Notes under the pieces: model-generated | What the model was told of the DNA's origin: nothing | Database searches by the model: none | Seen by the model: the letters and a program-made list of their open reading frames with translations, nothing else | Assembly: GCA_028277515.1 (NCBI GenBank) | Contig: JANQGC010000359.1 | Span: 1 to 45,257 of the forward strand | Direction of reading: 5' to 3' | Source: Anaerolineae bacterium | GTDB taxonomy: Bacteria > Chloroflexota > Anaerolineae > Promineifilales > Promineifilaceae | DNA: 45,257 nucleotides | Shown: positions 1 to 45,257 of the stretch, piece after piece | Layout: each line of letters begins with the position of its first letter | Position numbering within the stretch: the stretch's first letter is position 1 | Program-made: the position numbers and the translations under genes

Positions 1-136
1 GATTATCCGGAGTTGCCGGCTGTGCTGTCGCCCTATCCTCAGACGTACCCTCACCACATCCAACAATCGTTAACCCCAATAAAATTATTCCAAGTATCCA
101 CCTGACTTTAGCTTGAACCTTCATTCCTTCTTTCAT
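1..136 (-). CDS. Partial lipoprotein (N-terminus only)
   Basis: Reading the minus strand from an ATG at 136 gives a basic N-terminus, a hydrophobic stretch and a lipobox-like end (LTIVGC) followed by a Gly/Ser/Thr/Pro-rich tether. This is the pattern of a type II signal peptide of an exported lipoprotein. The reading frame stays open to the window edge, so about 45 residues are visible and the mature domain is missing. A second in-frame ATG at 124 could be the start instead; both lie in an AGGAAG/GAAGGA-rich stretch that could supply a ribosome binding site. The gene lies 74 bases downstream of the cyclodeaminase gene on the same strand and could be co-transcribed with it. Function cannot be assigned; a substrate-binding protein is one possibility. 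Confidence 0.6.
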   Translation of the reverse strand, partial: MKEGMKVQAKVRWILGIILLGLTIVGCGEGTSEDRATAQPATPDN

Positions 137-210
137 CTTCCTGTGAATGGCAAGTATAACAAGCCACCTTGGGGTAGCAAAAATGGTTAGATGGGGTTAA
201 GGGCTGCCGG

Positions 211-1197
211 CTAAAGATTGATTGTTGCCCCTAGATCGTAGGCCAGAGCGTTCTTAAGGGCAATGGTGGCGGCGGCGACATCTTGTACAGCCACGCCAAC
301 GGACTTAAAAAATGTGATCTGTTCCGCGGATTCGCGTCCTGTGCGCCTTCCGGTTACAACCTCCCCCAATTCAGCATGAATATGCTCCTCACTGATCTCC
401 CCATTTTGCAGCGGAATAATCAGATCGCCTGCTTCTTCCCAAACGGCCGGGCGCGAGTCAACGAAGACTTGGGCTTTCTTAACGGTTTCTGTGTCCACTT
501 CCTGCATGGTCGGAATGAAGGAGCCAATGCCGTTAATATGTGTCCCTGGCTGGAGAAGCGCACCGTCAAAAACAGGTTTTGAAGACGTTGTTGCTGTGCA
601 AATAATATCTGCATCTAAAATAGCGTCACCGGCATTATCAACGACGGTGATGTCGCCGGGTATAGGACCCATCCCGGACATTTCTGAGGCGAACTGTAAG
701 GCCTCGTCAGGATTGATACTGAAAACACGCACTTTTTTGATCTCACGCACCGTGCAAACTGCCTCTAATTGTGTGCGCGCTTGAACACCGCTGCCGAAGA
801 TAGCGACGCTTTGCGCATCCTGGCGAGCCAGCAAATCCGTCGCTACCCCAGATGCGGCGCCGGTCCGTATCGCTGTTAAGCTTCCACCTTCTAATAAGGC
901 AACAGGTTCACCAGTGTTGGAATCGATCACCGTTACCAGGGCATGGATGGCCGGCAATCCTCTTTGCGTATTCTCCGGAAAGACGGAAACCGTTTTGACG
1001 GCAATCATCTCTCCTTCTTGAAGATAGCCGGGCATGACCAGTGTAGCTCCTTTACCGGGCACATCGATCCTGCTGCGCAGGGGCACAGTCGCTTGTCCGA
1101 GTGACAAGCGCGCAAAAGCTTGCTTCACACCTTCAATTGCCTCGACCATAGGTAGGGCACGGACGACATCAGAAGCAGACAATAATCGGATTTTCAT
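211..1197 (-). CDS. Ornithine cyclodeaminase / mu-crystallin family NAD(P)-dependent enzyme
   Basis: The 328-residue product has the length and motifs of the ornithine cyclodeaminase/mu-crystallin family: an N-terminal dimerisation part with PLRSRIDVPG, the GSLTAIRTGAASGVATDLLA segment in the middle, then a Rossmann motif (AIFGSGVQARTQLEA) and the ICTATTSSKPVF segment. Relatives convert ornithine to proline, reduce cyclic imino acids such as pyrroline carboxylate, or act as alanine dehydrogenases; the sequence alone does not separate these. It lies downstream of the liv transport genes on the same strand with a gap of about 58 bases, which suggests amino-acid catabolism linked to uptake. No strong Shine-Dalgarno was seen before the ATG at 1197. 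Confidence 0.85.
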   Translation of the reverse strand: MKIRLLSASDVVRALPMVEAIEGVKQAFARLSLGQATVPLRSRIDVPGKGATLVMPGYLQEGEMIAVKTVSVFPENTQRGLPAIHALVTVIDSNTGEPVALLEGGSLTAIRTGAASGVATDLLARQDAQSVAIFGSGVQARTQLEAVCTVREIKKVRVFSINPDEALQFASEMSGMGPIPGDITVVDNAGDAILDADIICTATTSSKPVFDGALLQPGTHINGIGSFIPTMQEVDTETVKKAQVFVDSRPAVWEEAGDLIIPLQNGEISEEHIHAELGEVVTGRRTGRESAEQITFFKSVGVAVQDVAAATIALKNALAYDLGATINL

Positions 1198-1255
1198 GAA
1201 AGTTTATCTTGGAGAACTTGATCAATGACAGGATACCTCGACCCGGCGAACGGGA

Positions 1256-1969
1256 TTAATCTATGCCTAAATATACCTTCTGTACCATTTCGTTTTGCTG
1301 CAGGTTTTGACATATATCATGGAGAACGATTTCCCCGGTTTGCAGGCAGTAACCGCGATTGGCAATTTGCAGAGCCATGTGCGCATTTTGTTCGACCAGT
1401 AAAACAGTGGTTCCTTCATTATTGATTTCTTCAATAGTGGAGAAGATAGCCTCTACAAGGACAGGCGCCAATCCCATTGATGGCTCATCCATTAGCAATA
1501 ATTTGGGGCGTGACATCAAAGCCCTGGCCGTAGCCAGCATTTGCTGTTCGCCACCACTCATTGTTCCCGCAACCTGACCTCTGCGCTCCTTAAGGCGTGG
1601 GAAAAGGGTGTAGACATTTTGTAAATCTTCATTAATCCCATCTTTGTCATTGCGATGGTAGGCTCCCATTTCCAGGTTTTCCAGGACGGTAAGCTTAGAG
1701 AACACACCTCGCCCCTCCGGAACCATGGCGATTCCTTTGGGCACCAGTTCATGAGCCGGGCAATCTCGTATATTCTCGCCATTAAAAATGACGTCTCCTT
1801 CGCGAGGTTTCAGCAGGCCGCTAATCGTTCGCAGTGTTGTCGTTTTTCCCGCGCCATTTCCGCCAATAAGCGTCACGATCTCGCCTTCTTCAACGGTAAT
1901 GGAAATACCCTTTAAGGCCTGTATATTTCCGTAATATGCATGAATATTATTGACTTCTAGCAAAGCCAT
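1256..1969 (-). CDS. livF: Branched-chain amino acid ABC transporter ATPase LivF
   Basis: This is the second cytoplasmic ATPase of a Liv-type importer. The protein of about 237 residues shows a Walker A (GGNGAGKTT), the LivF-typical segment AMVPEGRGVF, the ABC signature (MSGGEQQML) and Walker B (LLLMDEPSMGLAP), and ends with the usual VQKVYLG tail. The start is placed at the ATG at 1969, with AAGGA 9-10 bases upstream; an in-frame TTG three codons earlier is less likely. It is the last liv gene and is separated from livG by a 367-base gap holding a repeat element, unlike the tight spacing elsewhere in the operon. Confidence 0.93.
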   Translation of the reverse strand: MALLEVNNIHAYYGNIQALKGISITVEEGEIVTLIGGNGAGKTTTLRTISGLLKPREGDVIFNGENIRDCPAHELVPKGIAMVPEGRGVFSKLTVLENLEMGAYHRNDKDGINEDLQNVYTLFPRLKERRGQVAGTMSGGEQQMLATARALMSRPKLLLMDEPSMGLAPVLVEAIFSTIEEINNEGTTVLLVEQNAHMALQIANRGYCLQTGEIVLHDICQNLQQNEMVQKVYLGID

Positions 1970-2036
1970 AAAAATCAATTCCTTTTCTTAATTCTATGAT
2001 AGCAATCTATCTGTCTACTCACTACTAATTTTGCTG

Positions 2037-2303
2037 TTGTCATTCTGAGGCGATAGCCGAAGAATCTTTTTTATTATATTAGGTATATTAGGCTTTACGA
2101 GAGATTCTTCGCTCGTTCCTCACTGCTAAGAAACAAACCATCACCAATTGTCATTCCGAGGTCCTCAAGCCTGTCCTGAGCTTGCCGAAGGAAGGAATCT
2201 TTTGCTGACTGAGAACCAGATCCCTCATTTCATTCGGGATGACATTTACAGTTTCTTTGCTCATAGAACAGAGCCTGCGATGTGGTGTTTCTCAGAATGA
2301 CAA
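2037..2303. repeat. 267-bp element with 13-bp perfect terminal inverted repeats
   Basis: The ends TTGTCATTCTGAG (2037-2049) and CTCAGAATGACAA (2291-2303) are perfect reverse complements. Inside, related motifs recur: GTCATTCCGAGG near 2150, the segment CTTGCCGAAGGAAGGAATC near 2183-2201, GGGATGACA near 2238, and GAATCTTTT or its complement several times. The structure resembles a small non-coding inverted-repeat (MITE-like) element or several nested copies. No open reading frame of note lies within. It fills most of the 367 bases between livG and livF. Confidence 0.75.
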
Positions 2304-2336
2304 ACTAATAGGTAGCAAATCTAGGTGTTTGTCTCT

Positions 2337-3140
2337 TTAATTTTTAGAAGGCACCTCAATCGTACCTTTTGCAGCAGCCCCTTTACCAAGGTAAGCCTCA
2401 ATTACTTGCGGATTGCTTTGGATTTCGGCCGGCAATCCCTCAGCAATCGCCTCCCCATAATCCAAGACGGTAATGCTTTCCGAAATACCCATCACCACGC
2501 GCATATCATGCTCAATGAGCAGGATGGAAATGCCCAAGGCATCTCGAAGATGGCGAATAAACTCTGTCGTTTCGGCCGTCTCCCTTGGGTTCATGCCTGC
2601 CGTCGGTTCATCAAGTAACAGCAGGTCCGGTTTCCCGGCTAAGGCCCTGGCGATTTCCAACCGGCGCTGGTCGCCATATGGTAAATTTCGGGCCAGGGTA
2701 TCGCCTAACCCTTTCAAGCCTACAAAATTCAACAACTCATTGGCATTTTGCAGGGACTCCTTCTCTTCCTTCACTGTGCCACGGGTACGGAAAAGCGCGC
2801 CGATCCAGTTGGTATGAAGCAGCGGTTCCATACCGGCCAGGATATTTTCCAAGGCTGTCATATTAGAGAAAAGACGAATATTCTGGTAGGTTCGCGCGAT
2901 TCCCCTATGGGTGATTTGATCAGGGGATCGCCCTTTAATAGACTTCCCTTTAAAAAAAATATTCCCTTCATCGATTTGATAAAAGCCGGTAACACAATTG
3001 AAAAAGGTTGTTTTCCCAGCGCCATTTGGGCCGATAATACTAATGATGCCACCTTGTGGGATTGCAAAATTGAAATCATTGACGGCGATCAAACCACCAA
3101 AAGACTTAGTTACATTCTTTGCTTCTAATATATTGGACAT
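2337..3140 (-). CDS. livG: Branched-chain amino acid ABC transporter ATPase LivG
   Basis: This is the first cytoplasmic ATPase of the Liv importer, 267 residues. Motifs in order are Walker A (GPNGAGKTTFFN), the LivG-typical HRGIARTYQNIRLF segment, a signature region (LPYGDQRRLEIARAL), Walker B (LLLLDEPTAGMNP) and the switch histidine (LLIEHDM). The signature reads YGDQRR rather than SGGQ, which is normal for LivG. The ATG at 3140 has AAAGGA at good spacing. It follows livM by only 12 bases, so the two are one transcript. The C-terminus carries a short extension past the usual IEAYLG end. Confidence 0.93.
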   Translation of the reverse strand: MSNILEAKNVTKSFGGLIAVNDFNFAIPQGGIISIIGPNGAGKTTFFNCVTGFYQIDEGNIFFKGKSIKGRSPDQITHRGIARTYQNIRLFSNMTALENILAGMEPLLHTNWIGALFRTRGTVKEEKESLQNANELLNFVGLKGLGDTLARNLPYGDQRRLEIARALAGKPDLLLLDEPTAGMNPRETAETTEFIRHLRDALGISILLIEHDMRVVMGISESITVLDYGEAIAEGLPAEIQSNPQVIEAYLGKGAAAKGTIEVPSKN

Positions 3141-3152
3141 AACCCTGTTCCT

Positions 3153-4874
3153 TTACCTGGTTAAAGGATGGATATCTTCCCGATGAATATCTGGAGCCTG
3201 ATGTTTAGCCTCGTCTTCTTCAGCATGTAATTCCCGCTTGCGCACGGCCGAAGGCCAGATGCCTTCGGGTCGAAGCAGCATGGTGGCGATAAGCAAAACG
3301 CCATAGATTAATAAGCGATATTCCGTAAACTCGCTCAAATATAATGGCACACCGACCAAAATGAAAGAACCTAAGACCACACCGGGCAAACTGCCCAGCC
3401 CGCCCACAATAATCAGGCACAACACGTTAATCGAGATGAGCAAATTGAAACTATGCGGGAATATAGAAGCCAGTCGAGAGCCAAACATCGCCCCGGCCAA
3501 CCCGGAGAACGCTGCACCAATGGCAAATGCCAGCAGCTTGGTGTTCACAAGATGGATGCCCGTCGCCTCGGCCACATCTTCATCCTCACGCATGGCCATC
3601 CACTGCCGGCCAAGACGCGCGTCCCGTAAACGCCAGGAAACGAAAGCAGCCAGGATAATTCCGACCAAAATCAAATAGTACCACCATTCAGGTGAGACAA
3701 ATTCAAAACCAAATACGGTTGGCTTGCCGATATTCAGGATGCCCTGCGCGCCACCAATGACCGGTTTGAGGAGATCCGACAGAGCTAGAACACGAATAAT
3801 TTCACCAAAGCCAAGGGTGACGATGGCTAAATAATCGCCTCGCATACGCAAAACCGGAATACCCAAGAACACGCCGGCGGTGACTGCGGCTAACACGGCG
3901 ATCGGTAACGCCACCCAGAAAGAGAGGCCGGCGACCCCCAACTCCCCCGTGGTTGTTAACAAACCCATCACATAGGCGCCAATGGCAAAGAAGGCGACAT
4001 AGCCTAAATCGAGCAGCCCCGCATAACCAACAACGATATTAAGCCCCAATCCCATGAGCGCAAAAATACCGACAACATCAAAAACTTCACTATGGTAAGG
4101 GCCAAATATCCAGGGGAAAAGTACAGCCAACAACAGGGCGGATATGATGCCGGTGCGGCGCAAACGGCTCTGCTGCTCCTCAGACATGGTGTTCCGCCGT
4201 TTTTGATAGGTGATTTGCCCGCGACGCTGCCACCATGCGCTGATTACTGCTGTGATTAGAAAAATTCCCACGGCCGTCCAAATCCATATTCCTTGCTGGC
4301 CAAACAGCGCGCGAATCATTTGCCGGGGCAGTTCGGAAATAAGACGTATTAATTGAATGACGCCGGAAAATGTGCCGGTGACGATCACCGCTACAACACC
4401 GTACAGAATTGGGTTTTCGATGTTTTCAGGCAGTATGCGGAACAAAGCGCCTGAAGCCCCTAATACAGCCATGACGCCAAGGAGGATAACAGACCCGACA
4501 ATGGGTCCCTGGCCAAAGGTGAGGATTTGAATCAATGCCGCTGAAACATTGACTAGATTATCCCGAATGTTGGGGAAGATTAATGTCAAAACAATTAAGA
4601 AGATGAGGAAAACGGCCGTTATCAGGCCCGCTATAATACCATAAAGAATCGCCGAGCCTGCCTTTGTGTCTTCAGATTCGATGCTGAAATACCCACCGAT
4701 GATAGCTGTGCTAAATAAAAGAACCTGGCCAAGGGTCATGATGTTGGTGATGACATCCCTTTCATTAAAAGCCTCAACCATACCAATGGCGCTGATACTG
4801 AGGGCAACGATGCCGGCAATTATCCCTACGTTTACTGCTCTGCGTATATTTTCTCTGGCCATAATTATTACCAT
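3153..4874 (-). CDS. livM: Branched-chain amino acid ABC transporter permease LivM with extra N-terminal membrane region
   Basis: The C-terminal ~340 residues are a canonical LivM permease, with the hallmark segments LGLNIVVGYAGLLDLGYVAFFAIGAY, VLRMRGDYLAIVTLGFGEI, the coupling-helix region around ATGIHLVNTKLLAFAIGAAFSGLAGA, and GGLGSLPGVVLGSFI. In front lie about 225 extra residues with roughly six hydrophobic segments and no recognised motif, ending in a basic linker. Many LivM proteins are 300-430 residues long, so 573 is large. An internal ATG (MSEEQQSRLRR) lies just before the canonical part, but the frame is open throughout and the upstream ATG at 4874 has an AAGG-type site. The start overlaps the livH stop by one base (TAATG), indicating translational coupling. 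Confidence 0.92.
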   Translation of the reverse strand: MVIIMARENIRRAVNVGIIAGIVALSISAIGMVEAFNERDVITNIMTLGQVLLFSTAIIGGYFSIESEDTKAGSAILYGIIAGLITAVFLIFLIVLTLIFPNIRDNLVNVSAALIQILTFGQGPIVGSVILLGVMAVLGASGALFRILPENIENPILYGVVAVIVTGTFSGVIQLIRLISELPRQMIRALFGQQGIWIWTAVGIFLITAVISAWWQRRGQITYQKRRNTMSEEQQSRLRRTGIISALLLAVLFPWIFGPYHSEVFDVVGIFALMGLGLNIVVGYAGLLDLGYVAFFAIGAYVMGLLTTTGELGVAGLSFWVALPIAVLAAVTAGVFLGIPVLRMRGDYLAIVTLGFGEIIRVLALSDLLKPVIGGAQGILNIGKPTVFGFEFVSPEWWYYLILVGIILAAFVSWRLRDARLGRQWMAMREDEDVAEATGIHLVNTKLLAFAIGAAFSGLAGAMFGSRLASIFPHSFNLLISINVLCLIIVGGLGSLPGVVLGSFILVGVPLYLSEFTEYRLLIYGVLLIATMLLRPEGIWPSAVRKRELHAEEDEAKHQAPDIHREDIHPLTR

Positions 4875-5962
4875 TACGCCTTTTCTTCGGTAAGGCGTTC
4901 ACCTAGAATACCTTGCGGACGGAAAACCAATACAAGGACCAACAATGTAAATGCAGTGACATCTTTCAGTTGGTGCGCGCCGGGAATATTAAGCCCTTCC
5001 AAAATCAAGGGCGGGCCTAACGCTTCAATAACACCTAAGAATAAGCCGCCCAAAGCGGCACCGGGAATACTGCCAATGCCGCCTAATACGGCCGCAGTGA
5101 ACGCTTTAATGCCGGGTACGAATCCCATGAAAAAGTGAACTTGTTTGAAGGTTAATCCCCAGAGGACGGCCGCCGCACCGGCCATGATCGCCCCAATGGC
5201 AAATGTCATGCTGATCGTACGGTTGACGTCAATGCCCATTAAGGCAGCCACGTCTTTATCCTCGGCCACGGCCCTGATTGCTTTGCCCGTTTTCGTACGC
5301 ATGATGAAGATCCACAGACCAATGAGCATAACAATGGCCACCCCCATCACAATCAAGCGTGTTTTCAAAAAGTCGATGCCAAAAACAACCACTCGGCCGT
5401 CAAAAGCCTCCGGCACGGGAAAAGGAATCAGCGCCGAGCCAAAAAGGCCGCGAAAAAAGTATTGCCAAAAGAACGAGGCGCCAATGGCTGTTATTAAGGG
5501 AACAAGCCGGGGTGCACGGCGTAAAGGACGATAAGCGATACGCTCTGTTACCAAGGCTACAGCCATCGCTGTTAACATGGAAAGGATCATCACCAAAATC
5601 AGGTAAACTACCGGAGAATCATCCATAAAGCCCGTCGTTGCCAAGGCTGAAGCTAAAAATACGGTTGAGGTCATCCCCCCGGCCATGAAAAATTCACCAT
5701 GGGCAAAATTAATCATGAACAGGATGCCATAAACCATTGTATAACCAAGGGCAATTAAGGCATATAAGCTGCCTTGGGATAGGCCCGAACCGAGAAAGTC
5801 TATCCAATCCTCAGTTGAATAATCAAGCCCGGCACCTAATATAACCTTATTGACGATACCAACCACGACGAGGACAATAATTACTGCTCTGAATAGCCAT
5901 AGAGCAACTCTGATGAAATCAATATCTTGAAAGCGTTCCGAAAATGGTACTGCTTCTTCCAT
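4874..5962 (-). CDS. livH: Branched-chain amino acid ABC transporter permease LivH
   Basis: This is the first membrane subunit of the Liv importer, 362 residues. The typical LivH core is seen as SQGSLYALIALGYTMVYGILFMINFAHGEFFM near the start, the AYRPLRRAPRLVPLITAIGASFF segment, and the coupling helix region KDVAALMGIDVNRTISMTFAIG, followed by the FKQVHFFMGFVPGIKAFTAAVLGGIGSIPGA segment. An N-terminal extension of about 60 residues carries one extra hydrophobic helix. The gene is preceded by a strong hairpin after livK and is followed without gap by livM. Confidence 0.93.
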   Translation of the reverse strand: MEEAVPFSERFQDIDFIRVALWLFRAVIIVLVVVGIVNKVILGAGLDYSTEDWIDFLGSGLSQGSLYALIALGYTMVYGILFMINFAHGEFFMAGGMTSTVFLASALATTGFMDDSPVVYLILVMILSMLTAMAVALVTERIAYRPLRRAPRLVPLITAIGASFFWQYFFRGLFGSALIPFPVPEAFDGRVVVFGIDFLKTRLIVMGVAIVMLIGLWIFIMRTKTGKAIRAVAEDKDVAALMGIDVNRTISMTFAIGAIMAGAAAVLWGLTFKQVHFFMGFVPGIKAFTAAVLGGIGSIPGAALGGLFLGVIEALGPPLILEGLNIPGAHQLKDVTAFTLLVLVLVFRPQGILGERLTEEKA

Positions 5963-6014
5963 CCACTTAACCCCAATATTCTCAAATGCGCTTTGTTACA
6001 GCGAGTTCTTGCAA

Positions 6015-6049
6015 AATAGGCTCCGGAACTAACCGCGCCGGAGCCTATT
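6015..6049 (-). terminator. Strong hairpin between livK and livH (attenuator or processing site)
   Basis: AATAGGCTCCGG (6015-6026) and CCGGAGCCTATT (6038-6049) form a perfect 12-bp stem with an 11-base loop, and can extend a few more pairs with one bulged A. It lies in the 122-base gap after livK and before livH. On the minus strand the stem is followed by only a short T-run (about four), so it may be a leaky terminator or a 3'-end stabiliser. That would let the binding protein be made in excess of the permease genes, an arrangement often seen for ABC importers. Confidence 0.7.
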
Positions 6050-6084
6050 TGCAACTTTAATTGAATCTGATCAAACGAATAAAT

Positions 6085-7287
6085 TTACGGCCAAACCCGT
6101 ACAAATTCGTTATCTTGAACCTGGCTAACTGAGATCTGCGGATCGGCGCAGTCGCCATTCTCATCACAACTAATCGTCCCGGTGACACCTTCCAGGCCAC
6201 TTGTGGCATATAGGGCGTCCCGTAGTGCCTGGCGGCCGATCAGTAATGTTCCGTCGCCCCCTTGTTGGGCGACAGCCTCAATCGCATCCAGAACCATATT
6301 CGTGGCATCAAAGGCATGGGCATGGAACGGTGCCGTCGGCTCGGTTCCATACTTCTCTTGATACGCCGGCAGGAATTCATCCTGGTAGAAGGTATTGCTG
6401 AAGCTCAGATCGGGACCGGATGCATACATACCCTCAGAAGTTCCTACCGTATTTTCCAGGAAACTGGGTGATTGAATACCATCAGCCGCAGCCAGGATCA
6501 CACCTTCCAGGTCAGGAATATCACTCGCCGTATTGGTGATTAGCGATCCCAAGGGAATAAACACAGGGTAAAAGATAAATTCCGGATCGGCAGCAGCAAC
6601 AGTGGTCAACAGCGGCTCAACATTGCTCGCATCGGGAGCTTCCGCTTCAAAAGCGACAATCTCTCCCCCGAATTCTTCAAACGGGCCGGAAAAGGCGCTG
6701 GCCAATCCTTCCGTATATGGGTCACCGTCATGAATGACGGCCGCTCTTGTTACACCCAACTCATTAAAAGCGAAGTCGGCCATCGCCTGGCCTTGAACAA
6801 GATCGTTATGGGCTGTACGCAAATAACCAACATGGAATGCCTGGTCCGGATCAGTTAACGCGGGGGATGTATTAGATGGGGAAACCATAGCAAAACCAGC
6901 GTCGGATACAATCTCCGAAGCCGGCACGCCCGCTCCGGAACAGCTTGTGCCAACCATCGCTACAATCTGCGGGTTGGAGACGATTTTTGTGGCCGATGTT
7001 TGGCCCCCTTCTGCGCTGCAGCCATCATCTTCTGCTTGCAGTTCAATGGGATGACCCAACAGCTCCTCGCGGAAATCAATGGCCAGTTCAACGCCGTACT
7101 GCGAATCAAGTCCTAATTCAGTGTTTGGCCCGGAAACAACAAGTGACGAAGCTAGAATTACAGGATCACCTGGCGCTACTTCTACACAGCCAATTTCATC
7201 CGTACATTCCAGGGATTCGCCACCACAAGCTGACAGAACGAACAGGACTGCCAGCAACAAGGATAACAATAGTGCTTTATGCTTCAT
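6085..7287 (-). CDS. livK: Branched-chain amino acid ABC transporter substrate-binding lipoprotein
   Basis: This is the extracytoplasmic ligand-binding protein of the Liv importer, about 400 residues from the ATG at 7287. It has a lipoprotein signal peptide with lipobox LSAC, then a periplasmic-binding-protein type I fold of the Leu/Ile/Val family: PVILASSLVVSGPNTELG, the VGTSCSGAGVPASEI segment, VSPSNTSPALTD, AFHVGYLRTAHND and HAHAFDATNMVLDAI. The start is chosen because GAGGAG lies about nine bases upstream; upstream in-frame codons would add a non-signal-like leader. Four cysteines in the mature protein (ECTDEIGC near the N-terminus, SCDENGDC near the C-terminus) could form disulfides. It is the first gene of the operon, so the promoter should lie in 7288-7501. 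Confidence 0.9.
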   Translation of the reverse strand: MKHKALLLSLLLAVLFVLSACGGESLECTDEIGCVEVAPGDPVILASSLVVSGPNTELGLDSQYGVELAIDFREELLGHPIELQAEDDGCSAEGGQTSATKIVSNPQIVAMVGTSCSGAGVPASEIVSDAGFAMVSPSNTSPALTDPDQAFHVGYLRTAHNDLVQGQAMADFAFNELGVTRAAVIHDGDPYTEGLASAFSGPFEEFGGEIVAFEAEAPDASNVEPLLTTVAAADPEFIFYPVFIPLGSLITNTASDIPDLEGVILAAADGIQSPSFLENTVGTSEGMYASGPDLSFSNTFYQDEFLPAYQEKYGTEPTAPFHAHAFDATNMVLDAIEAVAQQGGDGTLLIGRQALRDALYATSGLEGVTGTISCDENGDCADPQISVSQVQDNEFVRVWP

Positions 7288-7501
7288 ATCAAACTTCTCC
7301 TCTAAATGACTAAAACAACACTTGTAAACTTGTATGATATGCTTTGGATACAACCAATTAAGGTTGCCAATTTTTAAAATTAAAGAACCACCTCCTCTTA
7401 AATTTATATAAAATCGGTACTATGCAATAGATATATCAGTTGCTCGCTTGGGGAGAAATTCTAATTCATAATCGTTTATTGTCAACTTTCGAGGGTAAAG
7501 A

Positions 7502-8191
7502 TCAAACGTTTTGGCGCAAGGAATTGAGAAACCGCATCAAATCAGCCATCTCATGATTGCTCAAAGGTTTGCCGTGGCCGCAGGCAAAAGTCGCGGGCGC
7601 TAAGCGGGCAAGGTTAATGGCTGATTGATTGGCGTCGTTCTCATCGGCCGTGATCATTTTTTCTGTTCGCTTTAAAATGTCCCCACGGGTATGAATAGCG
7701 TCACCGGCAAACAAAATCCCTTCTCTGACGCTATAAAAGGAAAAATGGTCATCGGTGTGACCGGGGGTCGATAGAGCCGTTAAACCATCCAACACCGGTA
7801 AGGTATCTCCATCTCGTATCACTCTAATGCAGTCTTGGAATACCGGCTTATATTTAAAGAAAGTTTCAACGATCCATTGAATGAATCTGGGCAGATGTTG
7901 GGGACTTTTTCCTTCGGCTATTAATTGAGCGGTTTCCGGCCCGGCATATACGGAGGCTCCGGTAGCAGATTGGATGGCGGCCAGGCTACCCACATGATCG
8001 ATATCAGCATGTGTGATTAAAATACGTAGGAGATGCTGTGGATGGTAGCCAAGCCTCTCCATCAGGTCAAAGAGCTTATTCTCCTCATTAGGCATCCCCG
8101 CATCAATCAGTGTGAGACCATCAGAATCAACACACAAATAAAAATTACTGGACCTGCCTTCAATCAAGTGAACGTCAGGCCGAATCTCCAT
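7502..8191 (-). CDS. Metallo-beta-lactamase-fold hydrolase
   Basis: The ~229-residue product has the metal-binding pattern of the MBL superfamily: LITHADIDHVGS (an HxDxDH version of HxHxDH), STPGHTDDH, LFAGDAIHT and ACGHGKPL. Enzymes of this fold hydrolyse thioesters, lactones, phosphodiesters or beta-lactams; the substrate here is not evident. The likely start is the ATG at 8191, with GAGGAA just upstream. It lies inside the 3' end of the NERD-like gene, overlapping it by 17 bases. It is the last gene of the plsX-fabF group, so a role in lipid or thioester turnover is possible but unproven. Confidence 0.85.
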   Translation of the reverse strand: MEIRPDVHLIEGRSSNFYLCVDSDGLTLIDAGMPNEENKLFDLMERLGYHPQHLLRILITHADIDHVGSLAAIQSATGASVYAGPETAQLIAEGKSPQHLPRFIQWIVETFFKYKPVFQDCIRVIRDGDTLPVLDGLTALSTPGHTDDHFSFYSVREGILFAGDAIHTRGDILKRTEKMITADENDANQSAINLARLAPATFACGHGKPLSNHEMADLMRFLNSLRQNV

Positions 8192-8906
8192 CCATTTCCT
8201 CAATAATATGGGCTGCCTTCTTATCAAACGCTGCCTGCAAGGCGTGGTATTCCTCCTCAGGCATGGCCGGAGAGTTGTTGATTCTTTGGCGCAAATATCC
8301 TTTTACTTTACTGTAGTGCATCGCGGGAATGCTAGATTTTTTGACATCCAAATTTTTGATATTTTTGGTGGTAAAGACAATCATGGGCGCCATGGCGACT
8401 TCCTCCAGTTCAGGGGCATTTTTCCGAATGTAATTGGCCATGGCGCTGATCAGGCGATCTGTTTCTTTGCTGGGGTTACCCAATCCTTCCTGGCCAAAAA
8501 ATTTCCTCATGCCAACCCCTTTTTGCTTCCAATTGTCGCCATCGGCTGCAATCTCCCCACCTTGATACTTGGCATTGATAATAATCACACCGGTTGGCAA
8601 CAATAAAACATGGGGTGCGGGAAGTAAATAATGATAGAGACGGCCGTCCTTGGCAACATGTTTTAAGGCATCATCCAGCACCTGGTCAGGCCGTGGCGTT
8701 CGCGAATATCTGTGCCCCAAATAGATCCCTACTTGCGAAATTGCCCACCCTGATCCTAACGCAATCAATTGAAATAAAATGGCATTTTCGTTACCCCAAA
8801 AAATAATGGCCAAACCGACCAGTAGTACACCCATTCCCAGAAAACTAACATATTGGCTTATTTTGGCCAATCGTTGAACGCGCTTGTCATCCCGTAGAAC
8901 AATCAT
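8175..8906 (-). CDS. Membrane-anchored NERD-like (nuclease-related) domain protein
   Basis: The 243-residue protein starts with two hydrophobic segments (about residues 20-65) and then a cytoplasmic domain. The piece HVLLLPTGVIIINAKYQGGEIAADGDNW resembles the core of NERD domains, where a strand with an acidic residue and lysine is followed by a GxI strand. Here the position before AK is Asn rather than the usual acidic residue, so nuclease activity is uncertain. The rest (APMIVFTTKNIKNLDV) fits the later strand of the fold. Its ATG overlaps the fabF stop (ATGA), so it is translationally coupled to fatty-acid synthesis genes. Confidence 0.6.
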   Translation of the reverse strand: MIVLRDDKRVQRLAKISQYVSFLGMGVLLVGLAIIFWGNENAILFQLIALGSGWAISQVGIYLGHRYSRTPRPDQVLDDALKHVAKDGRLYHYLLPAPHVLLLPTGVIIINAKYQGGEIAADGDNWKQKGVGMRKFFGQEGLGNPSKETDRLISAMANYIRKNAPELEEVAMAPMIVFTTKNIKNLDVKKSSIPAMHYSKVKGYLRQRINNSPAMPEEEYHALQAAFDKKAAHIIEEMDGDSA

Positions 8907-10192
8907 CCAACCTGCTCCTCATGATTATTAGAATATCGCCCAAGAACCAGGCAGGCGTTTTGACCACCCAGGCCAAAAGAGTTGGAGAGGGTATTCACCA
9001 CTTCAGCTTTGCGAGGCGCATTGGGCACATAATCCAGGTCACACTCAGGGTCCGGCGTTTCATAATTCCACGTGGGTGGAATGATCTGCTCGGCCAGGGT
9101 ATAAGCACAGAAAATAGCCTCAATCGCTCCCGTCCCACCCATAGCATGCCCGAGCACGGACTTACTGCTGCTGACCGGGATCTCATAAGCCTGCTCACCA
9201 AAAAGCTTCTTAATGGCGAATGTTTCCGAAGCATCATTGACTGGCGTTGCCGTTCCGTGAGCGTTGATGTAATCAATATCATTTAAGGATAATCCGGCAT
9301 CTTCAACTGCCCAGCGCATGGCGCGCACTTTCCCGGCCGCATCCGGATCGGGCGCGGCAACATGGAACGCATCGGAGGAAGAAGCCTGGCCAAGAACCTC
9401 AGCATAAATATGAGCACCCCGTTCTAACGCTTTGTCCAAACGTTCCAGCACCATGACACCGGCTCCCTCACTTAAGACAAAACCGTCCCGGTCTCTATCA
9501 AAAGGCCGGCTGGCACGCGTAGGCTGATCATTATATGCAGTTGAGAGAGCCAGCATCCTGCCAAATCCAGCAATTGCTGCTTCATGGATTAAGCCCTCTG
9601 CTCCCCCGGTGAGCACCATATCGGCCGATCCCCTGCGGATTAATTCAGATCCTTCACCAATAGCCTGGGTTCCGGTGGCGCAGGCAGCGTTTACGGTGCT
9701 GATCGGGCCTAACGAACCGGACAATAAACTCACGTGATAACTGGGCATATTGGGTAAAAATGCGGTCATGGCGAAAGGGCTAACCCGGTTATATCCTTTC
9801 GTGCGCAATATCGTCAGGTTATGATCGGCGACTTCAAAGCCGCCAACCCCCACGCCAACAAGCACACCCACGCGTTCCGGAGCGGCCACCGGATAGGCGA
9901 TGCCGGCATCCTCCAGGGCCATTTTTGCAGCAGCCACCGCTAACTGTGAAACGCGAGACATGCGGCGTGCCTCTTTGAAATCCATGTAGTCTCGCGGGTA
10001 AAAATCTTTCACTTCACCGGCTATGGATACCGGCAGGCCATTGGGGTTAAACTGGGTGATCGGTCCTATTCCAGATCGTCCACTCAAAAGGCTATCCCAA
10101 TTTTCTTCTTTTGTGTTTCCTAAGGGACTGACAACCCCAATCCCGGTAATAACAACCCGGGGACGTCCGCGATGATCATGATATTTTTCCAT
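8903..10192 (-). CDS. fabF: Beta-ketoacyl-ACP synthase II
   Basis: FabF condenses malonyl-ACP with acyl-ACP in the elongation cycle of fatty acid synthesis. The 429-residue protein carries the full catalytic set: the nucleophilic cysteine in STVNAACATGTQAIGE, the first histidine in INAHGTATPVND and the second in SKSVLGHAMGGTGAIEA, with the terminal LSNSFGLGGQNACLVL signature. The length is slightly over the usual ~410 owing to a short N-terminal leader before RVVITGIGVVSPLG. The ATG directly abuts the plsX stop (TGAATG), and the stop overlaps the next gene. Confidence 0.94.
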   Translation of the reverse strand: MEKYHDHRGRPRVVITGIGVVSPLGNTKEENWDSLLSGRSGIGPITQFNPNGLPVSIAGEVKDFYPRDYMDFKEARRMSRVSQLAVAAAKMALEDAGIAYPVAAPERVGVLVGVGVGGFEVADHNLTILRTKGYNRVSPFAMTAFLPNMPSYHVSLLSGSLGPISTVNAACATGTQAIGEGSELIRRGSADMVLTGGAEGLIHEAAIAGFGRMLALSTAYNDQPTRASRPFDRDRDGFVLSEGAGVMVLERLDKALERGAHIYAEVLGQASSSDAFHVAAPDPDAAGKVRAMRWAVEDAGLSLNDIDYINAHGTATPVNDASETFAIKKLFGEQAYEIPVSSSKSVLGHAMGGTGAIEAIFCAYTLAEQIIPPTWNYETPDPECDLDYVPNAPRKAEVVNTLSNSFGLGGQNACLVLGRYSNNHEEQVG

Positions 10193-11209
10193 TCAATTTC
10201 TGCCTTCTCTTTCAACACAAGTTGTGATTGCATCGACAATTTTCTTTTCTGCTACGCGTCGGGCCTGTTCAATGGCGCGCATGATGGCAGTCGCGCCCGA
10301 ACGGCCGTGTCCAATGATTACAACACCATTTACGCCTAAAAGAGGTGCACCACCTACCTCGTCAGAATCCAAATGTTTTTTAACGCGGTCAAATGCCGGG
10401 CGCACCAATAAACCCCCAATTGACGATAACGGATTCGATTTGATGTACTGGCGGAGCAAATGGGCCATATAGCCGGCAACAGCTTCAGAGGTCTTCATCA
10501 TAATATTACCTGTAAAACCATCCGTTACCACGACATCAGCCACCCCTTGATAAAACTCTTTAGGCTCAATATTACCGATATAGTTCAGGTCGCTTGCAGC
10601 TAACAAGGGAATTGTTTCTTGAATTAGCAAATTTCCTTTACCTTCCTCTTCGCCATTGGAGAGCAAAGCAATTCTTGGCTTTTCAATACCGCGCATCTTC
10701 TGCACATATACACTGCCCATCAAAGCAAATTGCTGCAAGTACTCCGACTTGCAGTTCGCATTGGCCCCATTGTCAATGAGCATCGTCCGTTCTGGTGTTG
10801 GGAATATAACACCCAAAGCCGGCCGTTTAATTCCCGGAATACGCCCAAGGCCCATCCCGCGCAGCATGGCAATGCCGAGGGCAGCGCCTGTATTGCCAAC
10901 CGTCACAAAAGCGTCCGCCTCTCCATTTTTGACCATTTGTATGCCGACATGCATGGAAGAGTTTTTCTTTTCACGAACCACCAAAGATGGTTTGTCAACC
11001 ATTGTGACCACCTGATCAGCATGGACAACTTCAATGTGCAAATTTTTCGTGTCGTGCTTATCTAGTTCCTTGTTTACCGCGGTTGCATCACCAACTAAAA
11101 CAATCGCGTCTTTCAGATGGCGCGCGGCTAACACGGCACCGGCTACATCCGGTGCCGGATTGTTATCGCTCCCCATTGCATCAACAACTATTCGCATACG
11201 GCCAATCAT
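10193..11209 (-). CDS. plsX: Phosphate acyltransferase PlsX
   Basis: PlsX makes acyl-phosphate from acyl-ACP, feeding PlsY in phosphatidic acid synthesis. The 338-residue product shows the family start VVDAMGSDNNPAPDV, the VTVGNTGAALGIA region, the LIDNGANANCKSEYLQQFALMGSVY segment, VVVTDGFTGNIMMKTSEA, and PLLGVNGVVIIGHGRS. The start at 11209 is preceded by a weak GGA; an ATG four codons later fits the family N-terminus equally well. It is the first gene of a four-gene group with fabF, as often seen in bacteria where plsX sits with fab genes. Promoter elements would lie in the divergent region to its right. Confidence 0.94.
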   Translation of the reverse strand: MIGRMRIVVDAMGSDNNPAPDVAGAVLAARHLKDAIVLVGDATAVNKELDKHDTKNLHIEVVHADQVVTMVDKPSLVVREKKNSSMHVGIQMVKNGEADAFVTVGNTGAALGIAMLRGMGLGRIPGIKRPALGVIFPTPERTMLIDNGANANCKSEYLQQFALMGSVYVQKMRGIEKPRIALLSNGEEEGKGNLLIQETIPLLAASDLNYIGNIEPKEFYQGVADVVVTDGFTGNIMMKTSEAVAGYMAHLLRQYIKSNPLSSIGGLLVRPAFDRVKKHLDSDEVGGAPLLGVNGVVIIGHGRSGATAIMRAIEQARRVAEKKIVDAITTCVEREGRN

Positions 11210-11662
11210 AATCCATCATGTGCCAATGATGGAATCTTAAGTTAAATAGAAGTGCTTTTCTCCGGTATTCGGCAAGGCTTCTTTTTATAAGGAATGTCAC
11301 TCTTCTTCGAGGTTAGTGGATTCTATATGGGGCAACTATCTAAGTCAAACCCTGACGATTTACATTGCTCGTTATGCCCCACTGTGTTACGATTTACTCA
11401 TTAATATTTGAAAATTTGGCGTTCATTTTTCCAGGTTTTATCCGCCAATTTAATCTTAAGGGAATCATTCATTTATTGTTGCGGCTGTGTCTGTGGTGAT
11501 TGTCAAAGTGACTGACTTGCGCGAATAAAGTTAATATCAAACAACCAGTCTGGCGCTTCTGTTACGCCGGACAACCCTTGATATACTTGCTTTGGTAGGA
11601 CATCATCCTGGAAAGGTGAACGACGGTGGCGTTTGCCTTTTTTCAGTCCAGGTGGTCATATC
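11210..11662. other. Divergent intergenic region between plsX and the PIN/TRAM gene
   Basis: About 450 bases separate the two divergent genes. No RNA gene, long hairpin or convincing -35/-10 pair was recognised. A degenerate relative of the palindromic repeat seen elsewhere (AAGTGACTGACTT near 11505) is present, without a clear partner. Promoters for both flanking genes are presumed to lie here. Confidence 0.4.
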
Positions 11663-12709
11663 ATGGGTTTGGGTCAGGACATTTTAGTTAGAATATTTGG
11701 GGCAATCATAGGAAGTGTCCTGCTCGCTATCTTTGGCAACAGCCTGGCTAAAACACTCGGAACTTCCACGGATACGCTTATCGTCATATTTGGTTTGTTG
11801 GGGGCCATCAGCGGATTTATACTAACCCCTTATTTCACTGTGCGGCCGATGCGCGCCATTCGCAACAAAGTAGCCATCATGTCCACCGAGCGGCTCATCG
11901 CTCTCGTTTTAGGGATTTTACTTGGCCTGGTCGCCGCCGCCTTGTTTTCCCTACCCCTCTCATTGCTGCCATCCCCGTTCCGTGAAATTTTGCCTTTAAT
12001 TTCCGCTTTGGCATTGGTTTACTTGAGTGTTGTTTTGCTCATGATGCGCCAGAAGGATCTGCAAGGAGTCTTTAGCGGTATTAGACCCATCCCGCAAGAA
12101 AAGGGGGAAAATCGTCCTGAGCAAAATGTCATTCTATTAGATACAAGCGTGATTATCGACGGCCGAATCACCGATATCAGCAAAACGGGATTCATTCGCG
12201 CTACACTGTTGGTTCCCAGTTTCATCTTGCTAGAACTTCAGCATGTAGCCGACAGCGCAGACGCCTTACGCCGCAACCGTGGCCGGCGCGGGTTGGAGGT
12301 GTTGAGCATCTTACAGAATGAACCATCTATTCCCATTCGAATCACCGATATGGACATCAGTGAAGTCAGAGAGGCGGACAGTAAACTAATCGCCCTCGCC
12401 CGCGAGTTGAACTGCCCGATCATGACCAATGATTATAACTTGAACCGCGTCGCGGAACTGCAAGGAATCACCGTCCTTAATATCAATGAACTGGCCAATG
12501 CGGTAAAGGCTCTCTATCTGCCGGGGGAAACCTTGGTAGTTAAAATCATTCAGGACGGAAAAGAATATGGGCAGGGGGTTGGCTACCTGGAAGATGGCAC
12601 GATGGTTGTTGTTGAAGACGGCCGGGTGCACATGAATCAAACGCAGGATGTAACGGTCACCAAGGTGCTGCAAACGACGGCCGGGCGTATGATTTTTGCC
12701 CGCATGTAA
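11663..12709 (+). CDS. YacL-like integral membrane protein with PIN and TRAM domains
   Basis: The product of about 348 residues has four hydrophobic segments in the first ~130 residues. Next comes a PIN nuclease-like domain with acidic positions in VILLDTSVIIDGRI, FILLELQHVADS, EADSKLIALA and IMTNDYNLNR, and last a TRAM RNA-binding domain (ETLVVKIIQDGKEYGQGVGYLEDGTMVVVE). This is the architecture of Bacillus YacL and its relatives. PIN domains commonly cleave RNA, but the target of YacL-type proteins is unknown to me. The start is set at the ATG at 11663 because AGGTGG lies seven bases upstream; an in-frame TTG at 11633 would add ten residues. It precedes cysS, as yacL lies near cysS in Firmicutes. 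Confidence 0.85.
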   Translation: MGLGQDILVRIFGAIIGSVLLAIFGNSLAKTLGTSTDTLIVIFGLLGAISGFILTPYFTVRPMRAIRNKVAIMSTERLIALVLGILLGLVAAALFSLPLSLLPSPFREILPLISALALVYLSVVLLMMRQKDLQGVFSGIRPIPQEKGENRPEQNVILLDTSVIIDGRITDISKTGFIRATLLVPSFILLELQHVADSADALRRNRGRRGLEVLSILQNEPSIPIRITDMDISEVREADSKLIALARELNCPIMTNDYNLNRVAELQGITVLNINELANAVKALYLPGETLVVKIIQDGKEYGQGVGYLEDGTMVVVEDGRVHMNQTQDVTVTKVLQTTAGRMIFARM

Positions 12710-12841
12710 TCTTCGGAACCCAAACCCTATTTTTTAGGCATTCAAATTTCTGGTCCAAGAATGAATAAATTGCCGACCATACCTGGTAACCGGGGTTTCA
12801 TTAATTCGAGCTTTACTCATCCAGGCTTGATCCGGCTGTTT

Positions 12842-12850
12842 TGATATAAT
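12842..12850 (+). promoter_or_regulatory. Candidate extended -10 promoter of cysS
   Basis: TGATATAAT is a perfect extended -10 element (TG, one base, TATAAT). It lies about 120 bases before cysS and after the PIN/TRAM gene. No good -35 is present at 17-base spacing, which is tolerable for extended -10 promoters. Transcription from here would run through the inverted repeat at 12888-12963. Confidence 0.4.
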
Positions 12851-12887
12851 CTATCAGCAAAAAGATAAGTTAAATATATATTCGAAA

Positions 12888-12963
12888 GATTTGTCAATTT
12901 TATTTCCTTGTGCCTCTGGAAATGACACAGATAATATTGACAAATCTAACACAAAACTACTTA
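12888..12963. repeat. Repeat R1 copy 1 (inverted-repeat element with conserved tail)
   Basis: AGATTTGTCAAT (12888-12899) and ATTGACAAATCT (12936-12947) are perfect inverted repeats around a 36-base centre, followed by ACACAAAACTACTTA. A second copy in the same orientation occurs at 39748-39823, with the same ends, a similar centre (CTTGT, then CTGGAAAT, then CACAGA) and nearly the same tail. It lies in the cysS leader, ten bases before the start codon. Confidence 0.85.
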
Positions 12964-12972
12964 GAGATTGTA

Positions 12973-14415
12973 ATGACACTAAAAATTTATAATGTATTGA
13001 CCCGTGAAAAAGAAACTTTCGTTCCCTTAACCGCAGGAAAAGTAAATATCTATGTTTGTGGCCCAACGGTTTATGATGATTCCCATATTGGTCACGCCAA
13101 GACTTATGTGAATTTTGATGTTGTCGTTCGCTATTTACGATACCGCGCTTATGATGTGCTGTATGTGCAAAATATCACCGATGTCGGCCATATGCTGGAT
13201 ACGGGTGAGGATCGGGTGTTGAAAAAAGCGCGTCAGTTGTCATCCGGTCCGATGCAGGTTGTGGAAACCTACATGCGCAGCTATTTTGCAGATATGGACG
13301 CACTGGGCGTAAAACGGCCGGATATCAGCCCGCGCGCCAGCGGCCATGTGCCGGAACAAATCGCGCTGGTGCAGGAATTGGTGGAGAAAGAGCACGCCTA
13401 TGTCGTAGATGGTTCTGTTTATTTTGATGTGTCCTCTTTTCCGGAGTATGGTAAGCTGAGCGGCCGTCGCATTGAAGAGCAAGAAGGCGGCTCCCGCGAA
13501 ACCATCCGCTCTGAAAAGAGGCACGCGGCCGACTTCGCCTTATGGAAAAAAGCCGAACCGGACCATATCTTACGCTGGCCCAGTCCCTGGGGAGAAGGCT
13601 TCCCCGGCTGGCACGTCGAATGCTCGGCTATGGCCAATAAATACCTGGGTCAGACATTTGATATTCATGGTGGAGGAATTGATAACATCTTTCCCCATAA
13701 TGAATGTGAAATCGCCCAAAGTGAAGCAGCGCATGGCAATCCATTCGCCCGTTATTGGATGCTAACCGGTTCTCTCACCTTAGATGGCGTCAAGATGAGC
13801 AAAAGTTTGGGTAACACCTTAACCATTAAAGATGCCCTCGCCCGCTGGCAACCGGAAGCCATTCGCGCCTTCATCCTTTCCAGCCATTACAGCAACCCCA
13901 TTGATTTCTCGGATGAAGCCGTAGAGGCTGCATTTAAAGGTTGGCAGCGCATCTGGGGCGCAGTGACGCTTGTCCGAGAGCAATTGCGCCACGCACCGGA
14001 AGGGGAAATTGATCCCGCCGTCCAAGCGTTGGTAGAAACGACGACAGCCGGCTTTGAAGAGAAAATGGATGACGATTTCAATGCACCGGCCGCATTAGCT
14101 GTCCTGCAGGAATTGACGCGCAAAGTGAATGCCTTACTTAATGATGCTGGACAACAAACAATCGGCTCTTTGCAGGCTATCGATCAAACTTATCGATCCT
14201 TAGGTAGAGACGTGTTGGGATTAATACCGGAGCAATTGGACGCCAGGCAAAATGCAGAGCGGGAAGATGGTCTGATCAGGTTATTGGTTGACCTCCGTTC
14301 AAAAGCGCGGGCTAACAAAGATTGGGATACATCTGACAAAATTCGGCAGCAGCTTTCAGAATTGGGCATCACGCTAGAGGACCGTGCTGACGGCACTATA
14401 TGGAAGGCTATTTAA
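12973..14415 (+). CDS. cysS: Cysteinyl-tRNA synthetase
   Basis: CysS charges tRNA-Cys. The ~480-residue class I synthetase shows the zinc and HIGH-type region ([18 protein letters not shown]), the zinc ligands in [12 protein letters not shown] and [12 protein letters not shown], the KMSKS loop ([12 protein letters not shown]), and the C-terminal DDFNAPAAL segment. Length is typical. The start is set at the ATG at 12973 ([14 protein letters not shown]), which matches the family N-terminus; the frame is open 21 codons further upstream, but that part runs through the R1 repeat and is unlikely to be translated. Confidence 0.96.
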
Positions 14416-14429
14416 ACCATTGATTGATC

Positions 14430-14936
14430 ATGGATGAAAAATGGTACGCCCTTCGTGTAAAACCACGAAAGGAACGAACGGTGTATGAGCGGCTTCAAGC
14501 AAAAGATATCGAAGCATACTTCCCTGTCGTTCGTGTAAAACCAAAAAATCCGCGTGCAGCCAAGAAAAAACCTTATTTCCCAGGTTATATGTTTGTGAAT
14601 GTTGATCTCGATCATACGGGTGCCAATACGTTCAATTGGATGCCCGGCACGATTGGTCTTGTCTCGTTTGATGGCGATCCGGCATCGGTTCCTGGAAAGT
14701 TGATCCTGGAATTGAAGGAAAGATTGGCCAAAATTGAAGAGGCTGGCGGCCTTGAGCTGGATGGCTTGAAATCAGGTGACAGAGTACGCATCGTCGAAGG
14801 ACCGTTCGCCGGGTATGAAGCGATATTTGACATGCGATTACCTGGAAAGGACAGGATTCAAGTTTTGCTTGCCTTTTTAAGCCAGCACCCTCATCCGCTT
14901 AAACTTGACTCTGATGAAATCAGAAAAATCAAATAA
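14430..14936 (+). CDS. NusG-family transcription antitermination protein (RfaH/LoaP-like paralogue)
   Basis: The ~168-residue protein has an N-terminal NGN domain (WYALRVKPRKERTVYERL, then KPYFPGYMFVNVD and WMPGTIGLVSF) and a C-terminal KOW domain (SGDRVRIVEGPFAGYEAIFD). These bind RNA polymerase and contact ribosome, Rho or other partners. It is not in the secE-nusG-rplK setting of housekeeping nusG; it stands at the head of a long glycan-biosynthesis locus, as RfaH and LoaP-type paralogues do. It therefore probably keeps polymerase processive across the following ~24 kb. The ATG at 14430 is preferred over a TTG two codons upstream. It starts 14 bases after cysS. Confidence 0.85.
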   Translation: MDEKWYALRVKPRKERTVYERLQAKDIEAYFPVVRVKPKNPRAAKKKPYFPGYMFVNVDLDHTGANTFNWMPGTIGLVSFDGDPASVPGKLILELKERLAKIEEAGGLELDGLKSGDRVRIVEGPFAGYEAIFDMRLPGKDRIQVLLAFLSQHPHPLKLDSDEIRKIK

Positions 14937-14984
14937 CCCTCCTGCACATACCAGGTAAATGGTTTATTCGCGCAGTTTCTTAAC

Positions 14985-15045
14985 AAGTGACAGTCACTCG
15001 AATTTCTGCAAGTTCTCAAAATCATCAACAAGGTGACTGTCACAT
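14985..15045. repeat. REPIN-like paired palindrome (GTGACAGTCAC type), copy 1
   Basis: AAGTGACAGTCACT (14985-14998) and GGTGACTGTCACAT (15032-15045) are inverted copies of one palindromic 11-mer, separated by about 33 bases. It lies between the NusG paralogue and the first glycan gene. Related pairs occur at 17634, 39998 and 43658. Confidence 0.8.
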
Positions 15046-15231
15046 TCATAAAATTGATTTCGTAAACACACCACTAAAGTTGCAATTCATGGTCTGTTCA
15101 CAAAAGCAGAACGTGCAGTTAACGGGCTTTCTGAGCCGACTCCGCTATGATCACAGGTAGATAGGGCATCTGTTTGCAGCTTTGCCGCTGCTGGCGTATG
15201 CTTTATGTTAATTTTCACTTGATGTAGTACC
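15046..15231 (+). other. Untranslated leader before the glycan locus
   Basis: About 190 bases after the repeat hold no gene. Two small hairpins can form: GGCT/AGCC near 15124-15136 and GCAGC/GCTGC with a six-base loop at 15176-15191. A recruitment signal for the NusG paralogue would be expected here, but none can be identified with certainty. TGGTCTGTT near 15091 recurs near 39905 and 42006. Confidence 0.35.
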
Positions 15232-16539
15232 ATGAAGAAAAAAGATTTCCTACTGGCTAAGATCGCCAATCGGAACCTGAAGCTGGGTATCGTCGGCATC
15301 GGTTATGTTGGCTTGCCTCTGGCTGTGGCTTATGCGCAGGAGGGCTTTGATGTCATTGGGATCGACATCTCTGACAGAAAGGTGGCAGCGATCAATAGCG
15401 GGCAGAGCTATATCATGGATGTACCTGATGATTGGCTACAGCCGCTGGTCAGTGATGGAAGATTAAGGGCCTCCTCGGACTATGCCGACCTGATATCGGC
15501 CGATGCCATCATCATCTGTGTTCCGACCCCCTTGCGCAAGACCAAAGATCCGGACATTTCAAAAATTATTGACGCCGCGGAACGCATTTCCCAGCTTGGC
15601 ACTTCGAGCAAAATCATCATTCTCGAATCAACCACTTATCCTGGAACGACAGAAGAGGTCATTTTGCCACACCTGGTCCGCAATGGGAGCAAGATCGGTG
15701 AAGATGTTTTCCTGGCATTTTCCCCTGAGCGCATCGATCCCGGTCGTAAGGATTTCGGTGTGGCTAATACGCCGAAAGTGATTGGCGGCATTACAGAAAA
15801 TTGCCTGGAAGTTACCTTAGCCCTATACAGCACGATCGTTGAACAAATGGTTCCGGTTTCCAACACGATCACGGCCGAAATGGTCAAGTTGTTGGAAAAC
15901 ACCTTCCGCGCCGTTAACATCGGCCTGGTCAACGAAGTCGCTTTAATGTGCGACCGGCTTGGCTTGAACGTTTGGGAAGTTGTGGGAGCGGCGGCTACAA
16001 AACCATATGGATTTATGCCCTTTTATCCCGGTCCAGGCATCGGCGGCCATTGCATCGCCATCGATCCCCATTATCTGAGTTGGAAACTTCGCACGCTAAA
16101 CTACACGGCGCGCTTCATCGAATTGGCCTCCGAGGTGAACAGCCAAATGCCGGAATATGTCGTTGGCAAAGTAGCCGATGCCCTGAATGAGGTTCGCAAA
16201 CCGATCAACGGCAGTCACATCCTGATCCTGGGCGTGGCGTATAAGCCAGATGTTGGCGATGTGCGTGAAAGTCCGGCCTTGGATGTGATCCATCTTTTGC
16301 AAGAAAGGGGAGCGATTATCACCTATCATGATCCTTATGTACCAGATATTCGTCATGATAAGATCAACGCAGAGTCAATTGAGCTTACCAGACAACAACT
16401 CAATGACGCTGAATGTGTGCTCATCACCACTAACCACAGCAGCTATGATTGGCCCTGGATTGCCAGGGAAGCGAATTTGATCGTCGATACCCGCAATGCG
16501 CTTGACGGCATTGGAAGCAAAAATGTCGTTCGCCTTTAG
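15232..16539 (+). CDS. Nucleotide sugar 6-dehydrogenase (WbpA/WbpO-like)
   Basis: The 435-residue enzyme belongs to the UDP-glucose/GDP-mannose dehydrogenase family and would oxidise C6 of a UDP-sugar to a uronic acid using two NAD. A Rossmann motif (GIVGIGYVGLPLA) opens it, ESTTYPGTTEE and FSPERIDPG follow, and the catalytic cysteine is about residue 274 in PGPGIGGHCIAIDP. The ESTTYPGTTEEV and GPGIGGHCIAIDP wording resembles the UDP-GlcNAc/GalNAc branch (WbpA/WbpO) more than UDP-glucose dehydrogenase, so an N-acetylhexosaminuronic acid is the likely product. It opens the glycan locus, together with an epimerase next to it. Confidence 0.88.
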   Translation: MKKKDFLLAKIANRNLKLGIVGIGYVGLPLAVAYAQEGFDVIGIDISDRKVAAINSGQSYIMDVPDDWLQPLVSDGRLRASSDYADLISADAIIICVPTPLRKTKDPDISKIIDAAERISQLGTSSKIIILESTTYPGTTEEVILPHLVRNGSKIGEDVFLAFSPERIDPGRKDFGVANTPKVIGGITENCLEVTLALYSTIVEQMVPVSNTITAEMVKLLENTFRAVNIGLVNEVALMCDRLGLNVWEVVGAAATKPYGFMPFYPGPGIGGHCIAIDPHYLSWKLRTLNYTARFIELASEVNSQMPEYVVGKVADALNEVRKPINGSHILILGVAYKPDVGDVRESPALDVIHLLQERGAIITYHDPYVPDIRHDKINAESIELTRQQLNDAECVLITTNHSSYDWPWIAREANLIVDTRNALDGIGSKNVVRL

Positions 16540-16618
16540 TGAGGGTTGAGCGCCGTCTGAATATGACAAAGCTGCCGGAAATTCTCGGCCGCATTTTTGA
16601 TTAAAAATCCCGGTCCGA

Positions 16619-17596
16619 ATGTCGGATGGGGCGGAGCATGCCTGGAGAAATTTGAAAATATTAGTTACAGGGGCTGCCGGGTTCATTGGCAGTAGCCTAT
16701 CTGAAAAACTGGCCAAACGAGGAGACACCGTTATTGGCCTGGACAATTTCAACGATTATTATGATTCCCGCTTGAAACGAACCAATGAAGTTCGGCTGGC
16801 AGCCTATCCTAAATTCCGGATGATTGAAGCGGATATTCGCGATCGTGCTCTAATCCTGCAACTTTTAAAAGATGAAGGCTTTGACGCCGTGGCTCACCTG
16901 GCTGCTTTAGCGGGTGTGCGCAATGCCGTGCTCTATCCGGAGCAATATGTTGCAGTCGATTACAATGGAACGCAGCATTTAATGGATGGCGCGCGCCTTT
17001 TTGGGGTGCATAATTTTGTTTTTGCCTCTACGTCCTCTGTCTACGGCAACTCCAATCAAATACCATTTGTGGAGTCCGATCCCTGCGACCGGCCTTTACA
17101 GCCATATGCGGCGGCCAAACGAGCGGCCGAGATGTTGGGATACACCTACCATCACCTGTTTGGCCTGAACTTCACGGTGCTGCGCTTTTTCACTGTTTAC
17201 GGTCCACGCGGCCGTCCCGACATGATGGCCTATCTGCTGGCCGATAGCGTGACCAATGGAACCCAAATCCCCTTATACAATGATGGCCAGATGTTCCGCG
17301 ATTGGACCTATGTAGACGACATCACGGATGGCATCGTCGCCGCCATTGACAGGCCGTTGGGTTATGAAATTGTTAATTTAGGGCGCGGCGAACCGATTCT
17401 ACTCAAGGATTTTGTGGAACTGATTGAGTCCCTGGCCGGAAAAAAGGCCAATTTAATCAGCAAGCCCAAACTGGCCGCCGATTTTGTCCGCAATGAAGCA
17501 GATATCCGTAAGGCTCGTCGCTTACTGAACTACAATCCTAAAGTCCACGTGTCGGAGGGTGTGCGCAGGTTCTGGGATTGGTACGTTTCCCAATAA
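16619..17596 (+). CDS. NAD-dependent nucleotide-sugar epimerase (UDP-glucuronate 4-epimerase-like)
   Basis: This extended short-chain dehydrogenase of ~325 residues has the NAD motif GAAGFIGS, GLDNFNDYYDSRLKR (typical of UDP-uronate epimerases), AHLAALAGVRNAV, the serine of ASTSSVYG and the YAAAK catalytic pair, then RFFTVYGPRGRPDM. It most likely epimerises C4 of the uronic acid made by the preceding dehydrogenase. The start may be the ATG at 16619 or a TTG at 16652 with GGAG upstream; the second gives a more typical N-terminus. Confidence 0.87.
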   Translation: MSDGAEHAWRNLKILVTGAAGFIGSSLSEKLAKRGDTVIGLDNFNDYYDSRLKRTNEVRLAAYPKFRMIEADIRDRALILQLLKDEGFDAVAHLAALAGVRNAVLYPEQYVAVDYNGTQHLMDGARLFGVHNFVFASTSSVYGNSNQIPFVESDPCDRPLQPYAAAKRAAEMLGYTYHHLFGLNFTVLRFFTVYGPRGRPDMMAYLLADSVTNGTQIPLYNDGQMFRDWTYVDDITDGIVAAIDRPLGYEIVNLGRGEPILLKDFVELIESLAGKKANLISKPKLAADFVRNEADIRKARRLLNYNPKVHVSEGVRRFWDWYVSQ

Positions 17597-17633
17597 TCTC
17601 CTACAGTTTTACATGAAATCAGCGAACCTGGAC

Positions 17634-17695
17634 AAGTGGCAGTCACTTGGATGGCTATGATCTCTCTGAACATGAATGATAAGTGACTGTCACTT
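17634..17695. repeat. REPIN-like paired palindrome, copy 2
   Basis: AAGTGGCAGTCACTT (17634-17648) and AAGTGACTGTCACTT (17681-17695) are inverted copies with one mismatch and a 32-base spacer. It sits in the 142-base gap between the epimerase and the first flippase. Confidence 0.8.
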
Positions 17696-17738
17696 TATGA
17701 AAGCGATTTAAAAAAACAAACCCCTTATCAAAAATGCA

Positions 17739-19118
17739 ATGGTCGCTTTTGACGCCAAACCAAACATAAGGACAGCATTGATTAAACAATATTTCCAGGG
17801 TTCACAGGGCAGCCTGCGTGTTTATCTCATCAAGGGCACGGCCGGTGTTTTTGGCCTGCACATCATCGCCACCGGATTAGGTTTTGTCACCAATGTCCTC
17901 CTGGCACGGATTTTGGGAGTGACGGAATATGGCGTGTATACCTACGTTTTTGCCTGGGTTGGTCTGCTCACCGTCATCGCCATGTTTGGCTTCGGCCGTC
18001 TGCTGGTTCGTGAAATTGCAGCTTACCTGACCCAATCTTCGTTTGGTTTAATTCGCGGCCTGTTGCGCTTTGTAGGGTTTGGCGCACTTATTATCTCCAT
18101 TGCCGTTGCCGTTTTCACCGGGTTAGCAACCTGGCTGCTCAAAGATTTTCTCAATCCACAGATGTTTCCCGCCTTCTGGATAGCGATGGCCATTCTGCCC
18201 TTCTTGACCCTGGCCAATTTGAACGACAATGCATTGCAAGGATTTAAAAGGGTCATTCTGGGGCGCATGCCGCAGATTTTAATTCGGGCGCCTTTATTTA
18301 TTGTCCTTGTCGTCGTCGCTTACTGGCTCAATCCACAAAATTTCACGGCCGTTTATGCGGTGGGTTTAAGTCTAGCAGCAATCATTGTCACCTTCATCGC
18401 CGGAACCTACTTCCTGATCCGGACAGTTTCCGAGCAGGTGCCGGCCGAAGCCCCCCTATTCCGACAAAGAGCATGGCTCAACAGCGCGCTGCCATTATTG
18501 ATGGTGGCCGTGTTATTTGAAATTAATAACCGTGCACCGGTGATCATTTTAGGCACAATCAACGGTCCGGAAGAGGCGGGCATCTTTGGGGTAGCCACGC
18601 TCATCGCCAGTCTGATCAGCTTCATCTTACTATCGGCCAATGCTGCATTAGGGCCTGTCATATCCAGTCTGTACACTGAAAATGATATAAACCGGCTGCA
18701 AAAAATTATCACTCGCAGCGCACGCTTGACTTTTCTTGTTGCCATCGGGATGGCTGTGCTCTTGATTCTAAGCAGACATTGGTTACTGCTCTTATTCGGG
18801 CAGGAGTTTCAAGAAGCGGGCAATGTCTTGATCATTTTGACCATAGGCCAGTTGGTGAGCGTAGCCGCCGGTTCAGTAGGTTTACTGCTGGTGATGACGG
18901 GTCATGAGCGAAACACTCTTTTTGCCATTGCCATTTCTTCGGCTGTGACCGTTGTGTTAAATCTCCTGCTGTCACCATTTTGGGGTATTGCAGGCGCGGC
19001 TGTGGCCACAACAACCAGCATGGTCATTTGGAATCTCATCCTAATCTTCCAAGTACGGCGCAAGCTAAACATCGATCCCACTGTATTTGGATTTTTCCAA
19101 ATACAGAATCCATCGTAA
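17739..19118 (+). CDS. Wzx-type oligosaccharide flippase (first)
   Basis: The 459-residue polytopic membrane protein of the MOP/polysaccharide-transport superfamily has about 12-14 hydrophobic segments. It starts with GTAGVFGLHIIATGLGFVTNVLLARILG-VTEYGVYTYVFAW, a pattern typical of Wzx and RfbX flippases (transport of undecaprenol-linked units across the membrane). The repeating LARxLG-xxEYG motif is clear. It lacks a start-proximal signal peptide, as expected. A second, different flippase lies at 20590. Confidence 0.85.
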   Translation: MVAFDAKPNIRTALIKQYFQGSQGSLRVYLIKGTAGVFGLHIIATGLGFVTNVLLARILGVTEYGVYTYVFAWVGLLTVIAMFGFGRLLVREIAAYLTQSSFGLIRGLLRFVGFGALIISIAVAVFTGLATWLLKDFLNPQMFPAFWIAMAILPFLTLANLNDNALQGFKRVILGRMPQILIRAPLFIVLVVVAYWLNPQNFTAVYAVGLSLAAIIVTFIAGTYFLIRTVSEQVPAEAPLFRQRAWLNSALPLLMVAVLFEINNRAPVIILGTINGPEEAGIFGVATLIASLISFILLSANAALGPVISSLYTENDINRLQKIITRSARLTFLVAIGMAVLLILSRHWLLLLFGQEFQEAGNVLIILTIGQLVSVAAGSVGLLLVMTGHERNTLFAIAISSAVTVVLNLLLSPFWGIAGAAVATTTSMVIWNLILIFQVRRKLNIDPTVFGFFQIQNPS

Positions 19119-19172
19119 ATAACATATGATCCACATTTTTTACTTGGCCCCATAATGATTTACTGACAACCT

Positions 19173-20606
19173 ATGTTGACCTTCTCCAGAGTCAATTCTG
19201 TATTCATCTTACTTTCACTGTGTGCGCTGCTCTTATTTGCTATCTACAATCGTGGAATAGTCCATTACTCTTTTTCCAACTTGATGATGGTTAATTGGGT
19301 CCAGCAGCAGTTCAATATTCAACCCAATCAATTTGCAGGATTTTTGGTTGATAACGATTTCTTACTAAACGAAAGCGATTCCGTACCTCCTCATTCATTG
19401 GCAGCCATTGGTAGAATCAAACTGGCGCTAGGAGAGCACGGCAATGCGGCCCAAATACTTGAAGATTCAGTCCAGTTGACCTCTTCAAACCCTATTTTAC
19501 TGGCCGATACCTTGATCGCCTTCAGCAAGGCCCAAAAATTCGATAAGGTCATCGCTCTTTATGAATCCCAGAACAAACCGCCATTGGCCAATCAAGCAGC
19601 AAGAGAAGCGGTTGCACTGGCTTATCTACACCAGCAGCAAGTTACGGGCGCGCTGGATGAAGCGGAAAAGGAAACAGTGGAAAACCTGGTGCCCTTTGAT
19701 TTGTATGCCTCGATTCTCCAATTTCAATGGGATTCGGCCGTTTCTGAAACAAATCGGTTGCCGCAAGAGCATTTAAAGCAAATGGCCAATTTTCCCATAG
19801 AGGCTATTTCCCCAACTGATAATAGATTGTTGAACTATACCTTTCCACTTATACCCTTCTTAAGAGAGGAACAATACTGGGATGAGGAGCTTTTGCTCAG
19901 GGTCTTGCGCTTTTGGGTCTGGCGGTATCCTGAACTTTCTTCCTTGTCAGACTTGATTAGAAACTTATCTCCATACTTGGATAAAGAAAACCAAAATCTC
20001 CTGCTATCTGAAATTGATTCGCGAAAAGAGACGAACCCGGAACCGGCTGAATATACCTTTGAGAATTCGAATCTCATAAGCAACCCTAGTTTTGATACTC
20101 TTGACCATGATCAGTTGCCTGGCTGGGAGATTGCCGATTATGTATCCGGCAGAGATCCGCAAACCCCTAAGGCGGCATTTTTCGCAGGAGTGGATCCCTA
20201 TATCAAGGTTGATGGTCCTTATTCCTTCCGGATTGATGGCCTTTGGAAAGAAAACGATTCCGGGTTCTTTGGCGCGGTTGCTGTGTCCGATTCCAAAGAA
20301 GGGACTTATTATATTACAATCGAGCCCAACCAACTCTATATGCTATCCGGCCGATATCGTACAAGCAATGTAGGTGAACGAGCATCTGTTTATCTCGGCA
20401 ATCGAGATCAAACATTTGCCGAAATTTGGCTGGATGGCAGCGACGGTCAATGGCTCCCCTTTGATGAGCAAATAGCCTGTCTCTCGAACCAATCCGCAGA
20501 GAATATGCAGTTGATTGTGCGCCTGTGGACAGAGGGGTCGGTATGGTTTGATGATTTGTCGATTCGTTCGGTGAGCGACGCCGATTCCGGTGATGTATGC
20601 GGGTAA
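19173..20606 (+). CDS. Membrane-anchored extracytoplasmic protein with helical repeats and a jelly-roll-like C-terminus
   Basis: The 477-residue protein is not recognised as a named family. An N-terminal transmembrane helix (about residues 8-25) should anchor it outside the membrane. Residues ~70-200 are helical and resemble TPR repeats (for example AIGRIKLALGEHGNAAQILEDSVQL). Residues ~300-470 resemble a carbohydrate-binding/galactose-binding-like beta-sandwich: LISNPSFDTLDHDQLPGWE, ITIEPNQLYMLSGRYRTSN and GSVWFDDLSIRSV are typical of such modules. It may organise or sense the glycan at the cell surface. It overlaps the start of the second flippase gene. Confidence 0.6.
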   Translation: MLTFSRVNSVFILLSLCALLLFAIYNRGIVHYSFSNLMMVNWVQQQFNIQPNQFAGFLVDNDFLLNESDSVPPHSLAAIGRIKLALGEHGNAAQILEDSVQLTSSNPILLADTLIAFSKAQKFDKVIALYESQNKPPLANQAAREAVALAYLHQQQVTGALDEAEKETVENLVPFDLYASILQFQWDSAVSETNRLPQEHLKQMANFPIEAISPTDNRLLNYTFPLIPFLREEQYWDEELLLRVLRFWVWRYPELSSLSDLIRNLSPYLDKENQNLLLSEIDSRKETNPEPAEYTFENSNLISNPSFDTLDHDQLPGWEIADYVSGRDPQTPKAAFFAGVDPYIKVDGPYSFRIDGLWKENDSGFFGAVAVSDSKEGTYYITIEPNQLYMLSGRYRTSNVGERASVYLGNRDQTFAEIWLDGSDGQWLPFDEQIACLSNQSAENMQLIVRLWTEGSVWFDDLSIRSVSDADSGDVCG

Positions 20607-21957
20607 AGCGTTGCTGACTCAAATCATGGCCCGCTTTGACCAATTAAAGGATATATACAGCCACCCCTCGGCATTGAGAGGGCGCGTCATTCGCGGGGTG
20701 ACCTGGTCCATCATTGGCGTCATTGCCGCTCAAGGTCTTAAGCTCCTCTCCACCTTCATCATCGCCCGCGCCCTAGGCGATGTCGGTTATGGTGAGTTAG
20801 GCATCATCAATAGTACCGTCGTTACTTTCGGTGTATTCGCCGGCCTGGGTTTGGGAATCACAGCCACCAAGTACATCGCCGAACTGCGCAGCCAGGATTC
20901 CGTGCGCGCCGGACAGGTCATTGGTTTTCTATTGAAGCTGGCCCTTGTTACCGGCGGAGTAATGACCTTGTTGACGCTCTTTTTTGCACCTTTGATTGCT
21001 GAGCACATTCTCAATGCCTCCCATTTAGCTATTGAACTGCGCATTGGGGCTTTTCTCTTATTCCTCAATGCCCTCACCGGCGTTCAGTTAGGTGCGTTGG
21101 CCGGCCTTGAATCATTCCGGGCAATCGCCATCATCACGATCATTGAAGGATTCTTGCATTTTATTCTCATTAGTCTAGGTGCTGTATGGTTTGGGCTGAT
21201 TGGAGCTGTGATAGCGTATGTAATAGTTGCCGGGGTAAAGTTAATTGTCTCACAATGGACGATGCAACAAAGCTGCCAAGAACAAGGCATTGTTATCAAT
21301 TACAAAACATCCCACCCGGATTGGCATATCTTGTGGACTTTCGCCCTGCCGGCTTTATTTATCGCTCTCAGTTCACAGCCTTTTAGCTGGCTTTCGCGCG
21401 TGATGCTGACTAGCCAACCCGAGGGCTATGCTGATTTGGGTTTGTTCAACGCGGCTTTTAGTTGGACGGTTGTTTTGCTATTTTTGCCGAGACAGATATT
21501 ACGGCCGAGTGTTTCCATTTTGTCTAATCTCTTTGCTGAAAACATGATGCCACAGTTCAACCGGCTTGTACGCATGAATTTATTCCTGGTTGTTGGCTTG
21601 AGCGCGGCCGCAGCAGCCGTACTAATCATTCTTTCCCCCTATATTATGCAGGCTTATGGAGACGATTTCAGCCGGGGAACAAATGTTCTAATCATTATTC
21701 TTATCGCTTATGTCTTTTCCTCCGGCACGCTCGTTTTTCGTGATGTTTTGACCTCCGTTGGGGAAATGTGGCCGCAAGTAATCTTAACAGTTCTATCCGG
21801 AATTGTGCTGATCGTAAGCTTATTATTTTTCGGCCGTACAGCTAACGGTTTGGCTACATCTTACCTGGTATCCTACGCGTTCTTAGCCGGCACCCAGGCA
21901 GTTTTCTGGCTGATAGTATGGTCCAGGAAAAACCTGGCTGAGGTCGAGCGAGAATAA
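20590..21957 (+). CDS. Wzx-type oligosaccharide flippase (second)
   Basis: The ~440-455-residue polytopic protein is of the same superfamily as the 17739 flippase but clearly distinct in sequence. Motifs include RGVTWSIIGVIAAQGLKLLSTFIIARALGDVGYGELGIINS and GLGLGITATKYIAELRS, typical of the flippase amino end. The start is uncertain: GTG at 20590 overlaps the upstream gene by 17 bases, while ATG at 20626 (MARFDQLKD) follows it by about 20. Two flippases in one locus suggest two exported glycans or two lipid-linked units. Confidence 0.85.
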   Translation: MMYAGKALLTQIMARFDQLKDIYSHPSALRGRVIRGVTWSIIGVIAAQGLKLLSTFIIARALGDVGYGELGIINSTVVTFGVFAGLGLGITATKYIAELRSQDSVRAGQVIGFLLKLALVTGGVMTLLTLFFAPLIAEHILNASHLAIELRIGAFLLFLNALTGVQLGALAGLESFRAIAIITIIEGFLHFILISLGAVWFGLIGAVIAYVIVAGVKLIVSQWTMQQSCQEQGIVINYKTSHPDWHILWTFALPALFIALSSQPFSWLSRVMLTSQPEGYADLGLFNAAFSWTVVLLFLPRQILRPSVSILSNLFAENMMPQFNRLVRMNLFLVVGLSAAAAAVLIILSPYIMQAYGDDFSRGTNVLIIILIAYVFSSGTLVFRDVLTSVGEMWPQVILTVLSGIVLIVSLLFFGRTANGLATSYLVSYAFLAGTQAVFWLIVWSRKNLAEVERE

Positions 21958-21975
21958 GGGGTAAAGCGAACAACA

Positions 21976-23070
21976 ATGCGGATTCTTCTTCTCACTTGGG
22001 GACCACAAACTGTTGCCAGTTCCCGGGTGCGCGCTCTTCAATATGTCCCTTATTTTGAGGAATATGGTTGGCATTGTCACACATTTAGCAGCATTCCTAC
22101 ACCTTACAGCTTGATCGAACAATCACACATAATCGTTAAATCACAATGGTTTGATAAATATTTTTCTCCCATATTGTCGAAATTATATTCAATTTACTTT
22201 CACGCCTATCGACAGTTTCAATTACATCTTTTTAGAAAACATTTACCAGATTTTGATCTGCTCTTTATCCAAAAGGTTTTACTAAATAAAGATACGAGGG
22301 AAAAAATACAAAACCTTGGTAAGTTCGTAGTTTTTGAATTTGACGATGCAATTTACACCTTAAATGATCAGCAGCGCCGCCAGTTTAACGCCATGCTTGA
22401 GTTAGCAGACTTAACAATTACAACCAATGAGGATTCGAGAGCTTATGCCCAGGACTACTCATCACAAGTGCTGCGCATTGTTGGACCAATTGATACTAGG
22501 CGCTACCAGCCCAGTGATGGAATAAATCGACAAGAAATCGTCATCGGCTGGATTGGCAGCCCATACACAATTAATCATGTTGATCCCATACTCAATAGCA
22601 TCAAAAAAGTCTTGCGCCAACGACCACAAACTAGATTCCATATCATTGGTGCTGACTTTCCTTCTATTAGCGATCAAATGCAGTCAGTACCCTGGCGATA
22701 TTCAACTGAGCTGGTCGAGTTAGCCACATTTGACATTGGTATAATGCCGCTAACAGCAAATGATTGGTCAAGAGGAAAGGGAGGGTACAAACTGCTGCAG
22801 TACATGGCTTGCGGCATCCCCTGTGTAGCCTCGCCAGTGGGCATCAACAAAGAATTGATTAGACACGGTGAAAATGGTTTCCTGGCGAATACAAACAAAA
22901 GCTGGGAGGAATCATTATTGACTCTAATAGATGATCCCTCCTTACGCCAAAAGATGGGTATGAATGGAAGAAAAATAGCGGTTGGTCAATATTCATTGGA
23001 TCGTGGGGCGGCAAGAGTGATTTCAGCAATTGAGACCTTGCAAAAGTCGCTCGCCAGGGAAATACTCTAG
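21976..23070 (+). CDS. Glycosyltransferase family 4-like
   Basis: The 364-residue protein has a GT-B layout: an N-terminal acceptor half (MRILLLTWGPQTVASSRVRALQYV) and a C-terminal donor-binding half with IGWIGSPYT, FHIIGADF and the conserved stretch GGYKLLQYMACGIPCVASPVG, followed by the usual NGFLA. Donor and acceptor sugars cannot be told from sequence. Codon use and base composition appear AT-richer than in the flanking nucleotide-sugar genes. It ends one base before the next gene. Confidence 0.85.
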   Translation: MRILLLTWGPQTVASSRVRALQYVPYFEEYGWHCHTFSSIPTPYSLIEQSHIIVKSQWFDKYFSPILSKLYSIYFHAYRQFQLHLFRKHLPDFDLLFIQKVLLNKDTREKIQNLGKFVVFEFDDAIYTLNDQQRRQFNAMLELADLTITTNEDSRAYAQDYSSQVLRIVGPIDTRRYQPSDGINRQEIVIGWIGSPYTINHVDPILNSIKKVLRQRPQTRFHIIGADFPSISDQMQSVPWRYSTELVELATFDIGIMPLTANDWSRGKGGYKLLQYMACGIPCVASPVGINKELIRHGENGFLANTNKSWEESLLTLIDDPSLRQKMGMNGRKIAVGQYSLDRGAARVISAIETLQKSLAREIL

Positions 23071-23071
23071 C

Positions 23072-24118
23072 ATGATTTCAGTCATCATCCCTCTATATAA
23101 CAAAGCACGTTATATTGAACGGACAATCCAATCCGTTCTTCAGCAAAGTCATCAAGATTTTGAAATCATCGTCGTCGATGATGAATCATCGGACGGTGGG
23201 GACAAAATTGTGGAGCAAATGGCCGTTGATCATCCGGCCATCCAACTCATTCGCCGGCCGAATGGAGGGCAAAGCGCGGCGCGCAACAGTGGCATTAAAG
23301 CGGTCCAAGGTGATTTGATCGCCTTTCTGGACGCCGACGATCAGTGGAGGAATGGTTACCTGGAATCTCTGGCAGAGATGAGACACCGTTTCCCTGAGGC
23401 CGGTGTGTTGGCAACAGGATACCGGGTCGTTTATTCAGAAAATTTTTATGTAGATGTATCAATTGCCACAAACGACGGGGAGAATTGCCAGGTGTTGTTA
23501 GATGATTATTTTCGCAGGGCTGCCAGCTATTCCTTTGTGTGGGTATCGGCGATGGCTATTCCAGGCCATTTATTTAAAGAGCTTGGCCTTTTCTTAGAGG
23601 GTGAGCATATCGGTGGCGATACAGAAATGATCGGCCGTATCGCTTTAAATTATCCCGTAGCTTATGACCGGCGGCTTCTAGCTATCTACCGCGCTGATGC
23701 GCAAGGCCGGCAAAACCCCCGGCGCGACCGCCAACTGCAAGAGCCGCCCTTTGTGCGCACTTATGCGCATGCGGCACAGGAAGGGGACTTGAGCCAGGAT
23801 GCCAGGGATTACGGCCGGGATTATATTCAGCGATTGTGGCTCAACTACATCAACCTGGTCATCAGCGTTCGTAACCGGTCAGAGCTTAAGCGGGTTTTAG
23901 AACAAGAAATTAACAATGCAGGCCCCTATTCCCATCGGTTGAAGTTTTATCAATGGGGGAGCCGCTTTCTACCTATGGACTTTTTGTATTTTGCTAACCG
24001 CTTTCTTAACTCTCGTTCGTCGCTAGAAAGGCAAAGCAAAATGTTTTCTTCTTGCGGGCTGGCAGTCAAAAGTAAGGTTGCCAACCAGGACCCAAGACAT
24101 GAACCCTATCCCATATAA
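23072..24118 (+). CDS. Glycosyltransferase family 2
   Basis: The ~348-residue GT-A enzyme opens with MISVIIPLYNKARYIERTIQSVLQQ, then the nucleotide-binding EIIVVDDESSDGG and the metal-binding DAD motif in LIAFLDADDQW. GT2 enzymes add a single sugar from a nucleotide donor. The frame is open upstream, but the family start is the ATG at 23072, one base after the preceding stop. It overlaps the next gene by about 20 bases. Confidence 0.9.
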   Translation: MISVIIPLYNKARYIERTIQSVLQQSHQDFEIIVVDDESSDGGDKIVEQMAVDHPAIQLIRRPNGGQSAARNSGIKAVQGDLIAFLDADDQWRNGYLESLAEMRHRFPEAGVLATGYRVVYSENFYVDVSIATNDGENCQVLLDDYFRRAASYSFVWVSAMAIPGHLFKELGLFLEGEHIGGDTEMIGRIALNYPVAYDRRLLAIYRADAQGRQNPRRDRQLQEPPFVRTYAHAAQEGDLSQDARDYGRDYIQRLWLNYINLVISVRNRSELKRVLEQEINNAGPYSHRLKFYQWGSRFLPMDFLYFANRFLNSRSSLERQSKMFSSCGLAVKSKVANQDPRHEPYPI

Positions 24119-25250
24119 AAATAAAATCCGAGTTCTGCATGTCCTGGGAACGCTTGGTCTTGGAGGCGTTGAAAATTGGTTGATGAATGTTCTTCGCCAT
24201 ATCGACCGGGAACAGATCCAGATGGATTTTTGCTGTCTGTCCGGAATTGAGGGAAGTCATGCCGCGGAGGCCCGAAATCTTAACAGCAAAGTGATACCAT
24301 GCAAAATAACTAAAAATTTACATTCATTTAACCGAAAGTTTGCACACATTCTTTCTTCTGGAGAGTATGATATCGTCCATAGCCACGTGTATTTATTCAA
24401 TGGTTATATTTTGCGGCAGGCCGCCAAGTCAGGGATTCAACAACGCATCGCTCATGGGCACACAAATCCTCCGGCAGAATGCCAACCCTATGCGCGCCGC
24501 CTTTATAAAAAAATCATGCAGCAGTGGCTAAAAAAATACACGACTCTAGGTCTGGGGATTTCCAAAGCTGCTTTACCATCATTGTTCGGCCGTCAATGGC
24601 GGGAAATGAAGCAATTAGAGGTTCTCTATTGCGGAGTTGATTTGTCGCCATTCTGGTCTTTACCGGTAGATTCAAACATTCGTGAACAATTAGGGATTCC
24701 CGATGAGGATAAAATTATTGGCCATCTTGGAAGATTAACACCGGCAAAAAATCATAAATTCTTCTTGAAAATTGCTGCATCAATTCAGCAGAAAAGACCG
24801 GATGTAAGGTTTCTTATTGTTGGCGATGGGCCGCTCAGGAAGGAATTAGAGGAACTAACGCTGGAACTTGAATTAGATAACGTACTTTTTATTGGGGATA
24901 CAAATAAGGTCGCTCCTTACCTGGCTACAATGGATTTGCTGCTTTTTCCATCTTTATGGGAAGGTTTGCCATTATCTGTCGTGGAAGCTCAAGCGGCCGA
25001 TTTACATTGCCTTTGCTCAGATATCATAACGGATGAAGTCGCTATCTTACCAGGCGCGGTACGGTTTAAAGATTTGCATCGTTCAGCAGAGGAATGGGGG
25101 CAAACGTGCATCGAATTATTGGATGAACCTGGTATACCCGCCGGAAAGGGGGTTTCCTTCCTCGCCGAAACCTCATTTTCAATCACCAACAATGTTAAGT
25201 GCCTGACTCAAATATATTGTTCTGGAAATCAGGCTGTAAGAGAGGGATAA
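24099..25250 (+). CDS. Glycosyltransferase family 4
   Basis: The ~383-residue GT-B protein resembles EpsF/CapM-type capsule transferases: RVLHVLGTLGLGGVENWLMNVLRHID at the start, VHSHVYLFNGYILRQAAKSG, IGHLGRLTPAKNHKFFLKIA in the donor domain, and FPSLWEGLPLSVVEAQAADL near the end. The start at 24099 has AGGA about nine bases upstream and overlaps the GT2 gene; a longer frame begins at 24078. Confidence 0.88.
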   Translation: MNPIPYKNKIRVLHVLGTLGLGGVENWLMNVLRHIDREQIQMDFCCLSGIEGSHAAEARNLNSKVIPCKITKNLHSFNRKFAHILSSGEYDIVHSHVYLFNGYILRQAAKSGIQQRIAHGHTNPPAECQPYARRLYKKIMQQWLKKYTTLGLGISKAALPSLFGRQWREMKQLEVLYCGVDLSPFWSLPVDSNIREQLGIPDEDKIIGHLGRLTPAKNHKFFLKIAASIQQKRPDVRFLIVGDGPLRKELEELTLELELDNVLFIGDTNKVAPYLATMDLLLFPSLWEGLPLSVVEAQAADLHCLCSDIITDEVAILPGAVRFKDLHRSAEEWGQTCIELLDEPGIPAGKGVSFLAETSFSITNNVKCLTQIYCSGNQAVREG

Positions 25251-25310
25251 GATCATAGGCTCTTCATCAATTGACGACATACGTTATAAAGGGACTATAG
25301 AAAAACAATT

Positions 25311-26747
25311 ATGAGAGAAACAAATTTCATCGAAGGGCATAACTTTTCACTACACAAAGTAGATCTCGATTCCAGAAAAAAAGGACTCTATACCAGGCTT
25401 TTAGCGATTTCAATTTTAATTGCCATCGTTTTTATCGGCTTTTCCAGCGATGCCAATCTATCACCGCGGGCCGGTTGGTTTCTAGCCGGAGCGGGAATGC
25501 TGTTCCTAATTGGCTTATTAAAACAGACAAAAGCGTTTGGCTGGCTGTCTCCTCCAATCACCTATCTTGTCATTTTTTGGGTGTTCCACTTTGGACTCGT
25601 CTTCCCCGCTGCAATCATGCCGGGAATTATCGACCTTTTCCCTGGTTGGGGGCGTGATTGGTTATTCTTTCCCCAAACATCGAAAGCCATTCTAATGGCT
25701 ATTCTCTTCATCTTAACTTTTTCCTTCGGGGTCATTATGTTCTATCGTAGGCCACCGGAGGGTACTTCTCGGAAAGAGTTCAAGGAAGCCCCCGAATTAG
25801 TTGGTGTTGGTTGGGTCGTGATTGGCCTGGGCATTCTTTGGGCAACGATTTCCTTAATAAATTTTGGACTGAGTATCTTTTTACAAAACTATCAAACTTT
25901 TTATAAAATCCACAACGCTTTTTCCTGGCCATTGATCATTATCGCCACAGGTCTGCTGCTACAAGCCGCCGGAGGCCGACCCGTAAAATCCATTCTGATT
26001 ACCATTTTATGGGCATTCGCTCCCCTGGCTGTCCTGGTCATTTCTGCGGGATCAAGAACCGCAGTTATTTTTTCTTCAGTAGCCCTGGCAACGGTCTTAT
26101 ATGAGCGCGGGCTTCATGTCTCTAAGACGGCTCTTTTGATTGGAACGATTTTGCTGTTAATTTTAACATCTACGATTAAGAGTTCGCGGATAATAGGTTT
26201 GTCGGCCGTCATCGAACAGCAGAGTAATGTATCAATTGGTGACCCATTGGATGGTCTAACCGAGCTAGGTGGAAGCCTGCGTCCAGTCACGGCGGTCATT
26301 GACTATGCAGAAGATCATCCCTATTTTTACGGTGAAACTTTCGCCTTGCCAATCCTCAGGCAAGTTGAACGGTTTACAGGTTCCAGGAAAAATGTCTTGC
26401 TCGACGATCGCTTTATTGCATCCCGCATTAACAGGTTGTATGGCTCTATTGGGTTTTCTGTTGCCGCCGAAGGATATGTAAATGGCGGACCGGCAGGTGT
26501 TGCCCTCGTTGGATTAATCCTGGGAATTGTTCTTGGATTACTAACCCGTTATGCCTATTTACCTTATGGGCTAGCGATCCTGGCAATATCAATTATTCCA
26601 ATTCTAATTAACATTCGCAATTCATTTGTCTTTGTCCCCGCCTGGATAATTCTAGGCATTCTGCCAATTATTTTCGCACGTCTCATCGCCAAGAGAGATA
26701 GCATAAAATCAATATCTGGAAATACGCAACCTGCAAATATTCTCTAG
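25311..26747 (+). CDS. Wzy/O-antigen polymerase-like membrane protein
   Basis: The 478-residue protein has about a dozen hydrophobic segments and a larger extracytoplasmic loop in the second half (around IEQQSNVSIGDPLDGLTELGGSLRPVTAVIDYAEDHPYFYGET). That loop is followed by a stretch of the pattern RLYGSIGFSVAAEGYVNGGPAGV typical of O-antigen polymerase-like proteins, where the segment near the end carries Glu and Gly. Its place among glycosyltransferases and flippases supports the role of joining repeat units. Sequence in this family is poorly conserved, so a ligase role cannot be excluded. Confidence 0.75.
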   Translation: MRETNFIEGHNFSLHKVDLDSRKKGLYTRLLAISILIAIVFIGFSSDANLSPRAGWFLAGAGMLFLIGLLKQTKAFGWLSPPITYLVIFWVFHFGLVFPAAIMPGIIDLFPGWGRDWLFFPQTSKAILMAILFILTFSFGVIMFYRRPPEGTSRKEFKEAPELVGVGWVVIGLGILWATISLINFGLSIFLQNYQTFYKIHNAFSWPLIIIATGLLLQAAGGRPVKSILITILWAFAPLAVLVISAGSRTAVIFSSVALATVLYERGLHVSKTALLIGTILLLILTSTIKSSRIIGLSAVIEQQSNVSIGDPLDGLTELGGSLRPVTAVIDYAEDHPYFYGETFALPILRQVERFTGSRKNVLLDDRFIASRINRLYGSIGFSVAAEGYVNGGPAGVALVGLILGIVLGLLTRYAYLPYGLAILAISIIPILINIRNSFVFVPAWIILGILPIIFARLIAKRDSIKSISGNTQPANIL

Positions 26748-26814
26748 CAACTTTGATGCTAAATCTGATAGATGTGTATTATCCCGCGAGTATACTCAGT
26801 AATAAACTTCCATC

Positions 26815-28065
26815 GTGTCTGACAGAATAGGCGTTTATGTAACAACCGAGCAGCGTTTGCTGGCCTACAAGGACCAGGTATTCGCTGAAGCTGTTGGGGG
26901 TAATGATTTCTGGCTGCGCTACCTTGATAGTTTTTCCTGGGTCACAGTCGTTGCCCGCGTTCAGCAGGTCGACAAACTGCCCAAGTTTGCCGTTCCTATG
27001 AGCGATCAAAGAATCCGATTCGCATTACTCCCTAATTATTATGGTCCGGCACAACTGCTGCAAAATCTTCCGGGATTATGGTCACGCACAAGACAAATCG
27101 CTGCTGAAAGCTCAGCCTTTATCCTGCGCGTCCCCGGGATGCTCGGCACTTTTCTTTACCGGCATTTGCGGTCCCGTAATTGGCCTTATGCTGTGGAAGT
27201 CGTAGGTGATCCCAATGACAGTCTCAGCCTGCGGGCAATTGGTAAAAGCTGGGCGCGAATTGTACACCCCCTCGCCGTGCGGGAAATGCGCCAACAATGC
27301 AGGGATGCAGCAGCCGCTTCCTATGTCACTGCCAAAACCTTACAAAATGCGTACCCTTCACATGCCGGGTTTGTGACCCATTATTCATCCATTGAACTTT
27401 CCCAAGAACTTGTCAACCTGGCTCAAAATATGCATGATGCATATTCACAAATAGCGAATTTGTACACCGAAAACGTTCCCCACCTAATATTTGTTGGCAG
27501 TTTGTCACAGCGTATTAAAGGGCTACACGTGCTGTTGAACGCTCTCAATATCTGCTTGCAGAAGAACCTGCAATTCCATCTGCATATCTTAGGAGATGGA
27601 AAGCACCGCAAGGAATACGAGCAGTTAGTGTCCCGGCTAAAACTGGATGATGCAGTAACCTTTCACGGCTTTGTTAAACAAGGGAATGAAGTGTTTCAAC
27701 ATTTACGTCAAGCCGATCTCTTTGTCATGCCCTCCTTAATGGAAGGGCTGCCCAGAGCCATGATTGAAGCCATGGCCTGTGGCCTACCCTGCATCGGCTC
27801 AAGAATTGGCGGCATTCCCGAATTACTGGAACCCCAAGACATCTTTCCCCCAGGAAATGCACCGGTTCTGGCCGAAGCCATCATGAATATGATAAACGAT
27901 TCGGAAAGAATGAAGAGAGCGGGGGCGAGGAACCGGGAAATGGCACTTCAATACAGAGCGCAAGTCTTAAGACCGCGCCGGCGTGCAATGTATGATCACC
28001 TGCGTGATATTACATTGCAGCACATTAAGCCACAGCAGCAAGAGAGAGTTAAAGGATTTGGATAG
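26815..28065 (+). CDS. Glycosyltransferase family 4
   Basis: The 416-residue GT-B transferase starts at a GTG. The donor half is clear: HLIFVGSLSQRIKGLHVLLNAL, FHLHILGDGKHRKEYEQL, VTFHGFV and VMPSLMEGLPRAMIEAMACGLPCIGSRIGGIPEL, which holds the E-x7-E-type nucleotide-sugar binding motif. The N-terminal half is unusual in length and has PYAVEVVGDPNDSLS. Its end overlaps the probable start of the next small membrane gene by eight bases. Confidence 0.87.
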   Translation: MSDRIGVYVTTEQRLLAYKDQVFAEAVGGNDFWLRYLDSFSWVTVVARVQQVDKLPKFAVPMSDQRIRFALLPNYYGPAQLLQNLPGLWSRTRQIAAESSAFILRVPGMLGTFLYRHLRSRNWPYAVEVVGDPNDSLSLRAIGKSWARIVHPLAVREMRQQCRDAAAASYVTAKTLQNAYPSHAGFVTHYSSIELSQELVNLAQNMHDAYSQIANLYTENVPHLIFVGSLSQRIKGLHVLLNALNICLQKNLQFHLHILGDGKHRKEYEQLVSRLKLDDAVTFHGFVKQGNEVFQHLRQADLFVMPSLMEGLPRAMIEAMACGLPCIGSRIGGIPELLEPQDIFPPGNAPVLAEAIMNMINDSERMKRAGARNREMALQYRAQVLRPRRRAMYDHLRDITLQHIKPQQQERVKGFG

Positions 28066-28600
28066 CTTAAGAAATCGTATCCCATCCAGAAGCGAACTCT
28101 TCACGGTCTTCGTAGCATGTATGATTCCCGTACATGTATGGGCTATTTTCAACGTCTTGCGCGAAGTGCCGGCCTGGATACTGCGCATGAGTATGTGGGA
28201 AATGATCGGTGTTATTGCTTATACACAAGTCTTCGCCTTATTTGAATCGCTGATCCTGTTTATTTTGATTCTGTTGGCAGCGATCATTCTGCCTGGGAAC
28301 CTGCTGCGCAACGACATTGCCATATCAAGTGCTTTGATCATGTTTGTGCTATCCATCTGGCTGGTTATTCTCCATTACAATTCTGACTGGATATTTAGCA
28401 GAAATCTTCCCATATTGGCCATCTGGCTGGGTACTTTATTGGGCACATTGATCCTTCTGCTGCTGCTCTCCAGAAGGCTGAAACCAATACAGGACAGAAT
28501 CGTTAACATCATGAGCCGCTTCGCTGTATTAGCAGCACTATATTTGGTCATCGACGCATTGAGCGTCCTTATCGTTTTGGTTCGTAATATAAGTGTATGA
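28058..28600 (+). CDS. Small polytopic membrane protein of unknown function
   Basis: The ~180-residue protein has about five hydrophobic segments (for example LILFILILLAAIILPG and GTLLGTLILLLLL) and a short basic N-terminus. No family was recognised. The start is taken as the TTG at 28058, which has AAGGA just upstream and overlaps the preceding stop; a longer frame from 27983 runs over the transferase gene and is less likely. Its place inside the glycan locus suggests a membrane role there. Confidence 0.55.
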   Translation: MDSLRNRIPSRSELFTVFVACMIPVHVWAIFNVLREVPAWILRMSMWEMIGVIAYTQVFALFESLILFILILLAAIILPGNLLRNDIAISSALIMFVLSIWLVILHYNSDWIFSRNLPILAIWLGTLLGTLILLLLLSRRLKPIQDRIVNIMSRFAVLAALYLVIDALSVLIVLVRNISV

Positions 28601-28614
28601 GTGAATCAAAGGTC

Positions 28615-28644
28615 ATTATTTAGAAAACCATTTTTCTAAATAAT
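28615..28644 (+). terminator. AT-rich 13-bp perfect hairpin, possible weak terminator
   Basis: ATTATTTAGAAAA (28615-28627) and TTTTCTAAATAAT (28632-28644) pair perfectly with a four-base loop. It lies just after the small membrane gene and before the Tat-exported enzyme. The low GC and the absence of a following T-run make termination uncertain. Confidence 0.4.
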
Positions 28645-28647
28645 AAA

Positions 28648-28660
28648 TTTCGGTCCGAAA
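28648..28660. promoter_or_regulatory. Palindrome TTTCGGTCCGAAA, possible operator
   Basis: This is a perfect 13-base dyad with a single central base, placed right after the AT-rich hairpin and about 65 bases before the next gene. Nothing in the window identifies a binding protein. Confidence 0.25.
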
Positions 28661-28725
28661 CAGATCGCTTAAGACCTTGTAATTAAGTTAATATCGAGCT
28701 TCCTCGCCTCAGAAGGATAAAGTCA

Positions 28726-30264
28726 TTGACTGTAAAAATGAACCGCCGTGAGTTCTTAAAGGGAATAGCCTCTATGCCCTTGGTGGCTCTACAGATGTCG
28801 CCACCAACCAAAGCCATTCTGAATCTCGCCCAAGTCGAAAATAAGGGTAAGTCAAATGTCTTAATTCTTGTTTTCGATACCTTATCTGCCTTGAATACTT
28901 CTATAGACGGCTATGGTCGGCAAACAACGCCTAATCTGTCCCGTTTCGCTGCTAGTGCCAATGTTTATCACAATCATTATGCCGGAGGAAACTTCACCAC
29001 ACCGGGAACCGCTTCCTTGTTGACAGGAACATATCCTTGGACCAATAGAGCTATTCATCTGCATGGAACAGTTGCTAATCAATTCGTCGACAAGAATATT
29101 TTCTCCGTGTTTGATGAAAGCTATTATAAAGTTGCTTATACACATAATACTTTGGTATTTGATCTGTTACATCAATTTCGTTCCAATATTGAAGAGTTGA
29201 AAAAAATTCAAGAACTTTGCATAAGCTATCCTCATTATAGTGATAGAATTTATCAAGATGATTACATTATCGCTTCCATAAGTGAGCGACATACTCGGCA
29301 AGGAAATACAATCCCCGGGTCATTATCATTGACTTTTTTCGATAAATTGATGGGAGCAATGACAAGGGATACTATAGAAAAAGAATTTGGTTCATTATTT
29401 CCCAGGGGCATACCCAATCAAAGTCTTGGGCATTACTTTCTGCTTGAAGATGTTTTTGATTGGCTGGTTGCTGAGTTGCCGAAACTACCACAACCATTCC
29501 TGGTTTACATACATGTGTTTCCTCCTCACAATCCTTACAATGCAAGACAAGATTTTGTTGATATATTTGCTGAAGATGGATTGCAGATAAGTCAAAAACC
29601 TGAACACTTCGCCAGTGATAATCGTAGCTATGCATTTTTATATAATAACCGCCAATTGTATGATGAGTTCCTTGCCTATACCGATGCTGAGTTCGGCAGA
29701 TTTTATTCTCAATTTCAAAATATGAACTTGCTTGATAATACAATTACGGTCGTTACGTCAGATCATGGTGAATCATTTGAACGCGGGATTATTGGACACA
29801 ATACTCCAGCCTTATATGAACCCCTGGTTCGTGTACCTTTATTGATAAAACGGCCAGGACAGGTTAATAAACTTGATGTTAGAACTCTAACAAATTGTGT
29901 CGATGTTATGCCCACCCTACTGGTTGAAACTGACCATACTATACCCTCGTGGTGTGAAGGGGAGATTCTACCTGGATTTGGCGACAATACTGCGGCCGAG
30001 GACAGGGCGGTCTACACGATTGAAGCGAAGAGCAATCCTAAATTGGCTCCTTTGGATAAAGCAACAATCGCTATGGTCAAGGGTGATTACAAGCTGATCA
30101 ACAACCGCGGATACGGTGATGATGTACAGCCATATGAGCTTTACAATTTAGCGCAAGACCCGGAAGAACTTGAAGATTTGTTCGGCATTGAAAAGGATAT
30201 GGGAGACGCCATGCGTGAAGAGTTAGACCTGGTTTTGGCGGAGCGTGATCGGGTGCGAGGTTGA
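28726..30264 (+). CDS. Tat-exported sulfatase-like (alkaline phosphatase superfamily) hydrolase or transferase
   Basis: The ~512-residue protein opens with a twin-arginine signal (NRREFLKGIASMPLVAL) and then the sulfatase fold: metal site residue Asp51 in LVFDTLSALN, TTPNLSRFA, the active-site stretch TTPGTASLLTGTYPW at 91-105, PPHNPY with His268, VTSDHGE (Asp346, His347) and His358 in IGHNTP. Where type I sulfatases have Cys/Ser-x-Pro-x-Arg, this has Thr91-Thr-Pro-Gly-Thr, so formylglycine cannot form. Thr nucleophiles occur in phosphoglycerol and phosphoethanolamine transferases of the same superfamily, and a phospho-substituent role on the glycan is possible. TTG at 28726 has AGAAGG upstream; ATG at 28738 is the alternative. 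The gene is visibly AT-rich. Confidence 0.8.
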   Translation: MTVKMNRREFLKGIASMPLVALQMSPPTKAILNLAQVENKGKSNVLILVFDTLSALNTSIDGYGRQTTPNLSRFAASANVYHNHYAGGNFTTPGTASLLTGTYPWTNRAIHLHGTVANQFVDKNIFSVFDESYYKVAYTHNTLVFDLLHQFRSNIEELKKIQELCISYPHYSDRIYQDDYIIASISERHTRQGNTIPGSLSLTFFDKLMGAMTRDTIEKEFGSLFPRGIPNQSLGHYFLLEDVFDWLVAELPKLPQPFLVYIHVFPPHNPYNARQDFVDIFAEDGLQISQKPEHFASDNRSYAFLYNNRQLYDEFLAYTDAEFGRFYSQFQNMNLLDNTITVVTSDHGESFERGIIGHNTPALYEPLVRVPLLIKRPGQVNKLDVRTLTNCVDVMPTLLVETDHTIPSWCEGEILPGFGDNTAAEDRAVYTIEAKSNPKLAPLDKATIAMVKGDYKLINNRGYGDDVQPYELYNLAQDPEELEDLFGIEKDMGDAMREELDLVLAERDRVRG

Positions 30265-30268
30265 TTGA

Positions 30269-31252
30269 ATGATGAGTGAAATTGCTGCGGTCACCGGAGC
30301 CAGCGGTTTAATCGGCCGTCACCTGGTCGATCTACTCCTTGAACAAGACCTGCCCATCCGCATCCTAACCCGAGATCCACAAAAAGTCGAAGCGTCTTGG
30401 GAGAACAAAGTTGAAATCTGGCAAGGGGACATCACCGACCCCGACTCCTTAGCAGGGTTCGCCGCCGGCGCGTCGACCATTTATCACCTGGCCGGAGTCA
30501 TTTTCGAGCCTGAGCTGCTCACCTCGGTTAACGAAACAGGAACAAAAAATTTGTTGGAGGAATGTGCACGCCATCCAATCAAACGTTTTGTCCATTTGAG
30601 CAGTGTTGGGGTGATTGGATCGAGCCAGGAAAAAATTATCGACGAAGAAGCGGCTTGCCACCCGCAGAACGATTATGAGCGTAGCAAACTGCGCGGCGAG
30701 CAGCTCGTGATGCAGTACGCACAGGAGCAAAATCTCCCGGTAACCATCATGCGCCCCACGATTGTATTTGGGCCTGGAAGAGAAAAAGAAAAAGATAGCT
30801 TCGCCAGTTGGATGGGAGCCATCCAGTCCGAGCGTTACCGTTATATCGGCCAGGGGCAATATATGGCTAATTATGTGTTCGCCCGCGATGTGGCGGCGGC
30901 CTGCCTTCATGTTACCGAACGTGAGCAGGCGGTCGGGGAAATTTACATCGTCAATGATCCCACCCTCTTGCGAGATTTCGTACAGATCGCGGCCGATTTA
31001 ATGGATGTCCCTCAACCCGCCACTATCCCTTTGTGGATCGCCAATTCAATCGCCGGCGTGTCGGCTCTCATGGGCAAACTGCTCAAGATGTCCCTGCCAT
31101 TGACCCCGGCACGGGTGAAAGCTTTGACCAGCGAGACAATGTACAGCGATCATAAACTACGAGAGAATCTAGGCTTTGAACCGCCAACCGGCGTCGAGCA
31201 AGGCTTGCAGCAAACGATTCGCTGGTACCAGGAGCAGGGCACGCTGCAATAA
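30269..31252 (+). CDS. NAD-dependent epimerase/dehydratase family protein
   Basis: This is an extended short-chain dehydrogenase of 327 residues: VTGASGLIGRHLVDLLL at the N-terminus, YHLAGVIFEPEL, HLSSVGVIG, the YERSK catalytic pair, and MRPTIVFGPG. It could reduce or epimerise a nucleotide-sugar or a lipid-linked sugar; the exact substrate is not visible. It starts five bases after the sulfatase-like gene, with an alternative ATG one codon downstream. Confidence 0.82.
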   Translation: MMSEIAAVTGASGLIGRHLVDLLLEQDLPIRILTRDPQKVEASWENKVEIWQGDITDPDSLAGFAAGASTIYHLAGVIFEPELLTSVNETGTKNLLEECARHPIKRFVHLSSVGVIGSSQEKIIDEEAACHPQNDYERSKLRGEQLVMQYAQEQNLPVTIMRPTIVFGPGREKEKDSFASWMGAIQSERYRYIGQGQYMANYVFARDVAAACLHVTEREQAVGEIYIVNDPTLLRDFVQIAADLMDVPQPATIPLWIANSIAGVSALMGKLLKMSLPLTPARVKALTSETMYSDHKLRENLGFEPPTGVEQGLQQTIRWYQEQGTLQ

Positions 31253-31277
31253 GCGAATTGTCTGAGAAGCGACAGAA

Positions 31278-32468
31278 ATGGGGTATCAACTGCGCGTCGC
31301 CCGGGTGGTTACCACACCCATCACTATTTCATTACTGCTTTACGATCAAATCGTACAAATTCGCGAGTCGGGCATCGATCTCACATTGATAGCCAATGAT
31401 GAACGAGCGCTTGGTCGCCTCTCACAAGAATTAGGGGTACGAGCAAAAAGCATACCAATGGTTCGCCAGCCGGCACCTTACCAGGATCTCCAATCATTGC
31501 TCTCCTTGCAGCATTATTTGCGGCAAGAGCGGTTTGACATTGTCCATTCCTCGACCCCCAAAGCCGGCCTGCTAAGCGCCCTGGCCGGAAAATTGACTTC
31601 AACACCCATTCGGCTGCATACCTATACCGGGCAGCGGTGGAGCACATTATCCGGATTTTCCCGGCAACTGCTTAAATCTTTTGATCGCCTGATCGCCATG
31701 CTTAGCACGCAAACGTATGCTGACAGCCAATCACAAAAAGAATTTCTCATCAAGGCCGGCGTCGTGCATCCACAAAAAATTCGTGTTCTTGGCTCAGGTT
31801 CGATCAGCGGCGTTAATATGGCCCGCTTTTCTCAAGAAACATGGGGGAAGAGCCATCGCAGACAATTGCGGAAGCAATTAGGGATTGTAGATGATGCCCT
31901 GGTTACCGTCTTTGTTGGCCGGGTGACCAGAGATAAGGGCATTGTGGAATTGGTGGACGCTTTCTCACGCATTCGTGAAACGAATGAGGCTGTTTACCTG
32001 CTTATTGTCGGACCCAGGGAGACGGATCTAGATCCCATTCCGGCCCGCACCAGTCAGGTGATTGAAGATAACAGCCAAATCGTAGCCACCGGTTTCACAT
32101 CCACCCCTGAGCAATATTTGGCAGCGGCCGATATTTTTTGTTTGCCTAGCTACCGGGAAGGCTTTGGCACCGTGATCGTTGAAGCGGCAGCAATGGGGCT
32201 TCCCGCCGTGGCCACCCAGGTCACCGGCCTGGTAGATGCCATCATTGATGGAAAAACCGGTTTATTGGTCCCACCCAGAGATCCGGGGGCTTTGTCCCAG
32301 GCGCTGACACAATTGATTAATCAGCCGGCCCTGCGCCATAAACTCGGCGCGGCGGCAAAAGCGCGGGCAGTAGAAGAATTTCAAGATCGCTACGTTAATG
32401 GCCTGGTCGTCAAAGAATATTTCCGCCTGGCTAATTCGCTGCTCGATCACAAACAGGAGCCGGCATGA
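31278..32468 (+). CDS. Glycosyltransferase family 4, PglA-like
   Basis: The 396-residue GT-B transferase shows IVHSSTPKAGLLSALAG and the segment TYTGQRWSTLSGFSRQLLKSFDRL with LGSGSISGVNMARF. This wording is common in transferases encoded beside PglC-like phosphoglycosyl transferases that add the second sugar to an undecaprenyl-diphosphate-linked first sugar. The donor half has VFVGRVTRDKGIVELVDAF and LPSYREGFGTVIVEAAAMGLPAVAT. Its stop overlaps the next start by four bases (ATGA). Confidence 0.85.
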   Translation: MGYQLRVARVVTTPITISLLLYDQIVQIRESGIDLTLIANDERALGRLSQELGVRAKSIPMVRQPAPYQDLQSLLSLQHYLRQERFDIVHSSTPKAGLLSALAGKLTSTPIRLHTYTGQRWSTLSGFSRQLLKSFDRLIAMLSTQTYADSQSQKEFLIKAGVVHPQKIRVLGSGSISGVNMARFSQETWGKSHRRQLRKQLGIVDDALVTVFVGRVTRDKGIVELVDAFSRIRETNEAVYLLIVGPRETDLDPIPARTSQVIEDNSQIVATGFTSTPEQYLAAADIFCLPSYREGFGTVIVEAAAMGLPAVATQVTGLVDAIIDGKTGLLVPPRDPGALSQALTQLINQPALRHKLGAAAKARAVEEFQDRYVNGLVVKEYFRLANSLLDHKQEPA

Positions 32469-33076
32469 TATATCGCCACTATCTGAAACGGCCGTTTGAC
32501 ATTATCGTGACTTTGCCGGCGCTTATCATTTTATCGCCGCTCTTTCTCGTTATCGCCATCATCGTGCGCATCCAGTTGGGATCGCCAATCATATTCCGCC
32601 AAAAGCGTCCCGGCTATCTCGGCCAGATTTTCACTATTTATAAATTTCGCACGATGAAAAAGGCCAGGGACAAAAATGGCCAACTTCTGCCCGACGACCA
32701 GCGCATGACTCGTCTCGGCCGTTTGCTGCGCAGCACCAGCTTAGATGAATTACCAGAGCTCTTTAATGTGCTCAAAGGAGAAATGAGCCTGGTCGGACCC
32801 CGCCCGTTGCTCACTGAGTATTTACCCCTTTATTCATCGCAGCAGATGCGCCGCCATGACGTTCTGCCCGGTATCACAGGCTGGGCGCAGGTCAATGGCC
32901 GCAACCATCTCAGTTGGGAAGAAAAATTCACTCTTGATATATGGTATGTGGACAATTTATCCTTTACGCTTGATTTAAAAATAATGGTGCGTACCGTCCG
33001 CCAAATCATTTCGCGCGAGGGCATCAACCAACCTGGACAAGCCACTGTTCAACCCTTCACCGGCGAAGGAAACTGA
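32465..33076 (+). CDS. Monotopic phosphoglycosyl transferase, PglC-like (initiating enzyme)
   Basis: This 203-residue enzyme transfers a sugar-1-phosphate from a UDP-sugar to undecaprenyl phosphate. It has the short form of the family: a single N-terminal re-entrant hydrophobic segment with LKRPFDIIVTLPALIILSP, KFRTMK, the catalytic Asp94-Glu95 pair in STSLDELPELFNVL, and MSLVGPRPLL. The lack of the extra N-terminal membrane domain found in WcaJ/WbaP agrees with PglC. It starts the lipid-linked unit for the pathway encoded around it. Confidence 0.92.
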   Translation: MIYRHYLKRPFDIIVTLPALIILSPLFLVIAIIVRIQLGSPIIFRQKRPGYLGQIFTIYKFRTMKKARDKNGQLLPDDQRMTRLGRLLRSTSLDELPELFNVLKGEMSLVGPRPLLTEYLPLYSSQQMRRHDVLPGITGWAQVNGRNHLSWEEKFTLDIWYVDNLSFTLDLKIMVRTVRQIISREGINQPGQATVQPFTGEGN

Positions 33077-33078
33077 GA

Positions 33079-33714
33079 ATGCGCGTTTTAATCATTGGCG
33101 CCGGCGGGCATGGACAAGTTGTAGCCGACATTTTGCTACAGATGCGTGAAGCGGGCAGCCGGGTTGAGCCTGTGGGATTCCTTGATGACAATCCTGCAAT
33201 ATTGGGTCAGGAATTCTTGCAAATCCCTGTACTAGGCATGGTAAAAGAACGAAAAAATATTGAGCATGATGGCCTTATCATTGCCATTGGCAACAACTGG
33301 ACACGGCAAACCTTATATCAAGAAATGAAACGAGAAGGTGTAAATATCATAACAGCACAGCACCCACAGGCGATCATCGCTCCCGAGGTGACCATCGGTC
33401 CGGGCTGCACGATCATGGCCGGCGTGATTGTCAACACAGGCAGCGTAATTGAAGAAAACACCATTCTAAACACGGCCTGCACGGTCGATCACCACTGCCA
33501 TATCGCCGGCCACGCCCATATTGCTCCAGGCGTCCATCTAGGCGGCGACGTGGTTGTAATGGAAGGTGCGCTGGTCGGCATCGGCGCCACCGTCATGCCC
33601 CAACGCCAGGTAGGGACATGGGCGACGGTTGGCGCCGGCAGCCTGGTTCACAGCGATGTGCCCGATCATTGCACTGTTGCCGGCGTACCGGCTCAACCTT
33701 TGAAGGAAAATTAG
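33079..33714 (+). CDS. Sugar O/N-acyltransferase, NeuD/PglD-like
   Basis: The 211-residue protein has an N-terminal Rossmann-like half (RVLIIGAGGHGQVVADIL, GFLDDN) and a C-terminal left-handed beta-helix with hexapeptide repeats. The catalytic histidine region TVDHHCHIAGHAHIAPGVHLGG matches the PglD/NeuD family, which N-acetylates the 4-amino group of UDP-sugars with acetyl-CoA. It sits directly between the PglC-like and aminotransferase genes, with gaps of only one or two bases. Confidence 0.88.
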   Translation: MRVLIIGAGGHGQVVADILLQMREAGSRVEPVGFLDDNPAILGQEFLQIPVLGMVKERKNIEHDGLIIAIGNNWTRQTLYQEMKREGVNIITAQHPQAIIAPEVTIGPGCTIMAGVIVNTGSVIEENTILNTACTVDHHCHIAGHAHIAPGVHLGGDVVVMEGALVGIGATVMPQRQVGTWATVGAGSLVHSDVPDHCTVAGVPAQPLKEN

Positions 33715-33715
33715 C

Positions 33716-34927
33716 ATGCAGATCCCGATGAGTTCGCCAGACCTCACCCATGAAGAAATCAAAGTCGTTGAACAGGTCTTGCAAACACGATATTTGAGCA
33801 TCGGTCCCCGGTTGAAAGCGTTTGAACAAGCGTTGGCTCGACAAGTAGGCTGCCGGTTCGGTGTTGGCGTCAATTCCGGGACCAGCGGTCTGCATCTCTG
33901 TGTCAATGCCGCAGGAGTTCGCGAAGGCGACCTGGTGATTACCTCACCGTTCTCCTTTATTGCCTCCGCGAACAGTATTCTCTACGAACGGGGCATCCCC
34001 ATATTTGTCGACGTACAGGAGAGAACAGGCAATATTGATCCTGCTCTTGTAGCTGAAGCGGCCTTCGATTTGAAAAAAGGCGGACAAGATGCCCGCCGTT
34101 GGCTGCCGCCACTCTTGCAGGACAACACCTCCGCTCAGATTGGGCAATTGAAGAGCGTTTTACCCATTTATGCTTTTGGTCAGCCGGCAGATATGGACCC
34201 GCTAGCCGCCGTTGCTGCAGAACATGATTTGACGATTATTGAAGACGCCTGTGAGGCGCTTGGTGCACAGTACAAAGGACGGCATGCCGGAACGTTGGGG
34301 GATGCGGCCGTATTTGCTTTTTATCCCAATAAGCAGATAACCACCGGCGAAGGCGGCATGATCGTCACCAACAACGAGGAATGGGCCGGGTTGTTTCGCT
34401 CCTTACGCAACCAGGGGCGTGATATTTTCGACGCCTGGTTGAATCACACCCGGCTTGGTTACAACTACCGTCTGGACGAGCTGAGTGCTGCGCTAGGAGT
34501 TGTACAAATGGAACGGCTGACCGAGTTATTGGCCAGGCGAGCGCGCGTTGCCGGTTGGTACAATGAACGTCTGGCCGGGGTGGATGAGATCGAGTGTCCC
34601 ACTATTGCGCCGGAAACGACCTATATGTCCTGGTTTGTGTATGTCATTAAGATTAAACCACCCGGACTGCGCGACAGGATCATGGCCAGGCTGGCCGATA
34701 TGGACATCCCCAGCCGCCCTTATTTCACACCTATTCACCTGCAACCTTTTTATCGGGATACCTTTGGCTACGGTCCGGGAGATTTCCCGATCACGGAAAA
34801 ACTGGGCCAGGTCTCGCTGGCTCTGCCTTTTTCCAGTGTTATGACCGAAGATCAGGTCGATCGTGTTTGTTCTGCGCTACAGACGTTGTTGAAATCATCA
34901 TTACAAACTGTAAGGCAGGAGGAATAA
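33716..34927 (+). CDS. DegT/DnrJ/EryC1/StrS-family PLP aminotransferase
   Basis: This 403-residue sugar aminotransferase converts a nucleotide-linked keto-sugar to an amino-sugar using PLP. Seen are VNSGTSGLHLCVNAAGV, ITSPFSFIASANSILYERGIPIFVDV, EDACEALGAQYKG and the PLP lysine in FYPNKQITTGEGGM, then GYNYRLDELSAALG. By position it corresponds to PglE. The lysine segment YPNKQITTGEGG is that of a broader DegT group, and an insertion of about 20 residues (DLKKGGQDARRWLPPLL) follows strand four, so the exact substrate may differ from PglE. Confidence 0.9.
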   Translation: MQIPMSSPDLTHEEIKVVEQVLQTRYLSIGPRLKAFEQALARQVGCRFGVGVNSGTSGLHLCVNAAGVREGDLVITSPFSFIASANSILYERGIPIFVDVQERTGNIDPALVAEAAFDLKKGGQDARRWLPPLLQDNTSAQIGQLKSVLPIYAFGQPADMDPLAAVAAEHDLTIIEDACEALGAQYKGRHAGTLGDAAVFAFYPNKQITTGEGGMIVTNNEEWAGLFRSLRNQGRDIFDAWLNHTRLGYNYRLDELSAALGVVQMERLTELLARRARVAGWYNERLAGVDEIECPTIAPETTYMSWFVYVIKIKPPGLRDRIMARLADMDIPSRPYFTPIHLQPFYRDTFGYGPGDFPITEKLGQVSLALPFSSVMTEDQVDRVCSALQTLLKSSLQTVRQEE

Positions 34928-34932
34928 ATAAG

Positions 34933-36861
34933 ATGTTCCTATTAAAATTACGTAACCGCCACTTTATGATCATTGACGCATTCATTTTGCTGTTGACCCC
35001 CACGTTGGCCCTTATGCTGCGTTTGGATACGGTGATCATTCCGCCGGAAATGGTTCCAGGCTTGATCGGTTATACGTTGGTAGCCATAGGGGTCCGACTT
35101 GCTGTTTTTTGGAAGCTCGGTCTTTACTCTCGCTACTGGAAATATGCCAGCGTGGAAGAACTGGTCCAAATCGGCACGGCCGTAATTGTCTCTACCTTCA
35201 TCCTGACCGCTTTGGTCCTATTGACGCGCGTTATCTACCCTTATATTTTTGCCCGCTCTATCTTAATTATTGATAGCCTCCTTGTATTAATGGCCATCGG
35301 CGGCATTCGCTTTAGCGTGCGTTTTGTAGAAAGCCGGCGCTTTTCCCTGGCTGAAGACAGCCGCCGGGCCCTGATTGTAGGGGCCGGAGATGCGGGAGAA
35401 ACAGTAGCCAGGGAACTACTGAAAACACCGGAGATGGAAACCATTCCCATTGGCTTTTTGGATGATGACCCGCAAAAACACAATATGTATATTCATGGCC
35501 TTCCGGTTTTAGGCAGCCGTAAGGATATCCCCCGTCTGGTCGAAAAACGGCAGGTTGACCTGCTCATCCTGGCCATGCCTACTGCGCCAGGCAGCGTCAT
35601 TCGTGAAATTACCGGCACAAGCGAGATGCTCGGCCTGGAAACAAAGATCGTTCCGGCCATGTATGAGGTCTTGGACGGGCGGCTAACAGCCGGGGATTTG
35701 CGCGATGTCGATATTGAGGACTTGTTGCGCCGCGAACCGGTGAAGACCGACGTCATGGCCGTGCGCCGGTTGGTTGCCGGAAAGCGCGTTTTAGTAACCG
35801 GCGGTGGTGGATCTATTGGCAGTGAACTTTGCCGCCAGCTCATGCACTGCGGTCCCAGCGAATTGATCATTCTTGGCCACGGAGAAAACTCCGTTTTTGA
35901 GACCTTTCATGAAATGCGGCGCCTGGAATTGAATGGGCCAAAACTAACCCCGCTCATCGCCGACATACGCTTCCCCGAGCGCATCCATGCCTTATTTCGG
36001 GAAGTGAAACCAGAAATCATCTTCCACACGGCGGCGCATAAACATGTACCTTTAATGGAACTCAATCCAACCGAAGCGATTACAAACAATGTATTGGGAA
36101 CACAAAATGTCCTCAATGCTTCACTAGCCAGTGATGTTGCTCATTTCGTGATGATCTCAACGGATAAAGCGGTAAAGCCAACGAGCATCATGGGCGCCAG
36201 CAAACGCGCGGCCGAACTCCTGGTTCACCAGGCAGCGCAAAAAAGCGGCAAGCCCTATGTCGCCGTGCGCTTTGGTAACGTCCTGGGCAGCCGGGGCAGC
36301 GTGGTCCTGACCTTCAAACAGCAAATTGCCAATGGCGGTCCGGTCACCGTTACCCATCCTGACGTCAATCGCTTCTTCATGACCATTCCCGAAGCGGTGC
36401 AGTTGGTGCTTCAAGCGGCGGCATTGGGCAGCGGGGGTGAAGTCTTTGTCCTTGACATGGGTGATCCCATCAGGATCTTAGACCTGGCAAGAGACTTGAT
36501 AAAGCTGTCCGGCTTGGAGATAGGCCGAGATATTGAAATTGAATTCGTTGGGTTGCGGCCAGGCGAAAAACTCTATGAGGAGTTGTTCATCCCCGGTGAG
36601 GAATATGATAGGACAACCCACCAGAAAATCTTTATCGCTGCTAATGCCAGTCGGTTCGTTCCCCATGACCTGGACAGGGCGGTTGACGCCCTCGCTGCGG
36701 CAGCTAAACGCAACGATTCCGATGCGGTCACCATTGGCCTGCAAAATCTCGTTCCCGCATTTGAGCCACGCAACCCGGTTTTGCCGGAAGGTGAACCAAG
36801 TATGACACAACCCGACAAAAGATTAGCAATGAAACCAGCTCCGGCCGCACCCAATATTTGA
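34933..36861 (+). CDS. Membrane-bound nucleotide-sugar 4,6-dehydratase, PglF/WbpM/CapD-like
   Basis: The 642-residue protein has four N-terminal transmembrane helices, an intermediate Rossmann-like region (RALIVGAGDAGETVARELL, GFLDDDPQKHNMYIHGLPVLG) and a catalytic SDR domain (VLVTGGGGSIGSELCRQL). The SDR domain has the atypical Ser-Met-Lys arrangement (STDKAVKPTSIMGASKRAAE) of this dehydratase group, with Met in place of the usual Tyr. It would make a 4-keto-6-deoxy sugar for the aminotransferase. The start at 34933 has a strong AGGAGGAA; a longer frame at 34867 lies within the previous gene. A Pro/Ala-rich tail ends the protein. Confidence 0.92.
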   Translation: MFLLKLRNRHFMIIDAFILLLTPTLALMLRLDTVIIPPEMVPGLIGYTLVAIGVRLAVFWKLGLYSRYWKYASVEELVQIGTAVIVSTFILTALVLLTRVIYPYIFARSILIIDSLLVLMAIGGIRFSVRFVESRRFSLAEDSRRALIVGAGDAGETVARELLKTPEMETIPIGFLDDDPQKHNMYIHGLPVLGSRKDIPRLVEKRQVDLLILAMPTAPGSVIREITGTSEMLGLETKIVPAMYEVLDGRLTAGDLRDVDIEDLLRREPVKTDVMAVRRLVAGKRVLVTGGGGSIGSELCRQLMHCGPSELIILGHGENSVFETFHEMRRLELNGPKLTPLIADIRFPERIHALFREVKPEIIFHTAAHKHVPLMELNPTEAITNNVLGTQNVLNASLASDVAHFVMISTDKAVKPTSIMGASKRAAELLVHQAAQKSGKPYVAVRFGNVLGSRGSVVLTFKQQIANGGPVTVTHPDVNRFFMTIPEAVQLVLQAAALGSGGEVFVLDMGDPIRILDLARDLIKLSGLEIGRDIEIEFVGLRPGEKLYEELFIPGEEYDRTTHQKIFIAANASRFVPHDLDRAVDALAAAAKRNDSDAVTIGLQNLVPAFEPRNPVLPEGEPSMTQPDKRLAMKPAPAAPNI

Positions 36862-36902
36862 GACAATAGGTTGCGATTGAGGAGTTTGCAGCGAAATATC
36901 TT

Positions 36903-38045
36903 GTGAGCCGGCAACATATAAATCCCTGGCCTGATCTAAAAACGACCCGATCATTCTTGCGTTTTTTGGCTGGGCTGGAGGATTCGTTTAATTTCGATCA
37001 TTCATATCTCAACCTTGAATCCTGTGCTGACTGGTTGATAGCCCAGGGGCTTGGCCCACTTGCTTATGCGCGCTGCCGGGATGCTTGCCCTGAGTTAGCT
37101 GCCTTTTTGCAACTGGATGCTTTTTCGGCGACGGCCGAAAACAGTATGCACTGGCAAAACTTAGAGCAAGTCCATGACGCACTGGCCGGAGCATCCATCC
37201 CTGCGGTTCTCTTAAAAGGGGCCGCCCTGGCGGAACAGGTCTATGGTGGTCGAGATCGGCGAACGATGTCTGACATCGATCTCTGGCTGCAAACAGACGA
37301 TATTCCGGCGGCCGTAGAGATTATGCATGGACTTGGCTTTTATACGGTCGAAAAAGAGGAGCGACCCTTATCCTTACAGATGATGGCCGACGGCGAAATT
37401 CAATTTTTCCGCAAAGGCTGGACACGAAGCCTCGCTGAATTCCACGTCTCCCCTTATTCCGGATGGTGGCTCAAACGAACAACATCAATTGATAACAGTG
37501 CCATTTGGTCGTACAAACAACCATTGAAAAACTGGCATTCTTTCTACCAGCTTTCCCCGGAAGACACCATTCTGCACATCGCTGTGCACCTGGCAATCAA
37601 CCACCAATGTGGCTTTTGGGCCACTCGCAGCCTTATGGACCTGGCCTTAACCGTCCATAACCGGACAGTAAAATGGCATATTGTCGTTAAGAAAGCAAAA
37701 AAATGGCGCATTTCCAACACCATTTGGCTGGTACTATATCTGCTCGACCAGTTTTTTTCGATTTCAGCTCTCGAACCCGTCCTGAAACAGCTAAGCCCAC
37801 CTTCATGGCGGGGAAAATATTTAACGTCCCTTGTTTCCCCGGAATCCATAATCTTAGGTGCTGATTTGCGAAGTGGACGGAAGCGTTTTCTCTTTTTACT
37901 ATTGTTAGTCGATCGCAACCGGGACATGGTTCGCCTGGCCTTGCGCACTTTGTGGCCTGAAAAAATATGGCTTTTCCATCGTTACGGTCCATCGGTCAGC
38001 CATTGGCAGCATTTAAACAGACTCATTCGCCAGGGTCAATTGTGA
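36903..38045 (+). CDS. Nucleotidyltransferase-like family protein (NTP_transf_5 type)
   Basis: The 380-residue product matches proteins often found in exopolysaccharide loci: helical N-terminal part, then AVLLKGAALAEQVYGGRDRRTMSDIDLWL, where the Asp-x-Asp pair follows the Gly-containing stretch as in nucleotidyltransferases, and later EDTILHIAVHLAINHQCGFWATRSLMDLALTV. The function is not established for the family as far as I know. A GTG start at 36903 is used and the Shine-Dalgarno is weak. It follows the dehydratase gene by about 40 bases. Confidence 0.8.
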   Translation: MSRQHINPWPDLKTTRSFLRFLAGLEDSFNFDHSYLNLESCADWLIAQGLGPLAYARCRDACPELAAFLQLDAFSATAENSMHWQNLEQVHDALAGASIPAVLLKGAALAEQVYGGRDRRTMSDIDLWLQTDDIPAAVEIMHGLGFYTVEKEERPLSLQMMADGEIQFFRKGWTRSLAEFHVSPYSGWWLKRTTSIDNSAIWSYKQPLKNWHSFYQLSPEDTILHIAVHLAINHQCGFWATRSLMDLALTVHNRTVKWHIVVKKAKKWRISNTIWLVLYLLDQFFSISALEPVLKQLSPPSWRGKYLTSLVSPESIILGADLRSGRKRFLFLLLLVDRNRDMVRLALRTLWPEKIWLFHRYGPSVSHWQHLNRLIRQGQL

Positions 38046-38076
38046 AAAAATCCAACATTAAGAAGAAATCAATCAT

Positions 38077-39720
38077 ATGACTCATTATCGCTTCATCCTA
38101 CTCATCATACTATTTCTTTTGACATTTTCTATCGCTTCCGCTCATATCACTGTTCCCAGCGAAGAGGCAGACAATGAATCCAGTGAACTCGTTGAGATCT
38201 ATATTCCAACGATGATAAATACGCCTACGATTACCAATTGTCGCTATGGGGTGAACAATCGTCCCGGCCTTCCCGGTAATCAATGGATGTCAGCCATTGG
38301 CGTTGGTCACTACATAAACTTTAGAGCTGATCCGCACGGTCAGGAAGTTGTCCAATCCATAGAACATATTCCTCAAATTCGCCTTCAGCAAGATCAGCAA
38401 GATGGAGAATTTTTGCCCTCTTATACGGTCTGGCCGCCATTGAATACGGGTCCTGATGGATTGGGGCAATTAATTCTGGAAAATCCGGGAAAGTTGTGGA
38501 TTATCGGAAATGAACCGGATGTGGCCAATCCGACCCAGGATAATATGATGCCCGAAATATATGCTGTTGCCTACCATGATGTCTATCATTTCATCAAGCA
38601 GATCGATCCCTATGCGCACGTCGCTTTTGCCGGATTATCCATGATGACCCCAGGCAGAATGCAGTATATGGATATTGTCTGGGATACCTATTTAGCAACA
38701 TATGGCTATCCAATTCCAGTTGATGTCTGGAATATGCATCTATACATTTTACCTGAGAAAGGCTTTGACTCTAATGGCAATATACGCAACAGCGATGGCA
38801 AAATAGCCTTGGGTACGGACCCGGCATTGGCCAAGAGAGAGCCTAGTGGACCGGCTGCTGTTGAATGTCCTAAAGATGAAGTGTACTGCCGCGCCGAGCA
38901 TGATAGCTTCAGCATTTTCAAGGAACAGATTCTCAATATGCGCGGCTGGATGAAGGATCATGGCCAACAGAATAAACCATTGCTGCTCTCCGAATTTTCC
39001 CAGTTGTATCCATTTGTCGGCTATGATGACCTGGTAAATCCAACCGAATGCTATTTAATGGACGAATTTGGCCAATGCTTCACGCCAAATAGGGTTACTT
39101 CTTTCATGCAAAAAACAATGGATTATTTGGAAACGGCGAAAGATCCCAATCTTGGGTATCCGGCAGATGATAATCGTTTGGTGCAGCAGTTCGCCTGGTA
39201 CAGCATGTGGACTGAAGCTGAAACAACCGGCGCTTCTAGCAATCTATTGGTCAGTGACTATTTCAACTACTCGCCGGATGCGCCCAACGCCTTGACCCAG
39301 GTTGGTGAAACCTATCGCGATCGTGTTTTCAGTCGGGATGTTTTCATTAATTTGGTTGCCGGTGTCGCCCCGGAAGTCACGGCCGAAGCTAGTCTACCTA
39401 CCAATACGGCCAACGTTCAAATTTCCACCGGGTATTTCAATGATGGAACAACATTTGTGGTTGAACCCTTTTGGATTACTTTTTATAGCGATGCTGCTTT
39501 AACTCAGACCATTGGCAAAACGAGGATTGAACCGGGTCTGACGGGATTTATTCACGGCTGCTCTTGGGATCGCATCTCCGATTGGGCTTCGGTTCCCTGG
39601 AACGGGCTTCCTGTGGGCACTCACACGTTTTGGGCAAAAATCGACAGCCATAATGAACTGCCTCATGAAACCAATGAAGGAGATAACGTCGTTAGCGGTA
39701 TTGTTACCGTTACCCCCTGA
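38077..39720 (+). CDS. Secreted glycoside hydrolase-like protein (clan A TIM-barrel)
   Basis: The 547-residue protein has a signal peptide (FILLIILFLLTFSIASA) and a barrel-like domain with two glutamates in the expected places: Glu146 in WIIGNEPD (acid/base, the NEP motif after strand 4) and Glu306 in KPLLLSEFSQL (nucleophile, after strand 7). Both sit in the pattern of retaining clan A glycosidases. Residues ~430-547 look like a separate beta-sandwich (CARDB-like, ending HNELPHETNEGDNVV). It is the last gene of the locus and may trim or release the glycan. The substrate is unknown. Confidence 0.8.
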   Translation: MTHYRFILLIILFLLTFSIASAHITVPSEEADNESSELVEIYIPTMINTPTITNCRYGVNNRPGLPGNQWMSAIGVGHYINFRADPHGQEVVQSIEHIPQIRLQQDQQDGEFLPSYTVWPPLNTGPDGLGQLILENPGKLWIIGNEPDVANPTQDNMMPEIYAVAYHDVYHFIKQIDPYAHVAFAGLSMMTPGRMQYMDIVWDTYLATYGYPIPVDVWNMHLYILPEKGFDSNGNIRNSDGKIALGTDPALAKREPSGPAAVECPKDEVYCRAEHDSFSIFKEQILNMRGWMKDHGQQNKPLLLSEFSQLYPFVGYDDLVNPTECYLMDEFGQCFTPNRVTSFMQKTMDYLETAKDPNLGYPADDNRLVQQFAWYSMWTEAETTGASSNLLVSDYFNYSPDAPNALTQVGETYRDRVFSRDVFINLVAGVAPEVTAEASLPTNTANVQISTGYFNDGTTFVVEPFWITFYSDAALTQTIGKTRIEPGLTGFIHGCSWDRISDWASVPWNGLPVGTHTFWAKIDSHNELPHETNEGDNVVSGIVTVTP

Positions 39721-39747
39721 CCCATTTTCTTAACCCTTTTACTTAAA

Positions 39748-39823
39748 AGATTTGTCAATTTTTATTTTCTTGTACCGCTGGAAATCCCACAGAAAATTGA
39801 CAAATCTAATACAAAACTACTTA
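39748..39823. repeat. Repeat R1 copy 2 (inverted-repeat element with conserved tail)
   Basis: AGATTTGTCAAT (39748-39759) and ATTGACAAATCT (39796-39807), then ATACAAAACTACTTA. It is collinear with copy 1 at 12888-12963, with a few substitutions and small indels in the centre, and in the same orientation. It lies just past the end of the secreted glycosidase gene. Confidence 0.85.
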
Positions 39824-39836
39824 ATAAGGCCAAACA

Positions 39837-39876
39837 CCCCCTTGAGTAAATTTGCTTCAAGGGGGTTCTCTTTTTT
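39837..39876 (+). terminator. Rho-independent terminator at the end of the glycan locus
   Basis: CCCCCTTGA (39837-39845) pairs with TCAAGGGGG (39857-39865), with an 11-base loop, followed by TTCTCTTTTTT. This is the clearest intrinsic terminator in the window and would end the long glycan transcript. Confidence 0.9.
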
Positions 39877-39931
39877 GCAACTGTCGACTCTGATATCCTT
39901 TAAGTGGTCTGTTTTTTAAATCACGCAAGAA

Positions 39932-39993
39932 AAATGCCAGGCACTTCAACCTATTTTCTTGAGGTAGCATCGCATAAAAAGTGCCTGGCATTT
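39932..39993. repeat. REPIN-like paired palindrome of a second type (GTGCCTGGCA)
   Basis: AAATGCCAGGCACTT (39932-39946) and AAGTGCCTGGCATTT (39979-39993) are perfect 15-base inverted repeats with a 32-base spacer. The overall geometry equals that of the GTGACAGTCAC pairs, but the palindrome sequence differs. Confidence 0.85.
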
Positions 39994-39997
39994 GTTA

Positions 39998-40057
39998 GGG
40001 GACAGTCACTTTATTATCTGTATTGCCGCTTAAAATATTGACCAAAGTGACAGTCTA
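39998..40057. repeat. REPIN-like paired palindrome, GTGACAGTCAC type, degenerate copy
   Basis: GGACAGTCACTTT (40000-40012) and AAAGTGACAGTC (near 40044-40055) are approximate inverted repeats, following the previous element with only a few bases between. The second arm has the central base of the same, not the opposite, orientation, so the arms pair with a mismatch. Confidence 0.65.
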
Positions 40058-40078
40058 CATTACTTGATCACTCTTTGC

Positions 40079-40087
40079 TGATAAAAT
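40079..40087 (+). promoter_or_regulatory. Candidate extended -10 promoter of the RNA-modification operon
   Basis: TGATAAAAT fits an extended -10. It ends ten bases before the tgt ATG, so a transcript from here would have almost no leader. The match is suggestive only. Confidence 0.25.
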
Positions 40088-40096
40088 CCTGGTGAA

Positions 40097-41188
40097 ATGA
40101 TAAAAAAATTGCAGTTGCCCCACGGTACTCTCGATCTACCGGCCTTTTTGCCCGATGGCACGCGCGGCGTTGTCCGCGCGATTGATGCGGCGGACCTGGA
40201 GAACTGTCACATCCAGGCCATGCAAATGAACGTTTTTCACCTTATGCAGCGCCCTGGTTCATCTACCATTCAAGCCTTGGGTGGATTGCACCAAATGAGC
40301 AGCTGGTCCGGTCCACTGTTCACCGACTCCGGTGGTTTTCAGGTCTATTCTTTGATCCGCCAAAACCCCCGATTTGGCAGCATCAATGATAAGGGGGCAA
40401 CCTTTCAAACGCCTGAATCATCGCGCAAATTTAAGTTAACACCAGAAAAAAGTGTGCAGCTACAAATGGCCTATGGCGCTGATGTGGTCATCTGCTTTGA
40501 CGATTGCACCCATGTGGATGATTCAGAAGCTGAACAGCTTCTTTCCGTGCAAAGAACGATCAATTGGGCCAAGAGGTGTAAAGATGAATACAACCGTTTA
40601 TGCTCTGAAAAACAATTAAGCGATAGCCAAAAGCCACGGTTGATCGCTGTGGTACAAGGTGGCGACTCTTTTGATCTGCGCCGGCGCTGCGCGGAAGCCT
40701 TGCTAGAAATTGGTTTTGATGGTTATGGTTATGGCGGCTGGCCATTAGACAGCCAGGGCCGGCTGCTGGAGGAAGTTCTAAGATTTACCCGGGAGTTGAT
40801 TCCGCGTGAATTTACATTTCATGCGCTGGGCGTCGGGCATCCTGAAAATGTACTCACCTGTGTGAAATTTGGATATGAACTGTTTGACAGTACCATGCCC
40901 ACGCGAGATGCACGCAACGGCCGACTATACAGCTTCACCCGCGCCCCGCAGCGAAAGAACTTCTCCGGCGATGATTGGTTCCAGTTCCTTTATATCAAGG
41001 ACAAAAAACACATCAAAAGTAACACACCAATTTCTGCTTACTGCGATTGCCTATGCTGTTCTCGCTACTCCACCGGCTATCTGCACCATCTATATACACT
41101 CAACGATCATTTGTACGCCCGGCTGGCGACAATGCATAACCTGCGCTTCATGACTTTGCTCATGTCAGCCTTACGAGCAGCCCAATGA
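40097..41188 (+). CDS. tgt: tRNA-guanine transglycosylase family protein (divergent Tgt)
   Basis: Tgt swaps guanine-34 for a queuine precursor in GUN-anticodon tRNAs. The 363-residue protein keeps the general acid-base Asp77 in FTDSGGFQ, the base-recognition FDDC stretch (134-137), VQGG (187-189), the nucleophile Asp264 in ELFDSTMPTRDARNG, and the zinc ligands Cys316, Cys318, Cys321 and His347. It departs from the common bacterial form in the GGLAVGE loop, which reads GYGGWPLDSQ (211-220), and the HALGVGHPENVL segment replaces LMGVGTPED. It may be a paralogue with a changed substrate. Its stop overlaps the next gene (ATGA). Confidence 0.85.
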   Translation: MIKKLQLPHGTLDLPAFLPDGTRGVVRAIDAADLENCHIQAMQMNVFHLMQRPGSSTIQALGGLHQMSSWSGPLFTDSGGFQVYSLIRQNPRFGSINDKGATFQTPESSRKFKLTPEKSVQLQMAYGADVVICFDDCTHVDDSEAEQLLSVQRTINWAKRCKDEYNRLCSEKQLSDSQKPRLIAVVQGGDSFDLRRRCAEALLEIGFDGYGYGGWPLDSQGRLLEEVLRFTRELIPREFTFHALGVGHPENVLTCVKFGYELFDSTMPTRDARNGRLYSFTRAPQRKNFSGDDWFQFLYIKDKKHIKSNTPISAYCDCLCCSRYSTGYLHHLYTLNDHLYARLATMHNLRFMTLLMSALRAAQ

Positions 41189-41988
41189 AGGAAAATGAGT
41201 CACAACTGCAAACGTTAATTGAATTGGTTGCAGCTACAGCCAAGTACAAGCAAATCTCACCCGATCTGATTGAAACCGTCGGCCGGCACGAACTGCAAAT
41301 TCGGCCGACATTGAAAGAAGCCATTAAAGCGACCAAGAGCAAGCTGCACCAGGTGGCGGGCGCCTATCAAGATACAAAGATGAACTACACGCAGGCCCTA
41401 AATGACCTACAGGCAGCCACAGATTCGCCCGGCGCTTTTCGCCAAACATGCCGCGAGATCATGCGCCGCCACGCTTCAACGCGCGAGCGTTTGCCTATCC
41501 TTGATGAGTTTTTCCGGACAACCTTAGCCGGCATTGGACCCGTGCAAACCGTGTTGGATATTGCCTGTGGCTTAAATCCCCTGGCCTATCCCTGGATGCC
41601 CTTTGATGATCATGTAAAATATGTGGCTTATGATATTTACAAAGATGCCGTCGGGTTTATCAATGATTTTATACCGCTTGCCGGCATACAAGGCTGGGCT
41701 GAAGCGCGCGATGTGATCAGCCGGCCACCAAACCAGCCGGTTGACCTGGCGCTCATTCTAAAGTCGCTGCCCTGCCTGGAGCATTTGGGCAAGACGGCCG
41801 TCACCACTTTGTTGGATGCCGTTCAAGCCAGGTGTCTGCTCATCTCCTATCCCGTTTCCAGCTTAGGCGGCCGAAAAAAAGGGATGGTCAACCAATATGA
41901 GGCTCACTTTCAAAACCTGGCTGCCCGCTACCAATGGCGATATGAGCGGTTTGAATTTTCAACCGAACTGGCGTTCTTAATCTATTAA
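41185..41988 (+). CDS. 16S rRNA (guanine-N7) methyltransferase of the ArmA/Rmt family, copy 1
   Basis: The 267-residue protein matches ArmA/RmtB-type enzymes that methylate G1405 at N7 in helix 44 and so block 4,6-disubstituted aminoglycosides. In order: an N-terminal helical domain (residues 1-90), HASTRERL (96-103), the SAM-binding motif LDIACGLNPLA (124-134), Asp150 in YVAYD, DLALILKSLPCLE (187-199), SYPVSSLGGRKKGM (221-234) and STELAFLI at the end. All family motifs appear intact. It overlaps tgt by four bases (ATGA) and is followed by a divergent tandem copy. Producers of aminoglycosides and resistant pathogens carry this family; here it is probably a chromosomal gene. Confidence 0.92.
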   Translation: MKENESQLQTLIELVAATAKYKQISPDLIETVGRHELQIRPTLKEAIKATKSKLHQVAGAYQDTKMNYTQALNDLQAATDSPGAFRQTCREIMRRHASTRERLPILDEFFRTTLAGIGPVQTVLDIACGLNPLAYPWMPFDDHVKYVAYDIYKDAVGFINDFIPLAGIQGWAEARDVISRPPNQPVDLALILKSLPCLEHLGKTAVTTLLDAVQARCLLISYPVSSLGGRKKGMVNQYEAHFQNLAARYQWRYERFEFSTELAFLIY

Positions 41989-41995
41989 CCATGCA

Positions 41996-42047
41996 TGGCA
42001 CTTCGTGGTCTGTTTTCTATACAATTTAAGTAATGTGACAGTCACTT
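41996..42047. repeat. Composite palindrome fragment between the two Rmt-like genes
   Basis: TGGCACTT (41996-42003), then GTGGTCTGTTTT (42005-42016), then GTGACAGTCAC (42035-42045). The first piece is half of the GCCAGGCAC palindrome, the second also occurs at 39904-39915, and the third is one arm of the common palindrome. The partner arm is missing. Confidence 0.6.
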
Positions 42048-42060
42048 GTTAAGAATAAAA

Positions 42061-42882
42061 ATGGCCGAAGAGAAAGAAATCGAGTCCATCGTGACTGCTA
42101 TCAAGCAGTCGAAAAAATATCGCGATACGCATGAAGAGACGATTCGCGAACTGGCCGCGGATGCCCTCAGCCGCCATAAAAAAACCAAAGACGCGACAAA
42201 GGCTGTGCGTAAGCGTTTACATAGCATCATGGCTCCTTACTTGGGCGATCCCGATTATGGCGCAGCGTCAGATGATTTACAGTCCGCCTTCGCCTCCTCT
42301 GATCCCCAGCGGATTAAAAACGTCTGTTATGAGGCGCTTTACAGCCATCTTTCCACACGGGAACGCCTGCCGATCATTGAAGATTTTTACAGCGAGATCT
42401 TTCAAATTACCGGCACTCCCAACCGTTTATTAGATATTGCTTGCGGCCTCAACCCACTGGCATTTCCCTGGATGGATCTGCCCACCACTCTCGAATACCT
42501 AGCCTATGACATCCACGAGCCGCGGGTTCAATTCATCAACCATTACTTTGAACTGCAAGGATTACCTCCCCTGGCACAACTGCAAGATGTCGCCCTGCAT
42601 TTTCCTCAAGAAGTTGGGGATGTGGCATTATTTCTCAAAGAAATGCCGCGCTTTGAACGCAATTACCCGGGAACAGGTCGCGATTTCTTGCAGGCATTGC
42701 GGGTTAAGTTTGTTGTACTTTCTTTTCCTTCGATCAGCATCCACGGCGGCCGAAACTTGACCGGGCGTTATCGTGACTTTTTCGCTAAACTAACGGATGG
42801 CTTCAATTGGCCAATTTCTGAATTATTATTTGACGGCGAACTGGTTTTTGTTGCCGAAAAGCCAGGCGACTTGACAGCATGA
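42061..42882 (+). CDS. ArmA/Rmt-family methyltransferase-like protein, copy 2 (divergent)
   Basis: The 273-residue product aligns with copy 1 in the same register: SKKY near the start (17-20), HLSTRERL (96-103), LDIACGLNPLA (124-134) and Asp150. Later motifs differ: LKEMPRFER replaces LKSLPCLEH, and SFPSISIHGGRNLTGRY replaces the SLGGRxKGM segment. It keeps SAM binding but may have a changed target or reduced activity. The start is put at the ATG at 42061; the frame is open to a TTG at 42046. Its stop overlaps rsmE (ATGA). Confidence 0.82.
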   Translation: MAEEKEIESIVTAIKQSKKYRDTHEETIRELAADALSRHKKTKDATKAVRKRLHSIMAPYLGDPDYGAASDDLQSAFASSDPQRIKNVCYEALYSHLSTRERLPIIEDFYSEIFQITGTPNRLLDIACGLNPLAFPWMDLPTTLEYLAYDIHEPRVQFINHYFELQGLPPLAQLQDVALHFPQEVGDVALFLKEMPRFERNYPGTGRDFLQALRVKFVVLSFPSISIHGGRNLTGRYRDFFAKLTDGFNWPISELLFDGELVFVAEKPGDLTA

Positions 42883-43628
42883 CTCGACATCGCTTTTTTA
42901 TCAAACCCGGACAAATTAAAAAAGGAATCGTGACGATGTCCGGCGAGCAAGCGCGCCAGATTGCCGGTGTTCTACGCTTAAGCGAAGGAGACATGATTCA
43001 CGTCCTGGATAATCAAGGTTGGGGCTACGAATTGAAATTGGAAGCCGTTAAATCGGTGAAAGTCGTAGGACGCGTGCAAAAGAAAGAGCGTGCGAATGGG
43101 GAACCAGCGGTACAGTTAACGCTCTATCAAAGTATGCTTAAGCGAGACAATTTTGAATGGATATTACAAAAAGGAACGGAGTTGGGTGTAGCAAAATTTG
43201 TTCCCATGATCAGCCAGCGGACGATTGTACGCCAGAAAGAAATCAAAAAGAATAAGCGGCTGCGCTGGGAACGAATTATTAAGGAAGCGGCCGAGCAATC
43301 CGAACGCGGCATCATCCCCATCCTTTCCGAGCCAATCTCATTTCAGGAACTCCTATCTACCAACAGGCATGTTGAACTGGCTCTCATACCCTGGGAAAAA
43401 GAAACGGGCAGACCTCTGCGACCAACAATCGCCCTCCACAAAAAGGGTACCTTATCCAGGGTGGGCATGATCATTGGTCCTGAAGGAGGCTTTGCAGAAG
43501 AAGAAATCAGCGCCGCAGAATCGGCCGGGATCATTCCCGTCACCTTAGGACCGCGAATACTGCGCGCAGAAACGGCGGCAATCGTCGCGGCCGGTCTGAT
43601 AATGGATGAACTAGGGGAAATGAACTAA
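42879..43628 (+). CDS. rsmE: 16S rRNA (uracil-1498-N3)-methyltransferase
   Basis: RsmE methylates U1498 of helix 44. The 249-residue protein has the N-terminal PUA-like part (MTRHRFFIKPG) and the SPOUT knot: EWILQKGTELGVAKFVP, IIKEAAEQSERG, MIIGPEGGFAEEE and LGPRILRAETAAI. The length is typical. It is translationally coupled to the second Rmt-like gene. The last six codons and stop are part of an 18-base sequence duplicated after the following REPIN. Confidence 0.94.
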   Translation: MTRHRFFIKPGQIKKGIVTMSGEQARQIAGVLRLSEGDMIHVLDNQGWGYELKLEAVKSVKVVGRVQKKERANGEPAVQLTLYQSMLKRDNFEWILQKGTELGVAKFVPMISQRTIVRQKEIKKNKRLRWERIIKEAAEQSERGIIPILSEPISFQELLSTNRHVELALIPWEKETGRPLRPTIALHKKGTLSRVGMIIGPEGGFAEEEISAAESAGIIPVTLGPRILRAETAAIVAAGLIMDELGEMN

Positions 43629-43747
43629 ATAGTTTATTTTTACATGTGCATAAGACAAAGTGACAGTCACTTTTCAAGAGCATACTTTAGGAAATTTATC
43701 AGTTTAAGTGACTGTCACATGTTTACCAGCTAGGGGAAATGAACTAA
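43611..43747. repeat. 18-bp direct repeats flanking a REPIN-like element
   Basis: CTAGGGGAAATGAACTAA occurs at 43611-43628 (end of rsmE, including its stop) and again at 43730-43747 (just before aroE). Between them lies a ~100-base piece holding the palindrome pair. Removing one repeat and the piece between would restore a tight rsmE-aroE junction. The layout is that of an insertion with target duplication, or of a local duplication around the element. Confidence 0.85.
43658..43720. repeat. REPIN-like paired palindrome, copy 3
   Basis: AAGTGACAGTCACTT (43658-43672) and AAGTGACTGTCACAT (43706-43720) are inverted repeats with a 33-base spacer. This is the cleanest member of the GTGACAGTCAC family here, and it lies between rsmE and aroE. 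Confidence 0.85.
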
Positions 43748-43757
43748 GGTGACGGTT

Positions 43758-44630
43758 ATGAAGATTAATGGCAAAACGAAGCTGGTTGGCCTCCTTGGCT
43801 GGCCTATATCGCACACCTTTAGCCCGGCCATGCACAATGCGGCCGCCGCAGCTCTAGCTATCAACTGGGTTTACATTCCCATGCCGGTGCGCGAGCGGGA
43901 CCTGGCACAGGCGCTTGCCGGCCTGCCGGCTTTGGGTTTTCGTGGCGTCAATGTAACCGTTCCGCATAAACAAAATGTCCTATCCTTCCTGGACGAAATC
44001 GAAGAAGGGGCGCTGGCCATTGGCGCTGTCAACACAATTACAATCGAGCATCAGGCCGGCGGTGGTGATCAAAAATGGCGTCTCAGCGGAACCAACACAG
44101 ATTGGACCGGCTTTTTGGCCGATCTTGCTGACCAGGTGGTGCCGGTTCAAAAAAGGGAATGTCTTGTGCTCGGCGCCGGCGGGTCGGCCAGGGCTATCGT
44201 TTATGCGCTGTTACAAGCCGGGGCTAATGTCTTCGTATTGGCCAGGCGTCCCCTGCAAGCTGAAGAACTGGTGCATGACTTTCAACAATACGGCAAGGTT
44301 CAAGCAGCTTCGATAACCGATTTGACGCATATTGTCCCCGATCTAAACGCGCCACTTATTGTAAACTGTACTCCTCTGGGCATGACTCCCCACGTCGATA
44401 AATCGGTTTGGCCGGATGGTTTGCCTTTCCCTAGAGGCGCCTTCGCTTATGATCTCGTCTATAATCCGGCCCAGACATTGTTCATGCGTCAGGCTGCTGC
44501 CGGTGGCTGTGGCTGCAGCAATGGATTGGGCATGCTGGTTTATCAAGGAGCTTTTTCTTTTGAAACCTGGACGAATAAGAAGCCGGATTTGAAAGTCATG
44601 CGTCGCGCCCTAACCCAGGTTCTATCATAA
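43758..44630 (+). CDS. aroE: Shikimate dehydrogenase
   Basis: AroE reduces 3-dehydroshikimate to shikimate with NADPH, in aromatic amino acid synthesis. The ~290-residue product shows GLLGWPISHTFSPAMHNAA (shikimate site), VNVTVPHKQNV with the catalytic Lys, GTNTDWTGFL, the NADP motif VLGAGGSARAIVYALL, VNCTPLGM, YDLVYNPAQT, and GLGMLVYQGAFSFE. The ATG at 43758 is preferred, with AAGG before it; a GTG at 43749 is in frame. It would have followed rsmE closely before the insertion of the repeat. Confidence 0.95.
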   Translation: MKINGKTKLVGLLGWPISHTFSPAMHNAAAAALAINWVYIPMPVRERDLAQALAGLPALGFRGVNVTVPHKQNVLSFLDEIEEGALAIGAVNTITIEHQAGGGDQKWRLSGTNTDWTGFLADLADQVVPVQKRECLVLGAGGSARAIVYALLQAGANVFVLARRPLQAEELVHDFQQYGKVQAASITDLTHIVPDLNAPLIVNCTPLGMTPHVDKSVWPDGLPFPRGAFAYDLVYNPAQTLFMRQAAAGGCGCSNGLGMLVYQGAFSFETWTNKKPDLKVMRRALTQVLS

Positions 44631-44649
44631 GACAGTGAGGAGCAATTTT

Positions 44650-45257
44650 ATGATTGTGGGTATGGATTTTGGAACAACCAATTCGGGCATGGCCGTGTAT
44701 GACGGCCGTTCCATTCAGGTACTGTCGCTTGATCCATCCAACGCAAATCCGCGCGTACTGCGCACGGCGATGTATATCACCAATGAGGGGAACATCCATA
44801 TCGGCCGTCCGGCGGTTGATCATTATTACGAGCATAACATCGGCCGCATCGTCAAAACCCGCAAAGTATGGATCGGCGAAATCGAGGTGTACGCCGAAGA
44901 GCTTTATTATGTGACCGATGCCTATGCCTGGGTAGATATTTCCGAGCCTGGCCGGCTGTTTCTATCCATCAAGAGCCGCTTGCGCGAAGAGGATCATCCC
45001 GGAGCGGTGGTTGGCCAACATTTTTATTCACTGGAAGATCTGATTGCCCTTTATTTGACCGTTACCCGTATACGCGCCGAACAATTGCTTGAGCGAGATA
45101 TTCGCCAGGTAGTGCTCGGCCGTCCGGTCCATTTCTCAACCGATGAAGAACATGATCGCCTGGCGCAAGGCCGCCTGTTGCAAGCTGCGTTTCGGGCGGG
45201 CTATGAAAAGGTTTACTTGCAGTACGAACCGGTCGCCGCCGCCTACAGCTACGGAAC
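44650..45257 (+). CDS. Hsp70-family protein (partial, runs off the edge)
   Basis: About 202 residues of an actin-fold ATPase are visible: the phosphate-binding loop GMDFGTTNSGMAVYDG at the start, then VVLGRPVHFS and YEPVAAAYSYG in the order seen in Hsp70 nucleotide-binding domains. The part between (ISEPGRLFLSIKSRLRE) is unlike DnaK and resembles the YegD-like group of atypical Hsp70s. The start has GAGGAG nine bases upstream. It follows aroE by 19 bases. The C-terminal part is outside the window. Confidence 0.88.
   Translation, partial: MIVGMDFGTTNSGMAVYDGRSIQVLSLDPSNANPRVLRTAMYITNEGNIHIGRPAVDHYYEHNIGRIVKTRKVWIGEIEVYAEELYYVTDAYAWVDISEPGRLFLSIKSRLREEDHPGAVVGQHFYSLEDLIALYLTVTRIRAEQLLERDIRQVVLGRPVHFSTDEEHDRLAQGRLLQAAFRAGYEKVYLQYEPVAAAYSYG

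Follow-up and report, generated by a model that had tools for sequence, protein, structure and literature searches.

A Tgt paralogue with a rebuilt base pocket beside paired FmrO-family genes suggests a 16S rRNA decoding-centre modification module in Chloroflexota

Introduction

The closest described relatives of the locus studied here are the Arm/Rmt and Sgm-type 16S m7G1405 methyltransferases of the FmrO family, together with the bacterial tRNA-guanine transglycosylase Tgt. Arm/Rmt enzymes methylate the ribosome and thereby protect hospital pathogens from aminoglycosides. One mobile member, rmtG, confers resistance and has been described as part of an operon that also contains rsmH, tgt and a gene spelled rsmL (PMC9311965), and its position beside a putative tRNA ribosyltransferase has likewise been published (PMC3904158). 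RsmH and RsmI target C1402 and RsmE targets U1498, positions near G1405 in helix 44 of 16S rRNA (PMC12406665). In the Tgt of Z. mobilis, the Leu231/Ala232 peptide flips between a guanine and a preQ1 state, both of which are held by Glu235, and the Ala232 amide contacts guanine N7 via water (PMC3660597).

Here, we describe a locus in a 45,257-nucleotide stretch of an Anaerolineae genome (contig JANQGC010000359.1; hereafter the window, meaning the whole stretch) in which two FmrO-family genes, C1 and C2, stand between a Tgt paralogue, Tgt2, and an RsmE-family gene. We propose, with a probability of about 0.68, that the window holds an intrinsic modification module for the 16S rRNA decoding centre (helix 44) and not a resistance cassette. 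The proposal builds on the observed genes, families, residues, co-occurrence and neighbourhood; from these we infer activities, RNA sites and the order of steps.

Results

Gene content and layout

The four genes and a palindrome between C1 and C2 are listed in Table 1. The stop codon of Tgt2 and the start of C1 (267 aa, ATG start) overlap by 4 bp (ATGA, 41185-41188), as do the stop of C2 (273 aa) and the start of the RsmE-family gene (ATGA, 42879-42882). For C2, the preferred start is the ATG at 42061; the alternative in the ORF list is a TTG at 42046. Typing covered 17 ORFs of the window, and the neighbours were assigned to polysaccharide, RNA-modification and shikimate genes, with no known antibiotic gene among them. 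A blastn search for a plasmid copy of the four-gene stretch returned no match.

Table 1. Features of the four-gene locus, with positions in the window
Feature	Position	Strand	Evidence
Tgt2 (tRNA-guanine-transglycosylase paralogue, Trp-Pro base pocket)	40097..41188	+	PF01702 313.7 bits; pocket residues; tree; model
C1 (FmrO-family 16S rRNA methyltransferase, likely m7G1405)	41185..41988	+	PF07091 190.4 bits; invariant columns; tree
C2 (FmrO-family paralogue without the catalytic-loop Gly-Met)	42061..42882	+	PF07091 157.5 bits (reading from 42046); tree; model
RsmE-family methyltransferase (16S m3U1498 family)	42879..43628	+	PF04452 172.7 bits; TIGR00046 177.2 bits
Palindrome GTGACAGTCAC	42035..42045	+	72-bp C1-C2 gap; one of a dispersed set

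A first-pass annotation had recognised two adjacent Arm/Rmt-family genes, and both are real, with Pfam FmrO scores far over the cut-off of 27 bits. The shared motifs also stand at the equal residue numbers that it gave, with STRERL from 98, DIACGLNPLA from 125 and Asp150 in both proteins when C2 is read from its ATG. The two are 33% identical (87/263 aligned residues), and the closest PDB relative of each is Sgm (3lcu; E 1.6e-42 for C1 and 6.3e-38 for C2). Both fall under the 250-bit cut-off of the NCBIfam Rmt equivalog NF000466 (198.3 and 188.5 bits), which we counted against the module reading. The RsmE-family gene exceeds its TIGR00046 cut-off (41 bits). Predicted structures (mean pLDDT 89.3 for C2, with Sgm as best PDB match, and 92.4 for Tgt2, which matches Z. 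mobilis Tgt) and the fold searches with them confirmed the families and added nothing further.

Tgt2 retains the Tgt catalytic residues in a rebuilt base pocket

Tgt2 of the window narrowly misses the TIGR00430 cut-off (305.3 against 306.75 bits) and keeps the catalytic Asp102 and Asp280 as well as the whole zinc site. We compared 26 canonical Tgt with 72 distinct divergent sequences of at least 200 residues that were defined by locus and not by motif (the window, three from plasmids, 16 from the listed relatives of the rmtG-cassette Tgt and 52 from Chloroflexota loci), with residue numbering checked against the Z. mobilis Tgt sequence. Asp156, Gln203, Gly229-230 and Asp280 are present in 72/72 and Asp102 in 70, the other two being gaps; of the zinc ligands, Cys318, Cys323 and His349 are kept in 72/72 and Cys320 in 69/72. 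The base pocket, as read from the alignment, is different: Leu231 is replaced by Trp in 71/72 (Phe in the Tgt of rmtE2) and Ala232 by Pro in 72/72, Glu235 is found in 0/72, and Val45 has become Asp in 68/72 (the other four being gaps), whereas the canonical sequences have Leu231 in 24, Ala or Ser at 232 in 26 and Glu235 in 25. Since a proline at position 232 has no amide hydrogen, the guanine/preQ1 switch as described for Z. mobilis would be unworkable in Tgt2. Arg286 and Arg289, which we take to bind the tRNA anticodon loop, are kept in every Tgt2 sequence (72/72), an observation that was counted against the module reading.

In a tree of 79 thinned rows, canonical and divergent sequences were separated with an SH-aLRT of 100, at a split for which the program warned of long branches. 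The Tgt of rmtD2, rmtG and rmtE2 grouped with the divergent sequences, within or beside the 16 rmtG-Tgt relatives picked from 120 listed, five of which bear a clostridial name. Judged by residues and tree, Tgt2 is a Tgt subfamily with Tgt catalytic residues and a rebuilt base pocket. The housekeeping-like RNA-modification operon of the first-pass annotation is borne out as an RNA-modification operon, although its Tgt is of a different subfamily, which that annotation missed.

Tgt2 occurs together with FmrO genes

FmrO was detected in 77 of 400 drawn Chloroflexota genomes and in none of 14 control genomes. The same 400 genomes, most of them MAGs and possibly incomplete, were searched with a Tgt2 signature, the DNA pattern encoding D-G-(Y/F)-G-x-G-G-W-P. 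It was present in 68 genomes, i.e., 68/77 FmrO-positive and 0/323 FmrO-negative ones (Fisher p ~2e-67, a value that overstates the co-occurrence because the sampled genomes are related). Tgt2 and FmrO genes lie within 2 kb of each other on the same strand in 59 of the 68 (49 with Tgt2 first, 10 with the Rmt gene first) and are unlinked in nine, four at 6-8 kb and five on another contig. Among the nine FmrO genomes without the pattern, two encode a complete Tgt2 in which Ala takes the place of the pattern's Gly and three have pieces; searches for Tgt2 in the 77 FmrO genomes thus found none in four (G138, G206, G304 and G412). Of 60 FmrO-negative genomes used as a control for the Tgt family, 48 had a match, seven had at least two (fragments or further paralogues) and none had the Tgt2 pattern.

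Canonical Tgt (463-538 bits) is encoded in 26 of 28 chosen FmrO genomes, so Tgt2 is an extra enzyme. A full-length divergent Tgt (299-333 bits) was found in 24 of the 28, in 21 of them within 2 kb of an FmrO gene; in the remaining genomes it was in two pieces (G355), a fragment (G004) or not found (G012 and G206).

An RsmI-like frame directly precedes Tgt2 in each of the six loci L099-L104 and also in L109; typing placed the frames from L100, L104 and L109 above the RsmI equivalog cut-off. Of the 30 C2 loci with at least 600 bases of room, 22 have an RsmE-like frame that opens no more than 300 bp downstream; with 1800 bases of room, 14 of 26 C2 loci have an RsmI-like frame within 2.5 kb past such an RsmE. 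As the neighbours RsmE, RsmI and RsmH act at helix 44 of 16S rRNA, the gene neighbourhood points towards the decoding site. We also considered that FmrO genomes might have lost the 16S target; this is countered by the exact string TGTACACACCGCCCGTCA, which contains G1405 and is intact in at least 16 FmrO-positive genomes (other genomes are listed without an exact copy); the target is therefore not generally lost.

These data bear on the possibility, unlikely in our view though the best of the alternatives, that Tgt2 acts on tRNA and not on rRNA, placing an unusual base (or guanine) at the anticodon guanine and thereby compensating for altered decoding by m7G1405 ribosomes. The invariance of Arg286 and Arg289, given their presumed anticodon role, would fit such a substrate. 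So would the UGU loop needed by bacterial Tgt (PMC10103133), whereas G1405 sits in C-G-U, and the reduced decoding accuracy that most m7G1405 enzymes cause in E. coli (PMC12406665). Yet the neighbours of Tgt2 are rRNA enzymes and not tRNA enzymes, and a canonical Tgt is already there in the 26 genomes mentioned above.

C1 and C2 differ in the catalytic loop

Twenty alignment columns are identical in Sgm, ArmA, RmtB1, RmtC, RmtD2, RmtE2, RmtF1 and RmtG. C1 of the window keeps 19 of them, the exception being Phe to Tyr222, and m7G1405 is therefore its likely product; the earlier statement that the first copy has Rmt-type motifs agrees with this retention of residues common to the characterised enzymes. 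C2 keeps 17, with Leu changed to Phe198, a Gly deleted and a Met changed to Leu. The latter two form the catalytic-loop Gly-Met, which is invariant in 8/8 characterised enzymes and corresponds to Gly233-Met234 in C1. Both residues are present in 52/52 C1 rows and 0/27 C2 rows, where the C1 count is taken without one long row (L106) and eight rows, mostly of a reversed-order lineage, that themselves keep Gly-Met in 8/8; all 27 C2 rows have the Gly deletion and the Met to Leu change. The lost Met corresponds to RmtC Met245, which presumably matters for catalysis. An Rmt-like resistance function for both copies is accordingly not supported, the loop Gly-Met being absent from C2 in 27/27 rows. That the second copy has no Gly-Met of SLGGRxKGM went unmentioned in the first-pass annotation.

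Homologues at E <= 0.001 numbered 3032 for C1 and 659 for C2, so the family matches are not due to chance, and among the best 120 of the 3032 and the best 120 of the 659 every named organism belongs to Chloroflexota. When named genomes were scanned with the C2 alignment, 31 loci were found, each under a Chloroflexota title. A typed C1 is also held by 27 of these 31 genomes; of the others, G029 has a second, partial and untyped FmrO match, and G010, G026 and G031 have a single match. The tandem pair of the window is real and is the exception among C2 loci: of the 29 with 1200 bases of room, 4 have C1 no more than 300 bp upstream. Genes of both types are present in many Chloroflexota MAGs and, as had been supposed, look old.

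The FmrO tree was a quick search over the whole family with SH-aLRT support only, midpoint-rooted without an outgroup, on 97 thinned rows (61 C1-type and 27 C2-type including the window copies, eight mobile enzymes and Sgm). C2-type sequences form one clade of 27 rows on one side of a branch (SH-aLRT 100), and window C1 lies within a set of 53 C1-type rows (SH-aLRT 99). The places of ArmA, RmtC, RmtE2, Sgm and three C1-type rows are unsure because of long branches. As judged from sequence, C2 is a separately conserved paralogue with an altered catalytic loop.

Whether C2 is still a catalyst leads to another alternative, which we consider doubtful: C2 could have lost its activity and serve C1 as a partner, in a heterodimer or by positioning it. 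The loss of Gly-Met throughout C2 is in keeping with this idea, as is the company of a typed C1 in the 27 of 31 C2 genomes and in 10/10 C2 genomes of the 400 drawn. Against it, Asp125, Asp150 and Lys193 are kept in 27/27 C2 rows, and C1 occurs mostly without C2, a typed C2 being present in 10 of the 77 FmrO genomes.

Plasmid-borne rmt genes and their Tgt partners

A full-length tgt lies directly upstream of rmtD1, rmtD2 and rmtG and a shortened one upstream of rmtE2. Identities to Tgt2 of the window are 44% for the rmtG Tgt, 42% for that of rmtD1 and 49% for the rmtE2 fragment. The rmtG cassette has the order rsmH-tgt-rmtG-truncated rsmI, and an rsmH remnant (150.8 bits, just under the cut-off of 154.3) precedes the tgt of rmtD2. 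The short genes that follow rmtD1, rmtE2 and rmtG were considered as possible C2 fragments, a reading that we rejected, as none has an FmrO match; the one after rmtG is the truncated RsmI, and those after rmtD1 and rmtE2 have no confident family. No Tgt frame was found within 3 kb of armA, rmtB1, rmtC or rmtF1 (one record each), and methylation therefore does not need Tgt2, a point that we counted against the module reading.

Among 120 listed relatives of the rmtG-cassette Tgt, nine are named, seven as Clostridia, Clostridiales, Eubacteriales or Christensenellales and two as 'uncultured bacterium'; Clostridia are thus the nearest named relatives in this list. The closest reach 78% identity at best, aside from two rows at 98-99% that may be the cassette itself. 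A direct reservoir in Chloroflexota is not supported, given these mostly Clostridia-type names (7/9) and the grouping of the eight mobile enzymes apart from C1 and C2 (SH-aLRT 91, one side of a branch in the quick unrooted tree). A literature search that included few subscription journals found, among the matches listed, no published chromosomal source of rmt genes in Chloroflexota or Clostridia. New relative to the published rmtG operon are the remnant of rsmH ahead of the tgt of rmtD2, the common altered pocket and the Clostridia as nearest named relatives.

Discussion

The module that we propose would comprise two pairs, Tgt2-C1 and C2-RsmE, each linked through its 4-bp overlap. The most likely target of C1 is N7 of G1405 on the 30S subunit. 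C2 has most likely retained the ability to bind SAM and the 30S subunit, and its rebuilt catalytic loop may direct modification to another position or let it assist C1. Tgt2 would be an active base-exchange enzyme whose pocket does without the guanine/preQ1 switch of ordinary Tgt, and it would work in the pathway of the Rmt enzyme, after or beside it. Aminoglycoside resistance, if any, would be a by-product.

An improbable but far-reaching version of this pathway is that the Rmt enzyme methylates G1405, weakening the base-sugar bond, and that Tgt2 then removes 7-methylguanine and inserts another base. The Trp-Pro pocket would allow no water-mediated amide contact to N7 of an unmethylated guanine. 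The one-sided dependence, with the Tgt2 signature always accompanied by FmrO (68/68) and no Tgt2 found in 4/77 FmrO genomes, is compatible with such an order, as is the finding that 7-methylguanine is a competitive inhibitor of Tgt (PMC9299380). A simple eraser role is nevertheless unlikely, because Tgt2 is encoded in full length on the rmtD and rmtG plasmids and rmtG confers resistance (PMC9311965). The kept Arg286 and Arg289 also speak against it. No published rRNA-acting Tgt paralogue was found among the matches listed in a literature search with few subscription journals, and we know of no earlier rRNA base-exchange enzyme. If true, Tgt2 would be the first known enzyme of this kind, and the clinical rmtD, rmtE and rmtG would be fragments of a two-step pathway.

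Aminoglycoside self-protection, with C1 and C2 as resistance genes and Tgt2 merely travelling along, would suit the FmrO family membership of both and the resistance function of their plasmid relatives, but we think it hardly probable given that Tgt2 persists with FmrO even though unlinked in 9/68 genomes, that C2 has lost the loop Gly-Met and that the typed neighbours include no known antibiotic gene.

The decoding-centre module recasts the Arm/Rmt resistance genes, as it places their chromosomal relatives within a conserved neighbourhood for modification of the decoding site, while rmtD1, rmtD2, rmtE2 and rmtG are still accompanied by a Tgt2 partner, a subfamily labelled tRNA guanosine(34) transglycosylase in plasmid annotations. 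As Tgt2 was found in the sampled Chloroflexota only alongside the methylase, the resistance genes may originally have belonged to an ordinary pathway of ribosome finishing. Two questions thereby become testable, the source of the mobile rmt genes and their native job.

Comparison with known systems

On the basis of sequence, C1 is a further member of the Arm/Rmt family, and C2 and Tgt2 are novel variants. C1 resembles Arm/Rmt and Sgm-type enzymes in fold family, SAM motif, the SLGGRxKGM loop and 19/20 columns. In contrast to those systems, the window genes are chromosomal, C1 and C2 share one operon beside Tgt2 and score under the NF000466 cut-off, and C2 is without the loop Gly-Met. Tgt2 is like the bacterial Tgt of queuosine synthesis (tRNA position 34) in fold, Asp102, Asp156, Gln203, Asp280 and zinc ligands, and differs in Leu231 to Trp, Ala232 to Pro, the missing Glu235, Val45 to Asp, its separate clade and its status as an extra copy. 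In the RsmE-family protein we noticed nothing out of the ordinary apart from its position after C2. Closest in arrangement is the rmtG cassette, along with rmtD1, rmtD2 and rmtE2 and their tgt: an altered-pocket Tgt (Trp-Pro; Phe-Pro in rmtE2) directly precedes the Rmt gene, and helix-44 methyltransferases adjoin rmtG as RsmE adjoins the window genes. The plasmid cassettes differ from the window in having a single Rmt gene, RsmH/RsmI in place of RsmE, and mobile flanks.

Related loci

One Chloroflexota lineage (loci L071, L072, L074, L079, L107, L110-L112 and L114 from other genomes) carries the two genes in reversed order, the FmrO methyltransferase gene preceding that of the transglycosylase paralogue Tgt2, whose pockets in this lineage read, for example, WPIAPD or WPLTPE. 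The genome of locus L106 (G206; 2.9 Mb, mostly one contig) has a single FmrO gene, which is highly divergent and scores 116 bits; a search of this genome found no Tgt2.

A dispersed palindrome

The palindrome GTGACNGTCAC has 10 matches in the window versus 0.52 expected, with at most one mismatch allowed. Its copies lie in intergenic gaps and include four pairs spaced by ~46-48 bp, one pair having one degenerate arm. Judged from typed ORFs, 15232-36861 is a polysaccharide region. These ORFs include several glycosyltransferases as well as a UDP-sugar dehydrogenase, a polysaccharide flippase, a sulfatase and a DegT aminotransferase.

Sites of GTGACNGTCAC in the window
Feature	Position
Palindrome site	14987-15043
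Palindrome site	17636-17693
Palindrome site	39999-40057
Palindrome site	42035-42045
Palindrome site	43660-43718

The set resembles a small, dispersed element of the REP or MITE kind.
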